From Bacteroidales bacterium (lineage in GTDB: Bacteria > Bacteroidota > Bacteroidia > Bacteroidales > UBA932), in NCBI GenBank assembly GCA_017619675.1, contig JAFZRX010000005.1, positions 22,095-86,094 of the forward strand: DNA of 64,000 nucleotides. The letters run 5' to 3'. The notes beneath the pieces are model-generated. The model was given only the letters and a program-made list of their open reading frames with translations, was not told where the DNA came from and did no database searches. A program made the translations under genes and the position numbers. Positions 1-64,000 of the stretch are shown piece after piece. Numbering within the stretch: position 1 is the first letter of the stretch; every line of letters begins with the position of its first letter.

Positions 1-1700
1 CCCGGGCCGTCCCAGTTCCTGTAGCCGCCCTGAACCACAGTTCCGCGGTAGGTGTTGTACTCGCCAAGCTGATTCTGCTCGATGATGTCTCCCGCCGTTT
101 CAGGATACCACCTTCGGAGGTCGTTGAAACGGATTCCCTCAAAGCAGAACTCATACCTGCGCTCCTTCTGCAGACGCTCGAAAGTATAGCTGTCGTAAGG
201 CTGCAGGCCGGCGCGTGCGCGGATCTGGTTCATTCCGGTCACGGTGCCCTCCAGTTCGTCCAGCATGAGGAGCACGTCGGCGTAGCGGATATAGATCACG
301 TCGTTGCGCATACCGCTGGAGTTGGAGTTGGTATCGAAGTTGGGATAGCAGCGGAAGAAGGTACGGTAGATGGTTCCATCCATCTTTCCTCCTTCGAGTG
401 CGGAAACGTTGATGTACTTCTTGTTGTACAGGAAAGTCTTCTCAACCTCCTTGGTAGGGGCGCCTTCGTAGTAGTCCATCTCGGCCTTTTCGCCTGCAGG
501 CCACCATGTTCCGGCCGTGCCGTCGGAGTAAACCTGCGCGGCGTTTCCTGTTGCCAGGATGGTTCCAAAGAATCGCTTGTCGGCAAGGCCGTAGTCAGGA
601 TCCTCAGCCCAGTCCCTCGCGAATTTAGGATTGACGGAGTTCTCGTTGTAAGCGCCGCCGTAAGGGAACATTGACTTGGATACGTTGTTGGAAAGGTCAC
701 GCAGACCCTGGCGCAGGCCAAGGCAGTTTCCGTTTCCGTTCAGGTTGGCCACAAGGCTGAAATGCGCACCCCAGATGGTCTCCTTGCAGTGGTTGCCCAC
801 CCAGTGGAGTCCTTCCTTTCCGGCGTATGTGCCAAGTTCGTCCTGGGTTCCGTATGCGTAGCCGGTGGTGTAGTCATTGGTGTAGCACCAGATCTCGCGC
901 TGGTCGCTTACCAGACCAAAGCCGGAATTGTCGCGTACGTCCTTGAGGTAGTTGATGACGTCTGCCTTGGTGACGCCGGCCATGTCGCTCTTCTTGTAGA
1001 ATCCGGTGTAGAACATCCATATCCTTGCCATGAGGGCCTCTGCCGCGTATTTTGTGGCGCGTCCGACCATGCCGGCGGTCTGGGTGTAGCCGTATTCTGA
1101 AGGCATGAGGCTGATGGCCTGCTTGAGGTCGCTGGCTATGGAAGCGTATATCTCATCCACGCTTGCCTTTTCCTTGTTCACAGGCTCAGTGCTGTCAAGC
1201 AGCGGGAAAGTTCCAAAGTTCTGTGCCAGTTCCCAGTCGTACCATGCACGGAGGAAATAAAGCTGGCCAATGATGTAGTTCTTGGTCTTTGAACTGTCAA
1301 AGAGCGCGTCGTCCAGTTCAGGGATGGTCTGGAGGCCGTAGTTGGAGCGGAATACGCCCTCGTAATAAGTCTTCCATGCATCCGTGATGCTCTCCTGCCT
1401 CTGGATCAGGAACCTGTCGTATGCCTGGGCCCAGGTAGAAGATGTGGAGCCTGCTCCAAAGCAGTCGTCGCTGGCAGCGTTCGCAATGAAGATGGAGCTC
1501 TGCCATGCATAGCTCTCCTGATACATCCTGGGCAGTCTGTTATAGACGCCGGTCAGGATCTGGTCCGCGTCGGCGGCTGTCTGGGGGAAGTTGCCGGTAT
1601 CCTTCTTGTTGAAGTTGGTGGAGTCGAGGATAGAATCCATGTCGCAACCGGTAGCAACGAGCGCCAGTGCAAATGCTATATATGTAAATATCTTTTTCAT
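1..1700 (-). CDS. SusD-family glycan-binding lipoprotein (C-terminus cut by window edge)
   Basis: Reading from the ATG at 1700 leftward, the frame stays open to base 1, giving about 566 codons without a stop. The N-terminus is a lipoprotein signal with Cys19 in the lipobox ATGC, so the mature protein should be acylated and surface exposed. The middle is helix-rich as in SusD proteins, and near residue 520 there is the family's C-terminal motif (FEGIRFNDLRRW). SusD proteins are usually 500-650 residues, so little is missing. It lies 17 bases downstream of a SusC gene on the same strand, the standard pair in which SusD forms the lid on the SusC transporter. The substrate cannot be read from sequence; the neighbouring xylose genes suggest a hemicellulose oligosaccharide (inference). 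Confidence 0.93.
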   Translation of the reverse strand, partial: MKKIFTYIAFALALVATGCDMDSILDSTNFNKKDTGNFPQTAADADQILTGVYNRLPRMYQESYAWQSSIFIANAASDDCFGAGSTSSTWAQAYDRFLIQRQESITDAWKTYYEGVFRSNYGLQTIPELDDALFDSSKTKNYIIGQLYFLRAWYDWELAQNFGTFPLLDSTEPVNKEKASVDEIYASIASDLKQAISLMPSEYGYTQTAGMVGRATKYAAEALMARIWMFYTGFYKKSDMAGVTKADVINYLKDVRDNSGFGLVSDQREIWCYTNDYTTGYAYGTQDELGTYAGKEGLHWVGNHCKETIWGAHFSLVANLNGNGNCLGLRQGLRDLSNNVSKSMFPYGGAYNENSVNPKFARDWAEDPDYGLADKRFFGTILATGNAAQVYSDGTAGTWWPAGEKAEMDYYEGAPTKEVEKTFLYNKKYINVSALEGGKMDGTIYRTFFRCYPNFDTNSNSSGMRNDVIYIRYADVLLMLDELEGTVTGMNQIRARAGLQPYDSYTFERLQKERRYEFCFEGIRFNDLRRWYPETAGDIIEQNQLGEYNTYRGTVVQGGYRNWDGP

Positions 1701-1717
1701 ATTCAATTCCTCCTTAA

Positions 1718-4700
1718 TTAAAATCTGATGCTGATTCCGGCCTGGAATACCTTGGGGTTAGGATAGAAACCGCGGTCGATACCGGAAGTCCAGCTGTAGC
1801 CTGCGCCGTAGCCCACCTCCGGGTCCATACCGTCGTACTTGGTGAAAGTGATAAGGTTCTGTCCCGTGAAGAAGATCCTCAGCTGCTCGCAAGGAAGTTT
1901 CTTGAAAGCGGACTTGAGGTCGTAACCGATGGTGATGTTGCGGACTTTGAGATAGTCTGAGTCAAATACCCAGATGTCTCCCTGATAGCCCTTGCAGTAG
2001 AAGTTGTTGTGCTTTCCTGAGGAGAAGCGCGGGAAGGAATTGGTGGAGCCTTCGCCAGTCCACAGCCTCTTTACGAAGTTGTTGGCGTAGTTGTCGGTGT
2101 TCTTCCATCCGAACTCGTGATAGGTGAGGTAGCACTGCTGGCCAAAGTCGCCGGAACCGTTGATTGAAACGTCCAGGCCCTTCCAGCTGAAGCCGATGTT
2201 GAATCCCACCGTGTAATCCGGATGAGGGTTACCTATCTCCGTTACGTCGTTGTTGTCGTATACGCCGTCCACAACCTGCTCCGTCCAGATAACGTCACCC
2301 GGCTGGGTGTTCTCGTATCCGTTCATGAAGGTGTAGCCCTTGTCGCGGTATTCGTCAATCTGGGCCTGGTTCTGGAAGATACCCTCGCTGGCGATACCGG
2401 TGAAGTAGCCGATAGGCTTGCCCGGGCGCGCCTCGAAGGCGTTGTAAACGTTTACGTTGTTTGAGATCACGTTGTATCCTCCGTGGATGATTCCGTCAGC
2501 GTTGTTGATGTAGAGAACCTCATTGCGGTTGTGTGAGAGGCTGACGTTGGCGTTGTACCTGAAGTCTCCAATATGGTCGTTCCAGCCAAGGGAGATCTCG
2601 AATCCCTCGTTGCGCACGGCGCCGCCGTTGATGGTAGGAGCACCCGTTCCGTATGTCTTGAGGGCGGGGGCGTCAACCAGCCAGTCCTTGGTGTCCTTGC
2701 GGTAGAGGTCGAATCCTATGTTCATCCTGTAGTCGAAGAGGTTGGCGTCGAATCCGAGGTCTATCTGCTCGGTGGCCTCCCAGGTAAGTTCGGTGTTGGG
2801 GATGATGTCCGGATAGGCTCCGGTGGAAGTGGCGGACTGGTCGTATGTGAAGTCATATCCAGTGATGAAGGCTACGGTTCCAAGATACTGGAAAGCCTTG
2901 ATGCGGGAGTTTCCGTTGCGGCCCCAGCTTGCGCGGAGTTTCAGGAAGTCCAGCCATCCCTTGGAGAAGTCCATGAAGTCCATGTTGGAGATAACCCATC
3001 CTGCGGAGAATGAAGGGAAGTATCCGTAGCGGTGACCGCGTGCGAAGTTGGATGAACCGTCGGCACGGAGGATGGCGGTTGCCATGTAGGTCTCCTTGTA
3101 GTTCCAGTTCAGACGTCCGAACAGCGAGAACAGGTTGTTGTATGGTGTCTGGTTGGATCCGCTAACAGATAACATGCTGGAGTTGATGTCGCTGTCGCAG
3201 TTGCTGATGGTGGCGGATTCCCAGGTTCCGAACAGGGTCTGCTGGCGGGTGGTGGAGAGGGAAGTGCCCCATGCGGTTCCTTCAATTGACTGTCCTACCA
3301 GGGCGTCAAAGTGGTGCTGGCCAAAGTTGTGGCTGTACTGCAGGGTGTTCTCCCATGTCCAGCTCTGGCTGAGGCTCATTGACTGGGTGATGTCGTCATA
3401 CTCGTTGAAACTGTTTCCGGCAAGCTGGTAGGTAGGGGTGTACTCCCTGCTTGCTCCCGTTCCCAGACGATAGCCGAGCTGTGTCTTGAAAGTCCAGTCC
3501 TGCAGCGGGGTGAATGTAAGGAATGCGTTGGCCTGGATGCTGTAGTTGCTTCCCTGGTACTTTGAATAGGTGTTGGACTCCAGGGGGTTGGTGATGTTCT
3601 CTTCCTGGTACCATCCGTCACGGATCTGGTCCTCATAGGTGTAGAGGGTTCCGTCTGTGTCGTATGCAGGGAGGAGAGGGTCGTACTGCATCAGGGAGCG
3701 AAGTTCCGTGCTGTAGTTGTGGTTGAAGTATTGGCTGATTACCAGGTTCTCGCCAAAGGTGAGGATGTCGCGGCCGGAGCTCGCCTTCCACAGTGAAATG
3801 TCGCTGTTGATGCGGAAGGTGTTCCTCTTGTAGTAATACTTGCCCTTTGGATATCCGAACGATGACTCGGAGTATGAGTTTGAGTAACCCATTGAGAAAC
3901 GGATCAGGTCAGAGCCACCGGTGATTCCTACGGAAGTTCCGTACATTGGAGCGTTCTGGTTGATCATTTCCTTGACCCAGTTGGTTCCGTCCCAGGTTCC
4001 GTTCTGGATCTGGGCCCACTGTACGGGCATTACGTTGGGGTAGTCGTAGTAATGCTCGCCCGGCTGGATGGCGCCTTCGTCAAGCATGGCGCGGTCTACC
4101 AGGTCTATGTACTCCTTGGCTCCCACGGTGGAAACGCCGTTCATGTTGGGGCGCTGGATAGCGTAGTATGAGTCGAAGGTTACAGTAACCTTGTCCCTCT
4201 TTCCCTGGCGGGTGGTTACGAAGATTACTCCCGCGGCGGCACGGGCTCCGTAGATGGCGGCCGATGCGGCGTCCTTAAGGATGCTGATGGACTCGATATC
4301 GGAGGAGTTGAGGTGCTCGATGGATCCGCCGGCAATGCCGTCGATAACGTACAGAGGGGTTGAGTCTCCGGTGGTGTTCAGACCGCGGATGGTGATCTTG
4401 GGGCTGCCCCAGGACATACCGCTGGTACGTGTGATGCTTACGCCAGGGGTGGTGCTGTAGAGTGAAGTCAGGACGTTGGTCGTGCTCTGTTTCTGGATTT
4501 CATCGCTGTTCACGGTCACCACAGATCCGGTCACCAGACCTTTCTTCTGCGTACCGTAACCCACAACGACGGCTTCTTCCAGGGCCTCGTTGTCCTCCGA
4601 AAGCGTAATTGTCATCGGATTCCCGCTGGTAACTACTACCGACTGGGTTGAATAACCGATTGAAGAGAATTCAAGGGTAGAACCTGGGGCTACCTGAATG

Positions 4701-4903
4701 GAGAAGTTACCGTCAAGATCGGTAACTGTACCGGCGGTGGTGCCCTTGACAAGGACTCCGACGCCGATCAGCGGATCTCCGTTTGCGTCTATGACCTTTC
4801 CGTTAGCGGTAACGGTCTGGGCGAAAGCGTGAGATCCGAATGCCGTCAAGGCAATCAAAACTGCCAAAAGAGCCCTCAGCAGGCTCGCTTTCGATAGATT
4901 CAT
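1718..4903 (-). CDS. SusC-family TonB-dependent outer-membrane transporter
   Basis: A 1061-residue protein with a signal peptide ending near AFAQ (about residue 29), then a carboxypeptidase-D-like beta-sandwich domain (about 33-110, containing GTVTDLDGNFSI), a TonB-box-like VVVGYG segment, a plug domain with GLNTTGDSTPLYVIDGI, and a long beta-barrel ending in an aromatic residue (SIRF). Length and order match SusC/RagA proteins, which import oligosaccharides with energy from TonB. The SusD partner follows directly. A 312-base gap precedes it; on the minus strand I found no clean TAnnTTTG promoter there, only a weak TA-N3-TTTG variant near 5092-5100. No sigma/anti-sigma pair or hybrid two-component regulator is visible beside it. 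Confidence 0.96.
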   Translation of the reverse strand: MNLSKASLLRALLAVLIALTAFGSHAFAQTVTANGKVIDANGDPLIGVGVLVKGTTAGTVTDLDGNFSIQVAPGSTLEFSSIGYSTQSVVVTSGNPMTITLSEDNEALEEAVVVGYGTQKKGLVTGSVVTVNSDEIQKQSTTNVLTSLYSTTPGVSITRTSGMSWGSPKITIRGLNTTGDSTPLYVIDGIAGGSIEHLNSSDIESISILKDAASAAIYGARAAAGVIFVTTRQGKRDKVTVTFDSYYAIQRPNMNGVSTVGAKEYIDLVDRAMLDEGAIQPGEHYYDYPNVMPVQWAQIQNGTWDGTNWVKEMINQNAPMYGTSVGITGGSDLIRFSMGYSNSYSESSFGYPKGKYYYKRNTFRINSDISLWKASSGRDILTFGENLVISQYFNHNYSTELRSLMQYDPLLPAYDTDGTLYTYEDQIRDGWYQEENITNPLESNTYSKYQGSNYSIQANAFLTFTPLQDWTFKTQLGYRLGTGASREYTPTYQLAGNSFNEYDDITQSMSLSQSWTWENTLQYSHNFGQHHFDALVGQSIEGTAWGTSLSTTRQQTLFGTWESATISNCDSDINSSMLSVSGSNQTPYNNLFSLFGRLNWNYKETYMATAILRADGSSNFARGHRYGYFPSFSAGWVISNMDFMDFSKGWLDFLKLRASWGRNGNSRIKAFQYLGTVAFITGYDFTYDQSATSTGAYPDIIPNTELTWEATEQIDLGFDANLFDYRMNIGFDLYRKDTKDWLVDAPALKTYGTGAPTINGGAVRNEGFEISLGWNDHIGDFRYNANVSLSHNRNEVLYINNADGIIHGGYNVISNNVNVYNAFEARPGKPIGYFTGIASEGIFQNQAQIDEYRDKGYTFMNGYENTQPGDVIWTEQVVDGVYDNNDVTEIGNPHPDYTVGFNIGFSWKGLDVSINGSGDFGQQCYLTYHEFGWKNTDNYANNFVKRLWTGEGSTNSFPRFSSGKHNNFYCKGYQGDIWVFDSDYLKVRNITIGYDLKSAFKKLPCEQLRIFFTGQNLITFTKYDGMDPEVGYGAGYSWTSGIDRGFYPNPKVFQAGISIRF

Positions 4904-5081
4904 AGGATTTTTTAAGGTTAGTTGAATTAATGTTTATGATTAAAAGTTAAAATGTGGTCAGTTGATATAATTCTATTAGTAAAGATAAGATTTTTCTGTG
5001 TATTGTACTATCTTGATGTGTCTTTTTTTTGCGCCTGACATCATACAATTTGAAAATTATTAAAAAAATCAACACGAAAAA

Positions 5082-5112
5082 TTTGGCAAAACAAAGATTA
5101 TTGCTATATTTG
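5082..5112 (+). promoter_or_regulatory. Bacteroidetes-type promoter for the 5216 lipoprotein gene
   Basis: TTTG at 5082-5085 and TATATTTG at 5105-5112 are separated by 19 bp, matching the Bacteroidetes -33/-7 consensus. Transcription would start near 5119 and leave a leader of about 97 nt that contains the hairpin at 5152-5181. The rest of the 4904-5081 gap is AT-rich, with no other feature I can support. Confidence 0.7.
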
Positions 5113-5151
5113 TCCTTGAAGTTTTTCATAGTTTAAGTTTAGGTTAAGTAG

Positions 5152-5181
5152 CGAGGCAGCCGCAGAGATGCGGCTACCTCG
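5152..5181 (+). promoter_or_regulatory. 5'-leader hairpin with GNRA tetraloop
   Basis: Arms 5152-5164 and 5169-5181 pair over 13 positions with one mismatch and enclose the loop GAGA, a GNRA tetraloop. It lies midway between the predicted transcription start and the ATG at 5216. No strong U-run follows, so it does not look like an intrinsic terminator. It could stabilise the mRNA or be a protein or RNA target. Confidence 0.55.
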
Positions 5182-5215
5182 TGAAATTTTAATGAAACCC
5201 TAACTCTTAAACTAT

Positions 5216-6268
5216 ATGAAAAACATCTTTGTCATGGCGGCCGCGGCCGCCCTTCTCACTGCGTGCGATTACTTTTTCCCCGTAGAAAACGGGGAACTTT
5301 CCATCTCCTTCTCAAAAGAGGGCTATCTGGCCACAAAATCTTCAAGAACAATCCCTGACACAAACAGTTTCATCCTCTCAGTGGTTTCCGCAAAGGGGAG
5401 CGTGCTGTATGACGGCGCATACGGCGCCGCGCCGCAGCCCATACAGGCGGCTCCCGGCTCTTATACGGTAAAGGTGGTTTCAGAACGATCTTCCGGTCCG
5501 GCGTTTGAAATGCCCTTGTACGGAGATGAGCAGATTGTGGGAGTCGAGACTGGAGGCCTGTCAAATGTAAACTTGTTCTGCACGCAATTGAACTGCGGCA
5601 TTAAACTGAACTATGACTACACTTTCCTTCAGAGGTATCCGGGGGCGGGCGTCCTGATCACCTCCGCGGAAGGCTCCCTTGCCTATCCGGCGGGGGAGAC
5701 CCGCACGGCTTATTTCCAGCCCGGCATAGTGAACCTTCAGCTGAAACAGGGCGATGCGCTTTCGCCGCTCATGACCAGGAGCCTGAAGGCGAGGGAGAAT
5801 CTCATCCTGAATATTTCCTCCGCACAGAACCAGGGGCTTACCATCCAGGTGGACACCTCCTGCACCTGGATCAATGAGGAATATATCATTGGAGGACAGA
5901 ACGATGATCCGGGAACGGAGCCGGACAACGCCATGGGCGTATGGGACGCAAGGCAGAACGTGGGGGCCAGGGAAGTGTGGGTTTACGGATACATCGCCGG
6001 GGGAGACCTGTCGTCTTCCAAGGCAAAATATGAAGGGCCCTTCACGTCAAAGACAAACCTGCTCCTGAGTCCGAAATATCCTGTAAGCAGCAGGGAAGGA
6101 TGTGTCTCCGTACAGCTCCAGCAGGGGGATACCAGGGACGCCCTGAACCTGGTTGACAACCCGCAACTGCTTGGAAGACAGGTATTTCTGAAAGGTAATA
6201 TAGTGGCTTCATATTACGGTCTGCCGGGCATTCAGGCCATTACTGAATTTGTGCTGTCACTCCCTTGA
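5216..6268 (+). CDS. Surface lipoprotein, DUF4493-like N-terminus and DUF6359-like C-terminus
   Basis: A 350-residue protein with a very short lipoprotein signal (lipobox LTAC, Cys17). Residues about 25-210 resemble the DUF4493 lipoprotein domain, with beta-rich repeats and the opening ENGELSISF. Residues about 245-345 (VWVYGYIAGGDL, NLLLSP, LKGNIVASYYG) resemble DUF6359, an OB-fold-like domain often found at the end of Bacteroidales surface proteins. Domain names rest on my recognition of sequence style, not on a search. It has its own promoter and sits divergently from the SusC/SusD pair and just upstream of xylulokinase, so a role in glycan binding at the cell surface is plausible but unproven. 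The xylB -33 element overlaps its stop codon. Confidence 0.75.
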   Translation: MKNIFVMAAAAALLTACDYFFPVENGELSISFSKEGYLATKSSRTIPDTNSFILSVVSAKGSVLYDGAYGAAPQPIQAAPGSYTVKVVSERSSGPAFEMPLYGDEQIVGVETGGLSNVNLFCTQLNCGIKLNYDYTFLQRYPGAGVLITSAEGSLAYPAGETRTAYFQPGIVNLQLKQGDALSPLMTRSLKARENLILNISSAQNQGLTIQVDTSCTWINEEYIIGGQNDDPGTEPDNAMGVWDARQNVGAREVWVYGYIAGGDLSSSKAKYEGPFTSKTNLLLSPKYPVSSREGCVSVQLQQGDTRDALNLVDNPQLLGRQVFLKGNIVASYYGLPGIQAITEFVLSLP

Positions 6269-6294
6269 TAAATGATTTTTTTTAGATATCTTTG
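6265..6294 (+). promoter_or_regulatory. Promoter of xylB-xylA
   Basis: TTG at 6265-6267 and TATCTTTG at 6287-6294 are 19 bp apart, a full Bacteroidetes promoter. The -33 element overlaps the stop codon of the preceding lipoprotein gene. The expected start is near 6301, about 19 nt before the xylB ATG. The sugar kinase and isomerase can therefore be transcribed separately from the lipoprotein gene. Confidence 0.75.
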
Positions 6295-6319
6295 TCAAGA
6301 TTAACCAATAAGTAATAAC

Positions 6320-7795
6320 ATGTATTCTTTAGGTATTGATATAGGCTCTTCATCCATAAAGGTTTCTTTACTGGATATTGAAAAAGGCGTATGCCTTGCG
6401 TCATCTACTAACCCAACGGCAGAAATGAAGATATCTTCCCCGGTAAAAGGCTGGGCGGAGCAGGATCCAATGCTCTGGTGGAAGTATATCTGCGACGGTG
6501 TTCAGGATATCGGACTGCAGTATGACCTCAAGCAGGTTTCTTGTATAGGTATCACATATCAGATGCACGGACTCGTCGCGGTGGACAAGGACATCCATCC
6601 TGTCCGCGACGCCATTATCTGGTGTGACTCCCGCGCCGTGGCTATAGGTGAGGAGGCCCTCGAGGCCATCGGTCATGAAAAGTGCGTTACACATCTGCTC
6701 AACTCTCCGGGCAACTTCACGGCTTCCAAGCTCGCCTGGGTGAAGCGCAACGAGCCGGAGGTATATGAGAAGATCTACCGCTTCATGCTCCCTGGAGACT
6801 ACATCAACTATCTCCTTACAGGAAACGTGTCCACAACGGAGACAGGCCTTTCAGAGCAGATTCTCTGGGACTTCAAGCAGAACGCCAGGGCTGACTTCGT
6901 GGCCGATTACTACGGAATTGACACGGCAATGATCCCTGACATAGCCCCTTCAATAGGCATATCAGGAAGGACAACGGCCAAGATAGAGGCCCTTCTGGGA
7001 ATTCCTCAGGGAACCCCTGTCGCATACCGCGCAGGAGACCAGCCAAACAACGCATTCTCACTTGACGTACTCAACCCCGGTGAGGTTGCGGCTACCGGCG
7101 GTACCAGCGGAGTTGTATACGCCGTTACTGACAAGCGTCTCCCTGACCCTCAGTTTCGCGTAAACAGTTTCCTTCACGTTAACCACACTGCAAAGCAGAA
7201 CCGTTACGGAGTTCTCCTTTGCATCAACGGAACCGGAATCCTCAATTCATGGGTAAGGCGCAACATCGCCCCGGATATGACATATAGCCAGATGAACATC
7301 ATCGCTGACAGCATCCCTGTAGGATCTGACGGCCTTCTCATGCTCCCGTTCGGAAACGGAGCGGAGAGAGTCCTGGGCAACCGCCAGGTTGGCGCCGGCA
7401 TCGCCGGAATTGACCTCGTACGCCACTCTTCGGCACATATCATCAGGGCCGCCCAGGAAGGCATCGCATTCTCCTTCCGTTACGGCCTTGACGTAATCAA
7501 GGAACTCGGCATGGCAACAAAGGTTATCCACGCCGGAAAGGCAAACCTGTTCCTGAGCCCTATATTCCGCCGTACCCTTGCCACCCTCTGTGACTCCACC
7601 ATCGAGATCCTCAGCACTGACGGAGCCCTTGGAGCAGCCCGCGGAGCGGCTCTCGGATGCGGATTCTACAAAGATTCCAAAGAGGCTTTCGCAAACCTTC
7701 AGAAGGAAGGCGAGGTCACCCCTGTGGCAGAGTGGAAGGAACCTCTCGAGGAGGCTTATGGAAGATGGAAAGAATATCTTAACAAATCACTTTAA
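6320..7795 (+). CDS. xylB: Xylulokinase (FGGY family)
   Basis: Phosphorylates D-xylulose with ATP to D-xylulose 5-phosphate, which feeds the pentose phosphate pathway in the cytoplasm. The 491-residue protein opens with the FGGY phosphate-binding loop (SLGIDIGSSSIKVSLLD) and has the substrate motif GITYQMHGLVAVD near residue 75. It has the catalytic-Asp region AGDQPNNAF near residue 240 and an ATP-site GGTSG shortly after it. The C-terminal half has GALGAARGAALGCGF. Length is normal for xylulokinase. It is 16 bases upstream of xylose isomerase, which makes xylulose the natural substrate. Ribulokinase is unlikely because no araA or araD is nearby. Confidence 0.95.
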   Translation: MYSLGIDIGSSSIKVSLLDIEKGVCLASSTNPTAEMKISSPVKGWAEQDPMLWWKYICDGVQDIGLQYDLKQVSCIGITYQMHGLVAVDKDIHPVRDAIIWCDSRAVAIGEEALEAIGHEKCVTHLLNSPGNFTASKLAWVKRNEPEVYEKIYRFMLPGDYINYLLTGNVSTTETGLSEQILWDFKQNARADFVADYYGIDTAMIPDIAPSIGISGRTTAKIEALLGIPQGTPVAYRAGDQPNNAFSLDVLNPGEVAATGGTSGVVYAVTDKRLPDPQFRVNSFLHVNHTAKQNRYGVLLCINGTGILNSWVRRNIAPDMTYSQMNIIADSIPVGSDGLLMLPFGNGAERVLGNRQVGAGIAGIDLVRHSSAHIIRAAQEGIAFSFRYGLDVIKELGMATKVIHAGKANLFLSPIFRRTLATLCDSTIEILSTDGALGAARGAALGCGFYKDSKEAFANLQKEGEVTPVAEWKEPLEEAYGRWKEYLNKSL

Positions 7796-7811
7796 TAATT
7801 AATTATCATTT

Positions 7812-9125
7812 ATGGCTAACAAAGAATATTTCCCGACCGTAGGGAAAATCCCTTTCGAGGGTAAGGGTTCAAAGAACCCCATGGCATTCCATTACTATGA
7901 TCCTGAGAAGGTCGTAGCAGGCAAGAAGATGAAGGACTGGCTCAAGTTCGCAATGGCTTGGTGGCACACACTGTGCGCTGAGGGAAGCGATCAGTTCGGT
8001 CCTGGAACCAAGACATTCCCTTGGAACGGCGATCCTGACCCGGTTCAGGCCGCAAAGAACAAGGTTGACGCCGGCTTCGAGCTCATGCAGAAACTCGGAA
8101 TCAACTTCTACTGCTTCCACGATGTAGACCTCGTAGCAGAGGCTGACACAATCGAGGAGTATGAGAAGAACCTCAAGGAGGTTGTCGCTTACCTTAAGAA
8201 GAAACAGGAAGAGACCGGAATCAAGCTCCTCTGGGGCACAGCAAACGTATTCGGACACAAGCGTTACATGAACGGCGCTTCCACAAACCCTGACTTTGAC
8301 GTTGCAGCACGCGCAATGGTTCAGATCAAGAACGCCATTGACGCTACAATCGAACTGGGCGGACAGTGCTATGTATTCTGGGGCGGCCGCGAGGGCTACA
8401 TGAGCCTCCTGAACACTGACATGAAGCGTGAGAAAGAACACATGGCCACAATGCTCAAGATGGCCCGTGACTATGCACGCGGAAAGGGATTCAAGGGCAC
8501 ATTCCTCATCGAGCCTAAGCCGATGGAGCCTTCAAAGCACCAGTATGACGTCGATTCAGAGACCGTTATCGGATTCCTCCGCGCCAACGGACTTGACAAG
8601 GACTTCAAGATCAACATCGAGGTTAACCACGCTACACTCGCAGGCCACACCTTCGAGCACGAGCTCCAGGCTGCATCTGACGCAGGCCTCCTCGGAAGCA
8701 TCGACGCAAACCGCGGTGACTATCAGAACGGATGGGATACCGACCAGTTCCCTATCGACCTGTTCGAGCTCGTTCAGGCTATGATGGTCATCATCCGCAA
8801 CGGCGGCCTCGTTGGTGGAAGCAACTTCGACGCTAAGACCCGTCGTAACTCTACTGACCTTGAGGACATCGTTCTCGCACATGTTTCCGGAATGGACGTA
8901 ATGGCACGCGCACTTGAGATCGCAGCTGACGTTCTTGAAAACTCTCCTATCGAGGCAATGCGCAAGGAGCGTTACGCTTCTTACGACGCTGGAGTAGGTA
9001 AGGACTTCGAGGATGGCAAGCTCACCCTTGAGGATGCAGTTGCATACGCAAAGAAGGTAGGCGAGCCCAAGCAGACCTCCGGCAAGCAGGAGCTCTACGA
9101 GAGCATCATCAACCTGTACATCTAG
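7812..9125 (+). CDS. xylA: Xylose isomerase
   Basis: Interconverts D-xylose and D-xylulose using two divalent metal ions. The 437-residue length fits class II xylose isomerases. Signature segments are present in order: FHDVDL (catalytic His) near residue 100, FWGGREGY near 195, the metal ligand Glu in [14 protein letters not shown] near 235, and [12 protein letters not shown]-type and GSIDANRGD segments between 270 and 305. It is the second gene of the xylB-xylA unit and is followed by a clear hairpin terminator. Codon use is strongly biased, as expected for an abundant enzyme. Confidence 0.97.
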
Positions 9126-9147
9126 TACTTTGATAATCAAAATAAAA

Positions 9148-9175
9148 GAGGCGACCGAAAGGCCGCCTCTTTTTT
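9148..9175. terminator. Bidirectional intrinsic terminator between xylA and susD
   Basis: Stem 9148-9156 pairs with 9161-9169 (one mismatch) around a GAAA tetraloop. An A-run lies on the left and a T-run (9170-9175) on the right, so the hairpin works in both directions. It sits between the convergent xylA and SusD genes. Confidence 0.85.
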
Positions 9176-9189
9176 GTGTTTGCTGTTTC

Positions 9190-10872
9190 CTAATAACCCT
9201 GGTTCTGGTTCAGGTTAGGATTGTTGTCAACCTCTGAGATAGGGATTGGCAGCCAGATCTTGTGGGCCTGGAAATCCTTGTTGAACTTGTCGGAACGCTT
9301 GGCTATCTTCTGGTAGTAAGATCCCATGTCGCCGATGCCCCAGCGGCGGATGTCTACGAAACGCTCGCACTCGAAGGAGGTCTCCTTCGCATCCTCGATG
9401 TCAAGGACGCTCATCACGGCGTCAAGCGTGATGTTGCCGGCCTTGATGGCTGCGTATCCGAAGTCCGCGTTCATGTCGTTGGAACTGTCGTTGTCAGGGT
9501 TTACATATACGGAAGCGACAGGCTCGCGGTCTGCAAGCTTGGCGAGTCCGGCGCGCTGGCGTACGTCGTCAATCTGCTTGATGGCGCCGTTCAGGTCTCC
9601 GGTCTGGGCAAGGCACTCGGCATAGTCCAGCTTGATCTCACCAAGGCGGAAGATACGGTTGTTGGTTCCCTCGCAGTTGTCGGAGTTAACCTGTACGCCG
9701 TTCTCGTACTGGGCCACGTATTTGTTGATCATCACGCGGGTACCGCGGTCCTTCCACAGGTTGTAGTCCTTGTATCCCCACTGGTCGTGTGCAGGGAAGT
9801 CGTTGAAGATATCCGGGTACAGGAGGGTAGCCTCCAGACGCGGGTCATACATTCCGGCCGTGGTCGTAGGAGTGTCGGCTACAGTAACCTCGTTCTTGAA
9901 GGCCCAGAGCAGCCAGCGCTCTGCGTCGTAGTCACCCCATCCAAGAGGGGACAGTCCGTAGAATTTCCACCTCCACATACCGTAATCCGGAGTAGCGCCG
10001 TTGTTGTTACGTCCGTAGTATGCTCCACCGGCACCTGCGGTGTTGGCGTAGTTCTGGATCTCCCAGATTGACTCGGAGTTGTTCTCGGTAGTGATCTTGA
10101 AGTTGTCGTTGAAGTCAGCGACAAGGCTGAATCCTCCGTTCTCAATGATATCCCTGTAGTAAGGCAGGGCCTTGGCGTACTGCTTGTTCCAGTTCATGTA
10201 GGTCTTACCAAGCACGCAGGCTGCGAACCACTTGGTAACACGGTACTGGTTGGCGTACTTGCCGCTGTAGTTCTTGAAGTAGGATCCCGGAAGGACTTTG
10301 TATGCGAATTCCGCATCCTCGACTATCTTCTGGCAAACCTCGTCGAAGGTGTTCTCTGCAGGCTCGTCGCCGGCTTCTGTAACATAGTCGATGTAAGGGA
10401 TCTTGCCGTAAAGCATAACCAGCTGATAATACGCGTATGCGCGGATGGCCTTGGCCTGGCCTATGATCTCGTCCTTGTTGTACTCCTTCCATTCAGTTAC
10501 GTTCTCCTCAGCGAACTGTATTACCTGGTTGCTGCGGAATACCTGCTGGTAAAGCTGGTTCCATGTGGTGGTGTTCCAAAGCCAGGAGTAGTTCTCGTAA
10601 TGGAGCATGATGTAGTTGATCAGGTCCGTGGTGGAGTATGTGAGGCACTCGTCGGACTGGCCTGAGAACTGGTTGGAACTCATCATTGAGTAATATGAGT
10701 TGTAGAAAGAGTGGTAGAGACCTGTCAGGGTGAGGTCAATGTCTCCTTCGGAGTTGAAAGCGGTGTCCTTGGTAAGGGCGTTCGGATTGTCCAGGACAAG
10801 CAGGTCATTTGAGCAGGAGGCGGCGAATAAGGCGCCCAGTGCTATCGTCAATATATATAAGTACTTTTTCAT
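9190..10872 (-). CDS. SusD/RagB-family glycan-binding lipoprotein
   Basis: A 560-residue protein with lipobox AASC (Cys20), TPR-like helices, and the SusD C-terminal signature CERFVDIRRWGIGD near residue 520. It ends with the common SusD tail PISEVDNNPNLNQNQGY. It forms the lid of the SusC transporter encoded 5 bases upstream. Third gene of a GH43-SusC-SusD unit that ends at the shared terminator. The adjoining GH43 enzyme and the facing xylose catabolic genes make arabinoxylan- or xylan-derived oligosaccharides the likely cargo (inference). Confidence 0.95.
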   Translation of the reverse strand: MKKYLYILTIALGALFAASCSNDLLVLDNPNALTKDTAFNSEGDIDLTLTGLYHSFYNSYYSMMSSNQFSGQSDECLTYSTTDLINYIMLHYENYSWLWNTTTWNQLYQQVFRSNQVIQFAEENVTEWKEYNKDEIIGQAKAIRAYAYYQLVMLYGKIPYIDYVTEAGDEPAENTFDEVCQKIVEDAEFAYKVLPGSYFKNYSGKYANQYRVTKWFAACVLGKTYMNWNKQYAKALPYYRDIIENGGFSLVADFNDNFKITTENNSESIWEIQNYANTAGAGGAYYGRNNNGATPDYGMWRWKFYGLSPLGWGDYDAERWLLWAFKNEVTVADTPTTTAGMYDPRLEATLLYPDIFNDFPAHDQWGYKDYNLWKDRGTRVMINKYVAQYENGVQVNSDNCEGTNNRIFRLGEIKLDYAECLAQTGDLNGAIKQIDDVRQRAGLAKLADREPVASVYVNPDNDSSNDMNADFGYAAIKAGNITLDAVMSVLDIEDAKETSFECERFVDIRRWGIGDMGSYYQKIAKRSDKFNKDFQAHKIWLPIPISEVDNNPNLNQNQGY

Positions 10873-10877
10873 AATCC

Positions 10878-13800
10878 CTAGAATGTCATGTTAAGACCGA
10901 AGATGATAGTGTACGGATTTGAAACGCCGGTGCCGTAGTTGCCCGGAGTGAAGATGCCGCCCTTGAAGTCAGGATCGAGACCTGAGAACTTTGTGAGGGT
11001 GAGCATGTTCTGTGCGGTAACGGAAGCGGTGAGGCTCTTGATTACAGTGCCTATGGCTCCCTTAGGCAGCCAGTTGTAACCCAGGGAGATAGAGTTGAAC
11101 TTGAAGAAGTCTCCTCTCTCAAGGAACCTGGTGGTGTAGGCTATGTCATTGTAAGTGTAGCCCTGGCGTGCGCGAGGATACCAGATGTCGTTGTGCTGGT
11201 TCTCGGTGGTCCACCAGTTAAGTCCGCTGCGCAGCTGATGGATGGTGTTTGCGGAACGTCCGTCAACCGTTGAGCGGTAACCGTTCAGGGTGTACTTGAA
11301 GAACTCGCCGAATCCGGAGATCTGGAGGCTCCAGTTCTTGTATTCGGCCATGATGTTCAGGGAAGCCTCGAGGCCCGGCCAAGGACTCTTGTCATAGATG
11401 GCCTGGCGGTCAGAGGTGTTGATACGGCCGTCTCCGTTGACATCCTGGAAGTTGATGTCTCCGGCCTTGGCGTTACGCAGCTTGGAAGCGGCGGCTTCCT
11501 CGTCGGTCTGGAACAGGCCGTCTGCAACTACAAGGTAGAACAGTCCCAGAGGATGGCCAACTTCTGACCAGGTGTTGGTAGTGTAGTAGTTGGTGACGCC
11601 GTATCCCAGTCCGTCAAGGCGGTTCTCGTTATGTGAGAAGTTGGCGCCGATACGGTAGCTGAAGTCGCGGTTAACGTTCTGCCTCCACTGGAGCTGCAGC
11701 TCGATACCGCGGTTGGAAAGGGTGGCGGAGTTAACTACAGGGTTGTTGGTGGCTCCGTTCACACGGAGGATTTCCTGGTTGTAGAGACAGTCCTTTGACT
11801 TGGATACATAGTACTCCAAGGTAACAAGGAGCTGGTTGTTGAGGAATGCCATGTCAATACCGGCGTTGTGCTGGATCAAGGTCTCCCAGGAGATATCCCT
11901 GTTGGAGAGTTCCACGATAGCCTGGCCTGCGGTAGGTGCGAGGCCTCCGGAGTAGTTGTATGATGTATAGCTGTTGATCAGGGACATCCAGTCATAGTTT
12001 CCTACGTTCTGGCTTCCCAGGCGTCCGTAACTGTAACGGATCTTGAAGTCGTTCATCCAGGAAACGTTCCAGAAGTCTTCCTGAGAAACACGCCAGCCCA
12101 CTGACATTGAAGGGAAGAATCCCCACTTGTTGCCGGGTGCGAAGCGTGAAGAACCATCTGCACGTACCGTTGCCTGGAAGAGATACTTGCTGGCGTATGA
12201 ATAGTTAACACGGCCGAAGTAGGAGATCAGGCGGCTCTGGTTGGTGCTTCCGGTAGATCCTGAGAGTACGAGTCCACTGCTCACGTTCTTAAGATAGAAG
12301 CCGCCGGCGGTCTGTACCAGCTGCTGGCGTGCAGAACCTACGCTGCTGCTGAAAGTATCCTGATAGGACTGTCCCAGCACGGCGTTGATGTTATGCTGTC
12401 CAAGGATCTTGTCGTAGTTCAGGGTGTTCTCGATCAGGTAGGTGGTGCTGCGGCTGGCTGAAGCGCTGGCATTGGAAGCCACGTCGGTGAAGTTCAGGGC
12501 GAACTGGGTACCGGTCTCCCAGCTGCGTGAATGGTTGTCATTGATGTTGGCTCCAAGGTTCAGCTTATATTTGAGTCCGTCGATAGGGAGCTTGATCTCT
12601 CCCCAGGCTGATGCGCGGATGTACATGGCCTCGCTGAGGCTGTAGCCGTTGGAGTCGTCGCAGGTGGCCACTACGTTATATGCGGTGGTGTATGCAGGGT
12701 TTCCGGTGTTGTTTCCGATACCCCAGCCCCTCTTTCCGTATACGTCATCGTGGATAGGTACCAGCGGGGACATTCCAACCACGTTGTTGAGGCCGCTGTT
12801 GGAATGGCTCTTGTTGTTGGTGAGACCGAACTGCAGGCTCTGTCCGAAGGTTACTATTCCCTTGGTGAAGGAAGAGGTGATGGATGCGGTCTCACGCCTC
12901 ATTGAACGTCCTATCTGGGCGCCGCTGTTGGCCATGTGTCCGTAGGATACGCGGAAGCGCGCGTCCTGGCTTCCTCCGGATATTGACAGGTCATATTTCT
13001 GCTGGATTCCGGTCTTGTAGTATGCGTCCTGCCAGTCAGTGTTATGTGTCCAGAAGTTAGGTGTGGCAGCCCTTGAAGAACCGGTCGCGCGGCCGTCCTC
13101 GTAGGTCTGGGTGAGGAGGGCGACGGCCTCGTCATGGTCAGCGTAGTTGTCACGCTTGTTCCACTGTACGGAGGTTTGGTTGGAGAAGGAGATGTCCACC
13201 TTTCCGGCCTTGCCCTGCTTGGTTGTGATGATGATAACGCCGTTTGCGGCGCGGGATCCGTAGATGGCCGCCGCAGAGGCGTCCTTGAGGATCTGGATGC
13301 TGTCAATGTCATCAACGTTGAATCCGATGTTGTTGGAAGTAGGGATTCCGTCGATGATGTAGAGAGGGGTGTTGTTGGTGAGGGAGCTAGTACCACGGAT
13401 GAGGACCGTAGGAAGGTCTCCCAGACCGCCGCTTGAACGTACGTTGACACCGGCTGCAAGGCCCTGGAGGGCGTCGGCGATCGAGTTGTTCGCCTTGTTC
13501 TTGTAGTCTGAGGTCTCAATTACGGAAACGGCTCCGGTGAGGTCTGCCTTCTTGATGGATCCGTATCCGATCACGACCATCTCATCGAGCATTTCGGAAG
13601 ATTCGTTCATCACCGCGTTGATGGTACTGCTGTTGCCTACGGCAATCTCCTGAGTATCCATACCGATGAATGAGAAGACCAGTGTGGCTCCGTTGGGAAC
13701 GTTGGGCAGGGTGTAGCGTCCATTGGTATCAGTGCTGGTACCTATGGAATTGTTTCCCCTGACCATTACGGCCACGCCCGGTACCGGTTCGCCTGCAGAA

Positions 13801-13901
13801 TCTGTCACAGTACCGGACACCGTCCTGGTCTGGGAAAATGCTGTGGCTCCGATAAGCATAATGGCTAATGCCATGCAACTCTTTAACAAAAGTCTTTTCA
13901 T
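10878..13901 (-). CDS. SusC-family TonB-dependent outer-membrane transporter
   Basis: A 1007-residue SusC protein. It has a signal peptide ending near AFSQ (about residue 24), a carboxypeptidase-D-like domain (GTVTDSAGEPVPGVAVMV onward), a TonB-box-like MVVIGYGS near 112, a plug domain (TSSLTNNTPLYIIDGIP near 180) and a C-terminal barrel ending in NMTF. It is expected to import oligosaccharides with the SusD lipoprotein that follows 5 bases later. It differs in length and sequence from the SusC at 1718-4903, so the two pairs probably have different ligands rather than being recent duplicates. Confidence 0.96.
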   Translation of the reverse strand: MKRLLLKSCMALAIMLIGATAFSQTRTVSGTVTDSAGEPVPGVAVMVRGNNSIGTSTDTNGRYTLPNVPNGATLVFSFIGMDTQEIAVGNSSTINAVMNESSEMLDEMVVIGYGSIKKADLTGAVSVIETSDYKNKANNSIADALQGLAAGVNVRSSGGLGDLPTVLIRGTSSLTNNTPLYIIDGIPTSNNIGFNVDDIDSIQILKDASAAAIYGSRAANGVIIITTKQGKAGKVDISFSNQTSVQWNKRDNYADHDEAVALLTQTYEDGRATGSSRAATPNFWTHNTDWQDAYYKTGIQQKYDLSISGGSQDARFRVSYGHMANSGAQIGRSMRRETASITSSFTKGIVTFGQSLQFGLTNNKSHSNSGLNNVVGMSPLVPIHDDVYGKRGWGIGNNTGNPAYTTAYNVVATCDDSNGYSLSEAMYIRASAWGEIKLPIDGLKYKLNLGANINDNHSRSWETGTQFALNFTDVASNASASASRSTTYLIENTLNYDKILGQHNINAVLGQSYQDTFSSSVGSARQQLVQTAGGFYLKNVSSGLVLSGSTGSTNQSRLISYFGRVNYSYASKYLFQATVRADGSSRFAPGNKWGFFPSMSVGWRVSQEDFWNVSWMNDFKIRYSYGRLGSQNVGNYDWMSLINSYTSYNYSGGLAPTAGQAIVELSNRDISWETLIQHNAGIDMAFLNNQLLVTLEYYVSKSKDCLYNQEILRVNGATNNPVVNSATLSNRGIELQLQWRQNVNRDFSYRIGANFSHNENRLDGLGYGVTNYYTTNTWSEVGHPLGLFYLVVADGLFQTDEEAAASKLRNAKAGDINFQDVNGDGRINTSDRQAIYDKSPWPGLEASLNIMAEYKNWSLQISGFGEFFKYTLNGYRSTVDGRSANTIHQLRSGLNWWTTENQHNDIWYPRARQGYTYNDIAYTTRFLERGDFFKFNSISLGYNWLPKGAIGTVIKSLTASVTAQNMLTLTKFSGLDPDFKGGIFTPGNYGTGVSNPYTIIFGLNMTF

Positions 13902-13950
13902 ATGCCTTTGGTTTAAAATTAGATTATAGTAAGGTTGAAAGATAATTCAG

Positions 13951-15105
13951 TTACGGAAGGTATTTCTCTCCCAGGACAAGCTTGTCGCCGCTCAGGTCCA
14001 CGGTCCATATTTCAGGCTTGCGCGGGCCGTCGCCCTCGGAATGATGGATGGCCATGAGGGTCTTGCCTTCGAATGACTTGAACAGCATTGCATGTCCGGA
14101 ATTGTCTCCCTTGAAGGAATCCTCTTCCTGGATCCATGGTCCGTCAATGGTGCCTGACTCGGAATATGCCACGCCTTCGCAGTAGCGGTTCTTTCCCCAG
14201 CTGGCCCATATCATTCCCAGGCGCCCGGTACCGGTTCGGAACAGTTCGGGCCCGTCTGTTACCCAGCCGGGAATCTTCATTCCGTAGGTGGCCTCGCCGT
14301 TGCCGTTCATCTCATATACCCACGGCGCCTCGCTGGCGCGGAACATGGTCTTTGGCTTGGTGAGGGGAGTGCTGAAGTCATCGCTCATCTCCATGTATTC
14401 CATGGTGCCGTCGATTGTCTGCAGCCACTCGTGCACGAACACTACGTAGTTCTTGCCGCCCTCGCTCCAGATTGTGCCGTCCAGGATGGCCCAGTTGCGG
14501 GGGTACAGGCAGAAGTCATATTCATTTACGATTGGCTTGTAAGGGCCCTTTGCGGTATCGGAAACCAGGACCATTGACTGGGCGCGGTGCACGTTGTAAC
14601 GGCGCGGTATCACGTCCACAAGGTCATCGCGGTCGCTGAAGGTACCAATGAAATAATACTTGTCCCCAATGTGGTGGAGCTCCGCGGCGGCTACGCCTCC
14701 GGATTTCTCCATCCATGTGCCTGACACATCGTAAGCCTGGTAGGGACCGGTCCACATGTTGAGGTCAGGGGATGTGTAGATGCGCCCTCCGGTGCTGGTG
14801 AGGTAGTACAGGTGTGTGGCCTCGTCTGCAAGGATGAACGGGTCGCTCATGGAAAGCTCTGCAAGCGGGACTGTCTTTACCTCCGGCGCCGGCCGCGGCT
14901 GCTGGGGACGCGCTGCGGCACCCTGGGTTGCCGGCCGCGCGGATCCGAAGCCTTTCTGGCCCGGGTCGGAAGGCGGGGCCTGCTCGCCTGGAACCAAAGG
15001 TTCCTGCGGCTCTGCTATACAGGGCTTGGGCGCATTGTTGCAGGATACGGTAATTGCGCATACTGCCAATGCCATTGACAATAGGTTAAGTCTGGTTCTG
15101 AACAT
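13951..15105 (-). CDS. Glycoside hydrolase family 43 lipoprotein (probable arabinofuranosidase/xylosidase)
   Basis: A 384-residue protein. The lipobox ITVSC places Cys22 at the mature N-terminus, followed by a Pro/Gln-rich linker of about 55 residues and then a five-bladed propeller. The three expected acidic residues are visible: Asp88 in MSDPFI (general base), Asp in AILDGTIW (pKa modulator) and Glu in DGPELF (general acid). GH43 enzymes cleave alpha-L-arabinofuranosyl or beta-xylosyl bonds; which one cannot be told from this sequence. As a lipoprotein it may act at the cell surface or in the periplasm. First gene of the unit with SusC and SusD, with a good promoter at 15142-15173. Confidence 0.9.
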   Translation of the reverse strand: MFRTRLNLLSMALAVCAITVSCNNAPKPCIAEPQEPLVPGEQAPPSDPGQKGFGSARPATQGAAARPQQPRPAPEVKTVPLAELSMSDPFILADEATHLYYLTSTGGRIYTSPDLNMWTGPYQAYDVSGTWMEKSGGVAAAELHHIGDKYYFIGTFSDRDDLVDVIPRRYNVHRAQSMVLVSDTAKGPYKPIVNEYDFCLYPRNWAILDGTIWSEGGKNYVVFVHEWLQTIDGTMEYMEMSDDFSTPLTKPKTMFRASEAPWVYEMNGNGEATYGMKIPGWVTDGPELFRTGTGRLGMIWASWGKNRYCEGVAYSESGTIDGPWIQEEDSFKGDNSGHAMLFKSFEGKTLMAIHHSEGDGPRKPEIWTVDLSGDKLVLGEKYLP

Positions 15106-15141
15106 ATGGTTATATGTTTATAGTGTCTAAGTGGTTTATAT

Positions 15142-15173
15142 CAAAAGTAGTGATTATTATAGTAATGTGCAAT
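15142..15173 (-). promoter_or_regulatory. Promoter of the GH43-susC-susD unit
   Basis: On the minus strand, ATTG (complement of 15170-15173) and TACTTTTG (complement of 15142-15149) are 20 bp apart. The start is expected near 15135, about 30 nt before the GH43 ATG. It lies downstream of the hairpin at 15191-15215, so the operon can be transcribed independently of what comes from the trmD side. Confidence 0.65.
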
Positions 15174-15184
15174 CAAATAATAAA

Positions 15185-15298
15185 AGATTTAAAGCCCGCT
15201 GTCACAGCGGGCTTTAATGGTTAGTTAGTAGTGTATTACCTTAAAGAAGGCTAATTATGTTGGTTAGAATTATCAGCTAGGACTTAATCGTTTTAAGT
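15185..15298 (-). ncRNA. Candidate small RNA between trmD and GH43
   Basis: This minus-strand stretch has its own full promoter (15305-15334) at one end and an intrinsic terminator (15191-15215 plus a T-rich tail) at the other. The predicted transcript is about 110 nt and has no plausible reading frame. Its first bases form a perfect 7-bp hairpin (15281-15287 with 15293-15299) and its 3' end is the 11-bp terminator stem. The structure fits a trans-acting small RNA. The alternative is an attenuated leader of the GH43 operon, but that gene has a separate promoter downstream. No known RNA family is recognised. Confidence 0.5.
15191..15215 (-). terminator. Strong hairpin terminator
   Basis: Perfect 11-bp stem (15191-15201 with 15205-15215) and 3-nt loop, followed on the minus strand by AAATCTTTTA. 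It ends the candidate small RNA and probably also trmD transcription, protecting the GH43 promoter from read-through. Confidence 0.75.
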
Positions 15299-15304
15299 CT
15301 GTTG

Positions 15305-15334
15305 CAAAGGTACACCTATTTTTTGATTTTGCAA
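15305..15334 (-). promoter_or_regulatory. Orphan promoter downstream of trmD
   Basis: Minus-strand TTG (complement of 15332-15334), 19-bp spacer, TACCTTTG (complement of 15305-15312). This is a consensus Bacteroidetes promoter with no coding sequence behind it before the terminator at 15191, which is why the interval is proposed as a small RNA gene. Confidence 0.7.
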
Positions 15335-15374
15335 CACAAAAAACAAAAAAATCAAGAAAAATTATATTTTGATT

Positions 15375-16058
15375 TTAAAATTTTTTAGAAAGTAGCTCTG
15401 GCCGGAGTTCCTTTGTCCTCTGGAGCGCCTGCTCGTCCTGCCATGACTGGATTAACTTGGGATTGCCGCTTAACAGCACGTCCGGAACTTTCCAGCCGTT
15501 GAACTCCGCGGGACGGGTATAGACGGGAGGGGAGAGGAGGTCGTCCTGGAAGGAATCGCTGAGGGCGGAGGTCTCGTCCGTCAGGGCGCCGGGTATCAGG
15601 CGGACTATGGAGTCCGCCACCACGGCGGCCGGGATCTCGCCTCCGCTCAGGACATAGTCCCCTATGGAAATCTCCCTTGTGATGAGGTGCTCGCGGATGC
15701 GGTGGTCAATTCCCTTGTAGTGTCCGCAGAGGAGAATAATGTTCTCCTTGAGTGATAGTTCGTTGGCCATTCCCTGGTTGAGGAGTTCGCCGTCAGGGGA
15801 CATGTAGATGATTTCGTCATAAGTGCGTTCGGCAGTGAGTTCGTTTATCATCTTGAACACGGGTTCCACCATCATCACCATGCCGGCGTCGCCGCCGTAG
15901 CAGTAGTCGTCCACGGACTTGTGGGGCCCCAGTCCGTATTTGCGGATGTTGTGTACGTGTATCTCCACAAGGCCTTTTTTTATGGCCCTGCCAACTATTG
16001 AGTGGCTCAGCGGACTCTCCAATAATTCAGGTACGACGGTAAGTATATCTATCCTCAT
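15375..16058 (-). CDS. trmD: tRNA (guanine-37-N1)-methyltransferase
   Basis: Methylates G37 next to the anticodon of several tRNAs using S-adenosylmethionine. I place the start at 16058 ([13 protein letters not shown]), the usual TrmD N-terminus, giving 227 residues. The longer frame to 16103 only adds a non-conserved stretch. The SPOUT knot region is clear: GHYKGIDHR near residue 114 and [15 protein letters not shown] near 130, with the C-terminal helix domain following. It is single-gene here, divergent from the DUF349 gene. Confidence 0.96.
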
Positions 16059-16112
16059 TTTGACATTAATCCTTTTGCGTAGCAAAAATAGCAAATAGTT
16101 CAAAAATTTAGG

Positions 16113-16120
16113 TATATTTG
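16113..16120 (+). promoter_or_regulatory. -7 element of the DUF349-yidC-yggS unit
   Basis: TATATTTG matches the Bacteroidetes -7 box; no clear TTG lies 19-21 bp upstream. The start is expected near 16127, about 20 nt before the ATG at 16148. Confidence 0.45.
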
Positions 16121-16147
16121 TAGGCTAATACTTAATTAACATCTATT

Positions 16148-17899
16148 ATGAGTGAGAATAATATTCCTGATGTTGTAAACCAGGCATCAGATGTACTTGA
16201 AACCGTAGAAGCGGCAGTAGAACAGACAGTAGAAACGGCAACCGGCGCAGCGGAGAAGACCTTCGAGGAACTTATAGAGTCCTTCAAGGAGATATTCAGC
16301 GACGAGCAGAAGATGAAGAGGCAGAAGGAGCTGGAGGCCATCAGGACCGCATTCTACAAGAAACTAAACAAGGAAAAGACAGAAGAGAATCCTCTGACTG
16401 AAGTGGAGGAGACCTTCAAATCATTATATGAAGACTTCAAGGCCGAGCGCGCGGAATACAACAAGACGCTTGACAAGGAAAGGGGAGAGAACCTTGAGAA
16501 GAAGAAGGCTGTCCTGGAGGACCTGAAGGCCCTTGTGGAGACACAGGAGGACATCAACGCCACCTTCCCCGCATTCCGCGACATCCAGGCCCGCTGGAAA
16601 GAGATAGGTCCGGTTCCCGCCGCAAACTTCCGCGATATCAACGACACCTACCAGTACTATGTCGTTAAATTCTACGACATGGTAAAGATCAACCACGACC
16701 TGCGCGACCTTGACTTCAAGAAGAACCTTGAGGTCAAGGAGAAATTCTGCGAGGCGGCCGAGAAGCTCGCTGAGAATCCCAACGTAGTTGAGGCATTCCG
16801 CGAGCTCCAGAAGCTGCACGAGCAGTGGAAGGAGTACGGCCCCGTGGCAAAGGAATACCGCGAGTCCATCTGGGACCGCTTCAAGGCGGCCACCGCAGTA
16901 ATCAACAAGAAGTACCAGGCCCATTTCGAGGACCTCAAGGGCGAGCAGGCGGAGAACCTCGCGGCAAAGTCAAAGCTTTGCGAGAAGGTTGAGGAGATCG
17001 CTGCCAAGGCCGAGGCCGGAGAAGTCGCTTCCAACGAGTGGAACGTCCTGGCCAGCCAGATAGAGGGCATCCAGAAAGAGTGGAAGTCAATAGGCTTTGC
17101 CTCCAAGAAGGACAACCAGAAGATCTACGACCGCTTCCGCGCAGCCTGCGACCGTTTCTACCTCAAGAAGCGCGACTTCTACGTAGACTACAAGGGCAGC
17201 ATGGTTGAGAACCTGGCCAAGAAGGTGAAGATAGTTGAGCAGGCGGAGGCCCTCAAGTCCAGCACTGAGTGGAAGAAGGCAACCGACCAGTTCATCCAGC
17301 TCCAGAAGCAGTGGAAGGAGATAGGCCCGGTAGCCCACAAGAAGGGAGACCAGCTGTGGAAGCGCTTCCGCGCCGCCTGCGACGAATTCTTCGCCGAGAG
17401 GGACAAGAACGCCAAGCCGGAGAACGACTACCACTTCAACCTCAAGGCAAAGAAGAAGATCATAGAGGAGATCAACGCATATGTTCCTTCAGATGACGCC
17501 GCCGCCAACGAGGAGGCCGCAAAGGAGTTCATCCAGAAGTGGCAGGCAATAGGCTTCGTGCCTTTCAAGGAGAAAGAGAAGATTGCCGCCGCATACAAGG
17601 AGGCCTTCCAGGCCAAGTTCCCTGGCATGAACACCAGGGGAGACCGCAGGGGCGCAGGCAGGAACTTCCAGAAGGCTCCACGCTCGGAGAAAGACATCCT
17701 TATCCAGCAATACAACGAACTCCAGCAGGATATCGACACCTATGAGAACAACATAGGATTCTTTGCCATGTCCAAGAATTCAGAGCCGCTCATCAACCAG
17801 ATGAGGGAAAAGATCGAGGTGGCCAAGGGAGAACTCAAGGCCCTTCAGGACAAGATCCGCCAGCTGGAGGAAGCAGAGGCCGCAAACGAACAGGAGTAG
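16148..17899 (+). CDS. DUF349 repeat protein
   Basis: A 583-residue, highly charged, helical protein built from about five repeats of the DUF349 type. Each carries a tryptophan-containing WKEIGPV- or WKSIGFA-like turn (near residues 150, 230, 310, 390 and 460). The N-terminal 60 residues are acidic, and the last 60 are a coiled coil with Gln/Glu runs. DUF349 proteins are widespread in Bacteroidetes; a ribosome- or stress-linked role has been proposed in other bacteria, but none can be assigned here. It is 3 bases upstream of yidC and probably co-transcribed with it. Confidence 0.85.
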   Translation: MSENNIPDVVNQASDVLETVEAAVEQTVETATGAAEKTFEELIESFKEIFSDEQKMKRQKELEAIRTAFYKKLNKEKTEENPLTEVEETFKSLYEDFKAERAEYNKTLDKERGENLEKKKAVLEDLKALVETQEDINATFPAFRDIQARWKEIGPVPAANFRDINDTYQYYVVKFYDMVKINHDLRDLDFKKNLEVKEKFCEAAEKLAENPNVVEAFRELQKLHEQWKEYGPVAKEYRESIWDRFKAATAVINKKYQAHFEDLKGEQAENLAAKSKLCEKVEEIAAKAEAGEVASNEWNVLASQIEGIQKEWKSIGFASKKDNQKIYDRFRAACDRFYLKKRDFYVDYKGSMVENLAKKVKIVEQAEALKSSTEWKKATDQFIQLQKQWKEIGPVAHKKGDQLWKRFRAACDEFFAERDKNAKPENDYHFNLKAKKKIIEEINAYVPSDDAAANEEAAKEFIQKWQAIGFVPFKEKEKIAAAYKEAFQAKFPGMNTRGDRRGAGRNFQKAPRSEKDILIQQYNELQQDIDTYENNIGFFAMSKNSEPLINQMREKIEVAKGELKALQDKIRQLEEAEAANEQE

Positions 17900-17902
17900 C
17901 GT

Positions 17903-19765
17903 ATGGATAAAAACTCTATAGTAGGACTTATCCTCATCGCGATGGTCCTTTTCGGGTTCACCTATATCCAGAAAAGGAAATACCAGAACCAGATGGAGGC
18001 CCAGGCCGTCCAGGATTCCATAGCCCTTGCCGAATCCATCAGGAGGGGCGATGTCCCTGCGGCGGACCAGCCGGCCGTCATTCCGGACAACCAGCCGGCA
18101 GAAATCCAGGTGCCCATCTATAAGGACACCATGCTGACCATGGCCTCCGCCGCGGATGAGATGTTCTATACCCTTGAGAACGAGCTGCTCAAGGTCACCT
18201 TCACATCAAAGGGAGCGCAGCCGTATTCCGCACAGATCAAGGGTTACACAAACTATGACAAGACTGACCTGTACCTCTTCAAGGACGGAGGCAACAAATA
18301 TGAAGTGAACGTCTACACGGGAGAGTACATCAAGACATCTGACTTCAGTTTCTCCCTGGTGGAGAGTTCAGACACCAAACTTGTGTTCAGGCTTCCATTT
18401 GACGGAGGCGGATATATTGAGCAGAAGTACGAACTCCCTGCGGATTCCTATATGGTCAACAACACCCTTTCCTTTGTGGGAATGGGCTCCATCATCCCGG
18501 GCAACGTCTCCAACATAGACATTGACTTCGCCACCATAATCCCAAGGATGGAGAAGGGCTACAAGAACGAGTCCCAGTACTCCAAGCTGGACTACTATTT
18601 CAGCGGGGAGAAGAAGCCCGTTGAGATTGGCCGCGGACGCAACAACAGCAAGAGGATTGACTCCAAGCTGTCCTGGTTCGCCTTCCAGCAGCAGTTCTTC
18701 AGCTATATTGTCCGCGCGCATGACGAATTCGCACTGGGAGACGTCTCAATCGACTTCTTTTCACAGGATGACCCTTCACGCAACCTCATGACCTGCAAGG
18801 CGGAGATGCGCATGGAACTCCAGCGCCAGACCCCGGACAACATAGAGATGGGCTTTGACATGTACATGGGTCCCAACCATTACCAGACCCTGCAGTCATA
18901 CGACCAGAAGTATGAGAAGATAATCCCTCTGGGAGGATGGCTCGTAGGTTGGTTCACAAGGTTCGTGATCATCCCTATGTTCAACTTCTTCCACCGTTTC
19001 ATTGGAAGTTACGGTCTCATCATCCTCCTGATGACCCTGGTTATCAAGCTGGTGGTGCTGCCGTTCACATACAAGTCGTTCGCATCGTCCGCCAAGATGG
19101 CCGCCCTGAGGCCGTTCATGGACAAGATAAACGCCAAGTATCCAAAGCAGGAAGACGCCATGAAGAAGCAGCAGGCCACAATGGACCTGTATAAACGGGC
19201 GGGAGTGAGTCCAATGGGAGGATGCCTCCCAACCCTCCTCACGTTCCCTATACTCTGGGCAATGTTCCGCTTCTTCCCGGCATCCATCGAGCTGCGCCAG
19301 CAGCCTTTCCTGTGGGCCAAGGACCTTTCCGCCTATGATTCCATCATAGAGTTCGGCCGCAGGATCCCCCTGCTGGGAGACCACCTCTCCCTGTTCGCCC
19401 TCCTGATGGCGGTAGTTATGTGGGTTTACTCCAAGTACACCCTCTCCAGCCAGCCGGCAGGCGATGACCCCAGCGCCCAGAGCATGCGCTTCATGAGCCT
19501 CTGGATGATGCCTATAATGATGTTCTTCATCTGTAACAACCTGTCATCAGCCCTCAGTTACTACTACCTGCTTTCACAGTTGATAGCGATGCTGGAGATC
19601 TGGATCATCCGCAAGTTCATCGTGAAGCCGGAGGCCGTGGTGGCAAAGGTCAAGGCGTCGGAAGGAAAGCCTATCCCCAAGTCCAAGTTCCAGCAGAGGC
19701 TCGAGGAGGCCCAGAAGATGCAGCAGATGCAGGCCCGCAATCAATCGAACAACAAGAAGATATAA
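17903..19765 (+). CDS. yidC: Membrane protein insertase YidC
   Basis: Inserts and folds inner-membrane proteins, alone or with SecYEG. The 620-residue Gram-negative form has one N-terminal membrane segment (IVGLILIAMVLFGFTYI) and a large periplasmic beta-domain (about 60-340). The conserved Oxa1 core with five membrane segments follows from about 355, including GWLVGWFTRFVIIPMFNFF, MGGCLPTLLTFPILWAMF and a final segment near 545-570. The tail is basic and Gln-rich, typical for ribosome contact. Its stop codon directly abuts the TTG start of the next gene. Confidence 0.97.
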   Translation: MDKNSIVGLILIAMVLFGFTYIQKRKYQNQMEAQAVQDSIALAESIRRGDVPAADQPAVIPDNQPAEIQVPIYKDTMLTMASAADEMFYTLENELLKVTFTSKGAQPYSAQIKGYTNYDKTDLYLFKDGGNKYEVNVYTGEYIKTSDFSFSLVESSDTKLVFRLPFDGGGYIEQKYELPADSYMVNNTLSFVGMGSIIPGNVSNIDIDFATIIPRMEKGYKNESQYSKLDYYFSGEKKPVEIGRGRNNSKRIDSKLSWFAFQQQFFSYIVRAHDEFALGDVSIDFFSQDDPSRNLMTCKAEMRMELQRQTPDNIEMGFDMYMGPNHYQTLQSYDQKYEKIIPLGGWLVGWFTRFVIIPMFNFFHRFIGSYGLIILLMTLVIKLVVLPFTYKSFASSAKMAALRPFMDKINAKYPKQEDAMKKQQATMDLYKRAGVSPMGGCLPTLLTFPILWAMFRFFPASIELRQQPFLWAKDLSAYDSIIEFGRRIPLLGDHLSLFALLMAVVMWVYSKYTLSSQPAGDDPSAQSMRFMSLWMMPIMMFFICNNLSSALSYYYLLSQLIAMLEIWIIRKFIVKPEAVVAKVKASEGKPIPKSKFQQRLEEAQKMQQMQARNQSNNKKI

Positions 19766-20413
19766 TTGATAGAGAGCAACTTAAAAAATCTTTGGAAGGA
19801 ACTGCCGCCGGATGTGAAATTGGTGGCAGTTTCCAAATATTACCCGGTTGAGGCCATCCAGAGGGCGTATGACGCCGGGCAGAAGGTCTTTGCCGAAAGC
19901 CGTCCCCAGGACTTCGCCGCAAAGGTCCAGGTCCTTCCAAAGGACATAGAGTGGCACTTCATAGGCCATCTCCAGACCAACAAGCTTAAACTTGTGCTTC
20001 CTTACGCCGCCCTTGTCCAGAGCGTTGATACCAGGCACCTTCTTGATGAGATCGAGAAGTGGGGCAAGGCCAATGAGCGCGTCACGGACATCCTCCTGGA
20101 AATACACATCGGCGCGGAGCAGACAAAGCAGGGCTTCGCTGAGGAGGAGGCGCTGGAAATCCTGTTCAATGCCGACAAGTTCCCCCACGTGCGCTTCCGC
20201 GGCCTCATGGCGATGGCCACCAACACCGAAGACGAGAGTATCATTGACGCGGACTTCGAGCGCATAGACACCTTCATGGCGTATCTCAAGGATCTTTTCC
20301 CGGAACTGGAAGCCTTTGACCAGCTGTCCATAGGGATGTCCGGAGACTATAAGATCGCCCTGCGCCACGGTGCTACCATGGTGCGCATAGGCACCGCCAT
20401 TTTCGCTGAATAA
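19766..20413 (+). CDS. YggS-family pyridoxal-phosphate homeostasis protein
   Basis: A 215-residue single-domain PLP-binding protein that helps balance free vitamin B6. The PLP lysine lies in VKLVAVSKYYP (about residue 25). Other conserved parts are FAESRPQDFAAK, WHFIGHLQTNK near 60 and the phosphate-binding LSIGMSGDYKIALRHGATMVRIG near the end. Translation appears to start at TTG 19766 immediately after the yidC stop. No ATG precedes the conserved N-terminus, and TTG gives the family's usual IESNLKNLW opening. In most homologs the motif reads FGENR; here it is FAESR, a modest deviation. Confidence 0.93.
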   Translation: MIESNLKNLWKELPPDVKLVAVSKYYPVEAIQRAYDAGQKVFAESRPQDFAAKVQVLPKDIEWHFIGHLQTNKLKLVLPYAALVQSVDTRHLLDEIEKWGKANERVTDILLEIHIGAEQTKQGFAEEEALEILFNADKFPHVRFRGLMAMATNTEDESIIDADFERIDTFMAYLKDLFPELEAFDQLSIGMSGDYKIALRHGATMVRIGTAIFAE

Positions 20414-20435
20414 ACCACATAAAATAACCTATCAT

Positions 20436-21995
20436 ATGAAAAAATTGTATGTTATACTCTTGGCTGCGTTCCTGGCATTGCCTGCAATGGCCCAGACCGC
20501 AAGGATCAAGATAGACACAGACCGCAAGATCGGAGAGATTGACAAGAATCTCTACAGCAACTTCACCGAGCACCTTGGCCGCTGCATCTACGGCGGTATC
20601 TACGATCCCGAGTCCTCACAGGCCGACGAGGCCGGACTCCGCAAGGACGTGCTCAAGGCCATCAAGGACCTGAACGTTTCCATTACCCGCTATCCGGGCG
20701 GAAACTTCGTTTCTAACTATCACTGGCTGGACGGCGTGGGTCCTTACCGCAAGCCCCGCCTTGAACTGGCCTGGCAGCGTCTGGAGACCAACGAGTTTGG
20801 AACCGACGAGTTCGTGGACTTCGCCCGCAAGGTGGGCACCGAGCCTTATTTCGCCATCAACCTGGGAACCGGAACCATAGAGGAGGCCCAGTGGTGGGTT
20901 GAGTACTGCAACATCAAGGAAGGCCCATACTATGCGGAACTGCGCCGCCAGTATGGACACGAGGAGCCCTACAACATCAAGTACTGGGGCCTTGGAAACG
21001 AGATGGACGGAGACTGGCAGATGGGCCAGCTTTCACCCATGGACTACGCCAAGAAGGCTCGCGAGGCAGCAAAGATCATGTCCTACACTGACCCAACCAT
21101 CAAGCTCATCGCTTCAGGATCATCAAACTACACCCCTGGCGCCAACCCTGACGAGTGGAACCGCACCATCCTTGACTACCTTGACGGCTTTGTAGACTAC
21201 ATCGCCCTGCACATGTACGTGGGCAACCAGACTAACAACTACTATGACTTCCTGGCAACCCCTCTTGTAATGGACCAGCGCACCCAACTTGTAAAGGGTA
21301 TGATCCGCGAGTACAACAAGAGCGACCGCCCCATTAAGATAGCCTGGGACGAGTATAACGTATGGTACCGCGCGAGGGATGACGCAAGCGTAGTGGGCGT
21401 GCACGCCCTCGAGGAGCACTACAACCTTGAGGACGCCCTGGTAATCGCAGGTTTCCTCAACTGCTTCGTACGCAACGCAGACATAGTGAAGATGGCCAAC
21501 ATGGCCCAGCTGGTCAACGTCATCGCCCCTATCTTCGTGGAAGACGACAAGATGTACCTCCAGACCATCTACTATCCGCTCCAGATGTTCGCCAACAACA
21601 TGAAGGGCGAGTCCCTGGACGTATACGTGGACTGCGACAAGTACAACACCTCACCTGACTTCTCACTTGGAGACAACGAGGTCAACACATCCGTTACCGA
21701 CGTTCCTTACCTTGACGTTACCGCCGCACTTGACGGAGACGACCTGGTCATCTGCGTTGTTAACCGCAACAAGGACAAGGCAATCGCCACCGACATCATC
21801 TGCCAGCAGGCCAAGTTCAGCGGCCCCGTGGAGGTGTACGAGATCAACGGACCGGACATCAAGTCTGAGAACACCGTGAACAAGACCACCGTCTCCACCC
21901 AGAAGAAGGCTGACCTCAAGAATCCCGGCAACGCCAACCTGAGGTACTCCTTCCCGGCCCATTCAATCACTATGCTCAAGGGCAAGGTAAAGTAG
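20436..21995 (+). CDS. GH51 alpha-L-arabinofuranosidase
   Basis: Releases terminal arabinofuranose from arabinoxylan or arabinan. The 519-residue protein has a cleavable signal peptide (about 20 residues, ending AMAQ), so it is exported, probably to the periplasm. The clan-A TIM barrel carries the acid/base Glu189 in GLGNEMDG and the nucleophile Glu306 in AWDEYNVW. The C-terminal beta-sandwich ends with the common SITMLKGKVK tail. It lies 22 bases after the yggS-like gene with no obvious promoter, and 7 bases before a serine hydrolase. It complements the GH43 enzyme 5 kb away. Confidence 0.95.
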   Translation: MKKLYVILLAAFLALPAMAQTARIKIDTDRKIGEIDKNLYSNFTEHLGRCIYGGIYDPESSQADEAGLRKDVLKAIKDLNVSITRYPGGNFVSNYHWLDGVGPYRKPRLELAWQRLETNEFGTDEFVDFARKVGTEPYFAINLGTGTIEEAQWWVEYCNIKEGPYYAELRRQYGHEEPYNIKYWGLGNEMDGDWQMGQLSPMDYAKKAREAAKIMSYTDPTIKLIASGSSNYTPGANPDEWNRTILDYLDGFVDYIALHMYVGNQTNNYYDFLATPLVMDQRTQLVKGMIREYNKSDRPIKIAWDEYNVWYRARDDASVVGVHALEEHYNLEDALVIAGFLNCFVRNADIVKMANMAQLVNVIAPIFVEDDKMYLQTIYYPLQMFANNMKGESLDVYVDCDKYNTSPDFSLGDNEVNTSVTDVPYLDVTAALDGDDLVICVVNRNKDKAIATDIICQQAKFSGPVEVYEINGPDIKSENTVNKTTVSTQKKADLKNPGNANLRYSFPAHSITMLKGKVK

Positions 21996-22002
21996 GACGG
22001 CC

Positions 22003-23532
22003 ATGAAAAGCATCAAGAGAATTATACTGTCAGCGGCTATGCTGCTGACAGCATTCGTTTCAGCATCCGCATACAACGACGGCATTCCTCGCAGCACGCC
22101 GGAGGCCGAGGGCGTGGATCCCCAGGTAATAACCAAGTTCTTCTCGGACCTTGACAAGAGCGGCCTTGAGGTGCACAGCATCATGATCATCCGTCACGGA
22201 AAGGTGATAGCCGAGCACTGGTGGGCGCCCTATGCGCCGGAGTACACCCACGCGATGTATTCCTGCACAAAGACCTTCACCGCAACGGCGATAGGCTTCG
22301 CCGTACAGGAAGGCCTGCTCAAGGTGAGCGACAAGGTCATCTCCTTCTTCCCGGACCTCCTTCCGGACGTCATCTCCGAGGATCTTGCCAACCTTACGGT
22401 TGAGCATCTCCTCTCGATGAGCGTGGGCCACAAGTCCACCTCCTACGCAGGCTCCGGCCTCCCGCAGGTGAAATCCTTCCTTGCGGCGGAGTTCCAGTAT
22501 CACCCCGGAACCCATTTCGCGTACAACATATCGGCATCGCACATGCTGTCCAACATCATCACCAGGGTGACGGGCCTTTCCATCAAGGAGTACCTTGAGC
22601 CAAGGCTTTTCGAACCCCTTGGAATCAAGGACATCGTATGGGAGATGGATGACGACGGCCACAACATGGGCAACGGAGGGTCACACCTCCGCACGTCGGA
22701 CATGGCCAAGTTCGGCATCTTCCTGATGAACAAGGGCAAGTACAACGGCAAGCAGCTGCTGAACTCCGAGTGGATCGAGACGGGCACAAGGCCGCATATC
22801 TACCAGAAGGACCCTGAGGGCCCTGAGAAGGACGCCAAGGACGACGGAGGCCAGGGATACGGCTACCAGTGCTGGATGGGCCGCAACGGCTCTTACAGGG
22901 CCATCGGCGCCATGAACCAGGTTATCCTGGTGTTCCCTGACAAGGACTTCGCAGTGATATCTACCGGAGCGGTACGCGACGAGACCGGATTCAACAACCT
23001 GGTTTACGAGATGCTCCCGGGAGTGGGGGACAAGAAACTCAAGGCCTCCAAGATCAACCTGGAACAGGAATTGGCGGGCTACGCCCTCAAGAAGCCTTTC
23101 GAGCCTACTGTTCCACAGGCCAAGTCAGAGACCCGCAAATACCGTATGTACCAGAACAACTACGGAATAGAGAAGGTTGACTTCCGCTTTGACGCAAACG
23201 GCAACTGCCAGGTTACCTTCGAGACACCGGCAAGCAACACCAACCTTGACTTTGGCGTAACGGACTGGAAGATCCGCCAGACGGACCGCAAGATGGCCCT
23301 GGCCCGTTCTTCCTATCCCAACACCGCTGACATAACTCCTTATTACTCAGCGGGAATGTGCGCATGGACCGGCAAGGACGAACTGTCCGCCCAGTCCCTT
23401 TCATTCTTCAATGCGGGCGCGACGGAGAACTTCCGCTTTACCTTTGACGGTGACAAGCTGAAGATGGAAATCCTGGGTTCAGGAGGGCCCAACGCCGCTA
23501 ACGTTGTGCTTGAAGGAGTGAATTGTAAATAG
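22003..23532 (+). CDS. Exported class C beta-lactamase-like serine hydrolase
   Basis: A 509-residue protein with a signal peptide (about 23 residues, ending ASA) and a beta-lactamase/esterase fold. The SxxK motif is S87-C-T-K90 in MYSCTKTFTATA, and a tyrosine motif lies in HFAYNISASHM near residue 175. The C-terminal 150 residues form an extra beta-domain. Members of this group include esterases and peptidases, so antibiotic hydrolysis should not be assumed. Being 7 bases after GH51, it may remove ester groups or process cell-wall or sugar material in the periplasm (inference). Its last 35 bases overlap the 3' end of convergent lpxB. Confidence 0.85.
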   Translation: MKSIKRIILSAAMLLTAFVSASAYNDGIPRSTPEAEGVDPQVITKFFSDLDKSGLEVHSIMIIRHGKVIAEHWWAPYAPEYTHAMYSCTKTFTATAIGFAVQEGLLKVSDKVISFFPDLLPDVISEDLANLTVEHLLSMSVGHKSTSYAGSGLPQVKSFLAAEFQYHPGTHFAYNISASHMLSNIITRVTGLSIKEYLEPRLFEPLGIKDIVWEMDDDGHNMGNGGSHLRTSDMAKFGIFLMNKGKYNGKQLLNSEWIETGTRPHIYQKDPEGPEKDAKDDGGQGYGYQCWMGRNGSYRAIGAMNQVILVFPDKDFAVISTGAVRDETGFNNLVYEMLPGVGDKKLKASKINLEQELAGYALKKPFEPTVPQAKSETRKYRMYQNNYGIEKVDFRFDANGNCQVTFETPASNTNLDFGVTDWKIRQTDRKMALARSSYPNTADITPYYSAGMCAWTGKDELSAQSLSFFNAGATENFRFTFDGDKLKMEILGSGGPNAANVVLEGVNCK

Positions 23533-24610
23533 ATTCCGCTATGGCATTGGAGGCGCCGCTGCCTCCAAGGGCCTGGCGGATGGCGGCGTAGTCCGCGAGC
23601 ATCTGCGAGCGGCGCTCGCCTGGAGCCGAGATGGCCCTTATCTCAGCGGCGACATTGTCTGAAGTGAAGTCTTCTTGGATCAGTTCCTTGAAGACTTCCT
23701 TGTCTAATATGAGGTTGCCAAGGGAGATGTACTTGATGTGGTCCATCACCCTGAGGATATACCTGGCTACGAATGCGGTGAGCTTTGAGGTGCTCCAGCA
23801 GACTACCTGCGGGGTGCCTATCAGGGCCGCCTCCAGCGAGGCCGTTCCTGAATTGATGATTGCCGCCTGCGCGTACTTGAGGATATCGTACGTGCGCCCG
23901 AAGATCAGTTCCACGTTGGTGCGGTTGCCGATGAACTGCTTATAGTCCTCTACGGGGCGTGACGGAGCTCCGGCAATCACGACCTTGCAGCCAAGTTTGT
24001 CAGCGACCTCCATGCATACGGGCATCATTCGCCTGACCTCTCCCTTGCGGGAACCGGGCAGAAGGGCTATGTAAGGGGTATGGCTGGCAGGGGAGTACCT
24101 ATGCTCGTCCACTGCGTCCAGCAGGGGATTGCCCTTGTAGATGAAGTCCACCCCGGCCTTCTGGAAATACGGGATCTCGAACGGGAACACTATGTACAGT
24201 TTGTCCACGTATTTCTTCAGTTTGCGGTTGCGTCCCTCGCGCGAAGCCCAGGTCTTGGGTGCTATGTAATAGTAGACCTTGAAGCCTTTATTATGGGCGA
24301 ATTCCGCGATCCTGAAGTTGAATCCGGGGTAGTCTATCAGGATTACCACGTCCGGCTTCCATTCCAGGATGTCTTTCTTGCATAAGCGGATGTTGCCAAG
24401 GAGCTTGCCCGCCTTGCCCAGGACGTCAGTCAGTCCCATGACCGCGCCGTCATTGTAGTGGCGGACGGGGCGCTCCCCGCAGGCGGCGGACATCAGGTCT
24501 CCACCCCAGAAGCGGAACGCCGCCTGCGGGTCACGGGCCCTGAGCCCCTTTATGAGATTGCTTCCGTGAAGGTCTCCGGAAGCCTCGCCTGCAATAATAT
24601 AGTACTTCAT
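23498..24610 (-). CDS. lpxB: Lipid-A-disaccharide synthase
   Basis: Joins UDP-diacylglucosamine and lipid X to form the lipid A disaccharide at the inner membrane. The 370-residue length is normal. Visible family motifs are IAGEASGDLHGSNL at the N-terminus, FWGGDLM near 35, VILIDYPGFN near 93, LLPGSRKGEVRRMMP near 185 and NSGTASLEAALIGTPQVV near 260. It starts directly after the surE stop codon (TAAATG junction), so the two are translationally coupled. Its 3' end overlaps the convergent serine hydrolase gene. Confidence 0.97.
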   Translation of the reverse strand: MKYYIIAGEASGDLHGSNLIKGLRARDPQAAFRFWGGDLMSAACGERPVRHYNDGAVMGLTDVLGKAGKLLGNIRLCKKDILEWKPDVVILIDYPGFNFRIAEFAHNKGFKVYYYIAPKTWASREGRNRKLKKYVDKLYIVFPFEIPYFQKAGVDFIYKGNPLLDAVDEHRYSPASHTPYIALLPGSRKGEVRRMMPVCMEVADKLGCKVVIAGAPSRPVEDYKQFIGNRTNVELIFGRTYDILKYAQAAIINSGTASLEAALIGTPQVVCWSTSKLTAFVARYILRVMDHIKYISLGNLILDKEVFKELIQEDFTSDNVAAEIRAISAPGERRSQMLADYAAIRQALGGSGASNAIAESIYNSLLQAQR

Positions 24611-25450
24611 TTATTTCCTGTGAAGCTCTTCCATCTGAAGGGCTTTCAGACGCTCGCTTTCCTCGCGGTCCTGATTGTAAATGTTATGGGCCACTATCGC
24701 CACGTATCCGTCCTTCAGGAGGCGGTGGTCGCAGCCGTCGTCGTTGCCCGGGTTCTCCACGGCGTAGCCGGTCATCATGTAGAGTTCCTCTCCCTCCTCC
24801 GGCTCTTCCTGGTTGAAGATGCCCATGTCCTCGAGGTAGATGCCCCTTTTCCTGTATATTTCCGGGTCGAAGGCCTGGTACTCTTCCTCCCAGTGGATGC
24901 GCCCAAGTCCGGCAACTTTTATGCCCTTGACATCGTCCAGGGAAGCCTTGGGGAAGTTGATGTTGTAGTAGAGACCCCTGCGGCGAGGGTGGTCAGTCAT
25001 TATCTTCCGGAAGATATCGGGGAAGAGCGCCTTTACCGCGCTGAAGTCCCCCTGGGGACTGAAATCATCCAGGGAAACCCCGATGCCTATGATGCCGTTC
25101 ACGGCGGCTTCCTGCGCGGCGCCCAGGGTGCCGGAGTACAGCGACGCGGTGGCGGCGTTTGAGCCGTGGTTGATGCCGCACACAACCACGTCCGGACGCC
25201 TGTCCCCAACCAGGATATTGTCTATGCCGAACTTGACGCAGCTTGCCGGCGTGCCGTCAAGATACCAGCGGTCCGGGGCGATCTGCTTCACCGCTATGCG
25301 CTTGAAGCCCAGCGATATAGCCATTGACATTCCGGACTGGTGATATTTGGGGGCTACCACGGTTATCTCCCCGAAAGGACGCATTATCTCAATCAATGCC
25401 TCCAGTCCGCGGGCCTTGTAGCCGTCATCGTTGGTGATAAGAATTTTCAT
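24611..25450 (-). CDS. surE: 5'/3'-nucleotidase SurE
   Basis: Metal-dependent phosphatase acting on nucleoside 5'- and 3'-monophosphates in the cytoplasm. The N-terminus ILITNDDGYKARGLEAL contains the metal-binding Asp pair, and further motifs are HQSGMSMAIS, DGTPASCVKFG and VCGINHGSNAATASLYSGTLGAAQEA. At 279 residues it is somewhat longer than the usual 250, with an extra C-terminal helix. It is coupled to lpxB, a frequent arrangement in Bacteroidetes. Confidence 0.95.
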   Translation of the reverse strand: MKILITNDDGYKARGLEALIEIMRPFGEITVVAPKYHQSGMSMAISLGFKRIAVKQIAPDRWYLDGTPASCVKFGIDNILVGDRRPDVVVCGINHGSNAATASLYSGTLGAAQEAAVNGIIGIGVSLDDFSPQGDFSAVKALFPDIFRKIMTDHPRRRGLYYNINFPKASLDDVKGIKVAGLGRIHWEEEYQAFDPEIYRKRGIYLEDMGIFNQEEPEEGEELYMMTGYAVENPGNDDGCDHRLLKDGYVAIVAHNIYNQDREESERLKALQMEELHRK

Positions 25451-25466
25451 GGAAGATTTATTTATG

Positions 25467-25474
25467 CAAATATA
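25467..25474 (-). promoter_or_regulatory. -7 element of surE-lpxB
   Basis: The complement reads TATATTTG, 17 bases upstream of the surE start codon. No TTG at the right distance is visible, so it is only a candidate. It is divergent from the GAPDH -7 box at 25496. Confidence 0.4.
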
Positions 25475-25495
25475 TGAAATAAGTATTTTATTTAG

Positions 25496-25503
25496 TAATT
25501 TTG
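25496..25503 (+). promoter_or_regulatory. -7 element of gapdh
   Basis: TAATTTTG matches TAnnTTTG. Transcription would begin near 25510, exactly where the hairpin at 25511-25528 begins. No -33 TTG is evident at 19-21 bp. Confidence 0.45.
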
Positions 25504-25510
25504 CGAGGAT

Positions 25511-25528
25511 TTAGGGACCACTCCCTAA
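25511..25528 (+). promoter_or_regulatory. 5'-terminal leader hairpin of gapdh mRNA
   Basis: Perfect 7-bp stem (25511-25517 with 25522-25528) around loop CCAC, at the predicted 5' end of the GAPDH transcript. Stem-loops at the extreme 5' end are known to slow mRNA decay, which would suit an abundant glycolytic enzyme (inference). Confidence 0.45.
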
Positions 25529-25565
25529 CAAGGTTAGTAGCAAATTATTAATTCAATATTTTTAA

Positions 25566-26582
<1,017 letters not shown>

Positions 26583-26600
26583 TTTGAAACCACTTTATAC

Positions 26601-26642
26601 CGGAGGGTGCGTTCTGCCTTAGAGCCACCCTCCGTTATTTTT
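26601..26642 (+). terminator. Intrinsic terminator of gap
   Basis: A 9-bp perfect stem (26601-26609 with 26626-26634) is followed by TTATTTTT. It begins 18 bases after the GAPDH stop and 22 bases before the next ATG. Confidence 0.8.
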
Positions 26643-26655
26643 AGAAACTGACCAT

Positions 26656-27852
26656 ATGAAAAAGTTCTTCTTCATCCTTGCAGCGGCACTTTGCCTCACG
26701 GCATCGCTGTACGCCCAGCAACAGCAGGCCAGGATCGCGTGGCCGGACTACAAGTTCCAGACAGTGAAGGCCAACCCCATCACTTCAGTTAAGAACCAGG
26801 CCAGCAGCGGAACCTGCTGGGCTTTCTCGGCAATCGGATTCCTTGAGTCAGAGGTCATCCGCATAAACGGAATAAAGGACCCTGCCAAATATCCGGACCT
26901 TTCCGAATTCTTCATCGTAAGCCACTCATACCTTGACAGGGCTGACAAGTACATCCGCCTGGACGGCAACCTTACCTTTGGCGCCGGAAGCGAGGCAGAC
27001 GACGTGCTTGACGTGATCAGGGACTACGGTATCGTTCCCAACTCCGCAATGACCGGAATGAACTACGGAACCGAACTGCCCCGCCAGGCAGAATTGGACG
27101 CCGTTCTCAAGGCTTATGTAGGCGCTGTGGTACGCAACCCCAACAGCACCCTCTCAACCGCCTGGAAGCGCGGTTTCAAGGCCATCCTGGACGAATACCT
27201 GGGCCCTTGGCCGGAGACCTTCACCGTTGACGGAAAGACCTACACCCCGGAGTCCTACAGGGACGCCCTCAAGATCAATCCTGACAACTATATCTCCCTC
27301 ACTTCTTTCAACCACCATCCGTTCTATTCCTCATTCGCGATCGAGATCTGCGACAACTGGCGCTGGGACAAGGCATACAACGTTCCTATCGACGAGCTCA
27401 TGCAGATTCTGGACGACGCCCTGAACGCAGGCTACACCGCGGCTTGGGGAGCTGACGTTTCCGACCCCGGATTCACCCGCGACGGACTGGCAGTATGGGT
27501 TGACGTACAGGCTACCGCAAGCGCAGGTTCAGACCAGGCTCACTGGGTTGGAGTTGACAACAGCAACCAGCCGGTAGTAGTGCCTGTAGAGAAGGCCGTT
27601 ACACAGGAGACACGCCAGATTGACTTCGACAACAAGACCATGACCGACGACCACGGAATGCAGATCTTTGGTATTGCCAAGGACCAGTGGGGCAACAAGT
27701 ACTACATGGTAAAGAACTCATGGGGCGTTACCGGCAAATATGACGGTATCTGGTACGCTTCAGAGGCATATGTAAAGGCACAGACACTTGACCTTGTATT
27801 CCACAAGGACGCTGTTCCTGCTGCCCTGAAGGCAAAACTGGGCGTCAGGTAA
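26656..27852 (+). CDS. Exported C1-family (papain-like) cysteine peptidase
   Basis: A 398-residue protein with a signal peptide (about 20 residues, ending LYAQ). The papain triad is complete: Cys54 in SGTCWAFSAIG with the oxyanion Gln a few residues before (KNQASS), His296 in QAHWVGVD and Asn354 in VKNSWGV. The large insertion between Cys and His resembles the bleomycin hydrolase (C1B) group, whose members are usually aminopeptidases. Export distinguishes it from the cytoplasmic enzyme. It overlaps the next gene by one base (TAATG junction), which indicates co-translation with pssA, an unexpected partner. Confidence 0.9.
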   Translation: MKKFFFILAAALCLTASLYAQQQQARIAWPDYKFQTVKANPITSVKNQASSGTCWAFSAIGFLESEVIRINGIKDPAKYPDLSEFFIVSHSYLDRADKYIRLDGNLTFGAGSEADDVLDVIRDYGIVPNSAMTGMNYGTELPRQAELDAVLKAYVGAVVRNPNSTLSTAWKRGFKAILDEYLGPWPETFTVDGKTYTPESYRDALKINPDNYISLTSFNHHPFYSSFAIEICDNWRWDKAYNVPIDELMQILDDALNAGYTAAWGADVSDPGFTRDGLAVWVDVQATASAGSDQAHWVGVDNSNQPVVVPVEKAVTQETRQIDFDNKTMTDDHGMQIFGIAKDQWGNKYYMVKNSWGVTGKYDGIWYASEAYVKAQTLDLVFHKDAVPAALKAKLGVR

Positions 27853-28571
27853 TGCAGCTGCGCAAGCACATCCCTAACCTTATCACCTCCATCAGCCTCC
27901 TCTGCGGGGCGGTGGGGGTGATATTCGCTTTTTCCGGCAGGCTGGACAGGGCGTTCTACCTGATGCTGGCCGCCGCCGCGTGCGACTTCCTGGACGGCTT
28001 TGCCGCCAGGCTCCTGCACGCTTATTCAGACATGGGCAAGGAACTGGATTCCCTTGCCGACCTGGTAAGTTTCGGCGTCCTGCCGGCAATGATGCTCATC
28101 AACCTGAAGGCCGCGGTGAACTTTGGCGACACGCCCCTTATGTGGTTCCCGGTGCTTCTGGTGGCCTTCACGGCGCTGCGTCTGGCCAGGTATAACGTCA
28201 CCGACGGGGGGACGCAGTATTTCGTAGGCCTGCCTGCGCCTTCCTGCGGCCTGATCTGCGGGTCGCTGTGCTACTTCGTATCCTGCGAGCCCGCCTCGTT
28301 CCTGGCCCTGTGGGTGCTGAACGACTGGTTCATCCCTGTGCTCACCGTGGCGCTGTGCGCCCTCCTGGTGAGCAGGATACCCATGTTCAGCGCAAAGTTC
28401 TCGCTCAAGGACCCGGTTCCCGTCAACCGCAAGCGCATCGCCTTTGCGGTGGACATCGTCCTTATTATAGCGATAGTCGCGGCTACGGGGCTCAACTGGT
28501 CCATGGTGGTCCTGCTGGGCTTCGTAACTTACGTTGTGATGAATGTGATCCTCGCGGCGCTGAAGGTCTAG
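27852..28571 (+). CDS. pssA: CDP-diacylglycerol-serine O-phosphatidyltransferase
   Basis: Makes phosphatidylserine, precursor of phosphatidylethanolamine. The 239-residue membrane protein carries the CDP-alcohol phosphotransferase motif D-G-x2-A-R-x8-G-x3-D-x3-D (DGFAARLLHAYSDMGKELDS at about residues 37-60). About seven hydrophobic segments follow. The N-terminus LRKHIPNLITSISLLCGAVG is typical of the Bacteroidetes and Bacillus-type enzyme. Its start overlaps the peptidase stop, and its end overlaps the convergent cation exporter by four bases. Confidence 0.94.
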   Translation: MQLRKHIPNLITSISLLCGAVGVIFAFSGRLDRAFYLMLAAAACDFLDGFAARLLHAYSDMGKELDSLADLVSFGVLPAMMLINLKAAVNFGDTPLMWFPVLLVAFTALRLARYNVTDGGTQYFVGLPAPSCGLICGSLCYFVSCEPASFLALWVLNDWFIPVLTVALCALLVSRIPMFSAKFSLKDPVPVNRKRIAFAVDIVLIIAIVAATGLNWSMVVLLGFVTYVVMNVILAALKV

Positions 28572-29515
28572 TCTTCGTCGTGATGGTGATGGTGGTGGTG
28601 TGCGCCGCATTCAAGCTCGTCGCACTCGGAACCCTCGCTTTCCATCTCAAGAGTTGAATGGCTGATCCCCTTGTGGGTCAGCTCTTCTTTTATGGCTTCG
28701 CCTATCTCGTGCATACGGGTGACATCGTTGATCACCACGTGCGCGGTGAGGGCGTTTTCCGTGGTGCTTATCGGCCAGATATGCACGTGGTGGACGCCGC
28801 TCACGCCTTCGCATGCGAGGATGGCCTCGTTGACCTTGTCAGGGTCGATGTCCTCCGGCACGGCGTCGATGCTCAGGCGCAGGCTTTCGGAAAGGAGTTT
28901 CCAGGTGCTCACAAGGATGACGGCGGCAATGATGAGGCTGACTATGGGGTCGATGACGTTCCAGCCGGTGAGGCTGATGACTATTCCGGAGATAACTACG
29001 CCCACGGAGACGAGGGTGTCGGCGAGCATGTGGAGGAAGGCCCCGCGGGTGTTGATGTCGTGCTTGGAATTGCGCGACAGCAACCACGCTGTGAGGCCGT
29101 TGATAACGATGCCCACGCCGGCGGTCCAGGAGACTGCGGCGCCGTTTACGGCGTATGAATCGAGGGATGAGAATTTGTGTATGCTTTCAATGATGATTGC
29201 GCCCACTGCCACCAGGAGTATTATGGCATTCAACAAGGATATTAGAACGGAGCTTTTCTTATATCCATAGGTGTATCTCCTGGTGGAATGGCTGGTGGAG
29301 AGCTTGAAGGCTATCATAGCCAGCAGCAGGCTGAAAACATCGCCCAAGTTGTGACCTGCGTCCGAAATCAGACCCAGGGAATTGCTAAAGAAACCCATGG
29401 TAACCTCAACGGCTACGAACAATAAATTGAGGACGATGGAAAATATGTAAACCCCGTTCAACGATTCAAACTGATGAACGTGCGCATGATCATGATGGTG
29501 GTGAACGTGTTCCAT
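28568..29515 (-). CDS. Cation diffusion facilitator (CzcD/ZitB-like metal exporter)
   Basis: A proton-driven exporter of Zn(II) or similar metals in the inner membrane. I start it at 29515, giving 315 residues that open with a His-rich metal-binding tail (MEHVHHHHDHAHVHQ). The longer frame would run through the promoter at 29542-29572. Six membrane segments carry the two metal-site motifs SDAGHNLGD (near residue 60) and HMLADTLVS (near 165). A cytoplasmic domain follows (DAVPEDIDPDKVNEAI, VHHVHIWPIS), and the C-terminus is a second His cluster. The promoter sits inside a perfect palindrome, a likely control site. Confidence 0.94.
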   Translation of the reverse strand: MEHVHHHHDHAHVHQFESLNGVYIFSIVLNLLFVAVEVTMGFFSNSLGLISDAGHNLGDVFSLLLAMIAFKLSTSHSTRRYTYGYKKSSVLISLLNAIILLVAVGAIIIESIHKFSSLDSYAVNGAAVSWTAGVGIVINGLTAWLLSRNSKHDINTRGAFLHMLADTLVSVGVVISGIVISLTGWNVIDPIVSLIIAAVILVSTWKLLSESLRLSIDAVPEDIDPDKVNEAILACEGVSGVHHVHIWPISTTENALTAHVVINDVTRMHEIGEAIKEELTHKGISHSTLEMESEGSECDELECGAHHHHHHHDED

Positions 29516-29531
29516 ATCCGTACAATCAATA

Positions 29532-29572
29532 ATAACGGGAACAAAGGTAGGCCTGTTCCCGTTATCAGTCAA
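29532..29572 (-). promoter_or_regulatory. Promoter embedded in a 12-bp perfect palindrome upstream of the metal exporter
   Basis: On the minus strand TTG (complement of 29570-29572), a 20-bp spacer and TACCTTTG (complement of 29542-29549) form a full promoter. Arms 29532-29543 and 29554-29565 are perfect complements with a 10-base centre, so the -7 box lies within the palindrome. It could be an operator for a dimeric metal-sensing repressor. Alternatively the hairpin terminates the aminotransferase gene that ends at 29573, but no good U-run follows. Confidence 0.6.
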
Positions 29573-30772
29573 TCACAATTTATTGGGATATGCTTCCAGT
29601 GCTTTTTCCAGGATGTATAGGGCCCGCTTGAGTTTTGGAACCTCCAGCACGTAGGCCACGCGGACGTGCCGCTTGCCAAGGCTCTTGTCCAGGTAGAACG
29701 AAGCGGCGGGGGTTACCATCACGGTTTCGCCGTCAAGGCGGAAGTCAGTGAGGAGCCACTTTGCGAAGGCCTCCGCATCGTCGACGGGGAGTTCCGCGAT
29801 TGTGTAGAAGGCGCCGTCCGGCTTTGGCGTGAACACGCCGGGAATCTTGTTGAGGTACTCCACTGCGCAGTCCCTGCGGGCGATGTACTCTTCCTTGGTC
29901 TGGTCGAAGTACTCCTGGGGGGCGTCAAGGGCGCCAAGCGAGGCGTACTGCCCCAGGACAGGGGGGCAGAGGCGAGCCTGCGCCAGCTTGACCACGGCGG
30001 CCATCACGTCCTTGTTGTGGGATATGGTGCAGCCGATTCGGCAGCCGCAGAGGTTGTAGCGCTTTGACACGGAATCGATCAGGATTACCTGCTGCTCCAG
30101 TCCCTTGAGGTTCATGGCGGAGTAGTGGGGCTCGTCTGTGTAGCAGAATTCGCGGTAGACTTCGTCGGAAATGAGGAAGAGGTTGTGCCTGCGGCAGAAC
30201 TCTCCCAGGATTTCCATTTCCTCCTTGGGGTAGACCACGCCGGTAGGGTTGCCCGGGTTGCTGATCATCAGGGCCTTGGTGCGGGGGGTGAGGGCTTTCT
30301 CGAAAGCCTCTATTCCCGGTACGCGGAAGCCTTCCCTGATGCTGGTGCGGACTACGTTCACTCCAATGCCGTACTTTTCCGCCAGGGTGTAGTAGTTGGT
30401 GTAGTAAGGCTCTATGAGGAGGATTTCGTCGCCGGGGTCGCAGGTGATCTGGAGGGCGAACTCTATGCCTTCCGATCCGGCCTCGTTGATGACTATCTCG
30501 TCAATGGCTACGTCAATGCCGATCTTCTTATAGTATTTCTCTATCATGTCCCTGCGCAGTTCTATGAGACCTGCGGAGTTGGTGTAGGAGACGTGATGGA
30601 GATTGATGTTCTTGATTGCGTCCAGGGCGCAGTCCGGGGACTTGATGTCCGGGGCGCCTACGTTAAGGTGATACACTTTTACGCCGGCGGCTTTTGCGGC
30701 ATCGGCGAAGGGAACTAATTTTCTGATTGCTGAAGCAGGTAAATGCTGAGTCCTTGAAGATATCTGAACCAT
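29573..30772 (-). CDS. PLP-dependent class I/II aminotransferase
   Basis: A 399-residue fold-type I aminotransferase of the aspartate aminotransferase type. I place the start at 30772 (MVQISSRTQHLPASAIRK) because the -7 box at 30793-30800 lies inside the longer frame. Motifs are VGAPDIKSPD near 40, SNPGNPTGVVY near 175, ISDEVYREFCY near 205 and the PLP lysine in DSVSKRYNLCGCRIG near 240. The C-terminal Arg for substrate carboxylate is in KRHVRVAYV. Substrate specificity cannot be read; aspartate or branched/aromatic amino acids are possible. Confidence 0.92.
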   Translation of the reverse strand: MVQISSRTQHLPASAIRKLVPFADAAKAAGVKVYHLNVGAPDIKSPDCALDAIKNINLHHVSYTNSAGLIELRRDMIEKYYKKIGIDVAIDEIVINEAGSEGIEFALQITCDPGDEILLIEPYYTNYYTLAEKYGIGVNVVRTSIREGFRVPGIEAFEKALTPRTKALMISNPGNPTGVVYPKEEMEILGEFCRRHNLFLISDEVYREFCYTDEPHYSAMNLKGLEQQVILIDSVSKRYNLCGCRIGCTISHNKDVMAAVVKLAQARLCPPVLGQYASLGALDAPQEYFDQTKEEYIARRDCAVEYLNKIPGVFTPKPDGAFYTIAELPVDDAEAFAKWLLTDFRLDGETVMVTPAASFYLDKSLGKRHVRVAYVLEVPKLKRALYILEKALEAYPNKL

Positions 30773-30792
30773 ATTACTATAACTAACAAAAA

Positions 30793-30820
30793 CAAAGATA
30801 TGGATTATTTTGTATCTTTG
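30793..30820. promoter_or_regulatory. Back-to-back divergent -7 elements
   Basis: TATCTTTG occurs on the minus strand (complement of 30793-30800, for the aminotransferase) and again on the plus strand (30813-30820, for the exonuclease gene), 12 bp apart. Neither has a clear -33 TTG. Expected leaders are short, about 14 nt each. The overlap implies that the two promoters compete or are controlled together. Confidence 0.55.
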
Positions 30821-30841
30821 CATCTGTACTTAGCAATTTAA

Positions 30842-31450
30842 ATGTATAAAGACAGCATTAAGCCTGAAGAAATGGAAAAACTGCCCATGGCAGGGTTCCA
30901 AGGTGAAATCCAGGTGATAGATAAGAAGGGTCTGAAGTATCTCAAGGCCCTGGAATACCTCAACAGGCAGCAGGTGATTGGTTTCGACACTGAAACCCGT
31001 CCCACTTTCAATCAGTCGCAGAAGAGCAACGGCGTGTCGCTGCTGCAGTTATCCGGTCCGGACAAGGCTTTCCTTTTCAGGGTGAAGCTGCTGGGAATGA
31101 CTCCCAGGCTGTGCCGCCTGTTGGCCAACGAGAAGATAGCCAAGGTTGGCGCGGCCACCGCTGATGATGTGCGCGGACTGCAGAAGTACGCCAGGTTCAA
31201 GGCGGCGTCGTTCATCGACCTTCAGAAGATTGTGTGGGAGTACGGTATAAAGGACAAGAGCGTCAAGAAAATGGCGTGCATCATACTTGGATTCAGGATT
31301 TCCAAGACTCAGCAGCTCTCCAACTGGGAGGCCGAGACTCTGTCCGAGGCGCAGAAGAAGTACGCTGCCACGGACGCGTGGGTCTGCCGGGAGATGTATC
31401 TGAAACTCCTTGCAAGCGAGAAGAATCCGTTATGGCAAGAATCATCCTAA
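30842..31450 (+). CDS. 3'-5' exonuclease, DEDDy type (RNase D-like domain)
   Basis: A 202-residue stand-alone DEDD exonuclease domain. Motif I is FDTETRP near residue 45, motif II includes the Asp in AATADDVRGLQ near 105, and motif III is YAATDAWVCREMY near 182, giving the Tyr that defines the DEDDy subgroup. No helicase or HRDC domain is attached, so it resembles the small exonuclease-domain proteins of Bacteroidetes rather than full RNase D. The target could be RNA or DNA. It overlaps the next gene by 19 bases, implying coupling with the rRNA methyltransferase. Confidence 0.9.
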   Translation: MYKDSIKPEEMEKLPMAGFQGEIQVIDKKGLKYLKALEYLNRQQVIGFDTETRPTFNQSQKSNGVSLLQLSGPDKAFLFRVKLLGMTPRLCRLLANEKIAKVGAATADDVRGLQKYARFKAASFIDLQKIVWEYGIKDKSVKKMACIILGFRISKTQQLSNWEAETLSEAQKKYAATDAWVCREMYLKLLASEKNPLWQESS

Positions 31451-32649
31451 AGAAGAACAGGGAGGAATCCCTCCTTCGTTTCCACCCGTGGGTTTTCTCC
31501 GGAGCCATAGCCCAGATACAGGGCTCTCCGGCAGAAGGCGACGTTGTGTCCGTATATGCCGCAGACGGCTCGTTCCTGGCCATTGGACACTATCAGATAG
31601 GCTCCATAGCGGTCAGGGTCCTCAGCTTCGAATATGAGGCTCTTCCGGCCGATTTCTGGGAGACTTCCCTCCGCCGCGCGCTGGAGGTTCGCATTGCTTG
31701 TGGGTTAGCATCGCTTCGGGAGCCAGCATTGCCTCCCTGCGCTGTTACAAACTGTTATAGGTTGGTGCATGGGGAGGGGGATAACCTGCCGGGGCTGATC
31801 ATTGATTATTACGACGGAGTGTGTGTGATGCAGGCGCATTCGGTGGGGATGTTTAGGGCTAAGAAGCAGATCTGCGACGCGCTGAAGGCGGTGTACGGCG
31901 ATGGCCTGAAGGCCGTTTATGACAAGAGTTCGGGCACGGCGCCTTTCAAGGCGGGGCTGGAACTGGTGGACGGGTACCTTTATAAGGCCGAAGGCTTCGG
32001 CGACCAAAGCCAGGTGGTGCTGGAGAATGGGCACAAGTTCATCGTCAATTGGACGGAGGGGCAGAAGACTGGTTTCTTCCTGGATCAGAGGGAGAACAGG
32101 GCGCTGGTGGGCAGGATGGCCGCCGGCAGGCGCGTGCTGAACCTGTTCTGCTATACGGGAGGCTTCTCCATCTACGCGCTGGCCGGCGGCGCCCTGCACG
32201 TGGATTCGGTAGACAGTTCGGCAAAGGCGCTGTCCCTGGTGGACAAGAACGTTGAGTTGAACGGCTTCGACGCGTCCATGAACGAGAGCTTCTGCACTGA
32301 CGCAATAGAGTTCCTGCGCAATTCGCCGCAGGACAAGTATGACCTGATAATAGTGGATCCGCCGGCGTTCGCGAAGCACCGCGAAGCCCTGGGGAATGCC
32401 CTCCGGGCATACCAGAGGCTCAACGCGGCCGCCATCGCCAAGGTGGCTCCCGGCGGCCTGGTGTTCTGCTTCAGCTGCTCGCAGGTGGTCACCAAGGAGG
32501 ATTTCGCCCTGGCGGTATTCTCCGCCGCGGCCCAGACCGGCCGCAGCGTCCGCATACTTGACCGGCTCAACCAGCCGGCGGACCATGCCGTCAATATCTA
32601 TCATCCGGAAGGGGAGTATCTGAAGGGGCTGCTGCTATACGTAGAGTAG
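31432..32649 (+). CDS. Class I rRNA (cytosine-C5) methyltransferase, RlmI family
   Basis: A 405-residue protein starting at 31432 (MARIILKKNREESLLRFHPWVFSGAI). Residues 1-75 form the PUA RNA-binding domain, and the Rossmann methyltransferase domain follows. Visible motifs are GQKTGFFLDQRENR near 208, VLNLFCYTGGFSIYALAGGA near 235 (SAM binding), DLIIVDPPAFAK near 305 and CFSCSQVV near 345. RlmI methylates C1962 of 23S rRNA in E. coli; a 5-methylcytosine rRNA role is likely here. It is coupled to the exonuclease upstream and followed 3 bases later by a pseudouridine synthase, so this is an RNA-processing cluster. Confidence 0.9.
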   Translation: MARIILKKNREESLLRFHPWVFSGAIAQIQGSPAEGDVVSVYAADGSFLAIGHYQIGSIAVRVLSFEYEALPADFWETSLRRALEVRIACGLASLREPALPPCAVTNCYRLVHGEGDNLPGLIIDYYDGVCVMQAHSVGMFRAKKQICDALKAVYGDGLKAVYDKSSGTAPFKAGLELVDGYLYKAEGFGDQSQVVLENGHKFIVNWTEGQKTGFFLDQRENRALVGRMAAGRRVLNLFCYTGGFSIYALAGGALHVDSVDSSAKALSLVDKNVELNGFDASMNESFCTDAIEFLRNSPQDKYDLIIVDPPAFAKHREALGNALRAYQRLNAAAIAKVAPGGLVFCFSCSQVVTKEDFALAVFSAAAQTGRSVRILDRLNQPADHAVNIYHPEGEYLKGLLLYVE

Positions 32650-32651
32650 CC

Positions 32652-33989
32652 GTGCTTCCGGAAAAGTTCACATATCCGTTCTGCTATGTGCCGCACCCGC
32701 TGATCCGGGAGGCGGCGGACGCGCTCATAGCGCGCATCGACGCCTCCGATTCCCTGCGGGGGCTGTTCTCCGAGGGGAAGATGATGGGCGCCCTCCTGGT
32801 GCAGGACGCCGCCGGAGCCACGCAGGTGCTTTACGGCTTCTCCGGCGTGGCGGGCGGCACCGCCTTGGTGGACGGCTTCGTTCCGCCCATCTTCGACCTG
32901 ACGGAGCCGGGCGGCTACTACCGCGCCGCCGAGGCCCGCATCAGCGACATCAACCGCCGGCTGGCGGGGGAGTCGCTGCCTGCGGAGGATGCCGCGGCGC
33001 TTGAGCGCGAGCGCCACGCCCTTTCCGTGGACCTGCAGGACTGGATATTCAGCCGATACCGCGTCTCCAACGCCCTAGGCGAAACCTTCTCCATCAAGGA
33101 GGTTTTCGCCCGCCGCGGACTGGTTCCGCCAGGCGGCACGGGCGACTGCGCGGCGCCCAAGCTCCTCCAGTACGCCTACTCGCACGGGCTGAAGCCCCTT
33201 GCGATGGGCGAATTCTGGTACGGAGCCTCCCCGCGCCGCGAAGTCCGCGCCCAGGGCCGCTTCTACCCCTCCTGCACCGGCAAATGCGGCCCGCTCCTGG
33301 AGTTCATGCTCCAGGGCCTTGACGTGGAGCCCAACCCCCTGATGCAGGTTTCCACCCGCGACCCCCGCATCGTCTTCATTGACGATTCCATAATAGTGGC
33401 CGAAAAGCCTTCCGGCATGCTGGCCGCTCCCGGCCGGTACGTCTCCCACTCCATGGTCAGCGCCCTGGAGAAGATGACCGGGGCCGAAGTGTTCTCCTGC
33501 CACCGTCTGGACATGGACACTTCCGGCCTGATGGTCTTTGCCCGAAGCGCCTCAGTCCAGGCCGAAATGCACCGTCAGTTCGCGGCTGGGGAAGTGCGCA
33601 AGCGCTACCAGGCGCGCCTGCAGCCCGGCCGCTCCCTCCCCGCCGAGCAGGGCGAAATCAGCATCCCGCTCTCCCTGGACTACTACGACCGTCCCCGCCA
33701 GATGGCCGATTTCGAGTCCGGCAAGCCCGCTCTCACACGCTATCGGGTGCTCCGTCACCGCCGTGACGGCAGCACCGACATAGAGTTCGAGCCCCTCACC
33801 GGCCGCACCCACCAGCTTCGCGTCCACGCAGCCCACGCCCTTGGCCTGGGCCGCCCTATAGCCGGCGACCGGCTATACGGAGGCGATCCCGCCTCCCCGG
33901 ACGCTCCGCTCCTCCTCCATGCCTCCCGCCTGGAATTCCTTCATCCCGCGACAGGGGAGACCATGGTCTTCGAGTCCCCCTTAAAATAA
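32652..33989 (+). CDS. RluA-family pseudouridine synthase with long N-terminal extension
   Basis: Starts at GTG 32652. The C-terminal 220 residues are an RluA synthase: FIDDSIIVAEKPSGMLAAPG near 240, catalytic Asp in SCHRLDMDTSGLMVFA near 280, and PLTGRTHQLRVHAA near 385. The first 220 residues are an extra domain with a conserved-looking GTGDCAAPKLLQYAY segment, a Cys pair (PSCTGKCG) and an acidic helix. The extended form occurs in Bacteroidetes and some proteobacteria; the function of the extension is not known to me. The rRNA or tRNA target is undetermined. Confidence 0.88.
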   Translation: MLPEKFTYPFCYVPHPLIREAADALIARIDASDSLRGLFSEGKMMGALLVQDAAGATQVLYGFSGVAGGTALVDGFVPPIFDLTEPGGYYRAAEARISDINRRLAGESLPAEDAAALERERHALSVDLQDWIFSRYRVSNALGETFSIKEVFARRGLVPPGGTGDCAAPKLLQYAYSHGLKPLAMGEFWYGASPRREVRAQGRFYPSCTGKCGPLLEFMLQGLDVEPNPLMQVSTRDPRIVFIDDSIIVAEKPSGMLAAPGRYVSHSMVSALEKMTGAEVFSCHRLDMDTSGLMVFARSASVQAEMHRQFAAGEVRKRYQARLQPGRSLPAEQGEISIPLSLDYYDRPRQMADFESGKPALTRYRVLRHRRDGSTDIEFEPLTGRTHQLRVHAAHALGLGRPIAGDRLYGGDPASPDAPLLLHASRLEFLHPATGETMVFESPLK

Positions 33990-33990
33990 A

Positions 33991-34021
33991 TTTGCATTTA
34001 GAGCAAAATCCCTTATATTTG
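33991..34021 (+). promoter_or_regulatory. Promoter of tRNA-Cys
   Basis: TTTG at 33991-33994, 19-bp spacer, TATATTTG at 34014-34021: a perfect Bacteroidetes promoter. It begins 2 bases after the pseudouridine synthase stop, and the tRNA starts 10 bases beyond the -7 box. Confidence 0.8.
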
Positions 34022-34031
34022 CAATCCCAAA

Positions 34032-34105
34032 GGTGCGTTGGCCGAGTGGCTAGGCGCAGGTCTGCAAAACCTGTCACAGTGGTTCGATTCCGCTACGCAC
34101 CTCCA
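34032..34105 (+). tRNA. tRNA-Cys (GCA) with encoded CCA
   Basis: The 7-bp acceptor stem GGTGCGT/ACGCACC is perfect. The anticodon GCA is at 34064-34066 in the loop CTGCAAA, flanked by a complete 5-bp stem. The T-loop TTCGATT is present at 34083-34089. The discriminator is T, and CCA (34103-34105) is encoded in the DNA. No variable arm is present. The 3' end takes part in a long inverted repeat with the downstream terminator. Confidence 0.95.
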
Positions 34106-34152
34106 ACTGAAAAGAGCTCGACATCCGTCGGGCTCTTTTCAGTTGGAGGTGC
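34097..34152 (+). terminator. Terminator hairpin whose stem includes the tRNA-Cys 3' end
   Basis: Arms 34097-34122 and 34127-34152 form a 26-bp stem with one G-T wobble and the loop ATCC. The inner half (GAGC...GCTCTTTT) is an ordinary intrinsic terminator. The outer half copies the last bases of the tRNA acceptor strand, discriminator and CCA in inverted form, so it could compete with acceptor-stem folding until the transcript is processed. Downstream, 34153-34226 contains a C-run and no recognised feature. Confidence 0.7.
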
Positions 34153-34226
34153 TGACGCACAGCCAATTCATTGGGGGGCTACCCCCCCCAAACCCCCTGT
34201 GTCGGCCTCCGGCCTCCGAAAATTGC

Positions 34227-34335
34227 CGTGGAGCGTAACTGCTTGATAGTCAATGAAAAGATGGTTTCAATGGTAGTGATTTTGGGTACCATTGAAATGC
34301 TTATTTTATTGATTTACAGATACATACGCTCCACG
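34227..34335. repeat. REP-like palindromic element D (109 bp)
   Basis: Outer arms CGTGGAGCGTA (34227-34237) and TACGCTCCACG (34325-34335) are perfect complements. A perfect 11-bp inner palindrome, TTTCAATGGTA/TACCATTGAAA, lies at the centre. The inner flank GTAACTGCTTGATAGTCAAT resembles the same position in elements A and E. Length and nested architecture match the other copies, while the inner sequence is different. It sits between tRNA-Cys and the acetyltransferase gene. Confidence 0.75.
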
Positions 34336-34344
34336 CAGTTTTCA

Positions 34345-34764
34345 TTATAAGCGGCGGAGCATGAGGACTTCGTCGCCTCTGTCTTCTATTATATTGAAAC
34401 CGGCTTTACGGTACATCCTGAAGGCGTAGTTGGCCTTTTGGACGGAGAGGGAGACCTGCTCGTGTCCTTTATCCCGGAGCAGGTCCAGCATGCGCTCCAA
34501 CAACTGTGAACCGATGCCCTGGTTCCGGAATTCCTTATACAACGATATTGCCAACGACGGCGTCTTCTCATCAACGTGGCCGTAATCATCCATCACCCGC
34601 GCCCATACGGCGCCGATGACCTTCCCGTCGCATTCCGCGACCAGGCAATGGTCATCGGGCTTCCGCCCGAAGCCCTGGACATACACCTGCAGCTCCGCGC
34701 TCTCGATGATGGACCTTGGCGGCGCGTCCACACCCTCCGGCCGTATTTCCCTTATGACAGTCAT
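34345..34764 (-). CDS. GNAT-family N-acetyltransferase
   Basis: A 139-residue acetyl-CoA-dependent acetyltransferase domain. The CoA pyrophosphate-binding loop is RNQGIGSQLLERML near residue 87, followed by the C-terminal ANYAFRMYRKAGFNIIED strand-helix typical of GNAT proteins. The substrate is unknown. Its ATG overlaps the stop of the upstream hydrolase by four bases (ATGA), so the two are co-translated. Confidence 0.88.
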   Translation of the reverse strand: MTVIREIRPEGVDAPPRSIIESAELQVYVQGFGRKPDDHCLVAECDGKVIGAVWARVMDDYGHVDEKTPSLAISLYKEFRNQGIGSQLLERMLDLLRDKGHEQVSLSVQKANYAFRMYRKAGFNIIEDRGDEVLMLRRL

Positions 34765-35510
34765 GCCTTGGATGTGTCAAATAATCCCTTGATCCGGCCG
34801 GCTACTTCTTCCGGGTGGTCAACCAGCAGCTGGCCGTGATTCATCTTGGGGAAGATCTCAATGTGGACTTCCGGGTATATCTTCTTCAAATGATCGACTT
34901 GCGGCTTGGCGACAAAGGCTTCCAGAGTCCCGTACCAGAAGTGTATGTCAGGCCCGTAGATAGATTCCAACTTATTGGTATAGACTGACTTGTAGCCGTC
35001 AAGTACGGCACGGCCGCCACCATAGGGGTAGATCTTTCGGCATTCATCCAGAAGGACGTCAAAGTAGTGGGAGTGGAAGACCCATCGCCAGAAACCGGTC
35101 CAGTGATAGCAGGTCCATACGTTGGCGCACTGGTAATAGCGCAGAGGTCCTATCAGCCATCTGGGCAGCGGCAACAGGGGTGCCGCATCCAGGATGGCGT
35201 GGTCAATGGCGACTTCATTCCTCTCCAGCACCCGGGAAAGGATTTTCCCTCCCAGCGACAGTCCGTAAGCGCAGTCAAGGCGGCCGTCATATTGTTCTTT
35301 GACATATGCGATCACCTGCGCAGCCTGGTCATCGATGGAGGTGAACTGAGTATGCTTCCCCAGAGTGAAACCGTCCACCTGGACGGCAATGATCCGGAAC
35401 CTGTCCTTCAGCAGATCAATCAGGGGCAGGAATATCTCATATGACACACCCAGCCCCGGGATCAGCAGCAGCGACTCCGCCCCCTCTTTACCGAATAACT
35501 TGAAATCCAT
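34761..35510 (-). CDS. Alpha/beta-hydrolase
   Basis: A 249-residue cytoplasmic alpha/beta-hydrolase. It has the oxyanion-strand motif LLIPGLGVSYEIFLPL at residue 17, the nucleophile elbow YGLSLGGKILSR near residue 83, and a C-terminal His in KMNHGQLLVDHPEE near 235. The substrate cannot be inferred. It forms a two-gene unit with the GNAT protein, with a candidate -7 element 32 bases upstream of the start. Confidence 0.85.
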   Translation of the reverse strand: MDFKLFGKEGAESLLLIPGLGVSYEIFLPLIDLLKDRFRIIAVQVDGFTLGKHTQFTSIDDQAAQVIAYVKEQYDGRLDCAYGLSLGGKILSRVLERNEVAIDHAILDAAPLLPLPRWLIGPLRYYQCANVWTCYHWTGFWRWVFHSHYFDVLLDECRKIYPYGGGRAVLDGYKSVYTNKLESIYGPDIHFWYGTLEAFVAKPQVDHLKKIYPEVHIEIFPKMNHGQLLVDHPEEVAGRIKGLFDTSKA

Positions 35511-35541
35511 TATGATAAAGTTTACCAGTTTGTACTGACAA

Positions 35542-35549
35542 CAAATATA
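35542..35549 (-). promoter_or_regulatory. -7 element of the hydrolase-GNAT unit
   Basis: The complement reads TATATTTG; a TTG lies 23 bp upstream, slightly beyond the usual spacing. Expected leader about 25 nt. Confidence 0.45.
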
Positions 35550-35579
35550 ACACTAAGAATTTGTAAATTTGGCAATGGA

Positions 35580-35681
35580 ACCAAACGGGACAGAGAGGAA
35601 GCGGAAAACATCCCGGCAAACTCCGTGGCCGTAGGCGTTCCCGCAGTAGTAAAAAGCTCACTCCCTCCTTTTGAGGGTTAA
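35580..35681 (+). pseudogene. Remnant of a hexapeptide-repeat acetyltransferase C-terminus
   Basis: Read on the plus strand in the frame of codons at 35604, the DNA encodes ENIPANSVAVGVPAVVKSS and stops at TAA 35679-35681. This is the C-terminal signature of left-handed beta-helix acetyltransferases (compare the family's DIPANSVAVGVPAKV). Only about 33 codons remain and no start or body is present, so it is a gene fossil. It lies on the opposite strand to its neighbours and shows that the locus was rearranged. Confidence 0.65.
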
Positions 35682-35683
35682 TA

Positions 35684-37495
35684 CTATTTACTGTCGTACC
35701 ACTGTTTGAGGATGTAGAAGGCCTTTTTCTTTTCGCCCTTGTCGCTGAAGAGGCCTTTCCTGTTGTAGTAGTCCTGGATTTCCGGCAACACGCGGCGGGG
35801 GGAGCGGAAGTCCTTCAGGATCCAGGGCGTGGTGCCTGAAAGGCCTTCGATCTTCTCTATCATAGCCAGGTTCTCTTTGTACAGGTTCTCCTGGAATTCC
35901 TCCGTCCAGCGCTGGTTGGCCGGTCCATGCAGGCCATATTTTGCGCCGCCGCCGAACTCGCTGATTATGACCGGTTTATCATATGGGATCTCCCAGCTCA
36001 TCTTGGCCGCGTCGTTCACGTCTCTGTACCAGCCGATGTACTCGTTGAAACTTACCACGTCCACATATTTGTTCATGTTGTCGTTCAGGCGGTTGACGTA
36101 GTTGGAGGCCCCGGTCACCTCCATAGCCATGGAGATCAGGCGGGTGGAGTCGAGGGTACGGGCGTATTCGGCCAGATTGCCCAGGAACGTGTCGCGCTCA
36201 TCGGAGTGTGGAGTCTCGTTGGCGATGCTCCAGATTATTATGTTGGCGCGGTTGTGGTCGCGGGTTATCATATCGGTGAGCTGCTGTTTGGCATTGTCGT
36301 AAGTGCCGGGGTTGGTCCAGGCGATGGTCCAGTAGCAGGGGATTTCGCTCCATACCATTATGCCCATCCTTTCAGCCTCGCGTATCATGTTTTCATTATG
36401 GGGATAGTGGGCCAGGCGGACAAAGTTGCAGCCCAGTTCCTTCGCCCAGGAGAGCAGCGTGCGCGCGTCCTCCACGGAGTTCGCGCGGCCGCCGCCGTTG
36501 GGCTTCTCCTCGTGTATGGATATGCCTTTCAGGAAGACCGTCTCATTGTTCAGCAGTATCTGCTTGCCGCGGGTCTCTATGGTGCGGAAACCAATCTCAT
36601 CTGCTATTGTGCTTGCGTCAAGAGTAAGCTGGACATCATAAAGTTTAGGGTTATTGGGGCTCCAGAGCTGCAGGTTCTTGGCCTTTACCTTAAGGGTTCC
36701 GCTTACCTTGCCCTCCGCATCTGTAGTCAGTTGCTGCTCCAGTTTCAATTCAGGAATGGAGACTTTTACCGTGTGTCCGGCCTCGGCCTTGTTCAGTTTA
36801 GCGGAGAAACTGATCTCCCTGTCCTTTGCCTTGGCATCCGCTTTCTGCAGCTGGAGGCTGTAGTCCTGCAGATACACAGGACCGACCTTGACCAGCATTA
36901 CGTCACGGGTGATTCCGCCGTAGTTCCACCAGTCAAAGATCTGGGTGGGCACGTCCTCCGCGTGGCGCTTGTTGTCCACCTTGACAATGATGGTGTTCTC
37001 GCCTTCGCGCAGCAAGTCGCTGATATCCAGGTTGAAAGGGGTGAAACCCCCGATATGGTGTCCCGCTTTCCGGCCGTTCACCCAGACATGACAGTCGTAA
37101 TTGACCGCCCCAAAGTAGAGCAGGGTGCGGTAGTCGGTTATAGGTACCGCCAGGAAACTGCGTTTGAACCAGACCGTTCCTTCGTAGAAGAACAGTCGGT
37201 CGTCCTGGGTGTTCCAGTCCGATGGGATCTTCATGGTGGGCGACTTGTCAAAGTCGTACTCTATAAGGTCCTCCGGCCGGCGGGGCTTGGCGTTCCTGAA
37301 GAACCCGGAGGAAGTTGGGTTCATGCGGTAGTCGTAATAGCCTTCCTCCTGGACATCCACTATGTAGTTCCAGTCACCGTTCAAGGTGGTTCCTTCGTAG
37401 GCCCTGGCATTTTGAAGCAACGGCAGTTCAGACTGGCCATAAGCATAGCCTGCACACAATACGCCTGTCAATACGGCAATCAAAATCTTTTTCAT
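35684..37495 (-). CDS. Exported GH2 beta-glycosidase (beta-glucuronidase-like)
   Basis: A 603-residue protein with a signal peptide (about 20 residues, ending AYGQ). The GH2 order is complete. A sugar-binding jelly-roll (about 30-200) contains YEGTVWFKRSF, and an immunoglobulin-like domain (about 205-300) follows. The TIM barrel has the acid/base Glu427 in IANETPHSDE and the nucleophile Glu513 in VIISEFGGG. Size and the GNLAEYARTLDSTR segment resemble bacterial beta-glucuronidases, but galactosidase activity is possible. It follows a membrane methyltransferase gene by 19 bases. A long open frame on the opposite strand here is a codon-bias shadow. Confidence 0.9.
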   Translation of the reverse strand: MKKILIAVLTGVLCAGYAYGQSELPLLQNARAYEGTTLNGDWNYIVDVQEEGYYDYRMNPTSSGFFRNAKPRRPEDLIEYDFDKSPTMKIPSDWNTQDDRLFFYEGTVWFKRSFLAVPITDYRTLLYFGAVNYDCHVWVNGRKAGHHIGGFTPFNLDISDLLREGENTIIVKVDNKRHAEDVPTQIFDWWNYGGITRDVMLVKVGPVYLQDYSLQLQKADAKAKDREISFSAKLNKAEAGHTVKVSIPELKLEQQLTTDAEGKVSGTLKVKAKNLQLWSPNNPKLYDVQLTLDASTIADEIGFRTIETRGKQILLNNETVFLKGISIHEEKPNGGGRANSVEDARTLLSWAKELGCNFVRLAHYPHNENMIREAERMGIMVWSEIPCYWTIAWTNPGTYDNAKQQLTDMITRDHNRANIIIWSIANETPHSDERDTFLGNLAEYARTLDSTRLISMAMEVTGASNYVNRLNDNMNKYVDVVSFNEYIGWYRDVNDAAKMSWEIPYDKPVIISEFGGGAKYGLHGPANQRWTEEFQENLYKENLAMIEKIEGLSGTTPWILKDFRSPRRVLPEIQDYYNRKGLFSDKGEKKKAFYILKQWYDSK

Positions 37496-37514
37496 ATTAT
37501 GGAAATCAGTTGTT

Positions 37515-38186
37515 TTACCAAATTAAGGGAATCATCCTGTATTTAACCTTCTGCTTGTATTCCTTGTAGCCTTCAAGGCCTTCTTCCAGGACGGCTTCCT
37601 CGTTGCGTATCCTCTTGACTATCACTGGGATATACCCAAGCATTATAAGGAAAGAAATAGGGGAGGCCAGCACCAGGGGCATGGCCAGGAACAGTATTGT
37701 TGTGGCCATGTACATGGGATGGCGGACCACTCCGTACAGTCCGGTGTCAACCACCTTCTGGTTCTCCTGAACCTCAATGGTCCGCGAAAGGTAGGTGTTC
37801 TCCCGCAGGACTTCCGCATACAGCAGATACGATATCAGGAATATCACTGCCGATACCCACACCGCCCAGTCCGGAAGCATCCATATCTTCAGGCGCCAGT
37901 TAAGACCGGCCACCACGAAGGCCGCCAGGAACAGCGAGGCGCTCGTAAGCACCACCACCTTTTGCTCCGCCTCCTTCTCCTTTGCGTTCAGCCGCTTCCG
38001 CAGCAGGTCCGGATTCTTTGCCATCATGACCAGTCCGGCTATGAACATTGGGACGAAGAGTATGCCCATCAGCAGCCAGCCCTGCCAGTAGCGCAATGAC
38101 CCGGCCGGCACAAAGATCAGCACCCCGAGCACTATTACACCCAGGAAGAATTTAACCAACGCTTGTTTCAGAAGTCCTTTATCCAT
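37515..38186 (-). CDS. Isoprenylcysteine carboxyl methyltransferase (ICMT)-like membrane protein
   Basis: A 223-residue integral membrane protein with about five hydrophobic segments. The conserved C-terminal motif GLYGVVRHPMYMATTILFL (near residue 150) and the tail EEAVLEEGLEGYKEYKQKVKYRMIP match the ICMT/phospholipid methyltransferase superfamily, which uses S-adenosylmethionine on membrane substrates. Bacterial members have no established substrate. It is upstream of and probably co-transcribed with the GH2 gene, with a -7 element 25 bases before the start. Confidence 0.85.
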   Translation of the reverse strand: MDKGLLKQALVKFFLGVIVLGVLIFVPAGSLRYWQGWLLMGILFVPMFIAGLVMMAKNPDLLRKRLNAKEKEAEQKVVVLTSASLFLAAFVVAGLNWRLKIWMLPDWAVWVSAVIFLISYLLYAEVLRENTYLSRTIEVQENQKVVDTGLYGVVRHPMYMATTILFLAMPLVLASPISFLIMLGYIPVIVKRIRNEEAVLEEGLEGYKEYKQKVKYRMIPLIW

Positions 38187-38210
38187 AATCCCATCACCTC
38201 TGTTGTCTTA

Positions 38211-38218
38211 CAAATATA
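38211..38218 (-). promoter_or_regulatory. -7 element of the ICMT-GH2 unit
   Basis: The complement reads TATATTTG. No clear -33 TTG. It lies 25 bases from palindromic element A, so the element is immediately upstream of this promoter. Confidence 0.45.
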
Positions 38219-38242
38219 CATAATCTCCTTGAATTTTGGGTC

Positions 38243-38348
38243 CGTGGAGGTAACTTGTTGATGGTCAGCGAGATGGAACTTTTAACGGTCGCGAAATCGC
38301 GACCGTTAAAGTACAGTTCTCGCTGATTCCCAGCCACTTACCCCCACG
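38243..38348 (-). repeat. REP-like palindromic element A (106 bp, inverted copy of B)
   Basis: Three nested complementary segments: outer CGTGGAGGTAA.../...TTACCCCCACG, middle TCAGCGAGA/TCTCGCTGA, and a central perfect palindrome TTTAACGGTCGCGA/TCGCGACCGTTAAA with a 2-base loop. Its reverse complement differs from element B (39738-39843) at a single base. Together A and B form long inverted repeats around the symporter and TolB-like genes. The strand given is relative to B. Confidence 0.9.
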
Positions 38349-38358
38349 GGCGCCTCTG

Positions 38359-38721
38359 TTAGAAGGAGGCGTTGCGGAGGTAGAGGGCGCTTTCGCGGAG
38401 GCCTATCCACTTCATGTCCGTGGTGATGACGTGGTCGTTGTTGCAGGCGTTGATGTCGCCGGTGGGGATTTCGATCAGGTCCGTAGAGCCGTCCGGGGCA
38501 ATCTTATATAACTTTCCGTCTTTGTTTATTACCAGCCATTTACCGTCCGGGGTCCAGTTGGGGGCTTCGATAACAAATGGGAACTCCTTTACCACCCGAT
38601 AGGTCCTGGTAGGAATGTCATAGACTTCTAGGAAACTGTGTTCGGGGTTGGGATGCTGCGCCTGGGCTGTCAGGCTCAGGGCAAGCAATAATGCGGCGGG
38701 GAGAAGGGAAATGCGGTTCAT
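38359..38721 (-). pseudogene. Truncated TolB/WD40-like exported protein
   Basis: The frame starts at 38721 with a signal peptide (about 19 residues, ending AQA) and encodes about 120 residues. The segment NWTPDGKWLVINKDGKLYKI is a TolB-type beta-propeller blade. Homologs in Bacteroidetes, as I know them, are propellers of about 300 residues beginning in the same way. Here the conserved sequence stops at TTDMKWIGL, and about a dozen unrelated residues precede the stop, 11 bases from element A. It looks cut off by the element or an associated deletion. It begins one base after the symporter stop. Confidence 0.65.
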
Positions 38722-38722
38722 A

Positions 38723-39664
38723 TCAAGAATTGTCAGTCTTTGAATCATGCCTTGAGTAAATGCGGGCGACTATCGCGCCGCTGATGTTGTGCCAGACGCT
38801 GAAGACGGCGCCGGGGATGGTAGCCATGGGGAGGGCGGCGAAGTGGAGCGTGGCCAGCGAGGAGGCCAGGCCGCTGTTCTGCATGCCCACCTCCACGCTG
38901 ATGGCGCGACGCTTTGCCGGCGTCAGTTTCAGGAGGTATCCTATGAGATAGCCTATTGCCAGGCCGCAGACGTTATGGAGCATTACAACCAGGACTATGA
39001 TCAGTCCGCCGGAAAGCAGTTTGCCTGCATTGGCGGCCATTACTATCATGACTATCAGGCAGATGGCTATGGTGGAGAGCGCAGGGAGGTAGCTGGTGGC
39101 GTGCTCGGTGGCCTTGGGCCACAGCCGCTTCACCAGCAGACCCAGCGCGATTGGCAGTATGACCACCCAAAGGATGCTCAGCAGCATTCCCGGAACGTTT
39201 ACGTCAACGGTCTGCCCGGCGAAGAGCCATACCAGCAGCGGGGTCAGCACCGGGGCCAGGATGGTGGACGTGGCCGTCATCCCCACGGATAAGGCCAGGT
39301 CCCCCCTGGCCAGGTAGGTGATGACGTTGGATGCCGTTCCGCCGGGGCAGCATCCTACCAGGATGACGCCCACGGCCAACGCCGCATCCAGCGAGAATAT
39401 CCGCGTAAGGGCGAAAGCCAGCAGCGGCATCACCGTGAACTGCGCCAGGCAGCCGATGAGCACGTCCCTGGGGCGGCTGAACACCACGCGGAAATCATCC
39501 GTCTTCAGCGTCAGACCCATCCCGAACATGATCACCCCAAGCAGCGGATTGATCAGCGTGGTCTTCATCCGCCCCACCGCCTCCGGCCACAGCAGCGCCG
39601 CCACCGCCGACAGCAGCACCAGCACTCCCATATAGTCCGAAATCCACTTACACAACCGTTTCAT
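38723..39664 (-). CDS. Bile acid:sodium symporter family (BASS) membrane transporter
   Basis: A 313-residue protein with about nine to ten membrane segments. The BASS signature region is GVIMFGMGLTLKTDDF near residue 43, GCCPGGTASNVITYLARGD near 105 (sodium-site crossover) and VEVGMQNSGLASSLA near 262. Bacterial members carry organic anions such as pantoate or pyruvate as well as bile acids; the substrate here is unknown. A -7 box at 39669-39676 would start transcription inside the first codon, so Met12 (39631) may be the true start. The gene lies between inverted elements A and B. Confidence 0.92.
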   Translation of the reverse strand: MKRLCKWISDYMGVLVLLSAVAALLWPEAVGRMKTTLINPLLGVIMFGMGLTLKTDDFRVVFSRPRDVLIGCLAQFTVMPLLAFALTRIFSLDAALAVGVILVGCCPGGTASNVITYLARGDLALSVGMTATSTILAPVLTPLLVWLFAGQTVDVNVPGMLLSILWVVILPIALGLLVKRLWPKATEHATSYLPALSTIAICLIVMIVMAANAGKLLSGGLIIVLVVMLHNVCGLAIGYLIGYLLKLTPAKRRAISVEVGMQNSGLASSLATLHFAALPMATIPGAVFSVWHNISGAIVARIYSRHDSKTDNS

Positions 39665-39668
39665 ACCT

Positions 39669-39676
39669 CAAATATA
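39669..39676 (-). promoter_or_regulatory. -7 element of the symporter gene
   Basis: The complement reads TATATTTG, only 4 bases upstream of the first possible start codon. Either the mRNA is leaderless or translation begins at an internal Met (39631). Confidence 0.4.
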
Positions 39677-39737
39677 ATCATTTCCTTTCTTCATCTCAAT
39701 CCTACTTTCCTTCTGACAGGCCGTTCTGTATTTGGCC

Positions 39738-39843
39738 CGTGGGGGTAAGTGGCTGGGAATCAGCGAGAACTGTACTTTAACGGTCGCGATTTCGCGACCG
39801 TTAAAAGTTTCATCTCGCTGACCATCAACAAGTTACCTCCACG
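39738..39843 (+). repeat. REP-like palindromic element B (106 bp)
   Basis: Same nested architecture as A: outer CGTGGGGGTAA/TTACCTCCACG, middle TCAGCGAGA/TCTCGCTGA, and a central 14-bp-arm palindrome around CGGTCGCGATTTCGCGACCG. Just outside the outer arms GGCC and GGCC extend the pairing. It lies about 60 bases upstream of the RAYT promoter, in the same orientation as C. Confidence 0.9.
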
Positions 39844-39901
39844 GGCCTTAAATTAAACGTGTAATTTCAAGGGGATACGTTCAACGGAACGCCTATTCTG
39901 A

Positions 39902-39909
39902 TATCTTTG
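39902..39909 (+). promoter_or_regulatory. -7 element of the RAYT gene
   Basis: TATCTTTG; expected start near 39916, about 22 nt before the ATG. In place of a -33 TTG there is a small inverted repeat CGTTC-AACG-GAACG at 39878-39891, which could be an operator. Confidence 0.5.
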
Positions 39910-39937
39910 TTTTCAGTAATCAAAGTGAGGAAGGGCG

Positions 39938-40870
39938 ATGAGTAAGGATTACAGAAACTATCTCCCCGGTCAGGCACATCATGTGTATTGTAAGGCAGTC
40001 AACGGATACGTTATCTTCTATTCCTCGAGGGACTGTATTTACTTCTTGACTCTGTATTATCATCTTGCCAGGCGCTATGGTATAGTTACCAGGGCAGTCT
40101 CCATTATGCCTAATCACGTACATTCAAACCAGCAGGCTCTATCGGAAGAATCGTTCATGAATTTCAACCGGGACCTGACCAGGGATTTCGCCCGTGAGTA
40201 CAATAAGGAGCATAGAAGGAAGGGGAGACTGTTCCTTAAACCGTTCGGCTTCGCGCCTAAAACAGTTGGAAAGAAAATCAGGGATAATATCTCATATATC
40301 GTCAATAATCCTGTGGCCGGGAAACTGTCCGGAACTATTGACGGATACAGGTGGAACCTAATGGCCTACAGGAATAGTAACCATCCCTTTTCTGAAAAGA
40401 TAGTTCTTAGAAAAGCTTCCATGGGGCTTCGCCGGTCCCTTGCCCTCCTACAATATTTCTATGATAACGGCATCCCCCTGGATTATAACCGCCTGAGATT
40501 CTTGTTCAAAGGACTTGGTTCCAAGGAAACGGCACAATTGACAGACAGAATCATATCAATGCACAATTTCCTGGACTATGATGCTGTTGCGGAATATTAC
40601 CAAGGAGACATCGAGAACGCCGTAGTGTCAATCAGCCTCAATTCCGGAAGTGAGCATGACATTCCGGAAGACTATGAGGATTACAGCAAATACAAGATGA
40701 TGCTGCAGAAGACTAAAGCTTCAGGAATAGATCTCAAACAGTGCAATTTTGAGACGATGCCGGCGGATCATCTGGCCCGATTGGCAGAAATCTTCAGCAG
40801 TGCCGGGATTCCCATCAAACAGATCCGGAAATTCCTCCACCTAAAAATGGAAGACCGTGGAGGTAAGTGA
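39938..40870 (+). CDS. REP-associated tyrosine transposase (RAYT, Y1-type HUH nuclease)
   Basis: A 310-residue single-strand DNA transposase related to IS200/IS605 TnpA. The HUH metal motif is H60-V-H62 in IMPNHVHSNQQ, and the catalytic tyrosine is probably Tyr120 in NISYIVNNPVAGKL. About 150 C-terminal residues extend beyond the catalytic domain. RAYTs are host-retained, usually single-copy enzymes that recognise REP palindromes preceded by GTAG or GGAG; here the flanking elements carry GGAG in GTGGAGG. The gene lies between elements B and C, and its last codons and stop lie inside C. The residues after HVH (SNQQ) differ from the common HLLI, so activity should be tested. Confidence 0.9.
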   Translation: MSKDYRNYLPGQAHHVYCKAVNGYVIFYSSRDCIYFLTLYYHLARRYGIVTRAVSIMPNHVHSNQQALSEESFMNFNRDLTRDFAREYNKEHRRKGRLFLKPFGFAPKTVGKKIRDNISYIVNNPVAGKLSGTIDGYRWNLMAYRNSNHPFSEKIVLRKASMGLRRSLALLQYFYDNGIPLDYNRLRFLFKGLGSKETAQLTDRIISMHNFLDYDAVAEYYQGDIENAVVSISLNSGSEHDIPEDYEDYSKYKMMLQKTKASGIDLKQCNFETMPADHLARLAEIFSSAGIPIKQIRKFLHLKMEDRGGK

Positions 40871-40961
40871 TTGGAAGTCAGCGAGAAAGGTACTTTAACG
40901 GTCGCGATTTCGCGACCGTTAAAAGTTCTATCTCGCTTACCCTCAGTGGGTTACCTCCACG
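40856..40961 (+). repeat. REP-like palindromic element C (106 bp)
   Basis: Same orientation and length as B, with identical central palindrome (14-bp arms) and middle segments, but about 15 substitutions in the flanking parts. The left end encodes the final Gly-Gly-Lys and stop codon of the RAYT gene. Outer arms CGTGGAGGTAA/TTACCTCCACG remain perfectly paired. The next 35 bases before the following gene are G-rich and hold nothing recognised. Confidence 0.9.
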
Positions 40962-40996
40962 GGGGTTGCCCGCGGGTAGGTGGGCGGGGGAGGGAC

Positions 40997-42169
40997 CTAG
41001 AGGAAGAAGAAGGAGGTGTCGGTGAAGAAGCCGAAGTCCAGGAGGAGGCCCAGGTTGATGGAGTTGACGGGGCCTATTCCCGTGAAGTTGGAGTGGGCAC
41101 CGAATACCTTGAAGGTGAGGCTGGTCTCGCGATAGTAATAATTGCCGTACGTAAGGGAGAGGGCCCTCTTGAGCTTTATGCCCACGTTCATGCCCGCCTG
41201 AATATAGAAACTTGCAAGTTCGCTGTTGTTGTTGCCGCCTTCGGTCTTGAATTCGGCGGGGAACTTCTGGTCTATGAAACTGACGCCGAAATCAAATTCC
41301 GGACGGAGCGAGAAGGCCGGCTTGTCAAGGATGGTATATCCCAAGTCGATGAGCGCAAGGCCGGAACTGCAGTTGACGCCCTTCTGCCAGTTGTAATCCT
41401 TGTCGGAATCATAGTAGAAGTTGCCTTCCTTGAGCTGGCCGGCGCTGCCTATATACAAGGATAATCCAAAATTTAGTTTCTTGTATATGAACTCATATCC
41501 TATATCCATCCCGTGGGTGGGGCCTAAATAGCGGGAAAGGCCATTGCCGAATATCTGGGATGAATAACCGGCGAAGAACCTGACCCCATATCGATTGTCC
41601 AGGACAGCCGGTGCTGTAACGGGCGTTTCCTGCCAGGAATCGAGTTCCTCTTCATACTGTACCTGGTACTTGGCCAGTGCCACGGCGTCGTATCCGTATG
41701 CTGTTTCCATGTGGAATGCATCCAGGGCGCTGGCCAACTGACGCTGGCTAAGGTCCCTGATCTGCCTGTAGCCGTAGGGATTGGCATTCAGCTGGTCCTG
41801 GAACCTGCGCCTGTACGCCTCCACAATATTGAATTCGGTCTGGAGGAAATCCAGGGCCTGTTTCCTGGAAACATCCTGATTGACCCAGGACTGTATCTGG
41901 TCCATCATGGTCTCGGATCCGGTGTATTTCATACGGAGATTGCCGAACTTTGCGGTTTCCTCCTTGAAATCTATGCTCCATTCCAGATAGCCGGGGAGCC
42001 TGTCCGAGTTGTCATTTACAAGGTCCGATACCTTCCTGACCTGGAAATCATCTTCCGTAAGGGGCCCGTCCGTCCAGTACTTATAGCCTTTATTTTCAAG
42101 CATCCAGTCCTGACCGAATGCGCAGATGTTGCACACAAGGAACAATATTATTGTAAGAGTCTTTTTCAT
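40997..42169 (-). CDS. Exported protein with N-terminal unknown domain and C-terminal outer-membrane beta-barrel
   Basis: Start taken at 42169 (signal peptide MKKTLTIILFLVCNICAFGQ) because the -7 box 42191-42198 lies within the longer frame. Mature residues about 20-190 form a helical/basic domain with WTDGPLTEDDFQ and a periplasmic-looking LDAFHMETAYGYDA segment. Residues about 190-390 alternate Tyr/Phe/Gly strands (RYGVRFFAGYSSQIFG, LNFGLSLYIGSAG) and end in FGFFTDTSFFFL, as in small outer-membrane barrels. I do not recognise the N-terminal domain. No partner gene is adjacent. Confidence 0.7.
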   Translation of the reverse strand: MKKTLTIILFLVCNICAFGQDWMLENKGYKYWTDGPLTEDDFQVRKVSDLVNDNSDRLPGYLEWSIDFKEETAKFGNLRMKYTGSETMMDQIQSWVNQDVSRKQALDFLQTEFNIVEAYRRRFQDQLNANPYGYRQIRDLSQRQLASALDAFHMETAYGYDAVALAKYQVQYEEELDSWQETPVTAPAVLDNRYGVRFFAGYSSQIFGNGLSRYLGPTHGMDIGYEFIYKKLNFGLSLYIGSAGQLKEGNFYYDSDKDYNWQKGVNCSSGLALIDLGYTILDKPAFSLRPEFDFGVSFIDQKFPAEFKTEGGNNNSELASFYIQAGMNVGIKLKRALSLTYGNYYYRETSLTFKVFGAHSNFTGIGPVNSINLGLLLDFGFFTDTSFFFL

Positions 42170-42190
42170 ATTCAGATTATTTATACGGTC

Positions 42191-42198
42191 CAAAGATA
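42191..42198 (-). promoter_or_regulatory. -7 element of the 40997-42169 gene
   Basis: The complement reads TATCTTTG, 22 bases before the chosen start codon; no -33 TTG seen. Confidence 0.45.
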
Positions 42199-42216
42199 CA
42201 CAATAAATATAAAATG

Positions 42217-43833
42217 CTAAAGTCCCAGGGTTGAGACGGCCTGCCGCTGGGCCTCGCTGAGCGGCCCTGGCGCGCAGGTGCCGTTGCCGGCGTCCGTGCA
42301 GGGGACGGAGTGGAAATCGTCCAGGATTTCCATGTAGTTGCGGAAGGAGTGGCGGAGCCGGGTGTTCATCAGCAGGCCTATGTACTGGAGTACCTGCAGG
42401 CCCAGGCTCAGGTCCTGGGTGACCGGGGTGCCTGCCGGGAATGTCATCAGGGAAAGGAACTGGCGCAGGAACTGCTCCTGGTCGTATTTCAGGCTGTATA
42501 TTGAAACGGCTTCCAGGGGGCCGATGTCCAGGCCGGAGGTTATGTTGGCGTAGAACCCGGATGCGGCCCGGGACTGTATTATCCTTTTTTTGTCCGGAGT
42601 GTAACTGGCAATCGTCTGCCTCTTGCTGTCATAGACGGTCTTGAAGAAATAGAAATCCCTCTTGAGTATCTTGCGGTCGCTTATGGCGATGCCGTATTCC
42701 GTGATTTCCTTCAAGGCCTCCAGCTGGGACGATATACCCATGTCTATCTGCGCGAGTTCGGCGTCGCGGCGCTGGGGGTTGAAGAAGAGGTTGAGCCGAA
42801 GTCCCTGAGGCTCAAGCCGATACTGGCGGTACCAGCGCCGTGACGCTGCGTCGTAGCGCATCCCGGCGGGGTGGGAGCGGAACCGGCCGAAGGCCTCGAT
42901 CCGCTCCATCACCGCCGGCTGTTTCACGTCCACGCACATCACCATCGGCCCCTTGTCAAAGAACGGCTCCAGCCCGCGGAAGGAATCGTATCCCCGGTCC
43001 GTGACCACCGTGATTCCTTTAAGGCCGGCCTTCTCCAGTTCGGACCGGAAGATTCCAATCCCGCGGGCGTCAGATACGGTCTCTGGGAACGAGGTGCAAA
43101 CCACCGGTATATGGCTGTCCAGGGAGTACGCCACCGCCTCTGCGGTGGAGTTGAAGTGGATGCGCTCCGTCTTCTGCCCCCATCTTCGGTCCGAAACCAA
43201 ATCCCCGAAAGAATGCCTGAACACCGAATCCACCGCACATAGGTTGTCCGATGCGAACCTGCCGCGCCGTATGTCCATGAACTTATGGAGCGAGGCGCGG
43301 CTGACCGCGGCCAGCGACTGCGTCACCATGGCCTCCAGGGGTCTGTCGGACGGCGCCTTTGCGGTGGCCTGCCACCGCCCGAAGCGCTGGAACGACATCC
43401 CCGTGAGGAATGGGAAGTACGCCAGCGTCAGGAGGTCGTCCGCGGCGGCGGGGCCGAAGGCTTCGGCCAGGTCGGCCCGAAGGGCGAACCTCTCCCCGAT
43501 GCGCTCCAGCAGCCAGATGTCGCCGAAGGCCTTCCCGCCGTCGCCGTCGCGGAAGGGGAGCGCGCTCCCGCCGGCGGGGGAGGCTTCCTCTATGGCGGAC
43601 AGGTCCCATCCTTCCGGGAAGACCAGCCGGCTCCTGGCCTCCGCCGAGGCCTGGAGCCAACGCTTTCCCGGAAGGAATCGCAGGTCATCGGTCACCGTTC
43701 CCCAATGCACCACGCTGTATTTCCGTTTCCCTTCATGGTCAACGGTATAGGGGTGCGTGGCGGCGTATGTATGGCCTCCGTTACGGTGTATGGAGATTTT
43801 GAATATGCTGTCCGGGCTGGATTTTCTGGCCAT
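42217..43833 (-). CDS. IS4-like DDE transposase (single copy in window)
   Basis: A 538-residue transposase with an RNase H-type DDE core. The first Asp is in LCAVDSVFRHS near residue 215, and the second is in GITVVTDRGYDSF near 275. The catalytic Glu lies in the IS4-type signature YSLKYDQEQFLRQF near 465, the equivalent of Y-(2)-R-(3)-E. The N-terminal half is an unusual, proline- and arginine-rich part. The ends AAATATAAAATG on the left and CATTTTAATATTT on the right are weakly complementary, but I cannot define terminal inverted repeats or a target duplication. It could be an IS1634-like element or a retained, immobile copy. Confidence 0.8.
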   Translation of the reverse strand: MARKSSPDSIFKISIHRNGGHTYAATHPYTVDHEGKRKYSVVHWGTVTDDLRFLPGKRWLQASAEARSRLVFPEGWDLSAIEEASPAGGSALPFRDGDGGKAFGDIWLLERIGERFALRADLAEAFGPAAADDLLTLAYFPFLTGMSFQRFGRWQATAKAPSDRPLEAMVTQSLAAVSRASLHKFMDIRRGRFASDNLCAVDSVFRHSFGDLVSDRRWGQKTERIHFNSTAEAVAYSLDSHIPVVCTSFPETVSDARGIGIFRSELEKAGLKGITVVTDRGYDSFRGLEPFFDKGPMVMCVDVKQPAVMERIEAFGRFRSHPAGMRYDAASRRWYRQYRLEPQGLRLNLFFNPQRRDAELAQIDMGISSQLEALKEITEYGIAISDRKILKRDFYFFKTVYDSKRQTIASYTPDKKRIIQSRAASGFYANITSGLDIGPLEAVSIYSLKYDQEQFLRQFLSLMTFPAGTPVTQDLSLGLQVLQYIGLLMNTRLRHSFRNYMEILDDFHSVPCTDAGNGTCAPGPLSEAQRQAVSTLGL

Positions 43834-43937
43834 TATTAATTGTACATTTTAATATTTCCAATCAGTTCTGTATGTGCAAAAATACTATTAATTATCTGAA
43901 ATTCGAAGCATTATAATAATTATTAATTGTACATTTT
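43832..43937. repeat. 19-bp direct repeat pair bracketing the transposase promoter
   Basis: ATTATTAATTGTACATTTT occurs at 43832-43850 and again at 43919-43937 (period 87). The first copy overlaps the transposase start codon. Between them the minus strand has TATTTTTG (complement of 43877-43884), a candidate -7 box for the transposase. The pair could be operator sites for self-regulation or a trace of insertion. Confidence 0.6.
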
Positions 43938-43981
43938 TGCCCGATTTTTGGCCAAATGGACTATAGTACGCGTGTGCGATA

Positions 43982-43989
43982 TATCTTTG
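43982..43989 (+). promoter_or_regulatory. -7 element of the TonB-dependent receptor gene
   Basis: TATCTTTG, 18 bases upstream of the ATG at 44007; no -33 TTG at the usual distance. This fixes the start downstream of the longer frame that begins at 43956. Confidence 0.5.
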
Positions 43990-44006
43990 TATATCAAAAC
44001 ATTGCA

Positions 44007-45881
44007 ATGATGACCAACAAGTTGAGGCTCGCGGCAGCCATCCTCTTAGCCGCAACACTTTCATCCGCCAGTCTGTTTGCGGATAACAACATCGATTCAA
44101 GAATAGATACACTGGAAACGGCAGTCGTTACCGGAACACGCCTTTCCGTTCTGCGTGACGCCCTTCCGGCACCGGTATCCGTTGTGGGCAGGGCATCCAT
44201 ATCCGCCAGCGACGAGGCGGAGATAATGCCGTCGGTAATGGAGCAGGTGCCGGGCCTGTTCGTGACATCCCGCGGAGTGACCGGCTACGGCGTCTCCGGC
44301 GGAGCGGCCGGCGCAATTTCATTGCGCGGCTTTGGCGCCGGCGCCGGCCGCGTCATAATCCTCATTGACGGCCACCCCCAGTTCGAATCCATCTACGGCC
44401 ACCCGGTCGCAGACGAATACATGGCCACCAACGCCCAGAGGGTAGAGGTATCCAGGGGCGCGGCCTCCGTGCTTTACGGATCCAACGCCATGGGAGGCGC
44501 CATCAACATAATCACCCGTAAGCCGACCACAGACGGCAATTATCTGGATTTCAAGGAGATGGCCGGATCGTACGGCACATTCCGAATGAACTTTACGGAC
44601 AGTTACAAGAAGGGCCGTTTCTCTACCTCCGTCTCCCTGGGTCATGACAGCACGGAAGGCCATAGGGAGAACTCCAAGTACAATTCCACCAGCGGAATGC
44701 TCAACCTTGGATATCAACTGAGCGACGCCTGGAGCACAGGCGCCAGGTTCAGCCTGATGAACGCCTATTCAGAGAACCCGGGAACCGTTTCGCAGCCAAT
44801 GTTTGACGCATGGTCAAACATCGTCCGCGGAATGGGCACCCTGTCCCTCTCCAATCAATACGAGAACACCTCCGGCAACATAGACCTCTATTTCAATTAT
44901 GGTAACCATATCATAAATGACGGCCATGCAGAGGGCAAAGCTCCGCAGCCATACCTGTTCCACGGCATAGACTTCACCGCAGGATTGTCAGCATATCAGG
45001 TAGTTCCTCTGTTCGTGGGCAACACCATGACGGTTGGAACAGATATCATCTACTACGGCGGACACGCCTACCGCAACCCCGTTACCGAGATTTATGCGGA
45101 CCACAAAAGGCTGAACGAAGAGGCCGTCTATGTATTTGACCAGCAAGTAGTTGGTCCATTCATGTTCAACGCCGGTATCCGCTTCGACTACCACAGCGCA
45201 TACGGTGCCGAATGGATCCCCCAGGTGGGCCTTTCATTCATGCCGTGGGGCAATACAACCATCAAGGCATCGGCCTCAAAGGGCTTCAGGATGCCTAACA
45301 TGCGCGAGCTCTACATGTACGCCTCCGCCAACGCCGAACTCCTTCCTGAAGAGGCCTGGAGTTACGACCTGACCTTGGGCCACCACTTCCTGGACGGAGC
45401 CCTGAACACCGAGGTCAGCGTATTCTATACCAAGGGAACAAACATCATAGAGGTGGTACGTGAGAATGGAAAGCCGCAGAACCGCAATGTGGGCGAATTC
45501 GCCAACAAGGGCGTTGAGGTGGCCGCGGACTGGCGCATAGCGCCGTCGCTGGCATTCAACGCCAACTACAGTTACCTGCACATGGACACCATCTATACCG
45601 GAGCACCGGTTCACAAGGCATACGCAGGCCTTGACTGGACGCCAGGGCGCTTCAGCGCCAGCGTGGGAGCCATGGCCATCAACGACCTGTACCTTTCAAC
45701 CGGAAACAATGCGGAGAAAGCCAACTATGTTGACCTGAAGGCCAAGATAGGCTACCGCGTCACAGACTGGATGCAGGTATTCGTACGCGGAATGAATCTC
45801 CTGAACCAGGACTACCAGACAATGCTGGGATATCCTGAGCCGGGAATCACAATTCTTGGAGGTATAGCAATATCCAAGTAG
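44007..45881 (+). CDS. TonB-dependent receptor (BtuB/FepA-like size)
   Basis: A 624-residue receptor starting at MMTNKLRLAAAILLAA. It has a signal peptide (about 25 residues), a TonB-box-like TLETAVVTGTRLS near residue 40, a plug domain (SLRGFGAGAGRVIILIDGHP near 110, GAASVLYGSNAMGGAINIIT near 150) and a 22-strand-type barrel ending ILGGIAISK. It lacks the carboxypeptidase-D-like N-terminal domain and a SusD partner, so it resembles receptors for small ligands such as vitamins, siderophores or metals. It is convergent with the thiamine operon, but no riboswitch precedes it, so a link to thiamine is not supported. Confidence 0.92.
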   Translation: MMTNKLRLAAAILLAATLSSASLFADNNIDSRIDTLETAVVTGTRLSVLRDALPAPVSVVGRASISASDEAEIMPSVMEQVPGLFVTSRGVTGYGVSGGAAGAISLRGFGAGAGRVIILIDGHPQFESIYGHPVADEYMATNAQRVEVSRGAASVLYGSNAMGGAINIITRKPTTDGNYLDFKEMAGSYGTFRMNFTDSYKKGRFSTSVSLGHDSTEGHRENSKYNSTSGMLNLGYQLSDAWSTGARFSLMNAYSENPGTVSQPMFDAWSNIVRGMGTLSLSNQYENTSGNIDLYFNYGNHIINDGHAEGKAPQPYLFHGIDFTAGLSAYQVVPLFVGNTMTVGTDIIYYGGHAYRNPVTEIYADHKRLNEEAVYVFDQQVVGPFMFNAGIRFDYHSAYGAEWIPQVGLSFMPWGNTTIKASASKGFRMPNMRELYMYASANAELLPEEAWSYDLTLGHHFLDGALNTEVSVFYTKGTNIIEVVRENGKPQNRNVGEFANKGVEVAADWRIAPSLAFNANYSYLHMDTIYTGAPVHKAYAGLDWTPGRFSASVGAMAINDLYLSTGNNAEKANYVDLKAKIGYRVTDWMQVFVRGMNLLNQDYQTMLGYPEPGITILGGIAISK

Positions 45882-45883
45882 AC

Positions 45884-46693
45884 TTACCTGTGGGCCTTCC
45901 AGAAATGGTCCACGGGGCCGTGGCCGTGCCCTATGGCGTAGTCCGCGCCGGAGAGGATTGCTGAATTGATGTAATCCTTTGCGGCGCGGGCTGCCTCGTC
46001 AAGGCCCAGGCCCTGCGCCAGGTAGGAGGCGAAGGCGGACGACAGCGTGCAGCCGGTGCCGTGCGTATTTGGCGTATAGAGGCGCTTGGAGGGGAGTTCC
46101 AGGATGGTGTCCGCCTCCGCGTTATAGAATATGTCAACCAGGTTGTCCTCTGACAGGTGGCCGGCCTTCATCAGGACGGAGACGCGGCCGCCGCAGGAGA
46201 GGGCGCGCGCCAGGCGCGGCAGATCCTCCTGCGAGGCGATCTTCTCTCCGGCCAGGATTTCCGCCTCCGGCACGTTTGGCGTGATGACCCGTGCCATGGG
46301 CACGAGGTCGGACGCCAGCACCCGGATGGCGGACTCTTCTATCAGCCGGTGTCCCGACGTGGAAACCATCACCGGATCCAGCACTATGTTCTTAATGCCG
46401 AAGCGCTCCAGCTGCTCCTTCACCGCCAGGACCACCTCCGCGCTGTGCAGCATTCCAATCTTCACGGCGTCCGCGCCAATGTCGCTGAGCACCGCGGCAA
46501 TCTGTGCCGATATGATGGGGATTGGAATTGGATGTACGTCCTCCACGCCAACGGTGTTCTGGACCGTCACCGCCGTGATTGCGCTGGCGGCGTAACTGCC
46601 GGTTGCGCTTATGGCTTTAATGTCGGCCTGGATGCCGGCTCCTCCGCCGGAATCGCTGCCGGCAATTGTCAATACTCTGGGGTATGTCTTCAT
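45884..46693 (-). CDS. thiD: Hydroxymethylpyrimidine/phosphomethylpyrimidine kinase
   Basis: Phosphorylates HMP and then HMP-phosphate to HMP-diphosphate, the pyrimidine half of thiamine. The 269-residue ribokinase-type protein has TIAGSDSGGGAGIQADIK at the N-terminus, VLDPVMVSTSGHRL near 107, and the catalytic NTHGTGCTLSSAFASYLAQG near 210. Last gene of the thiamine operon, 4 bases after thiL. Confidence 0.96.
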   Translation of the reverse strand: MKTYPRVLTIAGSDSGGGAGIQADIKAISATGSYAASAITAVTVQNTVGVEDVHPIPIPIISAQIAAVLSDIGADAVKIGMLHSAEVVLAVKEQLERFGIKNIVLDPVMVSTSGHRLIEESAIRVLASDLVPMARVITPNVPEAEILAGEKIASQEDLPRLARALSCGGRVSVLMKAGHLSEDNLVDIFYNAEADTILELPSKRLYTPNTHGTGCTLSSAFASYLAQGLGLDEAARAAKDYINSAILSGADYAIGHGHGPVDHFWKAHR

Positions 46694-46697
46694 AGTG

Positions 46698-47648
46698 CTA
46701 AAAGTGTCTGAATCCTAAATAATCCCGGTCCGATCCAACCCAGACCAGGTCACGGCCTTCGGTTATACGGCCGATTACGTAATACGTAACAGTGGGCTCC
46801 GTTCCGGGAGCCATGGTGAAAAGGAGTTCGTAGTCCTCGCCGCCGGTGAGGGCAAGGTCCAGTGCGTCCCAGCCCTGCCGGGCGCACACCTGGCGCAATT
46901 CGGCGGAGAGGGGGATGTCGGCGGTGCGTATTTCCGCGCCTGTGCCGGAAGCCTTCAGGATGTGGCGCAGGTCGGAGGCTATGCCGTCCGATATGTCCAT
47001 CATGGAGTGGACGCCCGGCGTGGCGGCCAGGGCCATGCCCTCGCGGACGCGGGGCACCGGCCTGTAGTGCCGCGCCACCAGGGCGCCGGCGGCGGCGTCA
47101 CGCTCCACCCCTTTGAGGATCACCTGCAGGCCGCCGCCGGAGTCGCCCAGCGGGCCGGTCACGCAGACCAGGTCGCCGGGAACGGCGTCGCTCCGCTTGC
47201 GTGACCGGCCGCTGGCGCATTCGCCAAGCACCGTCACGTTGATGCAGATCCCCGCCTGGGAGGTGGTGGTATCGCCGCCCAGCAGGGGAGCGCCGCAATA
47301 GTCCGAGCACTCCCTGTAGCCGGCCGTGAAACCGTCCATCCATTCAGTGTCCAGGCCCCGCGGGAGACCCAGCGACAGGAAAGACCCTACGGGTCTGCCG
47401 CCCATGGCGGCTATGTCGCTGAAGTTGACCGCGGCGCTCTTCCAGCCCAGCAGGCGGGCGGGGATGTCGTCCCGCAGGAAGTGGGAGCCCTCCACCAGCA
47501 TGTCTGTTGTGACCAGGGTCTCCATCCCGCCCGCCTGCGGCAGCACCGCGCAGTCGTCGCCTATGCCCAGCACCCCTTCCGGGGCGCCGCCCACGGCCTC
47601 CTTGATGCGCTCTATGAGCCCGAACTCTCCAAGTTCCTTTAAATCCAT
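46698..47648 (-). CDS. thiL: Thiamine-monophosphate kinase
   Basis: Converts thiamine phosphate to the cofactor thiamine diphosphate. I start it at 47648 (MDLKELGEFGLIERI), giving 316 residues; the longer frame to 47933 runs backwards through tenA. Family motifs are VLGIGDDCAVL near 27, TDMLVEGSHFL near 48, NFSDIAAMGGRP near 74, LLGGDTTTS near 120, MMDISDGIASDL near 205 and LTGGEDYELLF near 255. It overlaps the tenA stop by 10 bases. Confidence 0.95.
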   Translation of the reverse strand: MDLKELGEFGLIERIKEAVGGAPEGVLGIGDDCAVLPQAGGMETLVTTDMLVEGSHFLRDDIPARLLGWKSAAVNFSDIAAMGGRPVGSFLSLGLPRGLDTEWMDGFTAGYRECSDYCGAPLLGGDTTTSQAGICINVTVLGECASGRSRKRSDAVPGDLVCVTGPLGDSGGGLQVILKGVERDAAAGALVARHYRPVPRVREGMALAATPGVHSMMDISDGIASDLRHILKASGTGAEIRTADIPLSAELRQVCARQGWDALDLALTGGEDYELLFTMAPGTEPTVTYYVIGRITEGRDLVWVGSDRDYLGFRHF

Positions 47649-48322
47649 CCCTTCAGTGAATTCATATAATCGTAATCCTTTCCGTCCCCGCAGTATCCGT
47701 AATCCCAGAAGGCGTACTCGAACAGGGCGGCCTCCAGGAACGCCTGGGTCATCTTGGCGCGCGTATCGTCGTCCACGGCGGCGGCCCACTGGTCGGCTAT
47801 CGCCAACACGGCGTTCACGCCTTCCGTGAACTCCTCGTTGCCGTACTCCAGAACCCACTCCTTGTACGGATTGCCCTCCAGGGACGCAATGCTCAGGATA
47901 TACAGGCCGACTTCGTTGTAGATCCACATGCACGGCAGCATTGCGGCCAGCGCGACCTCCTTGGAGCCGCTGTCAATTGCGGCCTGGGTATGGTTGTTAT
48001 ATGTGGATGTCACCACTGAAGAAGTAACCTCCGTGTCAATTCCAAAACGGCCTATCAGCAGTTCGTGCATGGCCTTTTCGCCGTCCAGTCCCGTCTGGGC
48101 GAACAGGCGGAACATCTCCTGCTGTGCAGGGTCCGTCATCATATCGGCCAGCAGGAACATCTGGCGTCCGTAGTTGCCAAGGTACACTTCGTCCTGGGCT
48201 ATATACCGGTCAAATTTGGCCGGGTCCAGGCTGCCGTCAGCCAGTTCCTTAATGAATGGGAGGCCTTTGATGCCCTCGAATATTTTGGCCGATTCAGCCC
48301 AGACGTCTTTTGTCCAACTCAT
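47639..48322 (-). CDS. tenA: Thiaminase II / aminopyrimidine aminohydrolase
   Basis: Hydrolyses aminomethyl-pyrimidine from degraded thiamine to HMP, feeding salvage. The 227-residue all-helical protein has FIKELADGSLDPAKFDRYIAQD-type N-terminal helices, the YLGNYGRQMFLLADM segment near 48 and LPCMWIYNEVG near 130 with the catalytic-Cys region. It also has the active-site Glu-containing tail ALFEYAFWDYGY near 207. It overlaps thiE by 29 bases. Presence of tenA without thiC or thiG here points to salvage rather than complete synthesis. Confidence 0.93.
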   Translation of the reverse strand: MSWTKDVWAESAKIFEGIKGLPFIKELADGSLDPAKFDRYIAQDEVYLGNYGRQMFLLADMMTDPAQQEMFRLFAQTGLDGEKAMHELLIGRFGIDTEVTSSVVTSTYNNHTQAAIDSGSKEVALAAMLPCMWIYNEVGLYILSIASLEGNPYKEWVLEYGNEEFTEGVNAVLAIADQWAAAVDDDTRAKMTQAFLEAALFEYAFWDYGYCGDGKDYDYMNSLKGWI

Positions 48323-48944
48323 TGTCTATTATGCTTTTAAGGTTTTTACTCGCTAAATATGGATCCGGCGCGCTCACTATGGCACTGACCACGGCCACGC
48401 CGTCCGCGCCGCAGGCGACGGCCTGGCCGGCGGTGGCGGCGTTCATCCCGCCGATCCCGCACAGCGGGTGGCGGGACAACGCCCGCGCCCGCCGCAGCCC
48501 CTCGTACCCGAAAGGCGCCAGCGTATCGGTCTTTGTATTGGTGGAGAAAACGGGGGAGACCGCCACATAGTCAACGTCCAGGGCGTTCGCCTCCACCACT
48601 TCGTCCATGGTCTCCACGGACAGGCCGATTATCTTGTCCGGCCCCAGCAGGCGCCGGGCAATCTCGTACGGCATGTCGGACTGGCCAATGTGGACGCCGT
48701 CCGCGTCCACGGCCAGGGCCACGTCAACCCGGTCGTTTATCAGCAAGGGCACGCCGCTGCCCGCCAGGGCGGCCTTCAGGCGCTGCCCCAGCGCGATGAA
48801 CTCCCGGGTGTCCAGGTCCTTCTCCCGCAGCTGCACCAGCGTCACGCCGCCTTTAACGGCCTGCAGGACCACAGTCTCAAGGTCACGCCCCAGGGCCAAC
48901 CCCCGGTCCGTAACCAGGTATAACGCTAATGTCTCCCTTTTCAT
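48294..48944 (-). CDS. thiE: Thiamine-phosphate synthase
   Basis: Joins HMP-diphosphate and thiazole phosphate to thiamine phosphate. A 216-residue TIM barrel with LYLVTDRGLALG at the start, GGVTLVQLREKDLDT near 31, LLINDRVDVALAVDADGVHIGQSDMP near 66, and GIGGMNAATAGQAVACGADGVAVVSAI near 163. It sits between thiM (4-base overlap) and tenA (29-base overlap), so translation of the operon is tightly coupled. Confidence 0.96.
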   Translation of the reverse strand: MKRETLALYLVTDRGLALGRDLETVVLQAVKGGVTLVQLREKDLDTREFIALGQRLKAALAGSGVPLLINDRVDVALAVDADGVHIGQSDMPYEIARRLLGPDKIIGLSVETMDEVVEANALDVDYVAVSPVFSTNTKTDTLAPFGYEGLRRARALSRHPLCGIGGMNAATAGQAVACGADGVAVVSAIVSAPDPYLASKNLKSIIDNELDKRRLG

Positions 48945-49738
48945 ATCCTGATGTCCTTTGCGTAATCCTCCGGGTCGAAGGTGCTCAGTTCGTCAATGAA
49001 GTTCATGGCCAGGGAGCCGGTGCCGGCGCTGCGGGCGGCAGCGCGCTCACCGGCGACGCCCATCAGGGCCATCGCGTTGCGCGCGGCCAGCAGTCGGTCC
49101 TCGCCGGCCGCTATGAACGCTCCCGTCACCACGGATGCTGTGCATCCCATTGCGGTGACGCGCGCCATCATCGGATGGCCGTTCTCTATCTTTGCCACGT
49201 TAACGCCATCGGTAATATAGTCGATTGGGCCGCTGACGGACACTATGGCCCCGCTGCTCAGGGCAAGCGCCTTGGCGCCTTCCACGGCATCGGAGCTCAG
49301 CTCGGAGCTGTCAACCCCGCGGGAGTGGATCTGCTCTCCCGCAAGGCACATGATCTCCGAGGCGTTGCCCCGGATCACGGTGGGCTTGCTGTCGCGTATC
49401 AGCGACAGCGCCGTCTGCGTGCGGATGCGGCTCGCGCCCGCGCCCACCGGGTCAAGCACCCAGGGCTTGCCCAGGCGCCGCGCCGTCGCCGCCGCAATCC
49501 TCATCCCGTCAATTTCCTGCATGTCCAGGCAGCCGATGTTGACCACCAGGGCCGATGCGATCCCAACAATTTCCTCCATCTCTTCCGGGCAGAAGGACAT
49601 CAGCGGTGAAGCGCCAATGGCCAGCAACGCATTCGCGTTGATTTCCATGGCGACGTAGTTTGTAATACAATGTACAAGTGGAGATTTCTCGCGTACTGAC
49701 GCGCAATCTCTGATGAATGAATCAGATGATGTAGACAT
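48941..49738 (-). CDS. thiM: Hydroxyethylthiazole kinase
   Basis: Phosphorylates the salvaged thiazole alcohol. A 265-residue ribokinase-type enzyme with PLVHCITNYVAMEINANALLAIG-like N-terminus, PWVLDPVGAGASRIRT near 110, and the substrate-binding TAMGCTASVVTGAFIAAG near 200. The catalytic Cys lies in GCTAS. First gene of the operon; its ATG is 2 bases after the TPP riboswitch. Confidence 0.96.
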   Translation of the reverse strand: MSTSSDSFIRDCASVREKSPLVHCITNYVAMEINANALLAIGASPLMSFCPEEMEEIVGIASALVVNIGCLDMQEIDGMRIAAATARRLGKPWVLDPVGAGASRIRTQTALSLIRDSKPTVIRGNASEIMCLAGEQIHSRGVDSSELSSDAVEGAKALALSSGAIVSVSGPIDYITDGVNVAKIENGHPMMARVTAMGCTASVVTGAFIAAGEDRLLAARNAMALMGVAGERAAARSAGTGSLAMNFIDELSTFDPEDYAKDIRI

Positions 49739-49740
49739 AA

Positions 49741-49812
49741 TTCCCTACGCTGTAATTAAACAAATCAGGTTCTAAGGGTATAATCTCAGCCGCCCATGGG
49801 CAGCACCCCGTA
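49741..49812 (-). promoter_or_regulatory. TPP (THI-box) riboswitch controlling the thiamine operon
   Basis: The minus strand shows the conserved THI element: GGGGTGC near the 5' end, GGCTGAGA, ACCC, then TAGAACCTGAT, and the 3' consensus CAGCGTAGGGAA. The closing stem pairs TACG with CGTA. The last conserved bases end 2 nt before the thiM ATG, so the aptamer's 3' strand covers the ribosome entry region. Binding of thiamine diphosphate would block translation start; no terminator is visible between aptamer and gene. Confidence 0.93.
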
Positions 49813-49821
49813 TTTCAGACA

Positions 49822-49829
49822 CAAATATA
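49822..49829 (-). promoter_or_regulatory. -7 element of the thiamine operon
   Basis: The complement reads TATATTTG. Transcription would start near 49815, so the transcript begins practically with the aptamer. No matching -33 TTG was found. Confidence 0.55.
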
Positions 49830-49883
49830 CTCAATCCGCTGCATAATACCTAATTATTTTTATTGTCAAAGAAGTCTTTGCAC

Positions 49884-49914
49884 TTGCTTGAAAACAAAAA
49901 ACTGCATAAATTTG
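49884..49914 (+). promoter_or_regulatory. Promoter of the iron-sulfur protein/AKR pair
   Basis: TTG at 49884-49886, 20-bp spacer, TAAATTTG at 49907-49914. Expected start near 49921, giving a leader of about 47 nt to the ATG at 49968. It shows that the longer frame beginning at 49863 is not the start. Confidence 0.7.
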
Positions 49915-49967
49915 AGGATAGTGTGCAATTAACAATCACATCTGCAAAACAAAAAACAATTCTTAAT

Positions 49968-51395
49968 ATGCTAAAGAAAACCCGAATCGCTCTGGCGGCC
50001 ATCTTTTTCATAGCCATTTCGCTGCTGTTCCTTGGAATCAGCGGGGAACTGACAAAATGGTTCGGATGGATGCCAAAGCTCCAGTTCCTGCCGGCAGTGC
50101 TCGCCGTTAACGTTGGCGTCATACTGCTGCTGGTCGTAGTGGCCCTGCTCTTCGGCCGCTGTTACTGTTCCATTGTCTGTCCAATGGGCGTCTATCAGGA
50201 CATTGTTTCCTGGCTTAGCAGCAAGCGCAAAGGCAAAAAGATGCGCTTCTCTTACAAAAAGGAGATCAAATGGCTCCGTTACGGTGTATGGGTCCTCTTT
50301 GTGATAGCCCTCATCGCCGGAATCCAGGTGTTCGTCGCAATCCTGGCGCCTTACAGCGCCTACGGAAGGATGCTCCGTACCGCCGTGGCCCCGGCTTCCA
50401 CCGGAACCATCATCATTGCAATAGTCACCTTCCTGGTGATTACAATCCTGGCCTGGATCGGTGGCCGCACATACTGCAACACCATCTGCCCGGTGGGCAC
50501 AACGCTCAGCTTCTTCTCCCGCTTCGCGATGTTCCGCCCCATAATCGACGCTGACAAGTGCAAGAACTGCCGCGCTTGCGAGAAGCAGTGCAAGGCCTCC
50601 TGCATAGACATCGCCAACAAGAAGATAGACTACAGCCGATGCGTTGACTGCTTCAACTGCATCGAGAACTGCAAGTTCGGCGCCCTCACATACGGCAAGG
50701 CCTGGGGAAAGGCCAAAAAGGCTGAAGCCCCGGCGGCCGACGCCCCCAAGGAGGCGTCCGCCGTTGACGCAGGCCGCAGAGCGTTCATAGCGTCATCCGC
50801 TATCGCGGTGACCGCCGCCACGCTCGGCGCCCAGGACAAGAAGCTGGACGGCGGTCTGGCGGAAGTCCTGGACAAGAAGGCGCCGGAGCGCACCGCGCCC
50901 CTTACGCCCTTCGGCTCGGAGAGCATCAAGGACTTCTACCGCCATTGCACCGCCTGCCAATTGTGCGTGGCCAACTGTCCTAACCACGTGCTCCGCCCGT
51001 CAATGGACCTCAGCCACTTCATGCAGCCGGAGATGAGTTATGAGAACGGCTACTGCCGCCCTGAGTGCACCAAGTGCTCCCAGGTATGCCCGGCAGGTGC
51101 CATCAAGCCCATAACCCCTCAGGAGAAGACTACATTCCACATTGGAACGGCCACCATAGACCGTGACCTCTGCGTAATCGAAAGGGACGGCGTCACCTGC
51201 GGCAACTGCGCCCGTCACTGTCCCGTTGGAGCCATCATGATGGTCCGCAAGGATCCTTCCAACAGGCGTTCTCCCCAGATCCCTTCAGTGGACGAGGCCA
51301 AGTGCATCGGATGCGGCGCCTGCGAGAACCTCTGCCCTTCACGCCCGTACAGCGCAATCCACGTCAACGGACTTCAGGTACACATTAAAGACTAG
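49968..51395 (+). CDS. Membrane polyferredoxin (NapH/NosR-like 4Fe-4S protein)
   Basis: A 475-residue protein starting at MLKKTRIALAAIFFIAIS. The first 190 residues hold about four membrane segments and two Cys motifs, YCSIVCPMGVYQD and YCNTICPVGTT, as in NapH/NosR/RdxA electron-transfer proteins. Four to six 4Fe-4S clusters follow: CKNCRACEKQC, CVDCFNCIENC, CTACQLCVANC, CTKCSQVC, CGNCARHC and CIGCGACENLC. A Tat- or membrane-like AFIASSAIAVTAATLGA stretch separates the first two from the rest. It probably passes electrons between the membrane pool and an exported partner. It is 5 bases upstream of the iron-sulfur aldo/keto reductase, which is the likely partner. Confidence 0.88.
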   Translation: MLKKTRIALAAIFFIAISLLFLGISGELTKWFGWMPKLQFLPAVLAVNVGVILLLVVVALLFGRCYCSIVCPMGVYQDIVSWLSSKRKGKKMRFSYKKEIKWLRYGVWVLFVIALIAGIQVFVAILAPYSAYGRMLRTAVAPASTGTIIIAIVTFLVITILAWIGGRTYCNTICPVGTTLSFFSRFAMFRPIIDADKCKNCRACEKQCKASCIDIANKKIDYSRCVDCFNCIENCKFGALTYGKAWGKAKKAEAPAADAPKEASAVDAGRRAFIASSAIAVTAATLGAQDKKLDGGLAEVLDKKAPERTAPLTPFGSESIKDFYRHCTACQLCVANCPNHVLRPSMDLSHFMQPEMSYENGYCRPECTKCSQVCPAGAIKPITPQEKTTFHIGTATIDRDLCVIERDGVTCGNCARHCPVGAIMMVRKDPSNRRSPQIPSVDEAKCIGCGACENLCPSRPYSAIHVNGLQVHIKD

Positions 51396-51400
51396 CAGCC

Positions 51401-52777
51401 ATGGAAGACAACAAGAAAAACATAAGCAGAAGAGACTTTATGAAGGTGGCCGGCGCAGGCGCGCTGGCAGTGGGAGCGGCGGCCTGTGCTCCAAAGAGCA
51501 AGGGCCCCGCGATAACCGCCTCCGCGCATCAGACCGGCGACGGCGAGATGGAATACCGCATCAACCCCAAGAACGGCGACAGGATCTCCCTTCTGGGCTA
51601 CGGATGTATGCGCTGGCAGATGAAGCGTGACGAGAGCACCGGACGCCAGGTAATAGACCAGGATTCCGTGAACGCCCTGGTGGCCAGGGCCATGGAAGGG
51701 GGAGTGAACTACTACGACACATCCCCTGCATATCTCCAGGGCCAGAGCGAAAAGGCCGCCGGAATAGCCCTCAGCCGCTATCCCCGCAACTCCTATTATA
51801 TCGCCACCAAGCTGTCCAACTTCAACAACGCCACCCCTCAGGCATCCCAGCAGATGTACAGGGACTCCTTTGACCAGTTGCAGACGGATTACTTTGACTA
51901 CTACCTGATGCACGCCATCGGGAGCGGCGGCTACGCGGCCTTCAGCCAGCGCTACGTAGACAATGGCATGATGGAGTTCCTGATGAAGGAGCGCGAGGCC
52001 GGCCGCATCCGCAACATGGGCTTCTCCTTCCACGGAACCCAGGCGGAGTTCGACGAACTTATCAAGACCAACGACCAATACCACTGGGATTTCATCCAGA
52101 TAGAGATGAACTACATTGACTGGCGCCACGCAAACGCCAGCAACACCAATGCGGAATACCTCTACGAGCAGTTGGACAAGCTGGAAATCCCCATCACCGT
52201 AATGGAACCCCTCCTTGGAGGCCGTCTTTCCACCGTTCCGGAGAACGTTGCCAGGAGGTTCAAGGAGCGCGACCCGGACGCCTCAATCCCGTCCTGGGCA
52301 TTCCGCTTCGTCGGTTCCCACCCGCGCGTGATCACCACCCTCAGCGGCATGGTCTATATGGAGCACCTTGAGGATAACCTCAAGACTTTCCGTGGATTCC
52401 ACCCCATGACCGACGAGGAACTGGAGTTCATGAACGACCAGGCCACCCTCTACTCGGAGTTCCCTATGATCAACTGCACTGGCTGCAAGTACTGTATGCC
52501 TTGCCCTTACGGAATCAACATCCCGGAGATATTCGCATACTACAACAAGTGCGTAACGGAGGAGAAATACCCCCAGAGCCAGGAGCAGGAAGGATACAAG
52601 AAACTCCGCAGGGAATACCTGAGGAATTACGACAAGGCCATCCCTACCGTCCGTCAGGCGGATCACTGCATTGCCTGCCGCCAGTGCATGGAGCACTGCC
52701 CGCAGAGCATCCAGATCCCCAACGAACTCCAGCGCATCGACCACTACATCGAATCCCTCAAGCAGAACACCTTATAA
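51401..52777 (+). CDS. Aldo/keto reductase with C-terminal 4Fe-4S domain and twin-arginine-like signal
   Basis: A 458-residue protein. The N-terminus SRRDFMKVAGAGALAVGAAACA has the twin-arginine pattern and a Cys at the cleavage region, so it may be exported folded, possibly as a lipoprotein. The AKR barrel follows (YGCMRWQMK near 65, NYYDTSPAYLQGQSEKAAG near 105, YYLMHAIGSGG near 165). The tail has two ferredoxin motifs, CTGCKYCMPCPYGI and CIACRQCMEHCPQSI. Exported AKR-ferredoxin fusions are frequent in Bacteroidetes and Clostridia; the substrate is unknown. Electrons plausibly come from the polyferredoxin encoded 5 bases upstream. Confidence 0.9.
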   Translation: MEDNKKNISRRDFMKVAGAGALAVGAAACAPKSKGPAITASAHQTGDGEMEYRINPKNGDRISLLGYGCMRWQMKRDESTGRQVIDQDSVNALVARAMEGGVNYYDTSPAYLQGQSEKAAGIALSRYPRNSYYIATKLSNFNNATPQASQQMYRDSFDQLQTDYFDYYLMHAIGSGGYAAFSQRYVDNGMMEFLMKEREAGRIRNMGFSFHGTQAEFDELIKTNDQYHWDFIQIEMNYIDWRHANASNTNAEYLYEQLDKLEIPITVMEPLLGGRLSTVPENVARRFKERDPDASIPSWAFRFVGSHPRVITTLSGMVYMEHLEDNLKTFRGFHPMTDEELEFMNDQATLYSEFPMINCTGCKYCMPCPYGINIPEIFAYYNKCVTEEKYPQSQEQEGYKKLRREYLRNYDKAIPTVRQADHCIACRQCMEHCPQSIQIPNELQRIDHYIESLKQNTL

Positions 52778-52864
52778 TACCGGAGCTCCACGGGCCGAAT
52801 TGTCGGGCAAGGGAATGGAGACGGTTTACGGAGAAATGTGTACCTTTAGGGAAAGATTTAGACT

Positions 52865-53137
52865 ATGTTCTGCAGGAAGAAGAGACTGATAGCCCGCGTA
52901 CAGGAGATGGAGGAGCGGTTTGACCGCCTCCAGGCCGCCGTTACCAACCGGGAAGTGGTGGGGGAGGATTATGAGGTGCTGAGGGAGTATATGGATTCCG
53001 GGCGGTGGCGGAAGGATTACGAGGCCGACGAGAAAGGAAAACTCCCCGCTGGAATGAAGCGGGGAGTCCTTTCGCAGGACGGCCTCTATGACCTTCTGGC
53101 CGACGCCGCGGAACTCATCGGAAAACCACGTCAATAG
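52865..53137 (+). CDS. Small DUF4298-like protein
   Basis: A 90-residue charged protein. An N-terminal helix is predicted to be coiled (RVQEMEERFDRLQAAV), and the C-terminal stretch YEADEKGKLPAGMKRGVLSQDGLYDLL matches my memory of the DUF4298 family. No function is known to me. It overlaps the convergent Ig-like lipoprotein gene by 7 bases. The 52778-52864 gap contains only a weak TACCTTTA box. Confidence 0.7.
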   Translation: MFCRKKRLIARVQEMEERFDRLQAAVTNREVVGEDYEVLREYMDSGRWRKDYEADEKGKLPAGMKRGVLSQDGLYDLLADAAELIGKPRQ

Positions 53138-54141
53138 AGAACACCCATTGTACGGACGCTCTCATCCAGGGTGTATAACTGCTGGCCATTCTTGTAGAGG
53201 AAGGACTTACGTTCATTGGAGCAGAATGCACTGAAGAACAAGTCACCCTTAGTATTGAAATATGGCTTGTCCGTCACGGTATTATCAAATACCCAGGACT
53301 TCTTTACTGAATCATAGATTGCAAAATCCATCTGGTCCCAGAAATAGAGTTTGTTGCCCACAATGCTTACCAGTTCGCCTTCTTTAGGGAATTCCATCTT
53401 CAGCCAGAGTGAGCCGTCCTTGTAAACTCCATTCTTTGACGCGTCACCGGAAGAAATACCCTCATATATGCTCTGGCCATCTGAATAGAACCATTGCAGG
53501 GTACCATTTGGATTGCTGTATTTGCTGCCGTTATGGAAGCCGTCGAAATAATTCTCGTAATACAGTTCTGTTTCTTTTACTGAAACCTTGCAGGTTGCGG
53601 TGTATCCGCCGTCGTCGCTTTTGGCGGTTATGTTTGCTGAACCTACAGCCACGGCAGTTACCAGACCGGAACTTGAAACAGTGGCGACTGATTTGTCGGA
53701 AGATTCCCATGTAACCTTCTTGTTGGTTGCAGTATTGGGAGTATAGGTTACCTCCAGCTGCTTTTTGCCCGTCACGCCGACAGCGAAAGATGCTGGTTCT
53801 ATTGCGATACCTTTCAAGACTCCGGGATCAGTAACAGTCACTTTACAGGTAGCGGACTTGCTGCCGTCGGTCAGGGTGGCCTTGATGTTGGTGGAACCAT
53901 CTTTCAGGGCGGTAACCTTGCCGCTCTGGTCCACACTTGCTATGGTTGCATCGTCAGAACTCCAGGTATAGGCACTGTTGGAGGCATCAACCGGATCGAC
54001 GGTTGCCGTAATCGTATAAGACTCTCCAACGGTCAGGTTAAGAGTTGAGTAGTTCAGTTTGATGGTATTGACGGTCACGGCCGGTTTGTCGCAACCTATA
54101 AGAAGGCAGAAGGCCGCCGCCATCAGAATGATTCTTCTCAT
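53131..54141 (-). CDS. Lipoprotein with two bacterial Ig-like (BIG2) domains
   Basis: A 336-residue protein with lipobox LIGC (Cys17). Two BIG2 domains span about residues 25-108 (LNLTVGESYTITATVDP, VTALKDGSTNIKATL) and 110-190 (VTWESSDKSVATVSSSG, TAVAVGSANITAK). The C-terminal 140 residues are beta-rich with Trp/Tyr repeats (LYFWDQMDFAIYDSVKKSW) resembling a propeller or sugar-binding sensor domain. It is probably surface exposed. No partner gene indicates a ligand. Confidence 0.85.
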   Translation of the reverse strand: MRRIILMAAAFCLLIGCDKPAVTVNTIKLNYSTLNLTVGESYTITATVDPVDASNSAYTWSSDDATIASVDQSGKVTALKDGSTNIKATLTDGSKSATCKVTVTDPGVLKGIAIEPASFAVGVTGKKQLEVTYTPNTATNKKVTWESSDKSVATVSSSGLVTAVAVGSANITAKSDDGGYTATCKVSVKETELYYENYFDGFHNGSKYSNPNGTLQWFYSDGQSIYEGISSGDASKNGVYKDGSLWLKMEFPKEGELVSIVGNKLYFWDQMDFAIYDSVKKSWVFDNTVTDKPYFNTKGDLFFSAFCSNERKSFLYKNGQQLYTLDESVRTMGVLY

Positions 54142-54158
54142 ATCTAAGGGATAAAGGG

Positions 54159-54449
54159 TTAATCAAGCATGGAGAGGGCGCGGGCGAGCTGGTCCGGGCA
54201 GCTGGTGCCGCGGCCTTTGCAGTCGATGCCCGCGAGGCGGGTGATGACTTCCGAGCGGGTCAGGCCCACGCACAGGGCGGCCACGCCCTGCGTGTTGCCG
54301 TGGCACCCGCCGGTATACCGCACAGAGCGGATCACATCGTCTTCAAGTTCAATGTCTATCTGCAGGGAGCACACTGCATCGCAGGTGCGGAAAGAAGCAC
54401 GGCGCACGCCGCCTTCCATTGAATCCAATAACTTTACTACGTCAAACAT
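54159..54449 (-). CDS. TSCPD-domain protein
   Basis: A 96-residue single-domain protein with four cysteines in GGCHGNTQGVAALCVG, KGRGTSCPDQLA and the N-terminal FRTCDAVCS. The TSCPD motif, also found at the end of some ribonucleotide reductases, is thought to bind metal. Stand-alone members are common in anaerobes; their function is not established. It follows the Ig-like lipoprotein gene on the same strand but upstream in transcription, 17 bases away. Confidence 0.85.
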   Translation of the reverse strand: MFDVVKLLDSMEGGVRRASFRTCDAVCSLQIDIELEDDVIRSVRYTGGCHGNTQGVAALCVGLTRSEVITRLAGIDCKGRGTSCPDQLARALSMLD

Positions 54450-54521
54450 ATCCCTAAGATACTACTTTCCACCAAAACTGACCTCTTTTTTGTTATACTT
54501 TTTTCAGTGCAGGATACTGCT

Positions 54522-54630
54522 CGTGGAGTGTAACTATCTGATAATCAATACATAATATAAAGACGCACTATCCAAAATTGATAATGCACCCACAAGTAAA
54601 ACCTTGACAATCAATCACTTGCACTCCACA
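54522..54630. repeat. REP-like palindromic element E (109 bp, degenerate)
   Basis: Outer arms GTGGAGTG (54524-54531) and CACTCCAC (54622-54629) are complementary. The flank GTAACTATCTGATAATCAAT aligns with element D and with A. A short inner palindrome GCACTATC/GATAATGC (one mismatch) is at the centre. The 109-bp span is the same as D, but the inner part has decayed. It lies between the TSCPD and DNA-repair genes. Confidence 0.6.
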
Positions 54631-54675
54631 ACTCCAAAACGATTTGGTTTAAAGGGGGATGATCAATGGGAGAAA

Positions 54676-55401
54676 ATGAGTAGATTTGTGATGATGAACA
54701 GACTGAAGGAGGAAATGATTGCCAGGGCGGAGCCGGAGCAGGTGCCCGGACTGGCCCGGTTCTTCAAGACCGGGCCGGGGCAGTATGGCTTCGGCGACAA
54801 GTTCCTGGGGATCAAGGTGCCGGTGACAAGGGGAGTGGTTAAGGAGTGCTGGCAAGGCACGGGCTTCCAGGAACTGGAAGAGTGCGTTACCAGCGAGTAC
54901 CACGAACTGCGGCTGGCTGCGTTGCTGGCGTTGGTCCAGATTTTCGCGCACGCGAAAAAGGACCCCGCATTGCAGCGCCGTTGCATCGACTTTTACCTTT
55001 CACATACCGCGTACATCAACAACTGGGACCTGGTGGACCTGTCGTGCTACCCGCTGCTGGGCGAGTGGCTGCTGGACAAGGACCGCAGCGTCCTCTACGA
55101 CCTCGCCCGCAGCGGGGCCACCATCTGGGAACAGCGCATCGGCATGGTAAGCACAATGACCTTCATCCGCCACGGCCAGCTCCAGGACACTTTTGCCATT
55201 GCCGATATCCTCCTCCATCATTCTCACGACCTGATCCAGAAGGCCGTGGGCTGGCTGCTCCGGGAGGCCGGCAAGCGCGACAAGGCCGCGCTGACTGCCT
55301 TCCTCGAGCCCCGCTTCCGCACAATGCCCCGCACCGCCCTCCGTTACGCCATTGAAAAGTTCCCGGAGGCCGAACGCCAATACTATCTGAAAGGGGAATA
55401 A
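54676..55401 (+). CDS. DNA alkylation repair protein (AlkD-like HEAT repeats)
   Basis: A helical HEAT-repeat protein of about 241 residues. Segments FGDKFLGIKVPVTRGVVKECW near 37, YHELRLAALLALVQIFA near 82, YINNWDLVDLSCYPLLGEWL near 116 and HSHDLIQKAVGWLLREAG near 192 match the AlkC/AlkD family of DNA glycosylases acting on N3- and N7-alkylpurines. The start is uncertain: 54676, 54691 or 54694 are possible, and TAGATTTG at 54681-54688 resembles a -7 box. The upstream part of the longer frame lies in palindromic element E and is not likely to be translated. Confidence 0.88.
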   Translation: MSRFVMMNRLKEEMIARAEPEQVPGLARFFKTGPGQYGFGDKFLGIKVPVTRGVVKECWQGTGFQELEECVTSEYHELRLAALLALVQIFAHAKKDPALQRRCIDFYLSHTAYINNWDLVDLSCYPLLGEWLLDKDRSVLYDLARSGATIWEQRIGMVSTMTFIRHGQLQDTFAIADILLHHSHDLIQKAVGWLLREAGKRDKAALTAFLEPRFRTMPRTALRYAIEKFPEAERQYYLKGE

Positions 55402-55405
55402 ACCA

Positions 55406-55744
55406 TTAACCCATACGGGCTTCGCCAAGAGGGGAGTCCCAGAGGACGGAGGCGCCGTTCTCAAGGGCGAGGGCGTCTACGACGTCCCGCAGCCCTTCCA
55501 GAAGGGCGGCCTCGCGCTTGCGGGACCTGCGTCCCGCCGCGCTGTACAGCTCCTTCTGGAAATACGCATCGTACGAAACCGCAAAGTCTTCCGCATCCCT
55601 GTGCGGGAAGAACGTCACCGCGGCGGTATACTTGATGTTCCCGGCCTCTGAATCCGATATCAGCAGCACCAGCGCCCCTTTGCGCTCCACGCCGGAGAAA
55701 CACCCCTCCGCCTCAAAATATTGTGAATAGACATTTATCTCCAT
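55406..55744 (-). CDS. Hypothetical protein, 112 residues
   Basis: I do not recognise this protein. It has an N-terminal beta-rich half (EGCFSGVERKGALVLLISDS, IKYTAAVTFFPHR) and a helical, basic C-terminal half (SAAGRRSRKREAALLEGLRDVV). The acidic/basic balance and absence of a signal suggest a cytoplasmic protein. Convergent with the DNA-repair gene and divergent from the J-like gene. GC-rich third positions agree with neighbouring real genes. Confidence 0.55.
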   Translation of the reverse strand: MEINVYSQYFEAEGCFSGVERKGALVLLISDSEAGNIKYTAAVTFFPHRDAEDFAVSYDAYFQKELYSAAGRRSRKREAALLEGLRDVVDALALENGASVLWDSPLGEARMG

Positions 55745-55817
55745 ATCACAAATTTACAAAAAAGAACAAAAAAAGGAATAATATTCAACTGTGTCAAAAC
55801 CTGACAAAACGGCCAAT

Positions 55818-55825
55818 TAATTTTG
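55818..55825 (+). promoter_or_regulatory. -7 element of the J-like/HIRAN gene run
   Basis: TAATTTTG fits TAnnTTTG; expected start near 55832, about 25 nt before the ATG. No clear -33 TTG. Confidence 0.4.
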
Positions 55826-55856
55826 CCCCTGTAATTAGCAGTAAAAGAACCAGGCC

Positions 55857-56681
55857 ATGACACAGCCAATGACACAATCGATGACCATCCATCCGCGGGT
55901 GGCGTCACTCCAGAATGAACTGAAGGAACTGCGCGCGCATTCCGCCAAGCTCTTCGCGCAGGCGGAATACATGCAGTTCGAAGAGCGCCCAATGCTCACC
56001 TCGCTCTACGAGGCCGCAGTGGGCTCCCTCCTCTTGGAGGAGTTCAAGCTCGGCATTCAAATCCAGCTTACCCAGCTGGAGATCAGCCTCGCCCAGGCCT
56101 ACATCAACCACAACGCCCCCATCGACCAGTCCCGCATCGACGAGCAGATCAAGGCGGCCCGCGAGACCTACCAGGCCCGCATCGAGCAGAAGGAGGCCGA
56201 ACTCAAGGCCGCGGAAGAGTTCCTTAACGCCCCAGCCTTAAGTCTGGAGGCAACCAAGGAACTCCGCGACCTCTACCGGATGCTTGCTAAAGCCCTGCAT
56301 CCGGACCTCAACCCCAACCAGTCCCAGGCGGACCGCGACCTCTTCATCCGCGCCGCCACCGCCTACCGCGCCGGGGACCTCGCCACCCTTCGGCAGATTG
56401 CCCTCTCCCTTCAGGGCGAACGCCCCGATGCGCTCCCTGACGATGACCTCGTCTCCCTCATAGAAAAGGTGAAAGAATCCATCGCCATCTTCCAGGAGCG
56501 CATCGACCTGATGAATTCCCAGTTCCCCTTCCTCTACCGCAACCAGATCCTGGACCCCGAATGGATCAGGCACCAGCAGGAGGACCTCAAGCAGCGCATC
56601 GCCAACGCAACCAACCGCCTCAAGGAACTCAAGGACTATTTAATGATGTTGAAACTATGGAAGCCGGACTCATCAAGCTGA
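55857..56681 (+). CDS. Coiled-coil protein with J-domain-like HPD segment
   Basis: A 274-residue cytoplasmic protein. Residues about 15-130 are long charged helices. The segment LYRMLAKALHPDLNPNQ (near residue 142) is like helix II and the HPD loop of J-domains, followed by the helix LFIRAATAYRAGDLATLRQI. The C-terminal third (about 195-270) is again coiled coil. HPD loops stimulate DnaK ATPase, so a co-chaperone role is possible. It begins a run of short genes and overlaps the HIRAN gene by 25 bases. Confidence 0.7.
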   Translation: MTQPMTQSMTIHPRVASLQNELKELRAHSAKLFAQAEYMQFEERPMLTSLYEAAVGSLLLEEFKLGIQIQLTQLEISLAQAYINHNAPIDQSRIDEQIKAARETYQARIEQKEAELKAAEEFLNAPALSLEATKELRDLYRMLAKALHPDLNPNQSQADRDLFIRAATAYRAGDLATLRQIALSLQGERPDALPDDDLVSLIEKVKESIAIFQERIDLMNSQFPFLYRNQILDPEWIRHQQEDLKQRIANATNRLKELKDYLMMLKLWKPDSSS

Positions 56682-57055
56682 ACCCCCAGCTGCTCTCCAT
56701 CCTCAGCAGCAAGCAGAACGGCGGCACCGACCTTGTCCCGTTCCAGAGAGAAATCTTCGTGATCAACGTCTTCGTAGCCGGCACCGGCTACTGTGACAAC
56801 ATAAAAAATATCCAGGAACACATCACCCCGGACACCCGCCTCACCATGCGCCGCCACCCTGACAACGAAGTTGACGAATACGCCATCGGCCTCCACTACA
56901 ACGGCCACCGCATAGGCTGGGTCCCCATGAAGGACAACCTTGTAATGGCCCGCCTCATGGACGCCGGCAAGATGTTCAACTGCAAGGTAGTCTCAATAGA
57001 CCGCAGGGACCCCTCCTGGCCCCGCATCAACGTCAGCATCTACTTGTTGGATTAA
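56657..57055 (+). CDS. Stand-alone HIRAN-domain protein
   Basis: A 132-residue protein from ATG 56657. FVAGTGYCDNIKNIQ (near 37), RLTMRRHPDNEVDEYAIGL (near 60) and HRIGWVPMKDNLVMARLMD (near 82) follow the HIRAN pattern, a domain that binds DNA ends, first described in helicase-like repair proteins. In bacteria it also occurs alone or with nucleases. Coupling to the J-like gene and closeness to the helicase/methyltransferase module make a nucleic-acid role plausible. Confidence 0.8.
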   Translation: MEAGLIKLNPQLLSILSSKQNGGTDLVPFQREIFVINVFVAGTGYCDNIKNIQEHITPDTRLTMRRHPDNEVDEYAIGLHYNGHRIGWVPMKDNLVMARLMDAGKMFNCKVVSIDRRDPSWPRINVSIYLLD

Positions 57056-57078
57056 TAATATTAAACGCCATAAAAGCC

Positions 57079-57396
57079 ATGAAAAAAATCAACCCCACCA
57101 TCGCCCCACCCATCACCCTCACGGAAAAGGAACAGGACTTCCTCTTCCACTACATCCTGGGCCACTACAACCCCATCACCGCCCCTCCCCAGGACCAGGA
57201 CACAGAGATCGCCCTCATAGAAAAGGCCAGCGAGTACGAACAGCAGAACAACCTCATTGACGAACGCATAGACTTCACCCCCAACTGCGACCTCCTCAAA
57301 TGGTTCTTCTACCGCTTCGTCACCCAGAACCGCAAAGACGACCCCCGCACCGCCTACCTCCTCCTCACCCAAACCCCCTCCTTCCTCGCCGGCTAA
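57079..57396 (+). CDS. Hypothetical protein, 105 residues
   Basis: Not recognised. Acidic and helical, with TEKEQDFLFHYILGHYNP near the start and FTPNCDLLKWFFYRFVTQN near residue 67; no signal or membrane segment. Same strand, 23 bases after the HIRAN gene. The plus strand here is very poor in G and rich in C, stronger than in flanking genes. Confidence 0.6.
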   Translation: MKKINPTIAPPITLTEKEQDFLFHYILGHYNPITAPPQDQDTEIALIEKASEYEQQNNLIDERIDFTPNCDLLKWFFYRFVTQNRKDDPRTAYLLLTQTPSFLAG

Positions 57397-57437
57397 GCAA
57401 AAAACCAACCACCAAACCAACCACAACCACCACAGAC

Positions 57438-57599
57438 ATGGACGAAAGACAATACATAGAAACCTTCTGCTGGGACCCAATAGACCTCACAGAAGAAGAA
57501 CTGGAAGAAGTCCAGAAAGAGCTCCAGGAAATCAACTCCGACAAGATCCTCCTTGACGGCATCCTCTCCCACAAGCTGAAAATACCCAAGACCGAATGA
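57438..57599 (+). CDS. Hypothetical small acidic protein, 53 residues
   Basis: A short frame from ATG 57438. It contains an acidic helix (DLTEEELEEVQKELQEI) and a basic end. It is 41 bases after the previous gene, and its stop overlaps the next start in an ATGA junction, which supports translation. No family recognised. Confidence 0.5.
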   Translation: MDERQYIETFCWDPIDLTEEELEEVQKELQEINSDKILLDGILSHKLKIPKTE

Positions 57600-58051
57600 G
57601 CAAGAAGATCATCATCCTGGAGAATCTGCCTAACAACATCAGCTATGTCGCCCGAGAGATTGATAAAGAGGGGAATGAACGATATTTCTATCGTCATTTA
57701 GATTGGCTGGAGCCATACTGCAATGGCATAAAACCAGGAGATGAATTCTTCTTAATTGATAGAAACCAAGTAGATGAGCCAGGCATTATTATGCATGGCT
57801 TCATTGCTTCAGAAGTAACATTAACACCAGTCTACTGGGCAGAGAAGGGAATCTCAAGAGTCTATTTAAAAGACGTCCAAATAGTCAATCCAAAGAAATA
57901 CCGCCTCCTTACAATTGCCTCCATGCAAGCCGTCATGCACGGCCAAATTTGGGACTTGATCCGTTCAGGCTGGATCCTCTGCGGCCCGGCTGTCCTAAAG
58001 ATCAGGGAAATGTGGAAGATGTACCTTGAGATGAACGATGACTTCAAATAA
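57596..58051 (+). CDS. Hypothetical protein, possible PUA/EVE-like fold
   Basis: A 151-residue protein. GIKPGDEFFLIDRNQ, PGIIMHGFIASEVTL and VYLKDVQIVNPKKY give a beta pattern reminiscent of PUA-like (EVE/ASCH) domains, which read modified bases or RNA. This is a weak resemblance without key residues to confirm it. The C-terminus is helical (SMQAVMHGQIWDLIRSGW). Base composition turns AT-rich within this gene. It is coupled to the 53-residue gene and is the last before the restriction-like module. Confidence 0.5.
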   Translation: MSKKIIILENLPNNISYVAREIDKEGNERYFYRHLDWLEPYCNGIKPGDEFFLIDRNQVDEPGIIMHGFIASEVTLTPVYWAEKGISRVYLKDVQIVNPKKYRLLTIASMQAVMHGQIWDLIRSGWILCGPAVLKIREMWKMYLEMNDDFK

Positions 58052-58141
58052 AAATGAAAGATTCAATTGTTTCATTAGTAAGTATTAACACAAAAAAATC
58101 GTATAATTGTATTATCATAATTAGCAAGATATACATAATAC

Positions 58142-61100
58142 ATGAGTTCTAAATTTTTTAACAACAACGGGGAGAATACACTCTTCGCTAAGTTAAAAGG
58201 TATTGCTCAAGGAATGGCCAATTTTGACCGTTTCTTGGCCGTTGTCGGTTTCTTTCGTTCTTCTGGTTATTTTAAGCTTAGAAATGAACTTGAGAATGTA
58301 TCTGAAATTAAAATACTTGTCGGTATTAATGTTGATGAGATATTTAGACGCCATAATCAAGCTCTTTTGATGTTATCAGATGAGACAAAGGCGAAAGAAA
58401 TCTATAGTAAGCAATTCAAAGAAGATATATTGAATGCTAAGTATAGTAAAGAGGTAGAAGATGGTATCCTCAAGATGTGCGAGGATCTTACATCAGGCCG
58501 CTTACAGATGCGTATTCATGGATCAAAGAATCTGCATGCTAAGTTCTATTTATGTCTTCCACAGAACCATAATGAGAACTCAGATGGTTGGGTAATCATG
58601 GGATCATCGAACATATCTGATTCTGGCCTGGGTATTTCTGAGACTCCTAGATATGAACTTAATGTCGCCTTGAAAGATTTTGATGATGTCGCCTATTGTA
58701 AAACAGAATTTGACACATTATGGGAAGAAGCGATTCCACTTTCTCTGGATGATATAGAGCTTAACAAAAAGAAAACATATCTTGGTTATCAGCCAACTCC
58801 ATATGAAATTTACATAAAAGTTCTCATTGATACTTTTGGGGATCAGGTTGAAGATGATTTTTCTATTCAACTTCCAAACGGAGTTCTTGATTTGAAGTAT
58901 CAGAAAGATGCTGTTATCCAAGGATACCAGATGCTTCTTAAGCATAATGGCTTGTTCTTGGCAGACGTTGTTGGTCTTGGCAAGACGATGATTGCTACAA
59001 TGATTGCTAAACGTTTTATCGAGGCTAATGGCAGAAATACAAATATTCTTGTAATTTACCCGCCAGCACTTGAAGATAACTGGAAACAAACTTTCCGTGT
59101 ATTTGGCATTGAACGTAGGGCGCAGTTTATTACAAATGGAAGCCTTCATAAAGTCCTTAATGGTGAGAATCAATACAAAGAGAAAGAAGAGTTTGATTTA
59201 ATCATCGTTGATGAAGCACATGGTTTTCGTAGCGACCAATCAGGAAAATACGATGAACTTCAAAAAATATGTAAAGCTGCATGTTCGAATGTAGGTCTAT
59301 TGCGTAGCCTTCAGAAGAAAGTTATGCTTCTTTCAGCGACTCCGCTAAATAACCGACCACAAGACTTATTAAATCAACTTCTTTTGTTCCAAAATAGTCA
59401 GAGTTGTACGATTGATGGAATTCCAAACCTGAAAGCCTTCTTCGCTCCACATATTGCAGATTATAACAAATTAATGAGGGAGAGAGACCAAAGGAACATT
59501 ACCTCTGAGGTTGATAAGATATACGACACCATTCGAGAGAAGGTTATTGATAAGGTTACAGTCAGAAGAACGCGTCATAATATTCTCAATGATCCAGATT
59601 ACCGAAAAGATCTTGAACGGCAACACATTGTATTTCCTAACATCCTTGCTCCTAATATTCTCGAATATGAGATGGATGAAGATACAAGTGAACGATTCTA
59701 TAATACGTTATCATATTTGACCGATCCGGCGAACCCATTGCATTTGGAGTATGCAAGATATCGTGCCATTGAGTTTCTTAAGCCAGAGTTTCAAAATAAG
59801 TATCAGAATGCAGTGCATTTAGGGCAATCATTGGCAGGAATCTATAGGGTACATATGGTAAAGCGCCTGGAAAGTAGTTTTTATGCTTTTAAAAGATCTC
59901 TTCATACCCTCCTGAGAATTACCGATGATATGATTCGCATGTTTGAGGAAGGACGAGTGATAATTGCGCCTGATCTTAAAGTTAAGGACTTGCAAGCAAA
60001 AGGGATGGAACTTGATGAGATTATAGAGTATGCTGTTGCTAAAGGCTATCTTGAAGAAGAAATAACTTTCTCACCTGATGATTTTGATCCCAAATTCCTA
60101 AAGCTCCTTAAAGACGATAAAGATGTACTTGAGTATCTTATTGATGACTGGGACAAGGAGCACGATGATCAAAAGTTTGACAAGTTCAGAGAGGTTCTTA
60201 ATAATGAACTCATGCGCCCAGATATTAACAAGGAGGGGAAACTTGTTATTTTTTCTGAAAGCGTAGATACGCTTACGTATCTATACGATAGGATGAAGAC
60301 AGAGATTGGTCGCGATGATTTAATACTTGTAACATCCCAAAATAGGAACAAGGTTGTTAAGAGTGTTAAGAATAATTTTGATGCTAATGCTGAATTTAAG
60401 AGTAATTCTATAAATATCATTTTAACATCGGATGTATTGGCAGAAGGTGTTAATCTACATAGATCTAACGTTATTGTTAATTATGATTCTCCTTGGAATG
60501 CGACTCGCTTGATGCAGCGTATAGGCCGAGTCAACCGAATTGGCTCTGTCGCAGAGAAAATCTATAATTACATGTTCTATCCATCTAAGCAGGGTAATAG
60601 CCAGATTCAACTATATGAAAATGCCCTTATGAAATTACAAGGTTTTCATTCTGCTTTCGGCGAGGACGCGCAGATTTATTCACGCGAGGAAATTGTGAAA
60701 CAGTTTGAGATGTTTGACAGTAATGTTAGAGATTCTGTAGATAAAAAGATCCAATTGCTTAGAGAGGTTCGAGAATTATATTCAAAAGAAAGGAAACTAT
60801 ATAATAAGATAAAAAATCTCCCTATGAAGAGTCGAGTAATGAGAGATACAGGTAAACACAAAGGGAGTACTATTGTTTTTGTTTCTTCCAACGTTAAAAC
60901 GGAGTTTTATTTAGTGAATTCAAATACAGTTGAGCCCCTCGATTTCCTTGAAGCAGTTAAATATCTTAAGGCGAATAGGGAAGAACTTCCTGTGCCATTT
61001 GGTAATAACAGTATACACTTTGATCATGTTAACCGTGCACTTGATATTTATTCAAATGCTGTGATTGAAGCGAGAGATGACAATACTGCCAGAAGAGTTG

Positions 61101-61420
61101 ATTTGGACCAAACATCTCTTCGCGCTAATAGTTTCTTGCGTACTCTAAAAAAAGTTACTCAGGATGCTGATCTTCAGGCGAAGTGTGATGTTTTGATTAA
61201 CTATATTAACGACGGAGTGTATTCTCAACTTCCTCGATATCTAAAAGCGTTGGCTGGAGAATTTCATAATGATAGAGCCTTGATGAAGGAGAAAGAGTAT
61301 TATATAACAACTAAAATCGACGGCTTAATTAGTTCATACGATACTCAGACGAGAAAAGAAAGGAATAGCCTTCAAGAAGTTGAAGATCCGCGTATTATAA
61401 TATCTGAAACATTCAAATAA
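58142..61420 (+). CDS. PLD-nuclease/SNF2-type helicase fusion (restriction or defence effector)
   Basis: A 1092-residue protein. Residues about 1-210 form a phospholipase D-like nuclease domain with one HxK motif (LHAKFYLCL near residue 131) and GSSNISDSGLG near 159. A superfamily 2 helicase follows: Walker A VVGLGKTMIA near 278, DEAH box IIVDEAHGF near 353, motif III LLSATPLNNRP near 396, and motif VI LMQRIGRVNRIG near 788. PLD-helicase fusions are known partners of DNA methyltransferases in anti-phage systems; DISARM uses separate PLD (DrmC) and SNF2 (DrmD) proteins. It is AT-rich, 90 bases after the previous gene and 7 bases before a methyltransferase gene, so likely horizontally acquired. 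Confidence 0.85.
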   Translation: MSSKFFNNNGENTLFAKLKGIAQGMANFDRFLAVVGFFRSSGYFKLRNELENVSEIKILVGINVDEIFRRHNQALLMLSDETKAKEIYSKQFKEDILNAKYSKEVEDGILKMCEDLTSGRLQMRIHGSKNLHAKFYLCLPQNHNENSDGWVIMGSSNISDSGLGISETPRYELNVALKDFDDVAYCKTEFDTLWEEAIPLSLDDIELNKKKTYLGYQPTPYEIYIKVLIDTFGDQVEDDFSIQLPNGVLDLKYQKDAVIQGYQMLLKHNGLFLADVVGLGKTMIATMIAKRFIEANGRNTNILVIYPPALEDNWKQTFRVFGIERRAQFITNGSLHKVLNGENQYKEKEEFDLIIVDEAHGFRSDQSGKYDELQKICKAACSNVGLLRSLQKKVMLLSATPLNNRPQDLLNQLLLFQNSQSCTIDGIPNLKAFFAPHIADYNKLMRERDQRNITSEVDKIYDTIREKVIDKVTVRRTRHNILNDPDYRKDLERQHIVFPNILAPNILEYEMDEDTSERFYNTLSYLTDPANPLHLEYARYRAIEFLKPEFQNKYQNAVHLGQSLAGIYRVHMVKRLESSFYAFKRSLHTLLRITDDMIRMFEEGRVIIAPDLKVKDLQAKGMELDEIIEYAVAKGYLEEEITFSPDDFDPKFLKLLKDDKDVLEYLIDDWDKEHDDQKFDKFREVLNNELMRPDINKEGKLVIFSESVDTLTYLYDRMKTEIGRDDLILVTSQNRNKVVKSVKNNFDANAEFKSNSINIILTSDVLAEGVNLHRSNVIVNYDSPWNATRLMQRIGRVNRIGSVAEKIYNYMFYPSKQGNSQIQLYENALMKLQGFHSAFGEDAQIYSREEIVKQFEMFDSNVRDSVDKKIQLLREVRELYSKERKLYNKIKNLPMKSRVMRDTGKHKGSTIVFVSSNVKTEFYLVNSNTVEPLDFLEAVKYLKANREELPVPFGNNSIHFDHVNRALDIYSNAVIEARDDNTARRVDLDQTSLRANSFLRTLKKVTQDADLQAKCDVLINYINDGVYSQLPRYLKALAGEFHNDRALMKEKEYYITTKIDGLISSYDTQTRKERNSLQEVEDPRIIISETFK

Positions 61421-61427
61421 ATAGATT

Positions 61428-64000
61428 ATGGCTAAGTTTTATTCCGGAGATGAATTAAGAAAAGTTTTTCAGTCGTCTTTTCAACTTAGTAATTGGCAAT
61501 CTCTTTTAAAAGATATTTTCCATTCAAAAGAATTGAGAATTCAGCCAGAATTTCTAGGCGGATCAGACTATGAAAATGGTTTTTATCTTGGAGCGTTAGA
61601 TACTGAAGATCATTACCATATTGGATTGTTTTGGTATATAATATCTAAAGGTTCTGTTGCGAACAAGAGGATTGGATTGAGACGACTTGTTAAAAGTTTT
61701 ATTAATCCTCAATGGGGAGAATTTGATGCGGCCTTAGTTGTTTTTTCTGAGGAGGATAAATGGCGATTGTCTTTGATATGTGATATTAAAGAGGAGTCGA
61801 TGTCACCTCGAAGATATACCTATTTATTTGGAGATCCTAATAATTATTATAATACGCCGATATCCCGCTTTGATTACCTTCAAAAGAATGGAGTATCTTT
61901 CGAGAATCTGAAAAATGCCTTCTCCGTTGAGGCTCTTACAAAGCAGTTTTACAATGAGTTATTTGACTGGTATCAATGGGCTGTCAAAGATGAGACAGGG
62001 GTTACTTTTCCTAATAATACAACAATAGAAGAAGATGACCGCGAACAAATTGACACGAAGATTATTCGTCTCATTACTCGTTTGATGTTTGTTTGGTTTA
62101 TTAAACAAAAAGACCTTGTCCCAGATAAGCTTTTTGATGCCAAACAAATGAAGAGGGTATTAAAGGATTTTGATCCACTAAGTAAGAACAGTGGAGTATA
62201 CTACAATGCTATTCTTCAAAATTTGTTTTTTGCGACTCTCAATAGGGCTATAGTAGATGAAGAAGGAAATAAGCGCTGCTTTGAAAAGTCAGCCGGAAGA
62301 GGAGTCAAGACAACATATCGCTACTCTGAGCTCTTTTCTATTAGTGAAGATGAGGCCGTCAAGATGTTTTCCGAGGTGCCTTTCTTAAATGGTGGCCTTT
62401 TTGAATGCCTTGATAAAACGAAAACTATTGACGGAGTTGAGAAAGCATATAATTATGATGGTTTCAGCCGCAAAGACAACAAATTTGCTGACGGACGTTA
62501 TAAAAATAGGGCATTCGTTCCAAATGTATTGTTTTTTGATCCTGAGTTTGGCTTGTTTTCCATCCTAAATAGGTACAACTTTACAATTGAGGAAAATACA
62601 CCGAACGAACAACTAGTCGCTCTTGACCCGGAACTACTTGGAAAGGTTTTTGAGAACCTTCTTGGAGCATACAATCCTGAAACAAAAGAAACAGCTAGGA
62701 ATCAGAGCGGCTCTTTTTATACTCCACGAGAGGTAGTTAACTACATGGTTGATGAAAGCCTTGTTGCATATCTAGGGGATTCGGAACTGGTACGTTCACT
62801 TTTGGACGATAACTTTGTTTTCGATTCGGAGAAAAGTTCTGAATATAAAAAGATAGCGGCAAAACTTAAAGCAATTAAAATTCTCGACCCGGCGTGTGGG
62901 TCTGGCGCTTTCCCTATGGGTTTGCTCAATAGAATTGTAGATGTACTTCAGAAAATATCACCGGAGTCAAGTCTTTATCAACTCAAGCTCGCTCTTATAG
63001 AGAATTGTATATATGGTATTGATATACAGAGTATAGCCGTCCAAATCAGTAAGCTGCGTTTCTTTATATCACTCATTTGTGATTGCGAAAAGGATATAGC
63101 TAAACCCAATTTCGGAATACCAACCTTACCGAACCTTGAGACCAAGTTCGTCTGTGCCAATTCGCTGATAGACAAGCAAACAGAAGATGCACAAGGTAAT
63201 CTTTTCGAAGATCCAAGGATTCAAGAGACAAAAGATAGACTTATAGAACTTAGGAATAATCATTTTAGAGCCAAATCAGCATCCCAGAAAAGGCGATTAA
63301 GAGAAAAGGATGACGAACTACGTAAATTCCTTGCTGATCTTCTTGCGAAAAATGAGATGGCTACTCGTGCAGATGCCGAGCAAATGGCGCGTTGGAATCC
63401 TTATGACCAAAATGCTTCATCTGAGTTTTTCTCTGCAGAGTGGATGTTTAACGTTAATGACGGTTTTGATATTGTTATTGGCAACCCTCCATATATCCAG
63501 CTTCAGAATAATGGCGGGGAACTTGGTAAATTATATGCCCCTTGTGGGTATCAATCTTTTGCTAGCACAGGGGATATATATTGCTTGTTTTATGAAAGAG
63601 GATGGCAACTATTGAAAGACTCCGGACATTTGTGCTACATTACATCTAACAAATGGATGCGGGCTGGATATGGTGAAAAACTCAGATCTTTCTTGGCCAC
63701 TAAAACTAACCCTCAGTTATTGGTCGATTTTGGAGGCGTGAAGGTCTTTGAGAGTGCAACTGTTGACACCAATATTTTGCTTTTTGAGAAGGGGCCTAAT
63801 ATGCATCATACAAGATGCGCTGTCACTAATAAACAAAACAAGGATAGCTTAAAGCAATTGAGCCTTTTCGTTCAGCAGCAAGGTACTATCTGTGACTTCC
63901 AAGGAGGTGACAGCTGGGTGATTTTATCTCCCATTGAGCAAAGTATCAAGCGAAAGATAGAGGCAGTCGGGACTCCGTTGAAGGATTGGGATATCAATAT
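61428..64000 (+). CDS. Eco57I-class N6-adenine DNA methyltransferase (runs off right edge)
   Basis: Opens at ATG 61428 (MAKFYSGDELRKVFQ) and stays open to the window end, at least 857 codons. The SAM motif DPACGSGAFPMG is near residue 487 and the catalytic NPPY motif (IVIGNPPYIQLQ) near 684, the gamma-class order of Eco57I/type IIG enzymes. About 430 N-terminal residues precede, with NQSGSFYTPREVVNYMV near 425; a nuclease active site there is not obvious. The C-terminal target-recognition part is cut. With the PLD-helicase gene 7 bases upstream, it most likely marks self DNA for a helicase-driven restriction system. Confidence 0.88.
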   Translation, partial: MAKFYSGDELRKVFQSSFQLSNWQSLLKDIFHSKELRIQPEFLGGSDYENGFYLGALDTEDHYHIGLFWYIISKGSVANKRIGLRRLVKSFINPQWGEFDAALVVFSEEDKWRLSLICDIKEESMSPRRYTYLFGDPNNYYNTPISRFDYLQKNGVSFENLKNAFSVEALTKQFYNELFDWYQWAVKDETGVTFPNNTTIEEDDREQIDTKIIRLITRLMFVWFIKQKDLVPDKLFDAKQMKRVLKDFDPLSKNSGVYYNAILQNLFFATLNRAIVDEEGNKRCFEKSAGRGVKTTYRYSELFSISEDEAVKMFSEVPFLNGGLFECLDKTKTIDGVEKAYNYDGFSRKDNKFADGRYKNRAFVPNVLFFDPEFGLFSILNRYNFTIEENTPNEQLVALDPELLGKVFENLLGAYNPETKETARNQSGSFYTPREVVNYMVDESLVAYLGDSELVRSLLDDNFVFDSEKSSEYKKIAAKLKAIKILDPACGSGAFPMGLLNRIVDVLQKISPESSLYQLKLALIENCIYGIDIQSIAVQISKLRFFISLICDCEKDIAKPNFGIPTLPNLETKFVCANSLIDKQTEDAQGNLFEDPRIQETKDRLIELRNNHFRAKSASQKRRLREKDDELRKFLADLLAKNEMATRADAEQMARWNPYDQNASSEFFSAEWMFNVNDGFDIVIGNPPYIQLQNNGGELGKLYAPCGYQSFASTGDIYCLFYERGWQLLKDSGHLCYITSNKWMRAGYGEKLRSFLATKTNPQLLVDFGGVKVFESATVDTNILLFEKGPNMHHTRCAVTNKQNKDSLKQLSLFVQQQGTICDFQGGDSWVILSPIEQSIKRKIEAVGTPLKDWDIN

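Follow-up and report, generated by a model that had tools for sequence, protein, structure and literature searches.

A RAYT-like transposase gene flanked by long REPIN-like palindromes in a Bacteroidales genome

We analyzed a stretch of 64,000 nucleotides (here, the window) from a Bacteroidales genome, G000 (17 contigs totalling 2.04 Mb; completeness, 94.5%), in which a gene for a RAYT-like transposase stands among copies of a long palindromic element. The features of the locus are the following.

34227..34336, plus strand: diverged element copy with a CGTGGAG end (E value of 5.4e-15)
38242..38348, minus strand: element A, class I palindrome, a reverse copy 98% identical to B
39738..39844, plus strand: element B, class I palindrome on the upstream side of the RAYT gene, found by repeat finding and genome search
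39776..39805, no strand: central hairpin of B, a perfect 14-bp stem and gene-specific module
39938..40870, plus strand: RAYT-like HUH/Y1 transposase gene, 310 amino acids, with H60 and H62 (HUH) and Y120 (YIVNNP)
40856..40962, plus strand: element C, class I palindrome on the downstream side; the last codons and stop of the RAYT gene fall within it
54521..54630, minus strand: diverged element copy of another class, left unassigned (E value of 1.9e-7), without an inverted repeat at the settings used

The protein carries an HUH motif and a tyrosine in the Y-x-x-x-N-P context of RAYTs (TnpA-REP), and a helical C-terminal domain, for which the fold search gave no confident match, starts at about residue 150. 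In the fold comparison, the solved TnpA-REP structure 4er8 ranked first by Foldseek (E value of 7.1e-5) and also by Z score (14.4, 160 aligned residues). Residues H60, H62, Y120, N123, and N124 were invariant in all 38 homologs and P125 was kept in 26, while the W-Q motif was absent among the 38, the window protein having WN. A RAYT family model matched 37 of the 38 homologs below threshold (E value of ≤0.01), and the window protein fell short of the curated NCBIfam NF047646 cutoff (30.4 bits versus 80). Searches with the window protein found no relative among 72,556 plasmid records or in a genome contig collection; none appeared among 50,697 phage records searched with the protein of a relative, nor in viral contigs.

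Repeat finding aligned B (39737 to 39845) with C (40855 to 40963) in direct orientation at 86% identity, and A was complementary to B (96% over 123 nt) and to C (87% over 108 nt). All three share an identical 30-nt core, TTTAACGGTCGCGATTTCGCGACCGTTAAA, and the same orientation and identical central palindrome of B and C, together with the reversed third copy, were as originally predicted. The gene is indeed flanked by B and C, although it does not lie cleanly between them, since C supplies its last codons. Such intrusion into the open reading frame was common among the relatives described below: of 78 palindromes downstream of a gene, 44 had a centre less than 53 nt beyond the stop codon, near enough for an element of this length to reach the reading frame. 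As palindromes, B and C scored 26 and 27, the highest score in 24 scans of shuffled loci being 12, and RNA folding of A, B, and C with 15-nt flanks gave energies of −70.7 to −74.6 kcal/mol. Rfam returned one subthreshold match, located away from the elements. Because A is a reverse copy of B, the two form an inverted pair that encloses a 129-amino-acid open reading frame and an SBF-type transporter gene. A DDE-transposase-like gene, with a subthreshold Pfam match (19.6 of 23 bits), is found at 42217 to 43833 of the window.

A 20-mer of the core occurred three times in the genome, always at this locus (the reversed control pattern, 0), so the core is restricted in the way that would have spoken against a dispersed family; the elements are not. 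A DNA search of G000 found seven further places at 70 to 77% identity, and a covariance model built from ten copies gave 56 matches that resolved to at least 30 places across both strands, 28 of them with an E value of ≤0.001; the count is a lower bound because only 150 of 926 candidates were scored. Two of these places are the diverged copies inside the window. Classical REPs occur in hundreds to thousands of copies, so the number in G000 is low by comparison. The genome holds three RAYT genes that are 56 to 60% identical, namely, that of the window, one at C6:122354-123271 (56% identical to it), and a frameshifted one at C6:108439-109301. Among 29 element centres, 15 belonged to class I, 8 to class II (the centre found at the frameshifted gene), 1 to class III (that at the third gene), and 5 to none of these, in a count that favors class I, whose copies served to build the search model, and that leaves out a 42-bp mini-element. 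Six places (on C17, C14, C4, and C10) had two elements each, 134 to 391 bp from start to start and never of the same class. The mini-element (C10:23200-23241) consists of two end boxes and a single TGATNATCA arm without a centre, and it resembles the expected leftover of a central deletion. As a separate observation, the RAYT paralog of class II is frameshifted, yet eight elements of its class are present.

Homologs of the protein (E value of <1e-20) were found in 21 of 36 genomes of the same genus, and a sub-alignment used to scan GTDB contigs gave 234 relatives. We fetched the best 80 of these, titled as Bacteroidales or Bacteroidia bacteria and many of ruminant gut origin; 9 were the same as genes already at hand, leaving 71. 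Of the first 39 loci, 27 had an upstream palindrome, 28 a downstream one, and 2 one within the gene, counts that include 15 palindromes later set aside. The 71 further loci had palindromes in 46 of 69 upstream and 55 of 68 downstream regions, compared with 3 of 71 genes, 10 of 63 far-upstream regions, and 5 of 62 far-downstream regions. An arm-motif matrix fitted on the first set of loci matched 55 of 68 upstream and 61 of 68 downstream flanks of these 71, against 3 of 71 gene interiors, 8 of 125 far flanks, and 2 of 136 shuffled flanks. Two distant RAYT-like genes of the same genus had other surroundings: L075 had GGTCCA...TGGACC palindromes instead, and L093 had direct repeats of ca. 470 nt with 79% identity.

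The two flanks of one gene resemble each other. In 62 of 104 loci (5 of 109 were left out because their flanks were too short), the match between the upstream and downstream flanks exceeded the 99th percentile of mismatched pairs, while 42 failed this level, and in 54 of the 104 the own downstream flank was the best partner of the upstream one. This likeness is distributed over the element in modules: a gene-specific terminal stem of ca. 10 bp, a P-box in each arm, which is a largely unpaired stretch with a family-wide motif (consensus GTAAnTnnYTGATNATCAGnnAnTTAC), and a gene-specific central stem-loop of 10 to 14 bp. The arm consensus lies between an end box and a centre that both vary, TGATNATCA in each arm being the part common to the whole family. 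Between the upstream and downstream elements of one gene (94 genes), identity was 0.81 in the end box, 0.56 in the P-box, and 0.91 in the centre, compared with 0.43, 0.49, and 0.34 between different genes, which makes the centre the most gene-faithful module. This comparison used 257 arms, 31 of 288 having been left out for a motif score below 12 or an incomplete end or centre. Over the protein identity classes 0.45 to 0.55, 0.65 to 0.80, and above 0.80, centre identity rose from 0.36 to 0.66 and 0.89, and P-box identity went from 0.49 to 0.51 and 0.63.

Pairing between the arms followed the same division. In 122 elements, arm-to-arm complementarity was 0.80 at the ends (0.45 expected from the columns; z, 23) and 0.93 at the centre (0.35 expected; z, 34), while the P-box showed a slight excess (0.515 versus 0.496; z, 2.7) at its outermost positions only, beyond which there was none, so that an inter-arm stem in the P-box was rejected. 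A clover form, in which each P-box folds into its own small hairpin, was also rejected, within-arm covariation being absent in five registers (z, −3.1 to 0.4). Without covariation inside the arm and with hardly any pairing between arms, TGATNATCA is kept as sequence, and an element in single-stranded form would fold into a stem, an internal loop, and a stem-loop. Arm-to-arm identity is partly built in, because the elements were picked as palindromes; the upstream-versus-downstream identities and the matrix test on the 71 further loci are free of that bias. In addition, 15 of the 58 palindromes of the first set, in which the plan was not recognizable, were set aside by eye before the consensus, module, pairing, protein-identity, and stop-distance counts. 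Covariation among the ten class I copies alone was weak, with double changes in 4 of 29 pairs, a covariation term of +0.25, and a score reached by 29 of 500 shuffles.

Hairpins at gene ends could also be bidirectional transcription terminators or mRNA end structures whose adjacency to RAYT genes is coincidental. In 53 of 78 cases, the stop preceded the centre of the downstream palindrome by 20 to 60 nt, a conserved AAA closes each arm at the base of the centre, and rough ORF calling places several of the dispersed copies between convergent genes, all as terminators would. However, a terminator needs neither the match between flanks, nor the TGATNATCA motif, nor divergence in step with the protein, and the copies form species-specific families. 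The window element had full-length matches in no other of the 36 same-genus genomes (one 27-nt match), and that of G006 was found in full length in G006 only, with partial matches of 25 to 39 nt in two other genomes. Altogether, we consider the terminator explanation quite unlikely. GTAANTNNYTGATNATCAR with one mismatch was a weak probe of the family, since unrelated genomes of the order also match it (up to 71 times per genome); within the genus, its median density was 4.69 per Mb in the 21 genomes with a long RAYT and 2.00 per Mb in the 15 without (one-sided P of 0.010), a difference to which composition and incomplete assemblies may contribute. Between two elements (L098:5190-5270), a stretch of ca. 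80 nt recurs at 76 to 83% identity in four of six relatives searched; ARAGORN called no tRNA in it.

The history of the locus was examined against G001, the closest relative of G000 by two sampled genes (82 to 85% identity). No RAYT homolog was found in this genome, which is 74% complete. There, 80 bp separate the transporter gene from the homolog of the 398-amino-acid gene, with neither RAYT nor palindrome at the junction and with a gene order that differs from that of G000; a homolog of the DDE-transposase-like gene adjoins the transporter gene. The inverted pair A-B stands at the ends of the segment that has moved between the two genomes and may have caused the change. Presence and absence of elements went both ways: the pair on C17 is absent from the orthologous intergenic region of G001, and G001 in turn carries a class II-like element at a place where G000 lacks one. 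No clean empty site was found between the two genomes, the orthologous intergenic regions differing by more than the element, so these cases indicate gain or loss rather than a demonstrated insertion. At the element site on C7, the relatives had no syntenic right-hand gene.

The absence of the gene with B and C from the matching junction, together with the shared catalytic fold, would suit an IS200/IS605-like insertion sequence in which gene and palindromes move as a unit and the dispersed copies are relics. Against this, the G000 paralogs are far from the near-identical copies of such a sequence, elements outnumber genes by at least 30 to 3, the tyrosine motif is YxxNN(P) and not YxxxQ, the flanks are palindromes of one plan and not distinct left and right ends, and the plasmid and phage searches were negative. 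This makes a self-contained insertion sequence very improbable. We also find it unlikely, if less so, that the elements move by general recombination or a different transposase and that the RAYT-like protein merely binds them in a housekeeping role. The copies are few, old, and diverged, and recombination could explain the segment bordered by A and B, but this leaves aside the species-specific families, which centre and ends link to their own RAYT, as well as the catalytic residues invariant in 38 of 38 homologs.

The protein is thus probably a RAYT, that is, a TnpA-REP-like HUH/Y1 nuclease, with its own REPIN-like family of nonautonomous elements, in keeping with the original prediction of a RAYT framed by REP-like palindromes: the fold, the subthreshold family matches, the dispersed copies, and the gene-specific flanks all point the same way. 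On the other side stand the low copy number, the 42 loci with unmatched flanks, the 15 palindromes without a recognizable plan, the weak covariation within class I, the low score against NF047646, and the lack of a clean insertion. We infer the recognition roles, the cutting, and the mobility from sequence. The element might be exposed as a single strand during replication or transcription, and the enzyme would identify its elements by their central and terminal stems and dock on the TGATNATCA strands common to all, perhaps through the C-terminal domain. Y120 would cut beside the hairpin, and the element would be rejoined elsewhere; one or two cognate copies stay beside the RAYT gene, and others lie elsewhere in the genome. 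Because the ends and the centre diverge in step with the protein, each paralog would serve only its own class. More tentatively, and with somewhat less than even confidence, the family may be a separate RAYT-palindrome class of one Bacteroidales genus, in which paired ends and centre codiverge with the enzyme, a constant unpaired TGATNATCA is read by a genus-specific C-terminal domain, dozens of enzyme-element pairs are mutually exclusive, and elements mark rearrangement breakpoints.

How RAYTs recognize and spread REPs is still an open question, and, according to the accessible part of PMC8266576, E. coli TnpA-REP was the only RAYT with substrate experiments before that study. With about 100 diverged enzyme-element pairs built on the same plan, a recognition code could be read by comparison and tested by module swaps. 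The family also adds a lineage whose palindromes are called only "atypical" for Bacteroidetes in the part of PMC6006769 available, and its element type would escape searches for short GTAG-tagged hairpins. Our literature searches found no description of such long palindromes beside a 310-amino-acid RAYT in Bacteroidales.

The comparisons that follow are limited to the accessible parts of the cited papers. Judged by their sequence, the elements are REPIN-like but lie outside the classical REP definition by length and foot. At about 106 to 107 nt they exceed the 20 to 50 nt of classical REPs, and the GT[AG]G foot was present in at least one arm in 23 of 93 genes and in all arms in 11, which bears out the suggestion that they might form a separate class. 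GTGG stands near the ends of the window element; GGAG, proposed as a common end signal, does not hold, as the left end of B reads GTGGGGG and GGAG is not conserved in the family. As in the REPtrons of E. coli and Pseudomonas (PMC8266576, PMC3116915), the HUH/Y1 fold is closest to 4er8, the RAYT gene is flanked by cognate palindromes with dispersed copies, and each paralog has one element class; Pseudomonas fluorescens SBW25 has three REPIN groups beside three RAYTs. Unlike in REPtrons, the element is ca. 106 bp long, with two gene-specific paired modules, a shared unpaired motif, and no conserved GT[AG]G, and the protein has double the length and carries a helical C-terminal domain. REPINs (PMC3116915) are likewise symmetric hairpins of inverted halves, dispersed, nonautonomous, and tied to a neighboring RAYT, but their REP half-sites have conserved outer ends and a variable spacer, whereas in the present family the conserved motif lies internally and fidelity to the gene is highest at the centre.

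Among the TnpA-Y1 subclasses tabulated in PMC6006769, 2.6 is also from Bacteroidetes, with noncanonical structures flanking the gene and repeated across the genome (named "atypical secondary structures" and compared here by description); its proteins, however, have a median of 179 amino acids, WQ, and YIH[QN]NP, in contrast to 310 amino acids, WN, and YIVNNP. Subclass 2.4, with double-foot REPs, shares the NH[IFV]H and YIxNNP motifs, and class I elements have GTGG...CCAC at their ends, which is not conserved in the family; with a median of 194 amino acids, WQ, and no C-terminal extension, it differs from the window RAYT, which is longer than both subclasses. The TIRYT/TIRtron systems and subclass 2.1 (PMC3733652, PMC6006769) resemble it in their long Y1 protein with an extra C-terminal domain (an HTH or DnaA-C-like domain in their case) and in long flanking repeats, some self-complementary and some in genomic families, while the TIRtron GGGGWSAS is not the shared motif here. 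Finally, the plan of stem, internal loop, and stem recalls the bulged E. coli REP, in which the bulge is needed for activity (PMC8266576).
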